Part shown: positions 1-38,067 of the stretch, piece after piece
How positions within the stretch are numbered: position 1 is the stretch's first letter
Layout of the letters: each line of letters begins with the position of its first letter
DNA from: Caldifarciminota bacterium
GTDB taxonomy: Bacteria > Hydrothermota > Hydrothermia > Hydrothermales > JAJRUZ01
Assembly (NCBI GenBank): GCA_024277525.1
Contig: JAJRUZ010000040.1
Span: 1-38,067, forward strand
Direction of reading: 5' to 3'
DNA: 38,067 bases
Notes under the pieces: generated by a model
Databases searched by the model: none
The model's input: only the letters and a program-made list of their open reading frames with translations
What the model was told of the DNA's origin: nothing
Program-made: the position numbers and the translations under genes

Positions 1-92
1 AAGTTATTAAATTTGGAGCCACCTCCCTTGATTATTGCGTAATTTTACCGAATTTTTCTTTTAAATTTTCTGTTGTGGAGACCCCATTTCAA

Positions 93-115
93 AAGTTATT
101 GAAAATCAATAACTT
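93..115. terminator. AT-rich perfect hairpin at the end of the transposase remnant
   Basis: A perfect 10 bp inverted repeat, AAGTTATTGA / TCAATAACTT, with a 3-nt loop. The right arm contains the stop codon of the minus-strand transposase fragment. No clear U-tract follows on either strand, so it could equally be part of the insertion sequence end. Confidence 0.35.
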
Positions 116-353
116 ACAAAATCAACTGTCAAATATGGGTTATAGATTCTGTAATAAAAAATCAAAGACAAGTAATTTATAAACATCCAGCCTTCCATAC
201 TCTTATCTGTTTTCATATAAGTTCTATCAGCCTTCAAAATGTTTTTAAAAACACCAAACATCTGCTCTATAAAAATCCTGCTTTTAAAATAATTAAAAAC
301 TTCCTCGGCAGAAATGTTCTCTATATTTGTCAAAATAGCCAAAAAGTTGAAGA
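106..353 (-). pseudogene. IS4/IS1634-type transposase, C-terminal fragment
   Basis: About 80 residues survive. They match the C-terminal end of IS1634-like DDE transposases: an 'ILTNIE' strand, then 'SAEEVFNYFKSR', then the 'IEQMF..FKN.LKADRTY' helix that carries the last catalytic Glu, then a 'GWMFINYLSL' segment. The rest of the protein is missing. The reading frame stays open to about 356, exactly where the small inverted-repeat element at 348-580 begins, so the transposase was probably cut by that element or by a rearrangement at its edge. The first in-frame start-like codon is a TTG at 342, which is unlikely to be a real start. The family is recognised from residue pattern only; the IS subgroup is uncertain. 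Confidence 0.75.
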
Positions 354-580
354 GACCCCCTTAAATCGGACAAAATTAAGATTATGGTTATAAAATAAAA
401 AGGGAGGAAAAAATGGGAAGGAAAATATAAAATAGAACTGAATAAACTCCTTTCAAAATACATCCGGTTCTATAACTCAAAAAGACCATATTTAAGCCTG
501 AACTTTAAAACCCCTTGATGAAAATATTTTATAATAAAAACACTAATTTTAAATTTGTCCAAAAATAGGAGGGTATATCA
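348..580 (+). mobile_element. Short insertion element, copy 1 (MITE-like relic of an integrase-type IS)
   Basis: A segment of about 233 bp that recurs, inverted and about 80-90% identical by eye, at 2045-2271. Its ends form an imperfect terminal inverted repeat beginning TGA, with a run of C residues and the core GGACAAA (near 369-375) mirrored by TTTGTCC (554-560). Inside, the plus strand keeps the C-terminal motif of an rve integrase transposase: 'KYIRFYNSKRPYLSLNFKTP' at about 457-516, followed by a stop. This is typical of the end of IS3/IS481-family transposases. The catalytic core is gone, so the element cannot move by itself. No convincing target-site duplication was found. Exact ends are uncertain by several bases. 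Confidence 0.7.
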
Positions 581-675
581 CAAAAAAATTTTATTGCGAC
601 TCATTAGTCTTCCTGCCCCCTTTATCAAAGGTGGAGCTCTTCACATAACTTGCGAATCTGGTTTATCAAATTTTG
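581..675. other. Short intergenic stretch between element copy 1 and fumB
   Basis: No gene is supported here. On the minus strand, just after fumB, there is an imperfect hairpin (ccaccttt / aaaggggg around 617-636) but no following U-tract. A plus-strand open frame over this stretch only runs through element copy 1 and the antisense of fumB and has no recognisable protein character. Confidence 0.3.
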
Positions 676-1230
676 TTATAATTTACCGAATTCTTTCACT
701 CCTTTTTCAAACAAGTTATTTCCGTAAGCGTCAATTGCACATATTGTAGGGAAATCTTGAACTTCAAGTTTTCTTACGGCTTCTGTTCCCAGATCTTCAT
801 AAGCAATGATTTCCACTTTTTTAATGGACCTTGAAATCAATGCGGCTGCTCCTACAACAGCCACTAAATAAACCGCTTTAAATTTTTTAAGTACTTCCAC
901 CACCTCCTTTCCCCTTCCTCCCTTCCCTATGGTGGCTTTTATGCCGAATTCAAGAATTTTCGGAGTATAAGGGTCCATCCTTATTGCGGTTGTAGGGCCG
1001 GCTGAACCTATTATTTGCCCTGGTTTTGCAGGGGAGGGTCCTACATAATATATAATTTGACCTTTTAAATCAAAAGGTAAATTTTTACCGTTTTGATAAT
1101 CTTCAATCATTCTTTTATGAGCAGCATCCCTTGCGGTATAAATAACCCCTGAAATATAAACAGGGTCCCCTGCTTTAATTGAAAGAACAATATCTTCATT
1201 GAGCGGTGTGGTTATTTTTTTGACACTCAT
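676..1230 (-). CDS. fumB: Fumarate hydratase class I, beta subunit (C-terminal domain)
   Basis: 184 residues, the usual length of the stand-alone beta subunit of two-subunit class I (4Fe-4S) fumarase or L(+)-tartrate dehydratase. It starts with the 'I.TPL..E.....AGD.V.I.G.IYTARDAAHKRM' block. The conserved 'YYVGP.PA.PG..IGSAGPTTA.RMD.Y' block follows (about residues 60-88). 'IGKGG' and the 'E.AVR.LEV.DFP.....D..GNN.F' end are also present. The beta chain helps form the fumarate/malate site; the iron-sulfur cluster is on the alpha chain. No alpha-subunit gene lies beside it: upstream there is a divergent lipoprotein-type gene, and both are boxed in by the two inverted element copies. The alpha chain must be elsewhere or lost. 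Tartrate dehydratase beta cannot be excluded from sequence alone. Confidence 0.88.
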   Translation of the reverse strand: MSVKKITTPLNEDIVLSIKAGDPVYISGVIYTARDAAHKRMIEDYQNGKNLPFDLKGQIIYYVGPSPAKPGQIIGSAGPTTAIRMDPYTPKILEFGIKATIGKGGRGKEVVEVLKKFKAVYLVAVVGAAALISRSIKKVEIIAYEDLGTEAVRKLEVQDFPTICAIDAYGNNLFEKGVKEFGKL

Positions 1231-1292
1231 GATTCTTTAAATTTATAATTTCTTTAAGGAATAGAACCTCGGTTCAAATCCGTTTACAATTA

Positions 1293-1298
1293 TATAAT
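1293..1298 (+). promoter_or_regulatory. -10 box for the LolA-like lipoprotein gene
   Basis: TATAAT ends 7 nt before an ATG at 1306 that opens a lipoprotein signal peptide. This is the leaderless layout seen at other operon starts in the window. The -35 region is not clear. Confidence 0.45.
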
Positions 1299-1305
1299 AA
1301 AAATT

Positions 1306-1990
1306 ATGATTTTTACAACCTTATTTTTTTCTTTTTACAGTTGCGGAGTTTAATCTTGATGAGTTTATTATTAAAGTGAAGCAAAAATGGGAATCAATCG
1401 AAACATATGAATGTGAATATAAAACTTTTCAGAAAAAGGATAATAAAAAAGACACGAGAACATATTATGTTTATTTTAAAAAGCCTTTATGGGTCAGATT
1501 AAAAGTCTTGAAAGGTAGAAATAAAGGAAGTGAAGTAATGGACAATCCTGAGAAAAATATTGTAAGGGGAAGGAGGGGAGGAATTTTGAGGGGTATTGTC
1601 TTAACTTTAAAACCGGATGATAAAAAAGTTGTTTCAATCAGGGGATTTAAAGTCTATGATGCAGGAATAAGCGGAATTTATATAAGATTTTTAAAATATT
1701 TCGAAGAAGGTTTTGAGATGGAGTATCTCGGAAGGTTTGAAGAAAAGGGGCATAAAGGTTTGAAAATAAGAATAAAGATAGAAAAACCCGGGAAATATTG
1801 GGGATTGTGTGAAGAGATAATATGGTTTACGGATGATTATATTCCTTATAAGACAGAAGGTTTTGATGAGAAAGGAAAAAAGGTATTGGAGGCTACTTTT
1901 TATAAAGTTTATTTAAACACAAAAATCCCGGAAAATTTATGGAGACTTCAGGATTGTTATAATTTTCCTGCAAAAATGAGACGGTTGTGA
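1306..1990 (+). pseudogene. LolA/DUF1571-like lipoprotein with an out-of-frame signal peptide
   Basis: The long frame opens at a GTG (1376) and gives 204 residues. It has the pattern of LolA-fold DUF1571 proteins: 'Y.CEYKTFQKK', 'YYVYFKKPLWVRLKVL.G...G.E', 'GRRGGILRG....L.PDD', and a C-terminal 'EEIIWFTDDYIPYKTEGFD'. That start lacks any export signal. Upstream, in the frame one base off, an ATG at 1306 begins a short hydrophobic peptide ending 'LFFSFYSCG', which looks like a lipoprotein signal peptide with its Cys; it stops at a TAA (1351-1353). A one-base change in the T-run or the TTGCGG at about 1322-1346 would join it to the long frame as Cys-Glu-Phe-Asn-Leu-Asp. So this is a lipoprotein gene broken by a frameshift, or a sequencing slip. 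The family probably binds lipids or lipoproteins in the periplasm. The gene sits between the two inverted element copies. Confidence 0.6.
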
Positions 1991-2044
1991 AATATGAATT
2001 TATAAAAAGTTGTGAGATTTATAGCGTGTTTGGAGGAGTATTTT

Positions 2045-2271
2045 TGATATGCCCCCTATTTTTGGACAAATTTAAGATTAGAGTTTTTATTACAGAATAT
2101 TTCATTAGGCGTTTTAAAGTTGAGGCTTGAGTGTGGTCTTTTTGAGTTATAGAACAGGGTATTTTGAGAAGAGTTTATTCAGTTCTATTTTATATTTCCT
2201 TCCCATTTTTTCCTTCCTTTTTATTTCATAACTATAATCTTAACTTTGTCCAACTTTTGGGGGTCCCTTCA
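2045..2271 (-). mobile_element. Short insertion element, copy 2, inverted relative to copy 1
   Basis: The reverse complement of this segment matches 348-580 nearly throughout. It includes the CCCCC end blocks, the GGACAAA core and the internal remnant of an integrase-type transposase C terminus ('YNSKRPHSSLNFKTP-like', broken in frame). The two copies differ by small indels, so neither is a recent exact duplicate. Together they form a roughly 1.46 kb spaced inverted repeat around fumB and the LolA-like gene. Confidence 0.7.
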
Positions 2272-2283
2272 TCATTTCAATAG

Positions 2284-2568
2284 AGTAGAGGGATATATTT
2301 ATGCAATAAATTATTTATTGTATCTGTCACATTTTGGAGTATATTTCTATCTCATAAACAAGAATACAACAAATTTGCATTAGGTAAGAATGAAGGATTA
2401 AAATATTTAGGTCATGAATATAAAAGCATATTTGAGGATATACTTATCCCAGAATTTCGATTTTTTGTAATGGCATCCTCCAATGAGATTAAATTTATAT
2501 TTGAAATTTCCTTAATAATTAAATTAATTTTTAACCATGAAACACTGGACAGAGGAACTCTTTATTAA
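2284..2568 (+). other. Unassigned open stretch, possible gene remnant
   Basis: Between element copy 2 and the broken methyltransferase there is one open frame of about 94 codons without an ATG near its beginning. It follows a TAG and has a coding-like composition ('GLKYLGHEYKSIFEDI', 'EFRFFVMASSNEIKFIFEI'). It runs past the methyltransferase start in another frame. I do not recognise a family. It may be the decayed 3' part of a gene cut by the element. No RNA gene or promoter is convincing here. Confidence 0.25.
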
Positions 2569-2806
2569 AAAAGGTAAATTATGGCTTGAGGTTATGAATC
2601 ATTTATGGGGAACAGGTAAAAGAGACGCAAATAATATTGTCAAAATGCTCAAAGAACACGGAATTAAAAAAGGAAAAATTCTGAAAATAGGATGCGGTAA
2701 TGGAAGGATATGTATTCCTCTTGCTAAAAAGGGTTTTGATGTTACAGGAATTGACATAAGTCCTTTATATATTGAGGATGCAGCAAAAAAAATCAAAGAA
2801 ACATAG
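2537..2806 (+). CDS. Class I SAM-dependent methyltransferase, N-terminal part (frameshifted)
   Basis: 89 residues holding the first half of a Rossmann methyltransferase. Motif I is 'ILKIGCGNGR' (about residues 49-58; the usual acidic residue before GxGxG is Lys here). Motif II follows, 'FDVTGIDIS', whose acidic residue binds the ribose of SAM. The frame stops at a TAG (2804-2806) just after a run of eight A at 2785-2792. The rest of the protein continues in the frame one base shorter. Alone this piece would lack motifs III-VI and the substrate site. Substrate is unknown. Confidence 0.75.
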   Translation: MKHWTEELFIKKGKLWLEVMNHLWGTGKRDANNIVKMLKEHGIKKGKILKIGCGNGRICIPLAKKGFDVTGIDISPLYIEDAAKKIKET

Positions 2807-3341
2807 GGTAAGGGTGAGGTTCATAATAGGTGATATGAGAAAGTTGTTCAAAATTTTTAAAAAAGAGAAGTTTGATGTTGTTTTAAATGTGTGGACTGCC
2901 ATAGGTTATTACGATAAAAAAACGGATGAGAGAATTTTTAAAGATGTTTATAAAATCTTAAAAAATAAAGGACTTTTTCTCATTTTAAATTGTGCCTCAA
3001 AGGAGATGTTTTTATACAATTTCTGTTTCTCCCATTTTAAAGAAACCCCCAAATATATTATTCTGAATGAATCGGATTTTGATTTTTTAAGGTCAATTTT
3101 TAGGGAAAAATGGATTTTTTATGAAAAGGAAGGCAAGGACTTAAAATATATTGACGAACACGAAATCAAAATGAGGATTTATTCCCATCAGGAAATAATA
3201 GAAATGGTGGAAAAGGTTGGATTTAAATTTTTAAAAGCATACAGAGGCATAAATTTTTTGGAACCGGCAAATAAATTCAGCCCCATTAATTTTGTTTTTG
3301 CTAAAAATATTCAAAAGAGGGGATTAATGAGAAAAATATGA
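2772..3341 (+). CDS. Class I SAM-dependent methyltransferase, C-terminal part (frameshifted)
   Basis: The continuation of the methyltransferase whose N-terminal half ends at 2806. The true junction is near the A8 run, so the first dozen residues printed from 2772 belong to the wrong frame. From about 2795 it reads 'VRVRFIIGDMRKL' (motif III region), 'FDVVLNVWTAIGYY' (motif IV, like MTases with an NVWxSxGYF motif), and 'ILKNKGLFLILN' (motif V-VI), then a beta-rich C-terminal segment. Joined, the two parts give about 265 residues, a normal length. Deleting one A from the run restores one frame, so polymerase slippage could in principle rescue it; a homopolymer error is the simpler explanation. 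Confidence 0.7.
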   Translation: MRMQQKKSKKHRVRVRFIIGDMRKLFKIFKKEKFDVVLNVWTAIGYYDKKTDERIFKDVYKILKNKGLFLILNCASKEMFLYNFCFSHFKETPKYIILNESDFDFLRSIFREKWIFYEKEGKDLKYIDEHEIKMRIYSHQEIIEMVEKVGFKFLKAYRGINFLEPANKFSPINFVFAKNIQKRGLMRKI

Positions 3342-3457
3342 GAATCCTTGACCTGTCGTGTAAATAGACAAAATATCAAATTCTCCTCCATCAATGAAAA
3401 AATAAAATTTAGAGCCGTATTTTTACGATGAATAATAAATCAGTTTCAAAATAGTCA
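3342..3457. other. Short convergent intergenic region, nothing recognised
   Basis: The space between the ends of the methyltransferase and folC. I see no clear terminator hairpin with a U-tract and no RNA gene. Confidence 0.3.
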
Positions 3458-4720
3458 CTACCTAAATTTTTTTGCTATTTCCACAAGATAGAATGAACCT
3501 GTAAGTAATATGAAACTGTGTGAATGAGTATTATCAAAGGCAAACTTAATACCCTCTTCTGCATCATAAAATTTGTAAACTTTCTTAAAACTTATTTTTT
3601 TGGAAAAGTTATATAATATACCCGGATCTATCCTCCTTTTCACCCTGGATTGAGTCAATATTAAAATTTCAGGCTCAAATTCCTTCAAAATCATGAGCAT
3701 TTTTTCAAATCTCTTATCCCTATTCGTTCCGAAAATTATTATATCAGGATTTTTTTTAAAAATTTTCCTTACATTCCTTACAACCGCCCTTATTGAAAGA
3801 GGATTATGTGCTCCATCAACAATAAAAAGGGGCTCTTTTTTGATAACCTCAAGACGCCCCTCTATTTTTAAAGGATTGAATTTACTGACCTCAACACCGT
3901 TCAATTTAAGATAAATCCAGGCAAGAGCAGAATTTATCGCCTGAAAATCACCTATCTGCGGTGTTTCTACGTAATTCCATTTGTTTTCAAAATAAATTTT
4001 AAAATATGTTCCGTTTTGACTTGTCTCCAAAATCTTAAGAGGTATGTTTTTACATAACAGATACATATCCGCTCCTACACTTTTTGCCCTTTCAATTAAA
4101 ACATCCATCACCTCTCTGGGCTGGGGTGCAATTATTGCATTTTTACCTTTTATAACAAAACTTTTTTCCCATGCAATCTCTGATAAAGAATTTCCTAAGA
4201 TATGCTCGTGATCATAACTTATCGGTGTTATTATTGAAAAATCGGATGGACAGGAATTAACAGCATCCAATCTGCCTCCCAGACCTATTTCAAGCACATT
4301 AAAATTTGTTCTCTTATCCCTGAAATATAAAAAACCCATAATTGTTAAACTCTCAAAATAAGTTAAACTCATCCCTTTTTCAATTTTTTCTTTTATTTTT
4401 AAAACATATTTTATAAATTCACTTTCCTCTATATTTTTATTGTCTATCCTTATTCTCTCCCTTACATTTATAATATGCGGAGAGGTAAAAAGACCTACAT
4501 TTTTAAATCCTTTTGATAAAAAGCCGGAAACTATATGATGGGCTGTACTGCCTTTACCCTTTGTTCCCGCGATCAAAACAGGATTTTTAAGTTCCAGATG
4601 AGGACTTCCGAATTCCTTCAAATTATCCAAAAATCTCTCAAAATCAAACTGCTTTTTCGGAGATTTTTTTTCATAATTTATAAGAGACTCAAGGTATTGA
4701 TTTGCCTGTTTAAAATTCAT
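3458..4720 (-). CDS. folC: Bifunctional folylpolyglutamate synthase / dihydrofolate synthase
   Basis: 420 residues, normal for FolC of the Mur ligase superfamily. It adds glutamate to dihydropteroate and/or to reduced folates, using ATP. The P-loop 'GTKGKGST' is at residues 52-59. It is followed by 'GLFTSPHI...RERI.I' (the FolC omega loop), 'T.FE..T..GF.YF', 'NVLEIGLGGRLDAVN' with the metal-binding Glu, 'YDHEHILGNSLSEIAWEK' with the lysine that is usually carbamylated, and 'FIVDGAHNP' in the C-terminal domain. Its ATG overlaps the uppP stop by 4 nt, so it is translated from the hslV-cheW-uppP-folC message. Which of the two activities dominates cannot be read from sequence. Confidence 0.93.
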   Translation of the reverse strand: MNFKQANQYLESLINYEKKSPKKQFDFERFLDNLKEFGSPHLELKNPVLIAGTKGKGSTAHHIVSGFLSKGFKNVGLFTSPHIINVRERIRIDNKNIEESEFIKYVLKIKEKIEKGMSLTYFESLTIMGFLYFRDKRTNFNVLEIGLGGRLDAVNSCPSDFSIITPISYDHEHILGNSLSEIAWEKSFVIKGKNAIIAPQPREVMDVLIERAKSVGADMYLLCKNIPLKILETSQNGTYFKIYFENKWNYVETPQIGDFQAINSALAWIYLKLNGVEVSKFNPLKIEGRLEVIKKEPLFIVDGAHNPLSIRAVVRNVRKIFKKNPDIIIFGTNRDKRFEKMLMILKEFEPEILILTQSRVKRRIDPGILYNFSKKISFKKVYKFYDAEEGIKFAFDNTHSHSFILLTGSFYLVEIAKKFR

Positions 4721-5436
4721 CTGAATAAGAAAAACGAAATTAAAGATAAAATCATTGTATATATTCCGAAAAACGGAAAGAATTTTCTTTTTATTGAACC
4801 TTCAAGGATAAAAAGGGCTATTATGCCGAAAATCAAAGCAGATAGAAAACTGAGCGAAAGGGAAACAGGAGATAAAAAGTTAAAATCTTTAAATGATAAA
4901 ATTCCGGCCCCTATAACAAGCGGTAGATACATGTAAAAGGAAAATTCAAAGGCTTCTCTTGATTTAACTCCGAGCAAAAGTGCGGTTGTAATTGTAGTTC
5001 CTGACCTTGAGATGCCCGGCAAAAGGGAAAAAATTTGCATTATCCCGATAATCAATGCTTTTTTATTATCAATATTTTCTCCTTCTTTCTTTACCCTTGA
5101 AGATAAGAGATAAAATCCGTTAAGCATGAAGAAAATGAAAAGATAGTCCGGTTTTTCAAAAAAGTTTTCAATTAAATCTTTAAAAAACAATCCCACAATT
5201 CCCGCAGGCAATATTCCCAGAATGATCTTTGTCAAGTTTTTTTTATAATAATCAAAAATTTTTTTTCTGAAATAAAAAACTATTGAAAAAAAAGTAGCAA
5301 TATGAACAGCTATTTCAAGCCCGATTCCTTTTATGTTGAATTTTAGTAATTCTTGAAAAAATAAAAGATGACCCGAAGAGGATATCGGCAAAAATTCCGT
5401 CAGACCCTGTAAAATACCGAGTAAAATCTCTTTCAA
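4717..5436 (-). CDS. uppP: Undecaprenyl-diphosphatase
   Basis: 239 residues, a little shorter than the E. coli enzyme (273). This integral membrane phosphatase recycles the C55 lipid carrier for peptidoglycan and surface glycans. Both signature motifs are present: the N-terminal 'GLTEFLPISSSGHL' with Glu14, Ser residues and His23, and 'LLPGISRSGTT' with the catalytic Ser and Arg. About seven hydrophobic segments cover the rest. Translation starts at a TTG two bases after the CheW stop codon, preceded by a GGAG-type ribosome site inside the end of the CheW gene. It belongs to the bacA/UppP family, so it also tends to confer bacitracin tolerance. Confidence 0.94.
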   Translation of the reverse strand: MKEILLGILQGLTEFLPISSSGHLLFFQELLKFNIKGIGLEIAVHIATFFSIVFYFRKKIFDYYKKNLTKIILGILPAGIVGLFFKDLIENFFEKPDYLFIFFMLNGFYLLSSRVKKEGENIDNKKALIIGIMQIFSLLPGISRSGTTITTALLLGVKSREAFEFSFYMYLPLVIGAGILSFKDFNFLSPVSLSLSFLSALIFGIIALFILEGSIKRKFFPFFGIYTMILSLISFFLFR

Positions 5437-5438
5437 TT

Positions 5439-6101
5439 TTACTCCTTCTTTTCTATAAGTCTTATTACATCTATAAGCGGTGCAAGTTCTTCATTTATGA
5501 GTAAGATTTTTTTGAAAATATTCCTATCCAAATCATAGGGAACGTCCAACAATTTAACATCTTTTTTTCTGTAAATACCTTTAATTTCTCCTGCTCTTAA
5601 AAAAACATTTTCCTTTCCCTTTTCAATAAATATGTAAGAATAGGGCTTTTCCTCTTCTTTTATTTTCAATAATTTACCCAGAGAAATTACAGGAATCATC
5701 TTGTTCCTGAAATTTGCCATTCCGATTGCATACTCCGGAAGCCCATGTGCTTCAACTATTTCCACACTTGTTACAACTTCATTTGCCTGGGCGGTTAAGA
5801 TTGAATAATATTCGCTCCCGACCTTAAATACCAAAAATTCCTCCTCTTTTTCTTCTTCCTCAAGTTCGGCAACGGCTTCGGGTAAGATTTCGGTGGTTGT
5901 CACCTCTTCTGGTTCAATAATTTCTTTTTCTTCTGTCTCAATTTTTTCCTCTTTTTTTAATATTTTTCCCTCCTTTTCTCTTTTTTTTCTTTTAACTTTT
6001 CTTTTTTTGACTTTCTTTTCTTTTCTTTCTTCCCTTTTTTCCTCTTTTTTTTCACCTTTAATCATTTCCAGATATTTCTGGTAACTCAGTTCTTCTTTCA
6101 T
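5439..6101 (-). CDS. CheW-like domain protein with a highly charged N-terminal arm
   Basis: 220 residues in two parts. Residues 13 to about 55 are almost all Lys, Arg and Glu, followed by an acidic linker to about 85. Residues about 88-220 form a CheW-like beta-barrel domain: 'EEFLVFKVGSEYYSI', 'EVVTS.EIVEAHGLPEYAIGMANFRNKMIPVISL', then 'YSYIFIE.GKENVFLRAGEIKGIYR'. CheW domains couple receptors to CheA-type kinases. No CheA, receptor or other chemotaxis gene is in the window, and the gene sits between hslV and uppP. Its ATG overlaps the hslV stop by 4 nt. The charged arm may bind membrane, nucleic acid or another scaffold; that is guesswork. The role may differ from classical chemotaxis. Confidence 0.8.
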   Translation of the reverse strand: MKEELSYQKYLEMIKGEKKEEKREERKEKKVKKRKVKRKKREKEGKILKKEEKIETEEKEIIEPEEVTTTEILPEAVAELEEEEKEEEFLVFKVGSEYYSILTAQANEVVTSVEIVEAHGLPEYAIGMANFRNKMIPVISLGKLLKIKEEEKPYSYIFIEKGKENVFLRAGEIKGIYRKKDVKLLDVPYDLDRNIFKKILLINEELAPLIDVIRLIEKKE

Positions 6102-6625
6102 AGTTCCAGAATTAAAAATTGGTTATTTGTGTAAATGCAAATTTCGGAAGCAATTTTGAGGGACTCTTCAACGATTTTCCTCGCATCAAGATTTGTATGT
6201 CTTAAAAGTGCAAGTGCTGCGGATCTCGCATAAGGAGCACCTGAGCCGATTGCAACAATGCCGAATTCCGGTTCAACAACCTCTCCATTCCCGGAAATTA
6301 TAAGAGCTTTTTCTTTATTTAAGACCGCAAGAAGTGCCTCAAGCCTTCTCAAAAACTTATCTGTTCTCCATTTTCTTGCAAGTTCAACCGATGCCCTCAT
6401 AATGTCTCCTTTATATTCTTTTAAATTTTTCTCAAGATTTTCAAACAGAGTATAGGCATCCGCGACAGCGCCTGCAAACCCCACAAGAACCTTTCCGTTA
6501 TAAATCTTCATAACCTTTCTTGCCTTATGTTTTAAAATGGTTTCACCGAGAGTTACCTGCCCATCTGCTCCTATAACCGCATTTCCATCCTTCACAATAC
6601 CGAGAACAGTTGTAGAAGAAAACAT
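6098..6625 (-). CDS. hslV: ATP-dependent protease proteolytic subunit HslV
   Basis: 175 residues from the ATG at 6625. I chose this start because it places the catalytic Thr-Thr pair ('MFSSTTVLGIVKDG') at the N terminus; the longer open frame upstream is AT-rich filler. HslV is the threonine protease core of the HslUV machine. Family features: 'AVIGADGQVTLG.T..K..ARKV', 'VLVGFAGAVADA.TLFE', 'WR.D..LR.LEA', 'VEPE.GI.AIGSGAPYA..AA.AL'. Four residues would have to be removed to expose Thr5, against one in E. coli. It leads the hslV-cheW-uppP-folC unit. The AAA+ partner hslU, normally adjacent, is absent from the window. The -10 box lies 6 nt before the ATG. Confidence 0.93.
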   Translation of the reverse strand: MFSSTTVLGIVKDGNAVIGADGQVTLGETILKHKARKVMKIYNGKVLVGFAGAVADAYTLFENLEKNLKEYKGDIMRASVELARKWRTDKFLRRLEALLAVLNKEKALIISGNGEVVEPEFGIVAIGSGAPYARSAALALLRHTNLDARKIVEESLKIASEICIYTNNQFLILEL

Positions 6626-6631
6626 CTTAAA

Positions 6632-6637
6632 ATTATA
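6632..6637 (-). promoter_or_regulatory. -10 box of the hslV operon (probably leaderless)
   Basis: On the minus strand TATAAT is followed by 6 nt and then the hslV ATG, so transcription would begin at or next to the start codon. There is no Shine-Dalgarno site. A T-rich -35 region (TTTATT-like) lies 17 nt further up and is weak. Confidence 0.55.
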
Positions 6638-6654
6638 ATACAGAAATAGATGAA

Positions 6655-6700
6655 AATAAAAAAATTTAAAAAAACAGACATTCAATATGTCTATTGAATA
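6655..6700 (-). terminator. Terminator-like hairpin after rsmB
   Basis: An 8 bp perfect inverted repeat ATTCAATA / TATTGAAT with a 4-nt loop (6680-6699). On the minus strand it is followed by a run of eight T, five bases on. It lies between the rsmB end and the hslV promoter, so it could end the lipB-rsmB transcript. The stem is AT-only, so an operator for hslV is an alternative. Confidence 0.4.
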
Positions 6701-6805
6701 AAAAGTAAGTATTTTTTCATTCTTGGAAAACTTCTTTGTTGAAGGATTCGAAAATAAAAACCGATCCAAAAAGATCTCAAAGAACTACATAATATTTTAT
6801 TAAAT

Positions 6806-8086
6806 TTATTTTCTTAATATACACCCGAATATAAAATCCGAATCGGCTTCAAATCCGTTACAAAAGAAATATTTTATTTTTTTGAGAAACTCGGGTACAC
6901 AAGGCTCAATGATTGTAAGACCGAATCTTGACGCAATTTTCTCTGTCAACTTTTCATTTTCTTCGGGTGTAATTGTACAGGTGATATAAAGCAAAATACC
7001 TTTTTTCTTTAATGACTTAATACCGTTTTCCAAAAGTCTTTCCTGAATTTTACTTATCTCGCAAATTTTATCCGGTTTCATTCTTAAAAGAATCTCCGGT
7101 TTTTTCCTTATTGTGCCGAGACCGGAACAAGGTGCATCAATTATTATAAAGTCAAATTCTTTTCTCGGCAAAAATTGTGTTGCATCTGTTATTATCACCT
7201 TTCCGTCCACTTTAAATTTTTTAAAATTTTCATTCAAAACTTTTCCCCTTCCTTTTCTTATCTCGGTTGCAATTATTTTTACCTTATTTTTTAATAAAAA
7301 ACTCAAATATAAACTTTTACCTCCGGGTGCCGAGGTCATATCCCATACATTTCTTATATTTTCCGTACAAAAACTATGCATAACTGTCTGTGAGGAAAAA
7401 TCCTGAACATAATAAATCTCCTCCCTTAAATTAACTTCCCATGGATGATGAAAACTTTTATAACAATAAGGAGGAAAGGAAAGCCTTGATAGAAAATACC
7501 CTTTTTTTAAATATGCATTTTCAACTTCTTCACGGATTTTTTCTTCATTTACTTTTTCACATATTATCCTGAAATAATAAGGAGGCTGTGAATGAAACCA
7601 CTTTGAAAAATTTAAAGCAAATTCAAATCCGTATTCTCTTTTTAATTTTTTAAAAAGCCATTTTGGAATGGAATACTTAATCCATTCTTCTTTAAATTCA
7701 GGCACACCTTTTCTCAAAATATTTCTCAAAATTGCGTTTATAAGTTTTCCTGCTCCTATGTTTTTTCTTTTAACAATTTCCGTCCAAGAATCACATACCG
7801 CATAAGGTTTTCTTCTTAAAATTATGAGTTCTGCAATGGCTGCTCTTAAAGATGTTCTTACAAAAGGCTCAAGTTTTGAAAAATCTTTTCTATAAAAATT
7901 CTTTATAATATAATCAATACGGATGATATTTTTGACACATGAAAAAACAAGTTTCTGTATAAATTTTCTTTTTTCATTACTTAAATTTTTTAAATAATAA
8001 AGCAAAAGTGGAGATAAAAAAGCCTTCTCTTCAAGAACTCTTTGAAGAATTTTTAAAACAATTACTCTTTCTTTACTTATAGCCAA
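6806..8086 (-). CDS. rsmB: 16S rRNA (cytosine(967)-C(5))-methyltransferase RsmB
   Basis: 426 residues, the normal size. Residues 1 to about 130 form the NusB-like RNA-binding domain ('KFIQKLVFSCVKN..RID..I', 'LRAAIAELIILRRKPYAV..S'). The SAM-binding catalytic domain follows: 'VWDMTSAPGGKSLYLS' (motif I), 'IIATEIRKGR', 'FDFIIIDAPCSGLGTIRKKPEI' with the PCS cysteine that releases product, and 'LLYITCTITPEENE', where Cys370 is the catalytic nucleophile (TCT instead of the usual TCS). It methylates C5 of a cytosine in 16S rRNA. Its start overlaps the end of lipB by 14 nt, so the two are cotranscribed. Confidence 0.93.
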   Translation of the reverse strand: MAISKERVIVLKILQRVLEEKAFLSPLLLYYLKNLSNEKRKFIQKLVFSCVKNIIRIDYIIKNFYRKDFSKLEPFVRTSLRAAIAELIILRRKPYAVCDSWTEIVKRKNIGAGKLINAILRNILRKGVPEFKEEWIKYSIPKWLFKKLKREYGFEFALNFSKWFHSQPPYYFRIICEKVNEEKIREEVENAYLKKGYFLSRLSFPPYCYKSFHHPWEVNLREEIYYVQDFSSQTVMHSFCTENIRNVWDMTSAPGGKSLYLSFLLKNKVKIIATEIRKGRGKVLNENFKKFKVDGKVIITDATQFLPRKEFDFIIIDAPCSGLGTIRKKPEILLRMKPDKICEISKIQERLLENGIKSLKKKGILLYITCTITPEENEKLTEKIASRFGLTIIEPCVPEFLKKIKYFFCNGFEADSDFIFGCILRK

Positions 8087-8717
8087 AGATTTCTTTGAAG
8101 TGCTTTATGAAAACAGGAATTACATCATCCAAGTTTATATTTTTTTCTATTTCTTTTGAAATATCGGTCATTTCAACATCGAGCCCGCACGGTTTAATCC
8201 ATTTGAAAGGGGTTAAATCCATATTTATATTAAAAGCAAGTCCGTGAAAGGTTATTTTGTTTTTAACAGCAATACCTATGGACGCTATTTTTTTATTTTT
8301 TACAAAAATACCGATATTTCCCTTTATCCTTTCACCCTGAATATTGAATTCTTTTAATACATTAATTATAACTTCCTCAAGATTAAAAACAATTTTTTTT
8401 ATGCTTTTAAAAACATCATTCAATTTAATGATAGGGTATGCAACAAGTTGTCCCGGACCGTGATAGGTAATGTCACCTCCTCTTTCAATTTTATATAAGG
8501 GAATTCCTTTCAATTTGAGAAAATCTGGTTTAACGAGTAAATTGGAAAGATTTCCTTTTAAACCTGTTGTGTAAACAGGATAATGTTCAACAAGAATAAG
8601 AGTGTCAGGGATTAAATTTATTTTTCTTTTAAAAAGTATTTCCTTCTGAAAATTCCACACTTCTTTATAATCCCTTTTACCGAGATTCAGAATTAAAAGA
8701 GTTTTTGAATTGTTCAT
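8073..8717 (-). CDS. lipB: Lipoyl(octanoyl) transferase LipB
   Basis: 214 residues, normal for LipB, which moves octanoyl from acyl carrier protein to the lipoyl domains of 2-oxoacid dehydrogenases or GcvH. It shows 'LILVEHYPVYTTG', the signature 'RGGDITYHGPGQLVAYPI' at residues 79-96, 'KIASIGIAVKN.ITFHGLA.N.N.DL' with catalytic Lys143, and 'KPCGL' with catalytic Cys177. LipA is not in the window. The gene is first in a two-gene unit with rsmB. Upstream on its strand there is a TATATT 9 nt from the ATG and a TATAAT 14 nt from it. It is divergent from the M14 peptidase, and the two starts are only 40 bp apart. Confidence 0.94.
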   Translation of the reverse strand: MNNSKTLLILNLGKRDYKEVWNFQKEILFKRKINLIPDTLILVEHYPVYTTGLKGNLSNLLVKPDFLKLKGIPLYKIERGGDITYHGPGQLVAYPIIKLNDVFKSIKKIVFNLEEVIINVLKEFNIQGERIKGNIGIFVKNKKIASIGIAVKNKITFHGLAFNINMDLTPFKWIKPCGLDVEMTDISKEIEKNINLDDVIPVFIKHFKEIFGYK

Positions 8718-8757
8718 AAAAGTTGTAATATATTATAAAGGAAAAGGAGGCAGTCGG

Positions 8758-10998
8758 ATGAATTTAAAAAATGTAATATTTTTTATAATGTTCTCACCCT
8801 TTCTGTCTTCTCAAAAGATTGTAAGAATTTATGTAAAAAATTATGCAGATTTACAGAAAATTTTTAGAGAATATTTTGATAAATACTCTTATCCTGAAAT
8901 AGCAGCAGGGAAACCCGGAGAATGGTATGATTTGATTGTTAACGAAAGCCAACTCAGGATTATACAGAGTAATATAAAAAATTACGAAATCAGGGTTCCT
9001 GACTTAGAAAAACAAAAAGAAATCGTAAAAAAACAGGGAGGATATCATTCTTATGATGAAGTTGTTGCTATTCTCAAAGCTCTTGCTGATTCAAATCCTT
9101 CAATTGTTAAAGTGGAGAGCATAGGACCTTCTTATGAAGGAAGATGGATTTATGGTGTAAAAATATCTGACAATGTTGAAATTGATGAAGAAGAGCCTGA
9201 GCAGTTATTTTCAGGTTGCCATCATGCAAGGGAGTGGGCATCGGTGGAAGTGCCTTTATTTCTTGCAGAATCCTTGGTAAACTCTTACGGTATTGTGCAG
9301 GAAATTACAGATATTATAAATAACAGAGAAATATGGATTTTCCCTATTATCAATGTTGACGGATATGTGTACGATTATTCAAATGGAGGAGTTTATTGGA
9401 GAAAAAACAGAGAGATCTTTCATGATTCCATAGGCACGGACTTAAACAGGAATTACAACGGAATATGTGATTCAATGGCAATTGACGGATGGGGCATGAT
9501 ACCGGTTGATGCCGTGGTTTATCACAATCCCGGACAAGATGTTTTCTGCGGTGCAATTCAATTTTCCGGAGATGCAATAAAAGCTTATTCCGATTTCATA
9601 AAATCCAGAAAGTTTGTTTCTATTATTGATTACCATTCTTACTCAGAACTTGTTCTTGCACCATGGGGACATAAGACAGATACAACACCTCATGACCCAT
9701 GGTATAATTCCATAGGTGCAGCAATAGCTCAGAGAATACAGGCGCTCGGAGGAGGAACCTATACTTATGAAAAATCAATCAGCCTTTATCCAACAACAGG
9801 GGGTTCCTCGGACTGGCAATACGGATGGTATACTTATGTAAATGGAACTCCTTCACTTGCTTTTGTCATAGAAATAGGGACAGATTTCTATCAACCTGTA
9901 TCTGATTTACCGACAATCAGGACAGAAAACTTTAAAGGAGCATTTTATTTATTGCAAAAAGGGGATTCTATTTATAATTACATGAAAACATATGTTCCAT
10001 CTCCTGTTATAACTTCACCTACAACTGACACAGTTTCAAACTCTTTTACGCTTATATGGAAACCGATCAATAAATTCTTTAATAATCCTTTGTATTATGA
10101 AATTCAAATGTTAAGGATTCCGAATTCTGTATCGGAAGATTTTGAAATTTCTGACAATTTATGGATAACTGAGAGTTTCTCACGCACAACTACAAGAAGT
10201 TATTCAGGAACTTATTCCTTATTTTCGGGAAATGTTAACAATATTCAAGCACAGGCAAGGACTAAATATCCTTATTATGTAAAAAAAGGAGATAGTTTAA
10301 AGTTTTGGATTTATTATGACACCGAATTTGAATGGGATGTTGCAACAGTTGAAATTTCTGAAAATAAAAGGGAATGGTTTCCTTTATTAAGTGAGAGATG
10401 GACAGGAATAAGCGGAGGATGGGTAAAATTTTCTTTTGACCTTTCTCCATGGGAAGGAAAGACCGTTTATTTCAGGTGGAGATATATGACAGACCCTGCT
10501 GTTCTTGAGGAGGGTGTTTACATAGATGATATTTATCCTGTTGCAAGTTGGGATACTATAAAAACAGTTGCAACAGGTGTTACCGATACTTTTTATGTTT
10601 TCTCTAATCTTAATGAAGGAGAATATTATTTTAGGGTGAGAGGGTATTCCTCTCTTTATGGATGGGGGAATTGGAGTTCTCTGAAAAAAGTTTATGTTAG
10701 CAGTTTAACGGGGAGCAGAGATACTTTCCCGGATTTTCCTCAAAAACAAAAAAGAGTGTTCTTCTGTATAATCCCGGGAATTGTTAGACAAAAAAATGTT
10801 CTTATTAAAATATTCGGAATAGAACCCGAAATTACCTTGATGAATGAAGCAGGAAGAATTATTTATAAAAATAAAATTAAACTCGGTTCATCAGGTGCAA
10901 TTTTCTATTTGAGACTTGACAAAAAAGGAACATATTTTTATAGGGTTAAGTTTATGAACGGAAAAATACAAAAAGGTAAAATAATAAAAATTGAATAG
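8758..10998 (+). CDS. Secreted zinc carboxypeptidase (peptidase M14) with C-terminal adhesion and sorting modules
   Basis: 746 residues from the ATG at 8758, which has AAGGAGG 7 nt upstream and begins a signal peptide ('LKNVIFFIMFSPFLSS'); an upstream in-frame ATG at 8710 lacks these. Residues about 95-420 are the M14 catalytic domain, like carboxypeptidase T. Zinc ligands are His156 and Glu159 ('HHAREW') and His293 ('DYHSYSE'). Substrate-binding 'DLNRNY' is near 228-233. The catalytic Glu is 372 ('FVIEIGTDFY'). Then come a fibronectin/MAM-like beta region (about 425-620, 'SGTYSLFSGN', 'YIDDIYPV') and a C-terminal FlgD/sorting-type tail (about 680-746, ending 'GTYFYRVKF...KGKIIKIE'). It probably trims extracellular peptides for uptake. 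Its stop codon directly abuts the stop of the opposite-strand gene. Confidence 0.92.
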   Translation: MNLKNVIFFIMFSPFLSSQKIVRIYVKNYADLQKIFREYFDKYSYPEIAAGKPGEWYDLIVNESQLRIIQSNIKNYEIRVPDLEKQKEIVKKQGGYHSYDEVVAILKALADSNPSIVKVESIGPSYEGRWIYGVKISDNVEIDEEEPEQLFSGCHHAREWASVEVPLFLAESLVNSYGIVQEITDIINNREIWIFPIINVDGYVYDYSNGGVYWRKNREIFHDSIGTDLNRNYNGICDSMAIDGWGMIPVDAVVYHNPGQDVFCGAIQFSGDAIKAYSDFIKSRKFVSIIDYHSYSELVLAPWGHKTDTTPHDPWYNSIGAAIAQRIQALGGGTYTYEKSISLYPTTGGSSDWQYGWYTYVNGTPSLAFVIEIGTDFYQPVSDLPTIRTENFKGAFYLLQKGDSIYNYMKTYVPSPVITSPTTDTVSNSFTLIWKPINKFFNNPLYYEIQMLRIPNSVSEDFEISDNLWITESFSRTTTRSYSGTYSLFSGNVNNIQAQARTKYPYYVKKGDSLKFWIYYDTEFEWDVATVEISENKREWFPLLSERWTGISGGWVKFSFDLSPWEGKTVYFRWRYMTDPAVLEEGVYIDDIYPVASWDTIKTVATGVTDTFYVFSNLNEGEYYFRVRGYSSLYGWGNWSSLKKVYVSSLTGSRDTFPDFPQKQKRVFFCIIPGIVRQKNVLIKIFGIEPEITLMNEAGRIIYKNKIKLGSSGAIFYLRLDKKGTYFYRVKFMNGKIQKGKIIKIE

Positions 10999-11433
10999 CT
11001 ATAAATCTATCTCCTTCAAGCTTTTTACCCATGGAATTTTATAAGGTTTTTCTATTTTAAAACCGTATGTAAAGATTTTTTTACCAAAGGCATAAGCATA
11101 TGCAATTTCGGTAAATGTTCCTTCTGATAGTCCGCATGCAAGTACTATATCACAGCAAAGAATCAATAAAACATTTCTCATTTTACCTATTCCCGTAGGA
11201 ATCACTATATCACAATAAGGGTTTGCCTCCTTCTTCATACTGCCCGGAATAATACCGAGGGTAATCCCGCCTTTTTCCTTTGCTCCTTTCATTGCTTCCT
11301 CCATCACACCTCCCAAACCGCCCGTGGCAACCACATAGCCCTTTTCTGCAAAAAATTTTCCTGCTTCATAAGCCCTTTTTTTCTCTTCTTCATCGGGCTT
11401 TGAAGGTCCTATGATTCCTGCAATTTTTCTCAT
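10999..11433 (-). CDS. TIGR00725 / SLOG-type (LOG-like) nucleotide-binding protein
   Basis: 144 residues. 'GIIGPSKPDEEEK..AYEAGKFFAEKGYVVATGGLGGVMEEAMKGAKEKGG' followed by 'GIIPG' and 'GLSEGTFTEIAYAYAFGKKI' is the Rossmann-like pattern of the TIGR00725 family. This family is a relative of LOG cytokinin-activating phosphoribohydrolases and of the DprA SLOG domain. The LOG motif PGGxGTxxE is replaced by 'GLSEGTFTE', so LOG activity should not be assumed. It is the last gene of the minus-strand glycan operon and overlaps the DUF4015 gene by 4 nt. The biochemical function is unknown; SLOG proteins generally bind nucleotides or nucleotide-derived ligands. Confidence 0.82.
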   Translation of the reverse strand: MRKIAGIIGPSKPDEEEKKRAYEAGKFFAEKGYVVATGGLGGVMEEAMKGAKEKGGITLGIIPGSMKKEANPYCDIVIPTGIGKMRNVLLILCCDIVLACGLSEGTFTEIAYAYAFGKKIFTYGFKIEKPYKIPWVKSLKEIDL

Positions 11434-12479
11434 GGAACACTGACCTCCTTTTTAAAATATTTTTTGATTTCAAAACTATCAAGATATTGTTTCCTTAATT
11501 CATCTTTAAATTCTTTTATTGCTTCTATTCCTTCTTTGTATTCTGCAGCAGCATGCCATAAATAAAATTCCCTCACTCCCGCAAGATAAGCTCCCTTTAT
11601 TTGAGATCTTATATACTCCTTTCCGAATCCGGGCGCTCTGTAATTAAATGCCTGAATATATACTGCTATTTTCTTATCAGGAATCTCCATTTTAACTTCC
11701 AAAGGTGCAAGCGCGTATATTAAAAATTCCCTTCCGAAAAAATCATAAGTCCTATCTATATACATAAAGTTTTTTCCGAAATGTGAGGGATAAAGCATAA
11801 AAGCAAATTTATCAAGGCTCTTACTCATTATTTTTAAATTTTGTCCTTCCCGTAACAGTTTTTTCCAATAAGCAAGAAATCCGAAAGAACAGCCGGTTAT
11901 TTCAACATTTCTTAGATTTTCCTTAACCTCACGAAGAAATTCACCGATTATTTGCTCCTTAGGGATACTGTCAAGTCCCGAGAAATCCATATTGTTTAAT
12001 TCACCATCCGAAGGAAATCTAATATAATCAAGATGTATCTCTTCAAAACCAGCTTCCTCAATTTCTTTTAATATATCTATTATAAATTTCCTTACTTCCT
12101 TATTATAAGGATTTAACCAGGTTTTACCGTGTATGTCTTTCCAAGGATTACCCGTTTTTTTATCCAAGATAGCCCATTCCGGCTTTACGTAAGGCAATTT
12201 TAAATCTCTGAAACAAATAAATCGTGCTACCGGCTTTAAATTATTTTCTTTCAATTTCTTAACAAATTCTTTTAGATTACCCAATAAAGGGGAAATAACT
12301 TTTAATTCATTTGCTGTTTTATTTTGTGTTTTAAACCTTATATATTTTTCATCCTTCACATCCACTACAATTCCGTCTATAATTCCCTCTTTTGCATATT
12401 CAAAAATTCTGTTTAAAATTTGCTCCTTTGAAGCTACATATGCATTTAAATATAAAGCAAAAAATAAAGAATCAATCAA
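11430..12479 (-). CDS. Putative glycoside hydrolase, DUF4015 family
   Basis: 349 residues with the DUF4015 pattern of a TIM-barrel glycosidase-like protein. It begins with a short hydrophobic stretch, then 'LNAYVASKEQILNRIFEYAKEGIIDGIVVDVKDE'. Next are 'KPVARFICFRD', 'WLNPYNKEVRKFIIDILKEIEEAGFEEIHLDYIRFPSDGE' (the strand-end Asp and Arg are the likely active-site residues, about 180-185), and 'YIQAFNY' near the end. An N-terminal signal peptide is possible but weak. Substrate is unknown. It lies 2 nt after a secreted-protein gene and in the operon that makes UDP-xylose, so surface polysaccharide turnover is a reasonable guess. Confidence 0.82.
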   Translation of the reverse strand: MIDSLFFALYLNAYVASKEQILNRIFEYAKEGIIDGIVVDVKDEKYIRFKTQNKTANELKVISPLLGNLKEFVKKLKENNLKPVARFICFRDLKLPYVKPEWAILDKKTGNPWKDIHGKTWLNPYNKEVRKFIIDILKEIEEAGFEEIHLDYIRFPSDGELNNMDFSGLDSIPKEQIIGEFLREVKENLRNVEITGCSFGFLAYWKKLLREGQNLKIMSKSLDKFAFMLYPSHFGKNFMYIDRTYDFFGREFLIYALAPLEVKMEIPDKKIAVYIQAFNYRAPGFGKEYIRSQIKGAYLAGVREFYLWHAAAEYKEGIEAIKEFKDELRKQYLDSFEIKKYFKKEVSVP

Positions 12480-12481
12480 AT

Positions 12482-13141
12482 TTATTTTATTTTTATTACT
12501 TTTTCCCTTTTTTCATCTATAATAAAAAGTATTCTGCCTTTTTTGGTTTTTCTTCCCAGAATGTCATATATTCCTTTTTTAAATACTTTTTTTCTTTCGG
12601 CTCTTATATTTATTTTTTCCTGTATATCAGTTGCAAATGAATAATCATATATTACATATCCTATGGAGTCTATTACGCTCAGTGTATCAAGGTATATTTT
12701 AAGTGTAAACTTCAGCAGACCAGCAGTATCCGGGGCAATATCTATTGCCTCCAAGATTTGCCAAGTGTCCGCATCTTGGGACTTTGGGGACAATGCATAA
12801 TCAAAGAGATAAACAGTATCTGTAGCTGTCACCTTATACCAACTTACAGAAAACCATCCGTATACATCCGGGTCATTATCAAATATATATATTTTAAAGT
12901 GATATTCATAGCCTGGAAAATTAACATTTACCCATTGCTGTAAAGCTTCTTTAAGAGAGGTCGTAGGGCTTGCTCTTTCGATTTTTACACTGTAAAGACC
13001 CGAAAATACTGTATCACTTTCCCTTGAAACAGGTAACGCTGTAGGATGTAAAATTTCCCATCCAACAGGAGTAAGGAGTGTATCCCATTCCTCAAAATCA
13101 TTGTTTGTTAATATTTGAAATATTAAAATAAAATAAATCAT
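12482..13141 (-). CDS. Secreted protein with a carbohydrate-binding-like fold and C-terminal sorting-type tail
   Basis: 219 residues. It begins with a signal peptide ('MIYFILIFQILT'). The next region, 'NNDFEEWD...PVGWEI', '...SGLYSVKIER', 'W.NVNFPGYEYHFKIYIFDND' and 'FDYALSPKSQDADTWQ', resembles the jelly-roll carbohydrate-binding domains that many secreted proteins of such lineages carry at the N terminus. The last 30 residues, 'GIYDILGRKTKKGRILFIID...KVIKIK', match a sorting-type tail. The ATG has AGGAGG about 7 nt upstream. No catalytic motif is seen. It sits between a GT2 and DUF4015, suggesting a surface-glycan or envelope role. Confidence 0.6.
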   Translation of the reverse strand: MIYFILIFQILTNNDFEEWDTLLTPVGWEILHPTALPVSRESDTVFSGLYSVKIERASPTTSLKEALQQWVNVNFPGYEYHFKIYIFDNDPDVYGWFSVSWYKVTATDTVYLFDYALSPKSQDADTWQILEAIDIAPDTAGLLKFTLKIYLDTLSVIDSIGYVIYDYSFATDIQEKINIRAERKKVFKKGIYDILGRKTKKGRILFIIDEKREKVIKIK

Positions 13142-13151
13142 ACTTCACCTC

Positions 13152-13862
13152 CTATTTTGAAAAAAATCTGTATTTAAAAATATAATATATTGCTTTTAAT
13201 CCATCCTTCCAGTTAATTTTTTTTCCCTCTTCATAAGTTCTCCCGTAGTATTTTATTCCTGTTTCATATATTCTCCATTTCTTTGCTTTTGATATTTTTA
13301 CCGTAAATTCAACTTCAAATCCGAAATCATTTGCCGTTAAATTTAAATCTTTTAAAACTTCCCTCTTAAACATTTTCGTGCATACTTCAATATCAGAGAA
13401 AGTCATATCACATAAGAAATTTATTAAGAAACTGATAACTTTATTACCTAAGAAATGATGAAAATATAAAACCCTGTGAGGTTCTCCGTAAAATCTTGAG
13501 CCGTATACGACATCAGCTTTTCCGGTTAGTATCAAAGGAAGCATTTTATTCCAATCTTCCGGGTCATATTCCGGATCAGCATCATGAATAACTATGATAT
13601 CTCCTGTTGCTTCCTTAAAGCCCCTTCTCAATGCAGCACCTTTTCCCATATTTTTTTCTTGAAAAAAAACTCTTATCTCCTTATCTTTTACTTCCTTCAA
13701 TATTTCCCTTGTTCCATCGGTTGACCCATCATCAACAACTATTATTTCTTTCTTAAGATTATTGAATAGTTTCACGGATTTAACCCTTTTTAATACTTCT
13801 CTGATATAATCCTTCTCATTGTAAACGGGTATAACAACGGATAACTTTTCAAATTTCTCCAT
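13152..13862 (-). CDS. Family 2 glycosyltransferase (polyprenyl-phosphate sugar transferase-like)
   Basis: 236 residues of a GT-A fold: 'SVVIPVYNEKDYIREVLKRV', 'IIVVDDGSTDGTREIL' (nucleotide-binding Asp), 'GKGAALRRGFKEATGDIIVIHDADPEYDPEDW' (DxD metal site), 'VVYGSRF', and 'KMFKREVL..L.L....FGFE.E.T.K'. The pattern is closest to DPM1-like enzymes that load a sugar on a polyprenyl phosphate at the membrane. There are no C-terminal membrane spans, as in the soluble form. Its ATG overlaps the decarboxylase stop by one base. Donor and acceptor are not known; the neighbours supply UDP-glucuronate and UDP-xylose. Confidence 0.9.
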   Translation of the reverse strand: MEKFEKLSVVIPVYNEKDYIREVLKRVKSVKLFNNLKKEIIVVDDGSTDGTREILKEVKDKEIRVFFQEKNMGKGAALRRGFKEATGDIIVIHDADPEYDPEDWNKMLPLILTGKADVVYGSRFYGEPHRVLYFHHFLGNKVISFLINFLCDMTFSDIEVCTKMFKREVLKDLNLTANDFGFEVEFTVKISKAKKWRIYETGIKYYGRTYEEGKKINWKDGLKAIYYIFKYRFFSK

Positions 13863-14800
13863 TATTTTAAAATTTTTTTAAAATACTCATAGGTTAATTT
13901 AAGACCCCTTGCAAATTCCACCTTCGGTTTCCAATTTAAAATTTTTCTTGCTTTTTCAATATCAGGACACCTTCTCTTTGGATCATCCTCGGGTAAGGGG
14001 AGAAACTCCCTTTTGAGTTTTTTACTCACTATCTTTTCAATAATATCCGCAAGTTCAATTATTTTTATTTCATAAGGATTTCCGAGATTTATGATTTCTC
14101 CTTTAATAGCTTTTTTTGTCCCCATTCTGTAAAGTCCTTCTATCATATCATCTATGTAACAGAAACTTCTCGTCTGATTCCCGTCTCCATAAATTGTTAA
14201 AGGTAAATCTTTTATTGCCTGAACCATGAAATTGGGAATCACTCTCCCATCGTCTATTCCCATTCTGGGTCCATAGGTATTAAAAATTCTTGCTATCCTT
14301 ACATCAACATTATATTTTCTTAAATAAACCATACATAAAGCCTCTCCAAATCTTTTTGCTTCATCATACATACTCCTTTTACCCACAGGATTTACATTTC
14401 CGTAATAGCTCTCCTTTTGAGGATGGACAAGCGGGTCACCGTATACTTCCGAGGTGGAAGCATATACAAAGATTGTCTTATCATTTCTTGCCTTGTCAAG
14501 GAGTAATTTTGTTCCCAAAGAGTTAACAAGCATTGTTTCAAGCGGATATTCTGTATAATGCTTAGGCGATGCAGGTGAGGCTAAATGGTAAATTATATCA
14601 AAGTTTCCCTCTATTTCAGAAATACTTGTTAAATCTTTCTCAATAAGTTTAAAATTTTTATGATTTGAGAAGTCTTTTATATTGTCCTTGTCTCCTGTTA
14701 TAAAATTATCTATCCCTATCACCTCATGTCCTTCTTTTAAAAATCTTTCACATAAATGCGAGCCTATGAATCCTGCTGCTCCTGTTATTAAAACCCGCAT
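13862..14800 (-). CDS. UDP-glucuronate decarboxylase (UDP-xylose synthase)
   Basis: 312 residues of an extended short-chain dehydrogenase. NAD binding is by '[10 protein letters not shown]' (7-16). The residues that mark UXS rather than an epimerase are present: '[12 protein letters not shown]' (71-82) and '[18 protein letters not shown]' (133-150) with Tyr145 and Lys149, after '[10 protein letters not shown]'. The reaction oxidises UDP-glucuronate at C4, decarboxylates it and reduces it to UDP-xylose. The gene before it encodes UDP-glucose dehydrogenase, which makes its substrate; the two overlap by 13 nt. This order and the motif set make the assignment firm. Confidence 0.92.
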
Positions 14801-16095
14801 CCCTTTCTCCCTGTGGGAATATAAATAAACTCTAACTCCTTGATTTTTTCTACATCAAGACAGTTTCTTCCATCAATTATTATCGGAGTTTCCATAAGTT
14901 CTTTAATCTTCCTAAAATCAGCATTCTTGAATTCATCCCATTCCGTTAATATTAATATTGCATGAGAACTTTTACACGCTTCATAAAGATCCGAGACATA
15001 AATCACATTTTCATTTTCTCCAAATTCCCTTTTAAAATTATTCATGGCATAAGGATCATAAACTTTACATATTCCCTTTTCTTCTACAATTCTTTTTATT
15101 ATTTTTAAACTGGGAGCTTCTCTTACATCATCGGTTCCAGGCTTAAAAGCCAATCCCCAAACTGCAAATACCTTATCCTTTATAATCCATAAAACCTTTT
15201 TTATCTTTGATACAAATTTTTCAATTCTCTGTTCGTTTATTTTATCCACACATTTTAAAAGATTGAAATCCACTCCGTGCTCTTCTCCTATTCTGTAAAA
15301 TGCTTTCACATCCTTCGGAAAACACGAACCCCCGTATCCTATTCCTGCATTCAGAAACTCTCTTCCTATTCTTTTATCCAACCCCATTGCTTCTGCTACT
15401 TTCATTACATCCGCTCCTGTTTTTTCACATAAATCTGCTATCATATTAATAAAAGAGATTTTTGTGGCAAGAAACGCATTTGAAGCATGTTTTATAATCT
15501 CGGCTGTTTCTATATCTGTAAAAATTATGGGTGCATTAAAATCTCTGTATATTTCTTCAAATATTTTTTGTGCCCTTTCTGACTCCACTCCTACTACAAT
15601 TCTGTCAGGTTCTAAAAAATCTTTAATCGCGGAACCTTCTCTTAAAAATTCTGGATTTGAAGCCACCTCAAAATCCACATCCTTCCTTGCATATAGTTTC
15701 ATCGTTTTCTTTATCCATTCCGCGGTTTTAACGGGAACCGTGCTTTTTTCAACAATTAATACATATTTATCAATATTTTTTGCTATTTCCCTTGATGCAT
15801 CTTCAACCTGTGATAAGTCCGCCTTTCCATCAGGCAGAGGAGGTGTACCGACACATAAAAATATAACATCGGTATTATTGATAAGTTCCTTTATTTCGGA
15901 AATGAAATGAATTTTTTCAAAATTTTTTAAGAGTAATTCCTTTAAGCCCGGTTCATAAAAAGGTAAGACCTTTTTTTTCAAATTTTCTATTCTATTTTTA
16001 TCTTTATCCATTCCGTATACTTTGAATCCTTTCTCAGCAAAGCAAACAGCGGTCACAAGACCAACATGTCCGAGTCCCATCACTCCGAGATTCAT
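14788..16095 (-). CDS. ugd: UDP-glucose 6-dehydrogenase
   Basis: 435 residues, the normal length. It oxidises UDP-glucose twice to UDP-glucuronate with NAD. N-terminal '[20 protein letters not shown]' (4-23) binds NAD. Then '[17 protein letters not shown]', '[10 protein letters not shown]' and '[25 protein letters not shown]'. Catalytic Cys258 is in '[14 protein letters not shown]'. The C-terminal '[16 protein letters not shown]' binds UDP-sugar. Its ATG overlaps the isoaspartyl peptidase stop by 4 nt. The product feeds the next gene. Confidence 0.94.
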
Positions 16096-16964
16096 GGTAA
16101 TACCTCCATTTTGTCATTTTTTGATAAATAATAGGCAACAGGCATAAAATCCGTATTTTTGGCAAAGCCGATATTATACTCCTTATCCACACATACTATC
16201 CCACCTGATGAACCTGTTTTCTCATCCAACTCTTTAACAGCCATCTCAGCTGCTTCCTGAGCACTTTTTCCTTGCTCAATCATAAAAATACAGTATCTTG
16301 CCATTGTTATTCTTATTATATCCTCACCCACACCCGTTGCAGAGGCGGCTCCGAAAGAATTTGCATAAGTACCACAACCTATCAAGGGCGTATCTCCTAC
16401 CCTTGAAGATAAAGAGAAAAATAATCCGCCTGTTGAAGTACAGGCTGCAAGTACACCATCTTCATCCATTGCAACACATCCCACTGTTTCCATAATATCC
16501 TTTCTTATTTTTTCAATTTCCTCTTTCGGTTTTCTTATCACTTTCTCCCATAATTTCAATCTTTCGGGCACATAGAGATTTTCTTTTTTAAAACCGTGCA
16601 TCTCCGCGAACTTTTCCGCCTCTTTCCCGACAAGAATTACATGTGAGGTTCTTTCCATAACACACCTTGCAATCTCAGAAGGGTGTAAAAATCCTTCTAT
16701 TCCCGCAACAGCGCCCACTTTCAAATCACTCGTCATACAAGCTGCATCCAACTTTATACTTCCATCATTTCTTAAAATACTTCCTCTTCCTGCATTGAAA
16801 ATTTCCTCTTTTTCCATTATTTTGACACTCTCAATGACCGCATCAATTGCTTTCCCTTTATTGGAAAGAATCTCAATTCCCGCTTCTAATGCCTTTTTTA
16901 ACGAAATTAAAACTTCTTTCTTTTTTTTAAAAGATGCACCGCCGTGAAGAATTATTGAATACAT
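16092..16964 (-). CDS. Isoaspartyl peptidase / L-asparaginase (Ntn-hydrolase)
   Basis: 290 residues of a plant-type asparaginase family member. The proenzyme should cut itself before Thr160 in 'METVGCVAMDEDG' to give two chains with Thr as nucleophile. Other markers: 'LHGGAS' at the N terminus, 'EEIFNAGRGSILRNDGSIKLDAACM', 'STGG' just after the cut site, and 'RVGDTPLIGCGTYANSFGAASATGVGEDIIR', which binds substrate. It removes isoaspartyl residues from damaged peptides, a common need in hot environments. It is the first gene of the seven-gene minus-strand operon. TACACT lies 8 nt before the ATG, with TTGCAA 18 nt further up. Confidence 0.92.
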   Translation of the reverse strand: MYSIILHGGASFKKKKEVLISLKKALEAGIEILSNKGKAIDAVIESVKIMEKEEIFNAGRGSILRNDGSIKLDAACMTSDLKVGAVAGIEGFLHPSEIARCVMERTSHVILVGKEAEKFAEMHGFKKENLYVPERLKLWEKVIRKPKEEIEKIRKDIMETVGCVAMDEDGVLAACTSTGGLFFSLSSRVGDTPLIGCGTYANSFGAASATGVGEDIIRITMARYCIFMIEQGKSAQEAAEMAVKELDEKTGSSGGIVCVDKEYNIGFAKNTDFMPVAYYLSKNDKMEVLP

Positions 16965-16972
16965 GAGGTTAA

Positions 16973-17002
16973 AGTGTAAATCAAAAAATGACTTGGTTGC
17001 AA
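16973..17002 (-). promoter_or_regulatory. Promoter of the isoaspartyl peptidase / glycan operon
   Basis: Reading the minus strand: TTGCAA (16997-17002), an 18-nt spacer, TACACT (16973-16978), then 8 nt to the ATG. There is no Shine-Dalgarno site, so the mRNA is short-leader or leaderless. It lies back to back with the hutI promoter. Confidence 0.5.
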
Positions 17003-17003
17003 A

Positions 17004-17031
17004 TTGATATTAAATATTCTTAAACTATATT
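17004..17031 (+). promoter_or_regulatory. Promoter of the hutI operon (leaderless)
   Basis: TTGATA (17004-17009), a 16-nt spacer and TATATT (17026-17031), then only four bases (CTTC) before the hutI ATG at 17036. No ribosome-binding site fits in four bases, so transcription should begin at or just inside the start codon. Confidence 0.6.
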
Positions 17032-17035
17032 CTTC

Positions 17036-17770
17036 ATGGGAGAAAAATTTGACATTTATTTAAAATTACCGGAATTCATTTATACATGTGATAAAAATTT
17101 TGAAATTTTTGAAAAGAAAGATATAGGGATTAAAAATGGAAAAATTGTATTTATCGGTGATTATAAAGAAGGTAAAAAATTTATAGGTGAAAACACACGT
17201 GTTATAAATTTAAAGAATAAAATTGTTCTGCCGGGCTTTGTTGACCCTCATACTCATCCCGTATATGCAGGTGACAGGGCTATTGAATTTGAAGAAAGAA
17301 TAGGTGGTAAAGAATATTTAAAATTTCTTAAAGAAGAAAAGGGAATTTTATATACTGTTAAAAAAACAAGAGAAAAGAGTAAAAGAGAATTGAAAAAAAT
17401 AGTTAAAAACAGATTAAAAAAGTTTATTGAATTCGGGACATTAACACTTGAAGCAAAATCAGGTTATGGTTTGGATATAGACGAAGAATTAAAACACCTT
17501 GAAATTCTTTATGAACTTAAAAAGGAATTACCCCTTGATATTAAAATAACAGCCCTCTTTGCACATGCTGTCCCTCCTGGTAAGTCTAAAAAAGAATATA
17601 TTGACAAAATAATAAAAACAGGACTTAAAAAGGCGAAAAAATTTGCGGATTTCTGTGATGTATTTGTTGAAAAAGGTGTTTATACAAAAGAAGAAGGTAA
17701 AAAAATTCTGGAAAATGCAAAGAAAACCGGTCTTTTACCCAGAATCCATGCTGACGAAATTACAAATTAA
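17036..17770 (+). CDS. hutI: Imidazolonepropionase, N-terminal part (split by an in-frame TAA)
   Basis: 244 residues that match the first 60% of HutI, which opens the imidazolone ring to N-formimino-glutamate in histidine breakdown. The amidohydrolase metal site begins with 'PGFVDPHTHPVYAGDRA' (two His ligands). 'LEAKSGYGLD' and 'LFAHAVPPG' follow, then 'RIHADEITN' with a third His. At that point the frame meets TAA (17768-17770). The next codons, in the same frame, continue the family sequence 'GGAELA' without any gap. Most homologues have one residue there, often Leu, so a TTA to TAA change would explain the break. Without the second half the enzyme lacks the last metal ligand. Decay, recoding or a sequence error are all possible. 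Confidence 0.9.
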   Translation: MGEKFDIYLKLPEFIYTCDKNFEIFEKKDIGIKNGKIVFIGDYKEGKKFIGENTRVINLKNKIVLPGFVDPHTHPVYAGDRAIEFEERIGGKEYLKFLKEEKGILYTVKKTREKSKRELKKIVKNRLKKFIEFGTLTLEAKSGYGLDIDEELKHLEILYELKKELPLDIKITALFAHAVPPGKSKKEYIDKIIKTGLKKAKKFADFCDVFVEKGVYTKEEGKKILENAKKTGLLPRIHADEITN

Positions 17771-17782
17771 GGAGGTGCGGAA

Positions 17783-18256
17783 TTGGCATGTGAAATAGAA
17801 GCATTATCTGCTGACCATCTTGAATATACAAAGATCCACACATTGAGAAAAATGAAAAATAAAAATGTTTCTGCAATTTTATTACCCGCAACTTCTTTTT
17901 TTATGAAATTACCGTTTCCGAAAGGAAGAAAAATGCTTGATCTGGGACTGAATGTTTGCCTTGCAACCGATCATAACCCCGGAACCTCGTATATATATTC
18001 ACAACTATTCGTAGCAGGTCTTGCAATATTTTTAATGGAATTTAAAATTGAAGAAGCATTAAAGGCGATTACAATAAATTCCGCAAAATCCCTTTTAATG
18101 GACAAAGATAAGGGTTCAATTGAAATAGGAAAAGATGCGGATATAATTGTTTTTGATGTAAAGCGTGTTTCTTATCTGTTTTACGATTTTTTTAATGTTC
18201 ATAAGCCATGTCTCGTGATAAAAAAAGGAAAGGAGGTGATTAATGAAATTGATTGA
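17783..18256 (+). CDS. hutI: Imidazolonepropionase, C-terminal part
   Basis: 157 residues from a TTG at 17783; homology really begins at 17771, directly after the TAA. It contains 'ALSADHLEYT', 'ILLPATSFFMKLPF' and 'CLATDHNPGTSY' with the metal-ligand Asp, then the 'A..ITINSAKSL...DKGSIEIGKDADIIVFD' end of the amidohydrolase fold. The conserved Gly-Gly codons right after the TAA read GGAGGT (17771-17776) and lie 6 nt before this TTG, so they form a good Shine-Dalgarno site. Ribosomes ending at the TAA could restart here, making a two-chain enzyme. Whole length across the stop is 406 codons, the normal size. It overlaps the next gene by 14 nt. Confidence 0.85.
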   Translation: MACEIEALSADHLEYTKIHTLRKMKNKNVSAILLPATSFFMKLPFPKGRKMLDLGLNVCLATDHNPGTSYIYSQLFVAGLAIFLMEFKIEEALKAITINSAKSLLMDKDKGSIEIGKDADIIVFDVKRVSYLFYDFFNVHKPCLVIKKGKEVINEID

Positions 18257-20051
18257 ATGTGTTCCGAATTTTTCCGAAGGAAGAAATAAAAAAATAATTG
18301 ATGAAATAGTTGAAGCAATAAAATCTGTTGATGGCATTAAAGTTCTTGATGTTGATCCGGGATACGACACAAACAGGACAGTTGTGACTTTTATTGGACC
18401 ACCAGAAGCTGTTAAAGAAGCAGCTTTCCGCGGAATAAAAAAGGCATCCGAACTTATTGATATGACAAAGCATAAGGGAGCACACCCAAGAATGGGAGCA
18501 ACGGATGTATGTCCATTTATTCCATTAAAAGATGTCACCTTTGAAGAATGCAATGAGATAGCTCTGGAGGTTGCAAAAAGGGTAGGGGAGGAATTAAGAA
18601 TTCCTGTTTATTTATATGAAAAATCCGCAACAAAACCCGAAAGAAAAAATCTGGCTTATATAAGAGAAGGAGAATATGAGGGACTTAAGGAAAAGATAAA
18701 GAAACCGGAATGGAAACCGGACTTCGGACCTCAGGAATTTAATCCTAAATCAGGGGCGACGGTAATAGGTGTTAGAGAATTTTTAATTGCATATAACATA
18801 AATTTAAATACTAAGGAAAAAAGATATGCAACCGATATAGCATTTGAATTGAGAGAAAAAGGAAGAACGAAAAGAAAAGGTAATATTTATCCTTTTTATT
18901 TCAAAGGTGAGATTGTAAGATATAAGGAAAATGAGTATCCATGCGGAGAGTGTGAAGAAGTTTTTGAAAATCTGGATGAATTATATAATCATGTAAAGAA
19001 AAACCACGGGTATGACCTGTTTGAACTTTTAAAAATGCACGGCATTGAAAAGGAAAATATTATAGGGAGACCCGTTAAAAAGAAAGGAAAATTTAAAAAT
19101 GTAAAGGCAATCGGATGGTATATTGACGAATATAAAAGAGCACAGATAAGTATAAATTTAACAGACTATAAGATAACAAATATGCATCATGTTTATGAAG
19201 AAGCAAAAAAACTTGCAGAGGAAAGGGGACTCTCTGTTACAGGGAGTGAAATTGTTGGTCTTGTCCCTTTTAAAGCAATTTTTGAGTCAGGAATATATTA
19301 TTTAAAAAGACAAAAAACATCCACAGGAGTACCCGTGAGGGATGTCCTTGAAACCGCAATCCAGTCTCTCGGATTAAGGGATGTTGCAGAATTTGATATT
19401 GAGGAAAAAGTATTGGGTTTACCTGATGTATTTACAAGTAAATATCCTAAATTCAAAATATGGGATTTTGTAGATGAACTTTCAAGAGGTTCTCCTGTTC
19501 CAGGAGGTGGTTCATCTTCCGCACTTTCAGGTGCCCTTGCTTCCGCACTTTCAAGTATGGTCCTTAATATCACAATTTCAAAACTGAAAGACGATAAAAA
19601 ATACGAAAAATTGAGCAAATTTGCTGAAAAATTTCAGGAGTTAAAAGATTTCTTTTTGATAAATATAGATAAGGATAGTGAAAGTTTTGAAAATTATATG
19701 AAAAAGTTAAGGGAAGGTGAAAATGAGGAGGAAATTAAAAGTGCCTTGATTGAGACGATAAATGTTCCCTTTTCCGTGATGAAGAAATCATTTGAAGGAA
19801 TAAAGATGATTGATGAAATTTTAAGTGATATAGATGAAAATGTAATATCCGATTTGGGTTGCTCTGTTCTTTCTTTTCTTTCTGCATTTAAAGGTGCGTA
19901 TATGAATGTTTTAATAAACTTGAAAAATATGAAAAATCAGGATAAGTTAAAATATGAAAAAGAGTGTAAAAAAATGTTAAAAGATTTTGAAAATTTGGTT
20001 AAAAAACTTGAAAATATAATATTTGAAAAACTTTTGGAAGGAGGTACATGA
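18243..20051 (+). CDS. ftcd: Formiminotransferase-cyclodeaminase with an inserted C2H2 zinc finger
   Basis: 602 residues. Residues 1 to about 180 are the formiminotransferase N domain ('CVPNFSEGRN', 'HKGAHPRMGATDVCPFIPL' with the catalytic-type His81). Residues 285-360 continue the C domain ('VKAIGWYIDEYKRAQISINLTD', 'VGLVPFKAIFESG'). Residues about 405-602 are the cyclodeaminase ('FVDELSRGSPVPGGGSSSALSGALASALSSMV'). It transfers formimino from formiminoglutamate to tetrahydrofolate, then deaminates it to methenyl-THF: the step after HutI. Between 'LREKGRTKR' and 'KNVKAIGWY' about 65-75 extra residues appear, holding Cys234, Cys237, His250 and His255 in exact C2H2 spacing. Start is set by AAAGGAGGTGAT at 18231-18239. 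Homologues have a short loop at that place as far as I recall. Confidence 0.92.
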   Translation: MKLIECVPNFSEGRNKKIIDEIVEAIKSVDGIKVLDVDPGYDTNRTVVTFIGPPEAVKEAAFRGIKKASELIDMTKHKGAHPRMGATDVCPFIPLKDVTFEECNEIALEVAKRVGEELRIPVYLYEKSATKPERKNLAYIREGEYEGLKEKIKKPEWKPDFGPQEFNPKSGATVIGVREFLIAYNINLNTKEKRYATDIAFELREKGRTKRKGNIYPFYFKGEIVRYKENEYPCGECEEVFENLDELYNHVKKNHGYDLFELLKMHGIEKENIIGRPVKKKGKFKNVKAIGWYIDEYKRAQISINLTDYKITNMHHVYEEAKKLAEERGLSVTGSEIVGLVPFKAIFESGIYYLKRQKTSTGVPVRDVLETAIQSLGLRDVAEFDIEEKVLGLPDVFTSKYPKFKIWDFVDELSRGSPVPGGGSSSALSGALASALSSMVLNITISKLKDDKKYEKLSKFAEKFQELKDFFLINIDKDSESFENYMKKLREGENEEEIKSALIETINVPFSVMKKSFEGIKMIDEILSDIDENVISDLGCSVLSFLSAFKGAYMNVLINLKNMKNQDKLKYEKECKKMLKDFENLVKKLENIIFEKLLEGGT

Positions 20052-20052
20052 T

Positions 20053-21603
20053 ATGCTATTAAAAGAACGGTTTCAAAACCTGGCTTTTAAGTATTTTAAC
20101 CAAAGGGAATTTGAAAAAGCATTAAAGCTTGTTGACAGACTCCTGGAGGAGAATAAGGAAGATTTCAACCTTTTACTCTTTAAAGGAGACATTCTCGCCC
20201 AGATGGAGGATATCGAAAATGCTCAAAATTACTACATTTCTGCCATTGAGAAAGCAAATAAAGAAAAAGATAATTTCAAAAGGGTTCTTGCTCTGATGAA
20301 ACTAAAAAGAATTCAAGGAGAAACAAATGAGTTAAATGCCAGAATTTTTATTTCTTCTTATAATCTCGGACTTTTAAAACTATGCGAAGATGCCCTTGAG
20401 AAACTTTTAAGGGAGGATGTGCTTGAAGAATCAGCAAAATTTTTGGAAAGGGTTATAAATGATGTAAAAAAAGAGGAAGAAGGAGTTTGTAATTTCTTAA
20501 AGGGAATTCTTTATTTAAAAATCGGAAAAGAGGAAGGTAAGGATTTTTTAAGTAAAGCAAAGGAAAAAATTGATGAGGAAGAAAAATTAAAAAATTATAA
20601 AGAGTTTATTGAAGGGATTTCGGGTGCAAGGGAAGGCGGAATAGATTTAAAGGAACTGGAGGATATTTTGCAGATTGAAGGACTGGCTGAAAGGAAACTT
20701 GAACCGGCAGGAACACTTGAATTGGCTGATTTATTGAGAAGCATAGGTTCCCAAGAGGAAGCAATTTTGGAATATTTCAGTGCAATATACGGATATATTT
20801 CTCAGGAAAACAATATTGAAAAGGCAAAAGAAATCCTTGAAAAGGTAAAGGAAATGACACCCGACGATGAGAGAATTCCAAAAGTTCAGGAATTCTTGGA
20901 AAAGATTGAAAAGGAGGAAGTAAAGGAGGAAAAAGAAGAGAAAATAGAAATAGGAATTGATTTAATGAAAAAGATTTTTTCCGAGTTTTTACTTCCGGAA
21001 GAAAATACCGACAACTGGCTCAGCTTTTTAAATTTGATGTCAGAGTGGAATATGTTTGAAGAAATAATCGATTATTACAGGGAGATTGAAGAAAAAGAAG
21101 CAAATGTGGATTTGTTTGCACCTCATTATTTATATTCCCTTTATATGATCGGTGAATATGAAGAGGTTGTGGAAAAGGCAGATAAGTTTATTGAACAAAC
21201 CGAAAGTGAGGAAGTTTTGAAATTTTTAAAGTATTTTAAAGCAGTTTCCCTTTATAAACTGGAAAATAAAGAAAAAGCACTTGAAATTCTGGGTTCTATT
21301 TATGAACAGGACCCCGGTTTTCTTGATGTGAAGGATTACATGGAAGAAAAAAGACCCGAAGAAGTCACCCTAAGCGAAAAGATTTTGGAAGAGGAAAAGG
21401 AGGAAGAAGTTGTTGAAATTGAAGAAGTGATTGAAGAAAAAGCTGAACCCGTGGAGGTAATTGAGGAAGTTGAACCGGTCGAGGAGCCGGAACCGGAAGT
21501 TGTTGAAATTGAGGAAAAAGAAGCTCCTGTCCAAGCACAAGAAAAAGCACCTGCTCCTGTGATGGAGAAAAAACCTTTAAAAGAACACTTTATAATAATA
21601 TAA
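20053..21603 (+). CDS. TPR-repeat protein 1 with acidic C-terminal tail
   Basis: 516 residues from the ATG at 20053, which has GGAAGGAGGT 8 nt upstream (the in-frame ATG at 20023 lies inside the previous gene). Helical tetratricopeptide-like repeats fill residues 1 to about 420 ('KYFNQREFEKALKLVDRLL', 'FNLLLFKGDILAQMEDIENA', 'YLYSLYMIGEYEEVVEKADK'). An E/V/P-rich low-complexity tail of about 75 residues follows ('EEVVEIEEVIEEKAEPVEVI'). No signal peptide or membrane segment is seen, so it is probably cytoplasmic. It opens a TPR-ATPase-TPR-ATPase run. It likely acts as a scaffold for the ExeA-like ATPase next to it; that is inference from gene order. Confidence 0.8.
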   Translation: MLLKERFQNLAFKYFNQREFEKALKLVDRLLEENKEDFNLLLFKGDILAQMEDIENAQNYYISAIEKANKEKDNFKRVLALMKLKRIQGETNELNARIFISSYNLGLLKLCEDALEKLLREDVLEESAKFLERVINDVKKEEEGVCNFLKGILYLKIGKEEGKDFLSKAKEKIDEEEKLKNYKEFIEGISGAREGGIDLKELEDILQIEGLAERKLEPAGTLELADLLRSIGSQEEAILEYFSAIYGYISQENNIEKAKEILEKVKEMTPDDERIPKVQEFLEKIEKEEVKEEKEEKIEIGIDLMKKIFSEFLLPEENTDNWLSFLNLMSEWNMFEEIIDYYREIEEKEANVDLFAPHYLYSLYMIGEYEEVVEKADKFIEQTESEEVLKFLKYFKAVSLYKLENKEKALEILGSIYEQDPGFLDVKDYMEEKRPEEVTLSEKILEEEKEEEVVEIEEVIEEKAEPVEVIEEVEPVEEPEPEVVEIEEKEAPVQAQEKAPAPVMEKKPLKEHFIII

Positions 21604-21616
21604 AGGAGGTAAAAGA

Positions 21617-22426
21617 ATGGATGTTTTTGAATTTTTCGGATTTAAAAAAGACCCTTTTACAATGGTTCCTGATCCCGAACTTTTTTATCCATCAAAAGTT
21701 CATAAAGAAGCACTGGAAAAAATAAAATTCTGCATAACCAGAAACAGAGGGGCATGTGTTTTAACAGGAGAAGTGGGAACAGGTAAGAGTATGATATTGA
21801 GAAAAATTCTTATTGATTTTTATAAAGATGAGGTTTATCTTCCCCTCTTTGTATTGTTTGCTCACCAGGAAGTTGATGTAAAATGGTTTTTGAAAAAAAT
21901 ATCAAAATTTTTCGGTTTAAAAGATACGGATGATATTTCACAATTAAAAGAGGAATTCATCTCTTCATTGCTTGATAAATTTGAAGAAGGAAAGAAAATT
22001 GTGTTTCTCTTGGATGAATCACATAAGATAAGGTCAAAGGAACTTAAAAGCTTTTTCAGAGACCTTCTTTCAATTGAAGATTTAAGTGAGAAGCCGGTAT
22101 CGCTTGTTTTTGTGGGGTTAAGTGATTTAATCACAAATTTCAGGGAAGATCCGAAATTTTCCCAAAGAATTCCTTTATGGATATCACTTGAAAAATTAAA
22201 AGAAGATGAAATAATTGATTATATAAATTACCGAATAGAAAATGCGGGAGGTGATTCGGGAATCATTGAGGAGTCTGCAAAAGAAAAAATAAAAGAGGTC
22301 TCAAAGGGAATACCCAGGGTTATTAATGCTATATGCGATGCAGCTCTTCTTGAAAGTTATATGCAGGGTAAAAAAAAGGTAGAATTAAGCGAAGTTGAAA
22401 AGGTGATTTCGGGAATGGGATTATGA
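21617..22426 (+). CDS. ExeA/GspA-like AAA+ ATPase 1
   Basis: 269 residues covering only the ATPase domain. The start motif 'FFGFKKDPFTMVPDPELFYPS..H.EAL' is the hallmark of ExeA-like and related AAA_22-type proteins. Walker A is 'GEVGTGKS' (51-58); Walker B is 'VFLLDESHK' (about 129-137). 'GLSDL...........QRIPL' and 'KGIPRVINAICDAALL' mark the sensor regions. Classical ExeA also has a membrane span and a peptidoglycan-binding domain; both are missing. In type II secretion ExeA helps secretin assembly, but no secretin or pilus gene is here. A TAAAGGAGGT ribosome site precedes it. Its stop overlaps the next TPR gene by 4 nt, so they are translated together. Confidence 0.88.
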   Translation: MDVFEFFGFKKDPFTMVPDPELFYPSKVHKEALEKIKFCITRNRGACVLTGEVGTGKSMILRKILIDFYKDEVYLPLFVLFAHQEVDVKWFLKKISKFFGLKDTDDISQLKEEFISSLLDKFEEGKKIVFLLDESHKIRSKELKSFFRDLLSIEDLSEKPVSLVFVGLSDLITNFREDPKFSQRIPLWISLEKLKEDEIIDYINYRIENAGGDSGIIEESAKEKIKEVSKGIPRVINAICDAALLESYMQGKKKVELSEVEKVISGMGL

Positions 22427-23766
22427 ACATAGCAGAGCTTAAGAGAAAAGCAATAGAAAGTGAAAGCAAAGGAGATTACAAAAAGGCACTTTCTATTTAT
22501 CAGACAATATTGAAAGAAAAGCCGGATGATCCGGATATACTTTTAAGGGTCGGGCAGATTTTACTCAGATTTAAACAGGATAAGAAAGCAGGTGAATTTC
22601 TCTTAAAGGCGGTTCAAATTTTTGAAGAAAGAGAAATAGCAAACAACAGGGTCGTTGCAATATATAAAAAATTATTGCAGATCTTTCCTGAAAAGAAAGA
22701 ACTTTATAAAAAACTTGCAGAGGCTTTTTATTCAGTGGGAATGGTCGGAGAGGCGGGGAAAGCCCTTGAGACTTATATAGAATATCTTTTTAAAAATGGA
22801 GAATATGACAAAGGATTTGAAAATTATGAACTTTTACTTACATGGCAACCCGAAAATTTTGCTTTAAAAGAAAGGGTGGCTGATATCTATCTTGCTTTCA
22901 AAAAAAAGGACAGGGCAATAGAGTTGCTCGGTGAACTTTTATCTTATTATTCAAAGAGAAATAAAGTAAAAGAAGAAGTAATAAAGCAAAAACTTTTTTC
23001 TCTGGGTGTAAAAGAGGAGGAACTGGGGGAGCTTATAAGCTCTGACCATGAAGAAGAGGAAAAAGATAGTGTATTTGTAACTCTTGATGATTTAATTGGT
23101 GGAAAGAAAACTTTAAAAAGACCTTCCAGAGCACCCCCAAAGAAAGAAGAAAAGGCTCCGGTAGCTGAAGAAGAACCTTCGTTTGAGCCTTCGGAGGTAC
23201 CCGAGATGACAGAGGCGGTACCGGTTGAGGAAGAAGAGAAGATTGAAGAAGAGGTAGAGGTTAAAGAAGAAGAAGAAAAAAAAGCCGAAGAAGTTTCGGA
23301 AGAAGAGATCAGTTCTCCGCAAAAGATGAAAGGAGTTGCGGAGACTCTCTTACTTCTCGGAGATTACACCGGAGCCCTTGATTCTTACTATACTGCTTAT
23401 CAACTTTATTTAAAAGAGAATTCTTTAATTGAAGCATATAAAATTTTAAAAGAAATTGCGGATAAATGGCCCGAAGAGATAAGAGCAAGAAAAGAAATGG
23501 TCAGAATTTCTCATATGTTAAAAAACAAAGAAATGCTTGTGGATAGTATATTGTCACTTGCGGAATGTTTATACAAAAGGGGCGCCAAGGAAGAAGCAGT
23601 AAAATGGTTTTTAAAGGTTTTACAGATTGAGCCGGATAATAAGAAGGCAAAAGAATATGTATCTATAATAGCTCCTGAAAAACTGAAGGAGTTGAAAAAA
23701 CCGAAAGTAGAGACTCCGAGGAAGGAGCCGGAGGTCAAAAAGGTTAAAAAGGAAGTTAAAAAATAA
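22423..23766 (+). CDS. TPR-repeat protein 2, N-terminal part (split by an in-frame TAA)
   Basis: 447 residues. An N-terminal TPR block comes first (1 to about 195, 'GDYKKALSIYQTILKEKPDDPDI', 'YDKGFENYELLLTWQPENFALKERV'). An acidic and Pro-rich linker follows (about 205-300), then a second TPR block (about 305-425, 'GDYTGALDSYYTAYQLYLKENS', 'GAKEEAVKWFLKVLQIEPDNKKAKEY'). It then enters a Lys/Glu repeat tract ('EVKKVKKEVKK') and meets TAA at 23764-23766. The same frame stays open after the stop, with the same repeat ('VKKEVKK'), for another 198 codons. So this is one 647-codon gene with a single nonsense codon inside a low-complexity linker. Confidence 0.8.
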   Translation: MNIAELKRKAIESESKGDYKKALSIYQTILKEKPDDPDILLRVGQILLRFKQDKKAGEFLLKAVQIFEEREIANNRVVAIYKKLLQIFPEKKELYKKLAEAFYSVGMVGEAGKALETYIEYLFKNGEYDKGFENYELLLTWQPENFALKERVADIYLAFKKKDRAIELLGELLSYYSKRNKVKEEVIKQKLFSLGVKEEELGELISSDHEEEEKDSVFVTLDDLIGGKKTLKRPSRAPPKKEEKAPVAEEEPSFEPSEVPEMTEAVPVEEEEKIEEEVEVKEEEEKKAEEVSEEEISSPQKMKGVAETLLLLGDYTGALDSYYTAYQLYLKENSLIEAYKILKEIADKWPEEIRARKEMVRISHMLKNKEMLVDSILSLAECLYKRGAKEEAVKWFLKVLQIEPDNKKAKEYVSIIAPEKLKELKKPKVETPRKEPEVKKVKKEVKK

Positions 23767-24363
23767 GTAAAGAAAGAGGTTAAAAAAGAACCCTTAAAGG
23801 AGGTAACAAAGAAACCTACAGTAAAAGAGAAAAAAGAAAAGGAATTTGTAGATTTTGCAAAAATGTTAAAAGAGGAAATAGAGAAAGAAGAGGAAGAAGA
23901 AAAAGAAACGGGAATCTTGGAAGAAGTAAGGGAAACACTGCATCATTTTTCAAAAGAGGTTGATTATAAAGGAAAACTTGAACTCGGGATAGCAATGAGA
24001 GAGATGGGTCTTTATGAAGAAGCCATAATGAATCTGAAAGAAGCAGCAAAAGGTCCTGATACGCGGATAGAAGCACTTGAACTCCTGGGTCAAATCTTTA
24101 TGGGATTAAATAAAAATGAACTTGCAATTGAATACTTTGAACAGGCATTAAAAGAGAAAATTGAGGATGAAAGAAGGAGAATTTCAATTGAATACCATCT
24201 TGCAGAATGTTATGAAAAAATAGGAGATCCCGTTAATGCACTTGCATATTACAAGAGAGTATTTGAAAAAGACCCCGGTATCAAAGGTTTAAAAGAAAAA
24301 ATTGAAGAATTAGAAGGAAAAGAAAGGGGAGTTCTTGATGAGGATAGAATTTCCTTTCTATAA
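23767..24363 (+). CDS. TPR-repeat protein 2, C-terminal part
   Basis: The in-frame continuation after the TAA at 23764. The first ATG is at 23863 (166 residues from there), with no clear ribosome site close by. About 60 linker residues rich in Lys and Glu lead into three TPR units ('GLYEEAIMNLKEAAKG', 'LNKNELAIEYFEQALKEK', 'GDPVNALAYYKRVFEKDPGIKGLKEKI'). The ExeA-like ATPase 2 follows after 7 nt. If the stop is real, the C-terminal TPR part next to ATPase 2 would be made only by readthrough or weak internal initiation. Confidence 0.7.
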   Translation, partial: VKKEVKKEPLKEVTKKPTVKEKKEKEFVDFAKMLKEEIEKEEEEEKETGILEEVRETLHHFSKEVDYKGKLELGIAMREMGLYEEAIMNLKEAAKGPDTRIEALELLGQIFMGLNKNELAIEYFEQALKEKIEDERRRISIEYHLAECYEKIGDPVNALAYYKRVFEKDPGIKGLKEKIEELEGKERGVLDEDRISFL

Positions 24364-24370
24364 ATGAGAA

Positions 24371-25192
24371 ATGCAGTCAATTTCGTATCTTCAGTTTTAC
24401 GGATTTAAGAAAGAACCGTTTTCTGCTGCACCGGATGAAAGTTTTTGGTTTTCTTCTCCTCAACATACAGAAGCATTAACAAAAGTGCTGCATGCAATAA
24501 AAAATTACAGGGGACTGATACTTGTTACAGGCGATATTGGACTCGGAAAAACAACACTTGCAAGAAAACTTTTGAGAGAATTGCTTATGGATAAGATTTT
24601 TGAGCCTGCTTTAATTGTGATTGTTCATTCCTCGGTCGGAACAATATGGTTTTTAAAAAAAATTGCTTATTTTTTAAGATTAAAAGAAGAAGAGGAGGAT
24701 CCGGTTTCAATAGTTTCAAAAATTTCAAGAAAATTATTGGAAATGCATAAGGAAAATAAAATTCCGGTATTCTTGATTGATGAGGCAAATATGCTTAAAA
24801 ATAAAGAGATAATGGAAGAGATAAGGGGACTTTTGAATATAGAAATACCCGGAAAAAGACTGATAAATTTTGTGCTTTTCGGTTTGCCTGAAGTGGAAGA
24901 TAATTTAAAAATTGATATGCCACTTTATGAAAGGGTTGCTTTAAAAATAAAAATAAAACCTTTGGACCTTGAGTCGTCAAAAAGTTATATTAAACATCGT
25001 TTAAAAATTGCGGGAGGAAATGATAATGTTTTTTCAGAAGAGACTTATCCTTTGATTTTCAAGCATTCAAGAGGAAAGCCGAGATTAATAAACACAATCT
25101 GTGATAATGCATTACTTGAAGGGTTTTTAAAAAAGAAAAAAATAATTGACGCAGGAATAATAAGAAAGGTAGTTGAAGAATTGAGTTTATGA
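24371..25192 (+). CDS. ExeA/GspA-like AAA+ ATPase 2
   Basis: 273 residues, a paralogue of the ATPase at 21617. It shares the N-terminal 'FYGFKKEPFSAAPDESFWFSSPQHTEAL' box, Walker A 'GDIGLGKTT' (54-62), Walker B 'VFLIDEANML' (about 133-142), 'FGLPEVE....' and 'HSRGKPRLINTICDNALL'. It also lacks the membrane and peptidoglycan-binding parts of classical ExeA. By eye the two ATPases are clearly related but far from identical, so the cassette duplication is old. The start has only a weak upstream GAGAA; coupling to the TPR gene is likely. Its stop overlaps the PHP gene start by 4 nt. Confidence 0.87.
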   Translation: MQSISYLQFYGFKKEPFSAAPDESFWFSSPQHTEALTKVLHAIKNYRGLILVTGDIGLGKTTLARKLLRELLMDKIFEPALIVIVHSSVGTIWFLKKIAYFLRLKEEEEDPVSIVSKISRKLLEMHKENKIPVFLIDEANMLKNKEIMEEIRGLLNIEIPGKRLINFVLFGLPEVEDNLKIDMPLYERVALKIKIKPLDLESSKSYIKHRLKIAGGNDNVFSEETYPLIFKHSRGKPRLINTICDNALLEGFLKKKKIIDAGIIRKVVEELSL

Positions 25193-26019
25193 AAAAATTA
25201 AAGGTTGATTTGCATGCTCACACAAGTTTTTCGGATGGTGAACTTTCTCCTTATGAATTGATAAAAAAGGCGGAAAATGAAGGGATTGATGTTCTCGGTG
25301 TTGTTGACCATGATACAATGGAAGCGGCGTATCATATCCCTGAATCAAAAATTGAAATTGTAATCGGAACAGAGCTTTCGCTGAGAGATGGAAGAAGAGA
25401 TATTCATTTACTTGTCTATTTTCCTGATAAAAATTCCGAATTGGAAGAAACATTAAGGAAAATAAGAGAAGTAAGATTTGAAAGGATAAAAAAAATAATA
25501 AAAAAATTAAATGAAATGAATATAAAAATTACATTGGAAGATGTGATAAGGGAAGGAAATACTCTTTCTTTCGGAAGACCTCATATAGCAAGGGTGCTTT
25601 TGAAAAAGGGATATGTGGCATCAATTGATGAGGCTTTTGACAGATATATAGGAAACGGAAAACCCGCATATATACCGAAATTTAAATTGACCCCGAAACA
25701 GGGTATTGAACTTGCACTTAAATCCAACGGAATTCCTGTCATAGCACACCCCGGAATAGAAAACATTGACTATGATTATCTTGATTACTTAAAATCACTC
25801 GGTATGAAAGGTGTTGAAGTCTTTTATCCTGACCATGATGAAGAAAAAGAGAAATACTATATGGAATATGCTTTAAGGAATAAAATGTTTATAACAGGTG
25901 GTTCAGATTATCACGGTGACAATCACGACGGAAAGGAAGTTTTGGCAAAAAAAACATTGCCTTATAAGTATTTTATAGAACTTAAGAAATATAAATATGA
26001 AGTGCTTGGTAGCAAATAG
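25189..26019 (+). CDS. PHP-domain metal-dependent phosphoesterase (TrpH/RNase AM-like)
   Basis: 276 residues. 'DLHAHTSFSDGELSPYELIKKAENEGIDVLGVVDHDTM' is the first metal-binding block of the polymerase-and-histidinol-phosphatase fold. 'GTELSL', 'HLLVYF', 'FGRPHIARVL', 'PVIAHPG' and 'TGGSDYHG' supply the remaining His, Asp and Glu ligands. The whole follows the TrpH/YciV family, whose characterised members are 3'-phosphoadenylate phosphatases or 5'-3' exoribonucleases for rRNA tails. Which activity applies here is not known. The gene overlaps the ATPase 2 stop by 4 nt, and its last 23 nt contain the start of the biotin carboxylase gene. Confidence 0.9.
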   Translation: MKKLKVDLHAHTSFSDGELSPYELIKKAENEGIDVLGVVDHDTMEAAYHIPESKIEIVIGTELSLRDGRRDIHLLVYFPDKNSELEETLRKIREVRFERIKKIIKKLNEMNIKITLEDVIREGNTLSFGRPHIARVLLKKGYVASIDEAFDRYIGNGKPAYIPKFKLTPKQGIELALKSNGIPVIAHPGIENIDYDYLDYLKSLGMKGVEVFYPDHDEEKEKYYMEYALRNKMFITGGSDYHGDNHDGKEVLAKKTLPYKYFIELKKYKYEVLGSK

Positions 26020-27469
26020 GGGAGAAATTGCGGTAAGGATAGCAAGAACTTTGAGGGAGATGGGTATTTTTTCAATAGGAGTATATTCAGAACCTGATAA
26101 ATTTGCATTACATAACTTTTTCATGGATAAATCTTATCCACTTGAGGGTTTTTCATCTCTTGAAACTTATTTAAATATAGATAAATTATTATGGATTATT
26201 GAAAAAGAAAAGCCCGATTTTGTTCATCCGGGTTACGGTTTTTTATCCGAGAACCATGAATTTGCAGAAGAGGTGAGGAAAAAGGGAGTTAAATTTGTCG
26301 GTCCCTCACCGGAATCAATGAAAATGATGGGTGATAAATCGCTTGCAAGAAAAATTGCCGAAAAATGCGGTGTTCCTGTTGTTCCCGGCACATCGGAAAA
26401 ATTGTCCGATGAAAACGAGGCTTTTGAGATTGCAAAGAAAATAGGTTTTCCTGTTATGCTCAAAGCAAGTATGGGCGGAGGGGGCAAAGGGATGAGAATT
26501 GTGAAAAAAGAAGAGGATTTTATTTCTTCTTTCAGACTCGCATATAAGGAGGCGGAAAATGCCTTCGGAGACGGTTCACTTTATATTGAAAAATTTATTG
26601 AAAAACCGAGACATATTGAGGTACAAATAATTGCGGATGAAAAGGGGAATTATTATGCACTCGGAGAAAGAGAATGTTCTATACAGAGAAGACATCAGAA
26701 AATAATTGAAGAAAGCCCTTCGCCTTTTATTGATGATAAGATAAGAAAAAACATTTATGAGGCAGCAATAGAAATCGCAAAAGCATGTGAATATGTAAAT
26801 GCAGGAACAGTGGAGTTTATATTTGATAATAATAAGAATTTTTACTTTATAGAAATGAATACCCGTTTACAGGTTGAACACCCTGTTACCGAAATGAGAA
26901 CAGGACTTGACCTTGTTAAATTGCAAATACTGATTGCTAAAGGAGAAAAGGTGATTCTTCCTGTTCCTTATCCTTTAAAAGGTTATTCCCTTGAAGTCAG
27001 GGTTTATGCAGAAGACCCTTATGAAAACTTTATGCCGTGTTCCGGTCAGATAAAATGGCTCTCTTTACCTTGCGGTCCCTTTACAAGGGTTGATTCCGGT
27101 ATCTATCAGGGATGTATTGTTCCGGAGGAATATGACCCTTTACTTTTAAAGATAATTGTATGGGGAGAAAATAGGGAAACGGGTATAAAAAGGATGCAGA
27201 GGGCTTTATCAGAACTTTTCATTGCAGGAATTCCCACTACAAAAGATTTTTGCCTTGATCTCATAAGTTCGGATTTCTTTTTAAAAGGTGAATATCATAC
27301 TTTTATGCTCGATGGATTAAAAATAAGTAAAAAAGAAGTAATAGGAGCAATTGAAGAAGAAATAGAGGAGTACCTGGATAAGGAAGTTGTGATAAAAAAG
27401 GAGAATGTCGCTTATAAAAATGAATGGAAAAATTTCAGATTTTTCTTCAATACTTTTGAAGATTATTAA
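25997..27469 (+). CDS. accC: Biotin carboxylase (acetyl-CoA or pyruvate carboxylase subunit)
   Basis: 490 residues. 'CLVANRGEIAVRIARTLREMGI' opens the N domain; 'HPGYGFLSEN.EFA' follows. The ATP-grasp glycine loop is 'MLKASMGGGGKGMR', then 'YIEKFIEKPRHIEVQIIADEKGN', 'ERECSIQRRHQKIIEE.PSP' and the active-site block 'FIEMNTRLQVEHPVTEM'. The C domain ends with 'EVRVYAEDP' and a charged tail about 40 residues longer than usual. It carboxylates biotin on a carrier protein using ATP and bicarbonate. No biotin carrier or carboxyltransferase gene is in the window, so the acceptor (acetyl-CoA, pyruvate or another acyl-CoA) cannot be told. Confidence 0.92.
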   Translation: MKCLVANRGEIAVRIARTLREMGIFSIGVYSEPDKFALHNFFMDKSYPLEGFSSLETYLNIDKLLWIIEKEKPDFVHPGYGFLSENHEFAEEVRKKGVKFVGPSPESMKMMGDKSLARKIAEKCGVPVVPGTSEKLSDENEAFEIAKKIGFPVMLKASMGGGGKGMRIVKKEEDFISSFRLAYKEAENAFGDGSLYIEKFIEKPRHIEVQIIADEKGNYYALGERECSIQRRHQKIIEESPSPFIDDKIRKNIYEAAIEIAKACEYVNAGTVEFIFDNNKNFYFIEMNTRLQVEHPVTEMRTGLDLVKLQILIAKGEKVILPVPYPLKGYSLEVRVYAEDPYENFMPCSGQIKWLSLPCGPFTRVDSGIYQGCIVPEEYDPLLLKIIVWGENRETGIKRMQRALSELFIAGIPTTKDFCLDLISSDFFLKGEYHTFMLDGLKISKKEVIGAIEEEIEEYLDKEVVIKKENVAYKNEWKNFRFFFNTFEDY

Positions 27470-27904
27470 ATGAGAGAAATTTTGTTAAATGACATATTGT
27501 GGAAGACACTGCTTGTGGGTCTGATAGCACAGATAATCAAATCAATAATTAATTTCATAAATTTTAAAAAGTGGAATTGGAAATGGCTTACCGAGACAGG
27601 CGGGATGCCTTCCTCTCACACTGCTTCCTGTTTCGCACTTTCGGTTATGGTTGGAATGAGGGAGGGATTTAAGTCTCCGCTTTTTGCTGTTACTGCTTTT
27701 TTTTCATTCATTGTAATGTATGATGCAGCAGGACTAAGGAGAGCTGCTGGCAAACAGGCACAGGTTCTTAATAAAATAATGGAAGAATTGTCTTCATCGG
27801 GTAAAATAAAAGAAGAAAGATTGAAGGAACTGTTGGGACATACTCCCTTTGAAGTTCTTGTGGGTGCTGTGCTCGGAATTGTAATGGGCTTGATTCTTGT
27901 TTAA
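27470..27904 (+). CDS. Divergent PAP2 family membrane protein (DUF212)
   Basis: 144 residues with four or so hydrophobic segments. 'TGGMPSSHTASCFALSV' (about 43-59) carries the phosphatase-like SH motif, and 'YDAAGLRRAAGKQAQVLN' and 'LGHTPFEVLVGAVLGI' are the other conserved blocks of the DUF212/YuiD family, a distant relative of PAP2 lipid phosphatases. The ATG directly follows the biotin carboxylase TAA with no gap, so translation is probably coupled. The substrate is not known. The promoter of the next gene starts inside its last codons. Confidence 0.9.
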   Translation: MREILLNDILWKTLLVGLIAQIIKSIINFINFKKWNWKWLTETGGMPSSHTASCFALSVMVGMREGFKSPLFAVTAFFSFIVMYDAAGLRRAAGKQAQVLNKIMEELSSSGKIKEERLKELLGHTPFEVLVGAVLGIVMGLILV

Positions 27905-27918
27905 TTTTATCTTATAAT
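27890..27918 (+). promoter_or_regulatory. Promoter of the ARPP-1-cdaA unit (leaderless)
   Basis: TTGATT (27890-27895), a 17-nt spacer and a perfect TATAAT (27913-27918). The ARPP-1 ATG at 27924 begins five bases later. The -35 box lies inside the end of the DUF212 gene. No Shine-Dalgarno site is present. Confidence 0.7.
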
Positions 27919-27923
27919 TTAAT

Positions 27924-28835
27924 ATGCGGGATGATATAAAAATAGGAGATCCGGTTTTTCAGAGAAATTTACTTTTATATCCTTTATATAGGCAGGGAAA
28001 CGGAAAGCATTTTCAGAATGTAAAAACACTTGAGGAAGGGATTCGGGAAGGTGCTGTAAAATTTGAAGAATTGGAAGAACCGGATATTTCAAGAATTATT
28101 TTCAGAAATTCCGGAAATTCTCCTGTTTTTGCAATTGACGGAGAGGAGGTTTTGGGTGCCTATCAAAATAGGGTGTTGAATACTGCTTTTTTTGCAGAGG
28201 AAAGAACAGCCATTGAAGTCCCTGTTTCTTGTGTAGAGGAGAGGAGATGGGGAGGAGGAAGGTCCTTTTCCTCTTCAGGAACGGCTCTTTATCCCTCATT
28301 AAGGGCTTTGCTTTTAAAAACAACGAACAGGAGTTTGAAAAAAAGATTAGGGTATAAAACCGAGCAATCGCTCATATGGAGAAGTATCAAGGAGACTCTT
28401 TCGAGTCTAAGGGTTTCCTCTCAAACACTTTCAATTCATGATGCTTTTAAAGGCTATGAATCTCAAATTGAGTGGTATCTTGAGAATCTTGATTTCGGGA
28501 ATGCAAGCGGTTTGGTTGCATTTGCGGGTTCAAGATTTTTATGTATGGATTTATTTATTTCACCCGATTTATTCAGAAAATTTATGCCGAAAATTGTAAG
28601 AGGATATGCACTTGATGCAATTTTATTAAGGGAACAGCCTACTGATATTATAAAAAAAGAAGAAGTAAAATCAGTGATAGAAAAAGCAATTGTGATGAAG
28701 TTAAAAAAATATCCTTCTGTCGGAAAAGGTTATGAATTCAGGGGCGAGGGTGACGGTATAGTGGTAAGAGGATTGAAACCTATTGAAGAAGAGGATTTTA
28801 TTCATTTTGCGGTTTTCCCTGATATAAAAATTTGA
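27924..28835 (+). CDS. ARPP-1 domain protein
   Basis: 303 residues. It has the pattern of the ARPP-1 domain: 'NLLLYPLYR', 'TLEEGIREGAVKFEELEE', 'ISRIIFRNSGNSPVFAIDGEEVLGAYQNRVLNTAF', and the signature 'IEVPVSCVEERRWGGGRSF'. The name comes from association with ADP-ribosylglycohydrolase and rhodanese-phosphatase genes in other genomes; no activity is established to my knowledge. No signal peptide. Here it is followed after one base by the c-di-AMP synthase gene. It has its own leaderless promoter. Confidence 0.8.
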   Translation: MRDDIKIGDPVFQRNLLLYPLYRQGNGKHFQNVKTLEEGIREGAVKFEELEEPDISRIIFRNSGNSPVFAIDGEEVLGAYQNRVLNTAFFAEERTAIEVPVSCVEERRWGGGRSFSSSGTALYPSLRALLLKTTNRSLKKRLGYKTEQSLIWRSIKETLSSLRVSSQTLSIHDAFKGYESQIEWYLENLDFGNASGLVAFAGSRFLCMDLFISPDLFRKFMPKIVRGYALDAILLREQPTDIIKKEEVKSVIEKAIVMKLKKYPSVGKGYEFRGEGDGIVVRGLKPIEEEDFIHFAVFPDIKI

Positions 28836-28836
28836 T

Positions 28837-29598
28837 TTGGACTTTATAAGTATAAGATTTCTTGATTTTATTGACATTGCCTTACTTTCTTTATTTTCTT
28901 ATTTTATCATACGGCTATTCAGAGGAACAAGGGCAGGATTTATGATAATGGGAATTCTTCTTTTTCTTTTTCTTGCAATCCTTGCATATATGCTGAATCT
29001 GACAGGAACAAAGCTTTTTTTCAGTGGTTTGAAAACAATAGGGCTTGTTGCTTTTATAATAATATTCCAACCGGAAATAAGAAGGCTGCTTGCAAGTTTC
29101 GGTAGGATGCCTATTTTAAGGGGATTTACCGAACAGAGTATGACTTATGAGGACTCTATTCAGATTTTAGTCAGGTCGGCATTTTCTTTAAGGGATAAGG
29201 GATACGGTGCTATTATGGTTATTCAAGGAAAAATGGGATTAAATGAATATACAGAGAAATCACTTCTTATAGATGCCAAACTTTCCGAACCTTTAATACT
29301 TTCAATATTTAATCCTTTGTCTCCTTTGCATGATGGAGCCTGTGTGATAATGAATGACAGAATCATGTATGTGAGATGTATGTTACCTCTATCCGACTCA
29401 CCTCAAATTGACCCTGCTCTGGGGACAAGGCACAGAGCAGCAATAGGTTTGACAGAGCAGAGTGATGCATTTGTAATAGTTGTTTCGGAGGAAAGAAGAG
29501 AGGTTTCTTTTTCTTATCAGGGAAGACTTATAAGAAGGGTTACAAGGGACACTTTAAGGAGAAACCTTGAACTGTTTATAACCGGAAAATTGAGCTAA
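28837..29598 (+). CDS. cdaA: Diadenylate cyclase CdaA
   Basis: 253 residues from a TTG that follows the ARPP-1 stop after one base. Residues 10-78 form about three membrane helices. The DAC domain follows, with 'PLHDGACVI' (DGA at 166-168) and 'ALGTRHRAAIGL' (RHR at 198-200), the two catalytic motifs. It condenses two ATP into cyclic di-AMP, a signal for potassium, osmotic and envelope balance. The usual partners cdaR and glmM are not next to it. The length is near the family norm of about 270. Confidence 0.94.
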   Translation: MDFISIRFLDFIDIALLSLFSYFIIRLFRGTRAGFMIMGILLFLFLAILAYMLNLTGTKLFFSGLKTIGLVAFIIIFQPEIRRLLASFGRMPILRGFTEQSMTYEDSIQILVRSAFSLRDKGYGAIMVIQGKMGLNEYTEKSLLIDAKLSEPLILSIFNPLSPLHDGACVIMNDRIMYVRCMLPLSDSPQIDPALGTRHRAAIGLTEQSDAFVIVVSEERREVSFSYQGRLIRRVTRDTLRRNLELFITGKLS

Positions 29599-29620
29599 AC
29601 ATTTGATTAAGGAGGCTAAA

Positions 29621-29665
29621 ATGGACTATTTTAATCCGAAACCGAAGGCAAATAAAAAGGAATAA
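29621..29665 (+). CDS. Tiny ORF of 14 codons with a strong ribosome site
   Basis: An ATG with TAAGGAGG (29608-29615) five bases upstream opens the 14-residue peptide MDYFNPKPKANKKE, followed by TAA and shortly by TAG. It lies 22 nt after cdaA on the same strand. It may be a real small basic peptide or the leftover start of a deleted gene. No homologue is known to me. Confidence 0.35.
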   Translation: MDYFNPKPKANKKE

Positions 29666-29697
29666 TAGTGTAACAGGAAAAAAACAATTCTTTACGA

Positions 29698-30270
29698 TTA
29701 AAATTTTTCTTCATTACCACATAATTCAAATCCCTCTTTTTTTAATTCCTTTATTTTCGATTTTTCAATTTTTAAATCATTTTTATTTTCAATAAAAGAA
29801 GGAATATCTATCTCCGGTGCGTCGTATTCCGTATGTCCGTAAACTCTTCCACCTTTTGAAAACTCGGGTATAAATAAAACTCCTCTTCCGATAAGTTCTT
29901 TTGCTGATTTGTTATTTTTTTCACAAATTATTCTATTTAACAGATTAAATCTCTCCTTAATTATTTTTTCCGGAAGTTTCCGGTAAATTTTATAAGCAGA
30001 TGTTCCTTCTTCGTGATAATACCTGAAAAGGGTTATTCTTTTAAATATTTTATCTTTATTTACAAACTCAACAAGCTCTTTAAATTCCTTTTCATTCTCC
30101 TCCGGAAAGCCTGTTATTAACTCTGTTCTTACAGTGAAATATCTTTTTGGTAAATATTTATCAATTAACTCAATTGCTTTCATGACTGCTTTTTTATCTC
30201 CCCTTCTTTTCATTCCTTTTAAAACCTTTTCAGAAATATGCTGAATCGGTAAATCAATATAAGGTGCCAT
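29698..30270 (-). CDS. rimO: Ribosomal protein S12 methylthiotransferase RimO, C-terminal part
   Basis: 190 residues from an internal ATG. The frame is open up to the TAA at 30292-30294 and joins the N-terminal part without a shift. It carries 'YIDLPIQHISEKVLKGMKRRGDK', 'VRTELITGFPEENEKEF' and the RimO-specific end of the radical-SAM and TRAM region, 'GRVYGHTEYDAPEIDIPSF', which separates RimO from MiaB. A new start at 30270 has no good ribosome site. With the N-terminal part the gene is 439 codons, the normal RimO size. Confidence 0.85.
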   Translation of the reverse strand: MAPYIDLPIQHISEKVLKGMKRRGDKKAVMKAIELIDKYLPKRYFTVRTELITGFPEENEKEFKELVEFVNKDKIFKRITLFRYYHEEGTSAYKIYRKLPEKIIKERFNLLNRIICEKNNKSAKELIGRGVLFIPEFSKGGRVYGHTEYDAPEIDIPSFIENKNDLKIEKSKIKELKKEGFELCGNEEKF

Positions 30271-30291
30271 CTTTTCGTTGTCACTTATTAT

Positions 30292-31014
30292 TTATAAAAT
30301 TTCATCATTTAAATCAGCGGGATGAAGATAAAAAACTCTTAAAAGTTTTAAATCTTTTATCCTTAAAAGTTTTTTCAAAAGAAAAACAAGTTTCTTTTTC
30401 TTATACAAATCAATTCCGTAAAGTCCTGTGGATTGTGAAATCAATATAATTTCTTTAAATCCCGAACTCACAAGAGATTTACATTCTTGAATTATCTCCT
30501 CAATCGGTTTCGACCTGAATTTGCCCCTTATAAAAGGAATTGTGCAGAAAGAACACACCTCATCACATCCCTCTGATATTTTTAAATATGCAAAATTTAC
30601 GGTTGAAATAAATCTCGGGATTTTTTTAGAATATAAAAATCTTGTTGATTTAAAGTCATTTTTTAAATTTTTTTCAAGTAAATTCTCAAAATTTTCAATA
30701 TCATCGAATCCGAATAAGAAGTCAATTTCAGGAAATTTTTTTATAATCTCGTTTTTAAAGCGTTGGACATAGCATCCGCCTATTCCGATGGTTTTAATTT
30801 CTCCTATTTTCTTTTTTCTTATAAATTTTTTTATTATTTTTTCTGTTTCTTTGATTGCGGGTTTAATGAAAGAACAAGTCATAATAAGGATGGTGTCTGC
30901 GGATTGTGGATTTGTCAATTCAAATTTTTCTTTAATTAATTTTCCTGCCAGATATTCGCTATCAATTCTATTTTTCGGACATCCCAAGATAATAATGGAA
31001 ATCTTTTGAGACAT
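30292..31014 (-). CDS. rimO: Ribosomal protein S12 methylthiotransferase RimO, N-terminal part (split by an in-frame TAA)
   Basis: 240 residues. The UPF0004 domain ('IILGCPKNRIDSEYLAGKL', 'ADTILIMTCSFI', 'IGIGGCYVQRF') holds the three Cys that bind the auxiliary cluster. The radical-SAM motif is 'CDEVCSFC' (CxxxCxxC), followed by 'TIPFIRGKFRSKPIEEI'. The frame then stops at TAA after 'LHPADLNDEIL', but continues in frame with 'IISDNEKMAPYIDLPIQHIS', as in intact RimO. Truncation here would remove part of the TIM barrel and the TRAM domain, so the product should be inactive unless the stop is read through. TATAAT lies 5 nt before the ATG. Confidence 0.88.
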   Translation of the reverse strand: MSQKISIIILGCPKNRIDSEYLAGKLIKEKFELTNPQSADTILIMTCSFIKPAIKETEKIIKKFIRKKKIGEIKTIGIGGCYVQRFKNEIIKKFPEIDFLFGFDDIENFENLLEKNLKNDFKSTRFLYSKKIPRFISTVNFAYLKISEGCDEVCSFCTIPFIRGKFRSKPIEEIIQECKSLVSSGFKEIILISQSTGLYGIDLYKKKKLVFLLKKLLRIKDLKLLRVFYLHPADLNDEIL

Positions 31015-31019
31015 TAAAA

Positions 31020-31025
31020 ATTATA
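31020..31025 (-). promoter_or_regulatory. -10 box of rimO (leaderless)
   Basis: On the minus strand TATAAT is followed by TTTTA and the rimO ATG. The -35 region is weak. The five-base gap leaves no room for a ribosome-binding site. Confidence 0.5.
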
Positions 31026-31036
31026 AAGAAATGAAA

Positions 31037-31128
31037 TTGAAAAAGTATATTCGGAGTTGGTATAATAATAAAAAATTTTTAAGTAGGTATTGAAAAAATT
31101 TGATGTTTTATAATATGATTATTATATT
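31037..31128 (+). promoter_or_regulatory. Tandem promoters for the small lipoprotein genes
   Basis: The first promoter is TTGAAA (31037-31042), an 18-nt spacer and TATAAT (31061-31066). The second is TTGATG (31100-31105), a 17-nt spacer and TATATT (31123-31128). Two promoters fit a highly expressed Lpp-like lipoprotein. The leader downstream contains the hairpin GGG-TTCAATT-CCC (31138-31150). Confidence 0.5.
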
Positions 31129-31170
31129 TCAAAAATCGGGTTCAATTCCCGTAAAACCCAAGTAGAGGTC

Positions 31171-31434
31171 ATGAAAAAATTATTGTATGTAATACCTATC
31201 GCGGGTCTGTTATTCTGGGCATGTCAGGTGCCCCCGCAGGTGAAGGAACTACCGAATAAAATCCAAAATATCGAATCAAGAGTGGAAGAACTTGAAAACA
31301 GGGTGGAGGAACTGGAGAAAAAAGTTGAGGAGCTGAGTAAGGAGGAAAAAGAGGAGACAAAAATTGAAACAAAGACCGAGACACAAACTCAGTCTAAGAC
31401 CAAACGAAAAGCGGCTCCGAGAAGAAGACAATAA
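31171..31434 (+). CDS. Small Lpp-like lipoprotein with a coiled coil
   Basis: 87 residues. A lipoprotein signal peptide ends at 'LLFWAC', so Cys18 should be lipidated. Residues about 30-60 are a perfect heptad coiled coil ('RVEELENRVEELEKKVEEL'). The tail is Lys/Thr/Gln and ends in a basic cluster ('KRKAAPRRRQ'). Size and layout resemble Braun-type lipoprotein, a trimeric spacer between outer membrane and wall, but the sequence is not clearly homologous and there is no C-terminal Lys. AGAGGT precedes the ATG. It is followed after 14 nt by another lipoprotein gene with its own AAGGAGG. Confidence 0.65.
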   Translation: MKKLLYVIPIAGLLFWACQVPPQVKELPNKIQNIESRVEELENRVEELEKKVEELSKEEKEETKIETKTETQTQSKTKRKAAPRRRQ

Positions 31435-31448
31435 AAAGGAGGATAAAG

Positions 31449-32216
31449 ATGAAAAGATTTATCTCTATTGTGGTGGTATTGTGGACTGTGACTTATTTTG
31501 CCGGATGTGACGGAGGCGGAGAAGTTGCGACTCCTAATGCAAGAATCGTTTCAATATTGGACAACGGTGGAGGGGTGAGGTTTGAGTGGGATCCGGTGGA
31601 TGGAGCAGATGGCTATAGAGTCTATGTTGATGGAGTGATGCAGTATGAGGGTGAAAACACATACTTCGAATGGACAAAAGTGGCTAAGGAAATTAAGGTT
31701 GTAGCTTATGCAGGTGATAAAGAATCATTTCCAAAAACTTTTGACTTTACTCCTGTTATAAGTGAGATAAAAATATATCCCTTGAGTGATCCTGACACAA
31801 CTCATCCAAGTGGATTTTATTTTGATGCCTCCACAGGTGAAGCAAAGGAAAAAAGTGCTAAATATCCTGAAGAATGTGATTATATTTTAGATGATGTTCA
31901 CTTTGCGGAGTTAACATTAACTGGTCCACAAGGGCTTCAACCTCCTTTCAATAACGAAAATAACACAGTTTCAGACCTTACTAATGCGGATTTTGATTCC
32001 TCAAATTGCGCAGTTGCTCCAGGAGGCTATTATAATTATACTGCTGTCGGAACAAACAATACTATGTATTTATGGATAACAGATGACACTGCATGGGATG
32101 ATAAGGATCATTTTGCCAAGATTTACTTCCCGTCTTCTCCGGATCCCGACGGTGGATACACAGTGAAAATTGCCTATCAACTTCAGGGTGGACTTCGTTG
32201 GTTAAAGACAAAATAA
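31449..32216 (+). CDS. Secreted lipoprotein with a fibronectin-type III-like domain
   Basis: 255 residues. The signal peptide ends in a lipobox ('VTYFAGCDGGGE', Cys at about 20). Residues about 30-95 look like an Fn3 fold ('GGGVRFEWDPVDGADGYRVYVDGVMQYEGENTY'). The remaining 160 residues are beta-rich and acidic with several Asp-Pro pairs ('TDDTAWDDKDHFAKIYF', 'SSPDPDGGYTV'), without a recognised family. The ATG has a strong AAAAGGAGG site. Expected in the periplasm or on the surface. Confidence 0.65.
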   Translation: MKRFISIVVVLWTVTYFAGCDGGGEVATPNARIVSILDNGGGVRFEWDPVDGADGYRVYVDGVMQYEGENTYFEWTKVAKEIKVVAYAGDKESFPKTFDFTPVISEIKIYPLSDPDTTHPSGFYFDASTGEAKEKSAKYPEECDYILDDVHFAELTLTGPQGLQPPFNNENNTVSDLTNADFDSSNCAVAPGGYYNYTAVGTNNTMYLWITDDTAWDDKDHFAKIYFPSSPDPDGGYTVKIAYQLQGGLRWLKTK

Positions 32217-32222
32217 AGAAAA

Positions 32223-32279
32223 TTTAAGGGGGACGGAAGCTCATTCGGGTTAAAATTACTTAAAACCGTCCCCCTTAAA
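32223..32279. repeat. 14 bp perfect inverted repeat between convergent genes
   Basis: TTTAAGGGGGACGG (32223-32236) and CCGTCCCCCTTAAA (32266-32279), separated by 29 nt. The right arm carries the stop codon of the truncated permease. It could serve as a two-way terminator for the lipoprotein and the permease, but the long loop and G5/C5 blocks also fit ends of a small mobile element. Confidence 0.6.
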
Positions 32280-32991
32280 AAGTGAGAAAATTTTTAACGA
32301 AACTTATCGGAGAGTAATAGGCAACGGGTAGTACTCTTTTAGGATTCTTTATGTCACCTCCTGTATTTGGTATGAGTTCAAATCCTTCATACGCCAGAAA
32401 AATTATCATCCCGCCGGCAATCAGATGAAAAGGTTCTGTCCAAGCAGAAGGTTCCAGATGTTGCAACTTAATACTCCATAATCCTGCCCCTATGAAAAGA
32501 AAAAGAATGCTAATTTTGAAACCTACTATCCATTCTTCAGCCTCACCTACTATCTTTGAACCAAAAATATTTAATCCTGTGAATAAAACAATTACTCCGG
32601 TGATTAAAATATGTTTCCATATTATTTGAGTTTTTGCAGGGAAAAAGCTTGCTCCATAACTTCCGAAAGCGTATGCATATAATGAAAGCATTACAATGTA
32701 GCTTAACCATAATAAGATATTTAGACTGCCTGTAATAAGACCCGGTCCGAATGCTTGATTTAAAAATTCAACTGTCCCCCCACGACTCGGATATGTGACC
32801 GATAATCGGATGTAAGAATAGGATGTAAGAAGTGCAACTATACCTGCCAGGACAAAGGCAACAGGGGTTCCGCCATGAGCAAACTCGACAGCCAGTCCAA
32901 GAACAGCAAAAATTCCGCCTCCCACCATTCCTCCAATACCTATTGACACTACAGACCAGTATCCGAGTTTCTTTTTTTGTAAGTCATTCAT
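32275..32991 (-). pseudogene. APC-family amino acid permease, C-terminally truncated
   Basis: 238 residues of a transporter that is normally about 430-450. The N-terminal half is typical: 'LGYWSVVSIGIGGMVGGGIFAVLGL' (the unwound helix 1 that binds the amino acid), 'YSYIRLSVTYPSRGGTVEFLNQAFG', and 'IIFLAYEGFELIPNTGGDIKNPKRVLPVAYY'. After that (about position 32310) the expected helices 7-12 are absent and only an unrelated 12-residue tail remains, ending inside a 14 bp inverted repeat. The truncated protein would be inactive as a transporter. TATTAT lies 7 nt before the ATG. Confidence 0.8.
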
Positions 32992-33013
32992 GTTTTTAAT
33001 AATAAACTAATTT

Positions 33014-33634
33014 TTAATACAGTTTCCTTGCTATTATTCTATTTACCGCATGTTTATGAGGAATACCGCCTGACATGCAATCAAAGATTTCTTCTGTGCA
33101 ATAAAGAATTTCCCAGTCCCGGTAATAACCCATCAATTCACCTGATTTATAAAGAAAAGCATTTTCTTCAGCATCAGGTGCCCTTTTGATAAAAGGCTTT
33201 TCCACGAATACTGATAATACATTCAGACCATTAAATGAAGTGTGTTTTTTGTAATCCTCAAACCGTTCTTTTCTTACCTCAGGTGGAAGATAATGAAGAG
33301 TTCCTGTTGAAAAAATAACATCATAGATTTCTTCAAGTTTGTATGTGATTATATCTGCGTGAATTGTTTTAATTTCAACTCCTGCTTCCTGAGCATACAT
33401 TTCTGTTTTCTTTAAACCCGGTAATGATAAATCAAGACCTGTAACTTCAAAACCGTGTTTTGCAAAATAAATGGTATTTCTTCCCTCACCACAACCGAGG
33501 TCAAGTAATTTCGGATGAGAATCAGAAGAGAGTTTAACAATTTCTATAACCCTATCGCATATTGCAGAAGGCTTCTTTCCCCGGTAAAATTCCTTTTTTG
33601 AATACTTTTCATCATAGGAATTTTGTTTTTTCAT
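33014..33634 (-). CDS. Class I SAM-dependent methyltransferase (TehB-like)
   Basis: 206 residues. Motif I is 'LLDLGCGEGRNTIYFAKHGFEVTGLDLS' with the ribose-binding Asp, followed by 'IHADIITYKL..IYDVIFSTGTLHYLPPEVR' and 'NVLSVFVEKPFI'. The arrangement is like TehB (tellurite/thioether methyltransferase) and related small-molecule enzymes. The end, 'CMSGGIPHKHAVNRIIARK', with several His, is also TehB-like. A real substrate is not known. An AGAGGA ribosome site precedes the ATG. Confidence 0.82.
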   Translation of the reverse strand: MKKQNSYDEKYSKKEFYRGKKPSAICDRVIEIVKLSSDSHPKLLDLGCGEGRNTIYFAKHGFEVTGLDLSLPGLKKTEMYAQEAGVEIKTIHADIITYKLEEIYDVIFSTGTLHYLPPEVRKERFEDYKKHTSFNGLNVLSVFVEKPFIKRAPDAEENAFLYKSGELMGYYRDWEILYCTEEIFDCMSGGIPHKHAVNRIIARKLY

Positions 33635-33677
33635 AATTAGTTCCTCTTTGAAATAATAAATTAAAAATAAGGAAAAA

Positions 33678-34202
33678 TCAATTATTTTTTATCAACCCGT
33701 AAATAAACACATCAAAATATTTACCGTTTATATAATGAGCTTTCCTTCTTATTCCCTCCTTTTTAAATCCAATTCTTTCAAGTAATTTCTGAGAGAGGAT
33801 GTTATATTCATAAACCTCTGCTTCAATTCTGTGTATGTTCATATTTTTAAATAAATAATTTATGAAAGTTTTAAGTGCTTCTTTTCCGTATCCTTTTCCT
33901 CTTTCCTCACCCAGGACAAATCTCAACCATCCTATTTTTCTTCTCTTATCAATAAAATTCAATCTTATATATCCTATCGGTTTTTCTGATTTTCTTAAAA
34001 TAACCATCATATAGATTTCATATCCTGATTTTCTTGCTTTTATGATGTCTTCCCTTTCCCCATTCAAACTTATTTTAACATCTTCGGATAATACCATTTT
34101 CTTAATATAAGGGTCTCTTTTCCATTTTGTTATAATTTTTGCATCTTCAGGAGTTATATTTCTTAAAAGAAGGTTTTTAGTGGATATTTGATTCAGTAAC
34201 AT
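33678..34202 (-). CDS. GNAT-family N-acetyltransferase (RimJ/RimL-like)
   Basis: 174 residues. It starts 'STKNLLLRNITPEDAKIITKWKRDP', like the protein N-terminal acetyltransferases RimJ/RimL. Acetyl-CoA is bound by 'RFVLGEERGKGYGKEALKTFINYLF' (Q/RxxGxG/A-type loop), with 'IHRIEAEVYEYNILSQKLLERIGFKKEGIRRKA' as the C-terminal half. The substrate could be a protein N terminus or an antibiotic or polyamine. A TTTGTGA/TCACAAA palindrome overlaps its start codon. Confidence 0.85.
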   Translation of the reverse strand: MLLNQISTKNLLLRNITPEDAKIITKWKRDPYIKKMVLSEDVKISLNGEREDIIKARKSGYEIYMMVILRKSEKPIGYIRLNFIDKRRKIGWLRFVLGEERGKGYGKEALKTFINYLFKNMNIHRIEAEVYEYNILSQKLLERIGFKKEGIRRKAHYINGKYFDVFIYGLIKNN

Positions 34203-34218
34203 TTGTGATTCTCACAAA
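34202..34218. promoter_or_regulatory. Palindrome across the csaA stop and GNAT start
   Basis: TTTGTGA and TCACAAA, 7 bp each, three bases apart. One arm contains the csaA stop, the other touches the acetyltransferase ATG. It could be an operator or an RNA hairpin that limits acetyltransferase translation. There is no ribosome site upstream of the ATG. Confidence 0.3.
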
Positions 34219-34547
34219 ATCCTTTTCCCGTTCGGTACTTTTCTATCAGGCTGGAGTAATACGACTTCATTTCCTTCAAGAATAACACCTAAAATAAGGC
34301 ATTCTGATATGAAATTTGCTATCTTTTTTGGCGGAAGGTTGTATACTGCAATTACCTGTCTTCCTACGAGGTCTTCTTTTTTATAAAGTTTTGTTATCTG
34401 GGCGCTTGATTTTTTGATTCCCAGTTCTCCGAAATCAATCCATAATTTATAGGCAGGTTTTATTGCCTCAGGAAAATCTTCAACCTTTATTATTGTTCCG
34501 ACCCTTAATTCGATTTTCAGAAAATCTTTATAGGTTATATTTGGCAT
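34212..34547 (-). CDS. csaA: CsaA-like tRNA-binding domain protein
   Basis: 111 residues of a dimeric OB-fold like CsaA and the tRNA-binding domain of MetRS/PheRS: 'DFLKIELRVGTIIKVEDFPEA.KPAYKL.IDFG', 'KKSSAQITKLYKKEDLVGRQVIAVYNLPPKKIANFISECLILGV', 'VVLLQPDRKVPNGKRI'. It has the normal CsaA length. The family binds tRNA and was proposed to be an export chaperone in Bacillus. It lies 12 nt after an orphan antitoxin gene. Confidence 0.92.
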   Translation of the reverse strand: MPNITYKDFLKIELRVGTIIKVEDFPEAIKPAYKLWIDFGELGIKKSSAQITKLYKKEDLVGRQVIAVYNLPPKKIANFISECLILGVILEGNEVVLLQPDRKVPNGKRIL

Positions 34548-34559
34548 AAGAGACTAATA

Positions 34560-34772
34560 CTACCTCCACTCCTTGGATTTGTGCTGGAGTTCCACGGATG
34601 TGAATTTATCTTTTAATTCTTCCAATCCTCCTTCCCAGTCAAATTTAAAACTTCTTTTTCTTTTCTTTTTCAATTTATATTTATTTGTTAGAAATTCAAT
34701 ATAATCCAGAACTTCTCTTTTTAATTCATCCGGGAGTTCTTTTATTTTTGTTTCAATTTCTTTATTAATCAT
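34560..34772 (-). CDS. DUF2281 antitoxin-like protein without its toxin
   Basis: 70 residues. 'KIKELPDELKREVLDYIEFL' is the helical start of the DUF2281 family. A basic middle 'KYKLKKKRKRSFKFDWEGGLEELKDKFTSVELQHKSKEWR' follows, with the conserved end seen in VapB-type antitoxins. In homologous loci a PIN-domain VapC gene begins at or overlaps this end. Here the next gene is csaA and no PIN gene is in the window. It has its own promoter on the minus strand with TATAAT 6 nt before the ATG. Confidence 0.8.
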   Translation of the reverse strand: MINKEIETKIKELPDELKREVLDYIEFLTNKYKLKKKRKRSFKFDWEGGLEELKDKFTSVELQHKSKEWR

Positions 34773-34778
34773 TTTTAA

Positions 34779-34808
34779 ATTATAATTTCAATGAAGATAA
34801 TCGGTCAA
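34779..34808 (-). promoter_or_regulatory. Promoter of the antitoxin-csaA unit (leaderless)
   Basis: Reading the minus strand: TTGACC (34803-34808), an 18-nt spacer, TATAAT (34779-34784), then TTAAAA and the ATG. It is among the best promoters in the window. It overlaps the upstream region of the divergent gene at 34811. Confidence 0.6.
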
Positions 34809-34810
34809 AA

Positions 34811-35578
34811 ATGAATAAAAAAATTTATCTTTATTCGGTTAACCATGATGCCGTGAACTGGGAAGAGATAAAAGATTTTTTGGTAAATAAGGGTTTTGAA
34901 GTTTTTTTGAATAATGACCCTCTTTTAAATCTTGAAGGAAAAAAATTGAATAAAACAGCAGAATATCTTGCAAAAATAAGGGTTCTTCATCCTTTAAAAA
35001 AAGAATTGAATGATAATCCCTTTCCCATAGAAGTTGATTATGAAAAGAGAAATTTGAAAAGAGAAAAAAGAAAAAAGGGAATTATTTATGATGCCTTGAA
35101 ATTTTTAAAAATTTATTATGATTTTATTCCTTTAGAAATCAGGGAATTAGATAATGGTTTTCCCTTCTTTTTTACGGACCAGTTAATAGCAACTTTCTCT
35201 GACAGATGGCATTTAAGGGTTATAATTCTTTCCTTTCCTGTTTTAATTTCAATTCCCGGAATTGTCCATGCACCCGCAAAGGACAGGGATTATTACATTG
35301 CAGAAACTCTTAAATCGGTTCCTGAATTTAAAGATTATTATTTGAAAGAAAATGATGAAAGGTTAACAAAAATTTTATGTGCTTATATAATTCAGGGAAT
35401 TTTCTTTTATAAATCAATAATCGAAAAAAAAGAATTTAATTTCTGTAAGGACAAAAATTGTATTCTTTATAATAGTCATTTTCAAAAAGAGGTAATAAAT
35501 GCTCAATATAATATGAAATTCTGTAAAAGTCATGAAGTTGAATGGAAAAGTATATTGAGAATTAAAAAGATTCTTTAA
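34811..35578 (+). CDS. Conserved hypothetical Cys/His protein (DUF6775-like)
   Basis: 255 residues, no signal peptide. I do not recognise an established function. The middle has 'TDQLIATFSDRWHLRVIILSFPVLISIPGIVHAPAKDRDYYI'. The C-terminal end has a likely metal site: 'FCKDKNCILYNSHFQKEVINAQ' and then 'FCKSHEVEW', which together give three or four Cys and two His in 45 residues. The pattern reminds me of the archaeal-type DUF6775 putative metallopeptidases, without certainty. No HExxH motif is seen. The gene is alone on its strand, between the divergent antitoxin unit and the AsmA-like gene. Confidence 0.55.
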   Translation: MNKKIYLYSVNHDAVNWEEIKDFLVNKGFEVFLNNDPLLNLEGKKLNKTAEYLAKIRVLHPLKKELNDNPFPIEVDYEKRNLKREKRKKGIIYDALKFLKIYYDFIPLEIRELDNGFPFFFTDQLIATFSDRWHLRVIILSFPVLISIPGIVHAPAKDRDYYIAETLKSVPEFKDYYLKENDERLTKILCAYIIQGIFFYKSIIEKKEFNFCKDKNCILYNSHFQKEVINAQYNMKFCKSHEVEWKSILRIKKIL

Positions 35579-35586
35579 AATTCAAA

Positions 35587-35616
35587 TTGATACTTTTTGA
35601 TTTCCCGCATTAAAAT
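35587..35616 (+). promoter_or_regulatory. Promoter of the AsmA-like gene (leaderless)
   Basis: TTGATA (35587-35592), an 18-nt spacer and TAAAAT (35611-35616), followed by six bases and the ATG at 35623. No ribosome-binding site is present. Confidence 0.5.
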
Positions 35617-35622
35617 TATGAT

Positions 35623-37782
35623 ATGAAAAAGATAATTTTAATTATAGTTGTAATTTTTGCTTTTATTTTTACGTTGTTTATTGCTTCCTTTATTGCTGCT
35701 AAATCTTTCCTTACGCCCGAAAGGATAAAAAATTTTGCGGAAGGGATAATAGAAAAGAGCCTGAATGCAGAAGCCGAAATCCAGGAAGTAAAACCTGAAA
35801 TCGGTTTTTTTAAAGCAGGAATAAAGGCAGAAGACATAGAAATTACAAAAAATAAGAAAAAATTAGTCTCTGTTAAAGAAATTGAGTTTAAACTGAAAAT
35901 ATTGCCCCTTATTTTCAAAAGAAGCTTAGATATTCAAAAGATTTATATTAAAGAACCTGAAATAGAGTATCATATTAAAAAGAAAGGTAAAAAAAGGAAG
36001 AGAGAAAAAGCAAAAGAGCTTAAACCCGAAGCAGGATTGCTTTTTACCCTCAAAAATTTTACACTTGAAGATGCAAGGATTAAGATTTATAAAGACAAGA
36101 AAAAAATATACGATATAAAAGATTTTGACATAACCTTTTCCTCATATTCGATAACGAAGAATAAAATTAATTTCAAGGGTAGGGGAGGAGTTTTAATAAA
36201 AGAGCCGAAATTTATTAATCAGAAAATAAATTTTTCTTTTGATTTTGACTTGGACATTGCAAGAGATTTTATTGAACTTAAAGACTATTCCCTTGCTGTC
36301 AGAGATATAGAAATTGAAGGGAACGGGGAGTTTGAAAAAATTATAAAAGGGGAGCCAGAATATTCAATTAAAATAATTTCGAAAAATATTGAACTCTCAA
36401 GTCTTAGAGAATTTTTAAAAAATAAGAAAACGAATTTAAAAGGAAAGGTTGACATTGACTTAAAAATAAAAGGAAATATAAAAGAGACCTTGCCGAAAAT
36501 TTATGGAAAAATAAAATCCGATGATATAACCTTGATAACCGAAGGAAAAAGAATTAATTTTAATAAATTGAGAATTGATTTTAAGGGTGTATCCGGAGAA
36601 TTAAAAACAAAAATGGTTTACGGATTGCAAAAGGGTAATATAAGCAGTCGGTTCTATATGGATAAATTGAGTTTTAAAGGGAAACTTGATATAGAAGGGA
36701 ATTTGAAAGAGTTTACAGGTAAAGATGCGGTATACAGTTTAAATTTGAATTTCAACGGAAATATAAAAGGTGATATAAATGCAAAAGGAGATTTAGAGTC
36801 AGGCAAAAATAGATTAACATTTAATATAAGTGGAAAGAAAGAGAGGAATATTTTTTACCTTAACGGTTCGGTAAATTCGGATTATTTCAATGTAAATGAT
36901 TTTTTACCGCCTGAGAAAAAGAATGGACAGAAAAAAGGAAAAAAAGTAGAACTTTTGCTTCCGAAGGGTGTAAATGTGCACATAACAGGAAATATTAAAA
37001 GATTGATTTTAAAAAAAGACAAAATGGAAAGGGTTAGGTTCAGGCTTAAAGTTGATAAAAAGGGAATAAGGTTAGAGGATTTAAAGGGTAATGTTTATAA
37101 GGGTCGGATTGAGGGAGAAGTTTATATTTTTAAAGGCAGTATAAAAGTAAAGTCAAAAATAAAAGGTAAAAATCTTGAATTTTCTGAAATTTTGAAAATA
37201 CATAAATTTTTGCCCGGTGAAATAAAGGGTAAGTTAGATATAAGAACGGATGCAAGTTTTGATTTAGAAAATATTTTTGAAACCCTTAATGCAAAAAATT
37301 CTGTTTTTGTATTTAAGGGAGAGTGGAGAGCAAATCCTGTTTTAACAAAAATTGCAGATTTGTTAAAAATAAATGATTTAAAGAGATTGAAATTTCAGAA
37401 AATTAATGCAAGGCTTGAAATTAATAGAGGATGGATGAATCTAAACAATTTCAAAATTCAGGGAAGGAATTTTTTAATTGTTACTACCGGTAGAGTGAGC
37501 TTGAAGGGAAATTTGGATATAAAGTTAAAAATCAATTTTAAGGGTAATCTTGGAGAAAAATTAAGGAGATTTTCCTCACTTTCAAAGTATTTCCAGAATA
37601 AAAAAGGTGATTTTGAACTTGTTTTTGACATAGACGGAACATATAAAAATCCGAAGATAAAACTTGATATAACCGATTTTCAGAGAAAAATCCAAAAAGA
37701 AATAAAGAAAAAAGTAAAGAAGAAAATAAAAGAGGAGATAAAGAAGGGGATAGAGGAGTTATTTAAAAGGTTCGGGTTTTAG
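35623..37782 (+). CDS. AsmA-like inner membrane-anchored protein
   Basis: 719 residues. A single N-terminal membrane span (about 3-27) is followed by the AsmA-type start 'FLTPERIKNFAEGIIEKSLNAEAEIQEVKPEIGFFKAGIKAEDIEI'. A long series of beta strands fills the rest, with repeated 'FKG.L.I.GN.KE' units (for example 'FKGRGGVLIKEPKF', 'LKGKVDIDLKIKGNIKETLP', 'FKGKLDIEGNLKEFTGKDA'). The end, 'LVFDIDGTYKNPKIKLDI' and a KK-rich tail, is typical of the family C terminus. Members (AsmA, TamB, YhdP) bridge the periplasm and move phospholipids to the outer membrane. This supports a diderm cell. It is a single-gene unit. Confidence 0.85.
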   Translation: MKKIILIIVVIFAFIFTLFIASFIAAKSFLTPERIKNFAEGIIEKSLNAEAEIQEVKPEIGFFKAGIKAEDIEITKNKKKLVSVKEIEFKLKILPLIFKRSLDIQKIYIKEPEIEYHIKKKGKKRKREKAKELKPEAGLLFTLKNFTLEDARIKIYKDKKKIYDIKDFDITFSSYSITKNKINFKGRGGVLIKEPKFINQKINFSFDFDLDIARDFIELKDYSLAVRDIEIEGNGEFEKIIKGEPEYSIKIISKNIELSSLREFLKNKKTNLKGKVDIDLKIKGNIKETLPKIYGKIKSDDITLITEGKRINFNKLRIDFKGVSGELKTKMVYGLQKGNISSRFYMDKLSFKGKLDIEGNLKEFTGKDAVYSLNLNFNGNIKGDINAKGDLESGKNRLTFNISGKKERNIFYLNGSVNSDYFNVNDFLPPEKKNGQKKGKKVELLLPKGVNVHITGNIKRLILKKDKMERVRFRLKVDKKGIRLEDLKGNVYKGRIEGEVYIFKGSIKVKSKIKGKNLEFSEILKIHKFLPGEIKGKLDIRTDASFDLENIFETLNAKNSVFVFKGEWRANPVLTKIADLLKINDLKRLKFQKINARLEINRGWMNLNNFKIQGRNFLIVTTGRVSLKGNLDIKLKINFKGNLGEKLRRFSSLSKYFQNKKGDFELVFDIDGTYKNPKIKLDITDFQRKIQKEIKKKVKKKIKEEIKKGIEELFKRFGF

Positions 37783-37823
37783 ATTATAGAGATTTATCTT
37801 CCTCCCTTTTAATCTCACACACC

Positions 37824-37848
37824 GTAGGAGCGGTTTCCTAACCGCGAT
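37824..37848 (+). repeat. REP-like palindrome
   Basis: GTAGGA followed by GCGGTT, a TCCT loop and AACCGC, then GA. The GTAG foot plus a GC hairpin is the form of REP sequences spread by RAYT (Y1) transposases in other bacteria. One copy is seen in this window. Confidence 0.55.
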
Positions 37849-37887
37849 TAATTATTGTAAGCAGTTTTCAAACATATTTTTCATTCT

Positions 37888-37943
37888 ATCCCTAATCCCT
37901 AATCCCTAATCCCTAATCCCTAATCCCTATTCCCTAATCCCTG
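37888..37943 (+). repeat. Heptamer tandem repeat (ATCCCTA)n
   Basis: Eight head-to-tail 7-mers: six exact ATCCCTA, one TTCCCTA and one ATCCCTG. The unit is one base away from the plant telomere unit CCCTAAA. It lies between the AsmA-like gene and the end of a minus-strand secreted-protein gene, 43 bp from a REP-like hairpin. Copy number is likely to vary between strains. Confidence 0.85.
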
Positions 37944-37960
37944 TGAAAAATATAACTTCT

Positions 37961-38067
37961 TTATTTCACCCTTATAATCTTTTTCACCATTCTTTTATCC
38001 TTGAATTTGCCTTCAACAAAGTATATTCCTGACGGAAATTCCGGAATCTTTATACTGTAAATCCCTC
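37961..38067 (-). CDS. 3' end of a secreted protein gene (sorting-type tail), runs off the window
   Basis: The minus strand is open from the window edge to a TAA at 37961-37963 and gives 34 residues, including 'GIYSIKIPEFPSGIYFVEG' and the ending 'KRMVKKIIRVK'. This is the end of a C-terminal sorting or FlgD-like domain. It resembles the tails of the M14 peptidase (8758) and the protein at 12482. The main body lies outside the window, so its function is unknown. Confidence 0.65.
   Translation of the reverse strand, partial: GIYSIKIPEFPSGIYFVEGKFKDKRMVKKIIRVK

What the first reader, a model, noticed from the sequence alone, without database searches (positions are those of the whole stretch)
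20053..25192. Duplicated TPR + ExeA-like ATPase cassette: possible undescribed machine
Two TPR proteins with long acidic/basic linkers alternate with two ExeA-type AAA+ ATPases that lack the membrane and peptidoglycan-binding parts of true ExeA. Genes overlap or nearly touch, which points to one complex. No secretin, pilin or other secretion gene is nearby. The ATPases may form a heteromeric ring with TPR scaffolds, perhaps for envelope or pilus positioning.
Basis: partly seen in the sequence, partly recalled or inferred. Interest (0 to 1): 0.68.

Follow-up and report, generated by a model that had tools for sequence, protein, structure and literature searches.

The report
Paired TPR–ATPase cell-polarity module
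A four-gene cassette of two scaffold proteins, each followed by its own ATPase, is conserved across a whole candidate bacterial phylum; one scaffold resembles the Myxococcus protein SgmX, which lets a Ras-like switch protein turn on surface pili at one cell pole, so the cassette is probably an uncharacterised cell-polarity module rather than a secretion machine.

Summary
In detail: TPR1, ATPase1, TPR2, ATPase2 run in tight order, and the ATPases have no membrane or peptidoglycan-binding parts. One correction: TPR2 is a single gene in relatives (625-663 aa) but is cut by an in-frame TAA here. The order hutI-(ftcD)-TPR1-ATPa-TPR2-ATPb-PHP recurs in many families of the phylum (WOR-3/Hydrothermota lineage). 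ATPa and ATPb are ancient paralogues, so a TPR-ATPase pair was duplicated early. It is not a pilus or secretion locus.

Elsewhere in the phylum the best named match of TPR2 is SgmX, the effector of the Ras-like GTPase MglA, collinear at both ends (up to 165 bits); the window copy is a divergent orthologue. The cassette follows the MglA/MglB switch, not pili. Lineages without any pilus/secretion ATPase kept MglA and one ATPa-type pair but have no SgmX-like TPR2-ATPb. A third TPR-ATPase pair sits, in several families, in an operon with pilT, a second mglA and chemosensory genes.

Best reading: a cytoplasmic MglA-effector (polarity) module, with TPR2-ATPb directed at type IV pili where these exist. 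SgmX membership fails NCBI's cut-off, MglA binding is untested, and the ATPase mechanism is inferred. New variant of a known kind.

The parts
20053..21603 (+). TPR1, 516 aa: alpha-helical TPR protein with an acidic, predicted disordered C-terminal tail (425-516)
   Evidence: A3 orthologues found only in this order within its class; positional counterparts elsewhere in the phylum
21617..22426 (+). ATPase1 (ATPa position), 269 aa, ExeA-like AAA_22 ATPase with Walker A GEVGTGKS and Walker B DE conserved
22423..24363 (+). TPR2, SgmX-like: N-terminal TPRs, charged linker, middle TPRs, second linker, C-terminal TPRs; one gene in relatives, interrupted here
23764..23766 (+). in-frame TAA that separates the C-terminal TPR domain from the rest of TPR2
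23863..24363 (+). C-terminal TPR domain of TPR2 (listed as its own 166-aa ORF); aligns to SgmX model positions 878-1010, the region of the MglA-GTP-binding TPRs of M. xanthus SgmX
24371..25192 (+). ATPase2 (ATPb position), 273 aa, ExeA-like AAA_22 ATPase; predicted fold closest to MuB/TnsC/Orc1-Cdc6
17036..18256 (+). hutI (imidazolonepropionase), conserved upstream neighbour; also broken here by an in-frame TAA at 17768-17770
18243..20051 (+). ftcD (formiminotransferase-cyclodeaminase), conserved upstream neighbour
25189..26019 (+). PHP-family phosphoesterase gene, conserved downstream neighbour (4-base overlap with ATPase2)

Best explanation
The cassette is a cytoplasmic effector module of the MglA/MglB (Ras-like GTPase and roadblock) switch, made of two tandem TPR-scaffold plus AAA+ ATPase pairs that arose by an early duplication. 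TPR2 is an SgmX-like scaffold. Its C-terminal TPRs would read MglA-GTP, its N-terminal TPRs would act on the type IV pilus machine, and its partner ATPb would load, remodel or release the scaffold complex. TPR1-ATPa would serve an MglA output that does not need pili. Shown here: the order, the duplication, the SgmX-like layout of TPR2, the co-occurrence with MglA, and the absence of the SgmX-like pair in lineages without T4P/T2SS ATPases. Inferred: MglA binding, physical TPR-ATPase pairing, and what ATP hydrolysis does.
For: (1) SgmX match: in other families the best NCBIfam hit of TPR2 is NF052243 SgmX (164.6 bits in G130, 104 in G073; the next TPR family about 70), collinear at both ends. 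Across 147 genomes the hits at E 1e-12 or better lie mostly on cassette TPR2 genes, often as two halves (about 3-200 and 865-1030), and 0 of 14 control genomes ring. Window TPR2 scores 340 bits on a TPR2 profile built without its own order, against at most 61 for TPR proteins that do not belong to these cassettes, apart from one 125-aa ORF in G136. (2) The genome has mglB-mglA beside pilB-pilB-pilT. (3) Phyletic pattern: cassette with any MglA 62 of 63, without the cassette 34 of 84; close MglA paralogue 57 of 63 against 6 of 84; PilT shows no association. (4) Families f18/f19: no T2SSE-family ATPase above cut-off in 9 genomes, yet MglA in all 9 and a cassette ATPase in 8, the three examined being of the ATPa clade, with no SgmX-profile hit; SgmX-profile hits occur in 49 of 54 cassette genomes with PilT and 1 of 9 without, that one being 53% complete. 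(5) A third TPR4-ATP3 pair lies in an operon with pilT, mglA, CheR, CheD, CheB, CheW and an MCP in f28-f31, in whole or in part as the contigs allow. (6) In M. xanthus sgmX is followed by a 'putative Sec system ATPase' gene (PMC3983030), the same order as TPR2-ATPb.
Against: The SgmX curated cut-off (1800 bits) is far from met anywhere, and in the window's own family the generic TPR model MamA scores higher. No interaction or localisation data. The phyletic counts ignore relatedness: much of the signal may be a few clades; within the class there is one contrast only (f1+f2 against the rest). MglA and pili are present in several cassette-less families. The family of MXAN_5765 was not checked, and its inactivation had no effect on M. 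xanthus S-motility (PMC7668184), so the ATPase may be dispensable or act elsewhere. The usual neighbours are histidine-degradation genes. Because f18/f19 keep a pair without pili, a pilus-only function is excluded for ATPa.
Confidence: 0.58

Rival explanations
1. The ATPases are MshM/GspA-type assembly factors for a type IV pilus or type II secretion system, and the TPR proteins are their MshN/GspB-like partners, encoded away from the main locus.
For: Nearest ATPases in the same class outside this order lie in MSHA-type loci as mshM, next to the mshL-like secretin and mshN-like gene. MshM is compared with ExeA and MshN is a TPR protein (PMC4624765).
Against: MshM forms its own clade apart from the cassette ATPases. 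Families f18/f19 have the cassette but no T2SSE ATPase at all. The TPR proteins have no transmembrane-like segment. Genomes with T4P but without MglA lack the cassette.
Confidence: 0.15
2. The cassette belongs functionally to histidine/one-carbon metabolism (hutH-hutU-hutI-ftcD), as a scaffold or regulator of the pathway.
For: hutI, often with ftcD upstream and a PHP gene downstream, flanks the cassette in most families.
Against: In G076, G126 and G127 the TPR-ATPa-TPR2 genes stand away from hut genes, and in f30 ATPb is beside dapF-guaB-hslVU. The third pair is in a chemosensory operon. No metabolic domain in any of the four proteins.
Confidence: 0.1
3. The ATPases are TniB/TnsC/MuB-like DNA-binding AAA+ proteins taken over for a DNA or chromosome-positioning role, with TPR proteins as adaptors.
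For: PDB sequence hits are TnsC; the predicted fold is closest to the MuB filament, TnsC and Orc1/Cdc6.
Against: No transposase, TniQ or DNA-binding partner nearby. The shared fold is that of a whole AAA+ clade and does not show DNA binding. Association is with MglA and TPR genes.
Confidence: 0.08
4. They are the ATPases of the XrtA/PEP-CTERM (exosortase/exopolysaccharide) system.
For: TIGR03015 is the best NCBIfam match of both ATPases (154 and 186 bits). Distant single copies in G136 and G139 lie among polysaccharide-type genes.
Against: Both are well below the curated cut-off of 324.5. No exosortase gene among the window genes scanned. Those single copies are a separate clade.
Confidence: 0.04

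Closest known systems
SgmX (Myxococcus xanthus MXAN_5766) and Bdellovibrio Bd2492/Bd2490, effectors of MglA
   Same: Cytoplasmic TPR-only proteins with N- and C-terminal TPR arrays and a less conserved middle. TPR2 aligns collinearly to both ends. MglA/MglB present. In M. xanthus the next gene is a putative ATPase (PMC3983030).
   Different: TPR2 is about 580-790 aa against 1060. Scores are far under the NCBIfam cut-off. Here it lies in a duplicated cassette with two ATPases and a second TPR protein, beside hut genes, without tamAB. MglA binding is untested.
MshM/MshN of the MSHA pilus (Vibrio cholerae; MSHA-like loci in the same class)
   Same: ExeA-like ATPase next to a TPR or TPR-like protein.
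   Different: Within a full pilus locus with secretin and pilins; separate ATPase clade; the window cassette is not in such a locus and survives without pili in f18/f19.
ExeA/GspA
   Same: AAA_22 ATPase domain.
   Different: No transmembrane segment, no peptidoglycan-binding domain, no GspB or secretin neighbour.
XrtA/PEP-CTERM ATPase TIGR03015
   Same: Best NCBIfam match of the ATPases over their full length.
   Different: About half the curated score; no exosortase locus around.
TnsC/TniB/MuB
   Same: Nearest solved structures by sequence and fold; these form rings or filaments.
   Different: No transposition genes.

Membership tests
SgmX | Scores over the NCBIfam NF052243 cut-off (1800 bits) | tested here: not met
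   52 bits for the window, at most 165 in relatives; 0 of 147 genomes over the cut-off
SgmX | TPR arrays at both ends, collinear with SgmX, with no signal peptide or TM segment | tested here: met
   (positions about 3-200 and 865-1030); no TM-like segment
SgmX | MglA and a roadblock MglB-type partner in the genome | tested here: met
   mglB-mglA on contig C68, MglA 63-88% identical among cassette genomes
SgmX | C-terminal TPRs bind MglA-GTP; needed for T4P formation | not testable with these tools
SgmX | Followed by an ATPase gene of the same family as MXAN_5765 | tested here: inconclusive
   TPR2-ATPb order shown; MXAN_5765 known only as 'putative Sec system ATPase', its family not checked
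ExeA/GspA | Transmembrane segment and periplasmic peptidoglycan-binding domain | tested here: not met
ExeA/GspA | Partner GspB and a secretin locus | tested here: not met
   none among the window genes scanned; cassette present in genomes without any T2SSE ATPase
MshM (MSHA pilus) | Groups with MshM and lies in an msh locus | tested here: not met
   separate clades; locus context
XrtA/PEP-CTERM ATPase TIGR03015 | Score at or above 324.5 bits | tested here: not met
   153.7 and 185.9 bits
XrtA/PEP-CTERM ATPase TIGR03015 | Exosortase in the genome | not tested
   window genes scanned show none; genome not searched
TniB/TnsC/MuB | AAA+ fold of this clade | tested here: met
TniB/TnsC/MuB | Transposase and target-selector genes nearby | tested here: not met

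The most novel reading that the evidence does not exclude
A phylum-wide, previously undescribed class of Ras-GTPase effector complexes in which each TPR scaffold works with its own AAA+ ATPase as an ATP-driven loading or release step, with two or three parallel pairs per cell (one MglA-only, one pilus-directed, one chemosensory-directed); the paired ATPase would also be the overlooked partner of SgmX in Myxococcus.
Probability: 0.27. Interest if true: 0.8.

Novelty: new variant of a known kind. Interest (0 to 1): 0.6.

Why it matters
How a bacterial Ras-like switch places pili at one cell pole is known mainly from Myxococcus and Bdellovibrio. An SgmX-like protein conserved across an almost uncultured phylum, usually next to a dedicated AAA+ ATPase, would extend that pathway far beyond those groups and point to an ATP-driven step that the published models read here do not include. 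Nature has run a useful experiment: lineages without pili keep the MglA switch and one pair but have no SgmX-like pair, which separates pilus-directed from pilus-independent outputs. A cultured, piliated member of the phylum exists (strain sy37, PMC12285271), and M. xanthus offers a tractable test of the ATPase.

Tried and rejected
(a) A 921-aa 'fusion' of ATPase in G075 is an artefact of a masked stretch. (b) T4P/T2SS-only role: rejected for ATPa. (c) Recent duplication within the window: rejected, ATPa and ATPb are old clades; ATPa as one clade is not rejected (p-AU 0.36). (d) TPR1-specific search beyond its order: only generic TPR hits; f18 TPR-like proteins match both TPR1 and TPR2 weakly, so which one they descend from is open. 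(e) Named-genome scan with ATPase1 found one locus only, Candidatus Hydrothermus pacificus. (g) TPR1 model (mean pLDDT 67.6) was judged too weak for a fold search. (h) PDB search with TPR2 gives generic TPR structures such as OGT and designed repeats. (i) Paper searches found no description of the cassette in this phylum, within an open-access library only.
Full report
What is there. The window is contig 30 of a 2.34-Mb, 96% complete genome. Its order includes Candidatus Hydrothermus pacificus, identified through contig MTOH01000007.1; NCBI places this in Caldifarciminota, the WOR-3/Hydrothermota lineage. TPR1 (20053-21603), ATPase1 (21617-22426), TPR2 (22423-24363) and ATPase2 (24371-25192) follow hutI and ftcD and precede a PHP gene, accC, DUF212, ARPP-1 and cdaA. 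The junctions overlap or nearly touch. TPR2 carries one in-frame TAA at 23764-23766; relatives have one uninterrupted gene, so the extra 166-aa ORF is its C-terminal domain.

The ATPases. Both hit AAA_22 and, below the cut-off, TIGR03015. Walker A, Walker B, a conserved arginine and the G-x-PR-x-IN motif are invariant in the ATPase1 and ATPase2 alignments. There is no peptidoglycan-binding domain or transmembrane-like segment. The AlphaFold model of ATPase2 (mean pLDDT 82.6) is closest to MuB, TnsC and Orc1/Cdc6, and TnsC is the nearest solved sequence. These relatives form rings or filaments, which makes a multimer plausible but does not show a heteromeric ring.

Conservation. The four genes keep their order in three genomes of the same family at 57-75% identity. 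A profile of ATPase2 finds relatives in 72 of 147 genomes of the phylum. The order hutI-(ftcD)-TPR-ATPa-TPR2-ATPb-PHP recurs in families f12, f13, f17, f21 and f22 as far as the contigs reach, and the four genes without hutI or PHP in f31. Variants: f2 and f28 lack ATPb in the cluster; in f30 ATPb lies beside dapF-guaB-hslVU; in f14 only TPR2-ATPb was found; in f18/f19 two short TPR-like genes plus one ATPase lie between hutI and PHP. A tree of 76 ATPases puts ATPb (with window ATPase2) in one clade (support 94) and ATPa in a second. Window ATPase1 is a long-branched member of the larger group, and ATPa as one clade is not rejected. TPR1-type proteins of f16, f21 and f22 score 117-172 bits on a TPR2 profile, against at most 61 for TPR proteins outside these cassettes apart from one 125-aa ORF in G136. 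A two-gene TPR-ATPase unit was therefore probably duplicated before the phylum radiated (inference).

Identity of TPR2. In other families the best named match of TPR2 is NCBIfam SgmX: 164.6 bits in G130 and 104 in G073, against about 70 for the next TPR model. Window TPR2 itself gives only 52 bits, but it is orthologous to those proteins (340 bits on a profile made without its order). Across the phylum SgmX hits at E 1e-12 or better fall mostly on cassette TPR2 genes, often as two collinear halves, and in none of 14 control genomes. The SgmX C-terminal TPRs bind MglA-GTP in M. xanthus, and a truncation that removes them is a gain-of-function allele (PMC7668184). The stop in the window copy would remove the corresponding domain; whether that is real or an assembly error cannot be told here.

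Link to MglA. The genome carries mglB-mglA-cinA-pilB-pilB-pilT on contig 68. Over 147 genomes, 62 of 63 cassette genomes have an MglA match against 34 of 84 others; for the closer paralogue the counts are 57 of 63 and 6 of 84, and five of the six cassette genomes lacking it are at most 90% complete. PilT shows no association (54 of 63 against 66 of 84). These counts ignore relatedness and are descriptive only. A tree of 25 MglA proteins separates the paralogue found in the chemosensory operon from the one found next to mglB.

A natural experiment. Nine genomes of f18/f19 have no T2SSE-family ATPase above the Pfam cut-off, hence no recognisable T4P or T2SS motor, yet all have MglA and eight have a cassette ATPase. 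The three examined fall in the ATPa clade. None of the nine has an SgmX-profile hit. Lineages without pili thus keep MglA and the ATPa-type pair and have no SgmX-like pair. This separates two outputs: TPR2-ATPb goes with pili, TPR-ATPa with MglA.

Third pair. TPR4 (269 aa) and ATP3 overlap on contig 1 of the genome. In f28-f31 their orthologues lie in an operon with pilT, accC, a second mglA, a DUF4388-TPR gene, CheR, CheD, CheB, CheW and an MCP, in whole or in part as far as the contigs reach. This is independent genomic evidence that TPR-ExeA-like ATPase pairs serve MglA/pilus/chemosensory control.

Mechanism proposed. MglA-GTP, restricted in space by MglB, would recruit TPR2 through its C-terminal TPRs; the N-terminal TPRs would act on the pilus machine; ATPb would bind the scaffold and use ATP hydrolysis to load or release it. 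TPR1-ATPa would act likewise on a pilus-independent target. The first two steps are borrowed from M. xanthus SgmX (PMC7519303, PMC7668184), the rest is inference. Inactivation of MXAN_5765, the ATPase gene after sgmX, had no effect on S-motility, which warns that the ATPase may be accessory; its family was not checked here.

Known or new. The module fails the SgmX curated cut-off and the defining features of ExeA/GspA, MshM and TIGR03015, so it is not filed in any of them. It works most like SgmX. No description of the cassette was found in the open-access library. Rated a new variant of a known kind.

Noticed in passing
17036-17770 and 17783-18256: hutI is also broken by one in-frame TAA (17768-17770), at a residue that is Ser in the three same-family relatives. 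With TPR2 and a pilB gene (in-frame TGA, contig C68, L070 about 11348-11350, Gly in a relative) three of about 31 compared places in this genome carry a single stop; the two whose original residue is clear fit single G-to-T or C-to-A changes. Strain mutation, oxidative-type damage or consensus error not distinguished.
   Followed up: partly
G000:C1:7839-9420 (L030): A third TPR-ATPase pair (TPR4-ATP3) next to a HAD gene and acpS; elsewhere in the phylum it lies in a chemosensory/pilT/mglA operon.
   Followed up: yes
5439-6101: A CheW-domain gene (220 aa) directly beside a proteasome/HslV-type gene (6098-6769). In f30 ATPb lies beside hslV-hslU.
   Followed up: no
18243-20051, residues about 225-265 of FtcD: The formiminotransferase domain holds an insertion with a C2H2-like zinc-finger pattern (weak Zap1_zf1 hit); same-family relatives have the same protein length.
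   Followed up: no
L156 (G057:C2:208582-211541): Four tandem MglA genes and one MglB-like gene in a genome with no T4P or T2SS motor ATPase.
   Followed up: partly
L154, L156, L158-L163: The mglB-mglA pair lies next to 2-oxoacid:ferredoxin oxidoreductase-like genes in many families; reason unknown (identified by eye from sequence starts, not by Pfam).
   Followed up: no
L034, L035, L036, L037, L149: MSHA-type pilus loci in other orders of the class, with their own mshM.
   Followed up: partly
35623-37782: YhdP/AsmA-family protein gene about 10 kb downstream of the cassette; in M. xanthus the sgmX operon ends in tamB-tamA. No link shown.
   Followed up: no
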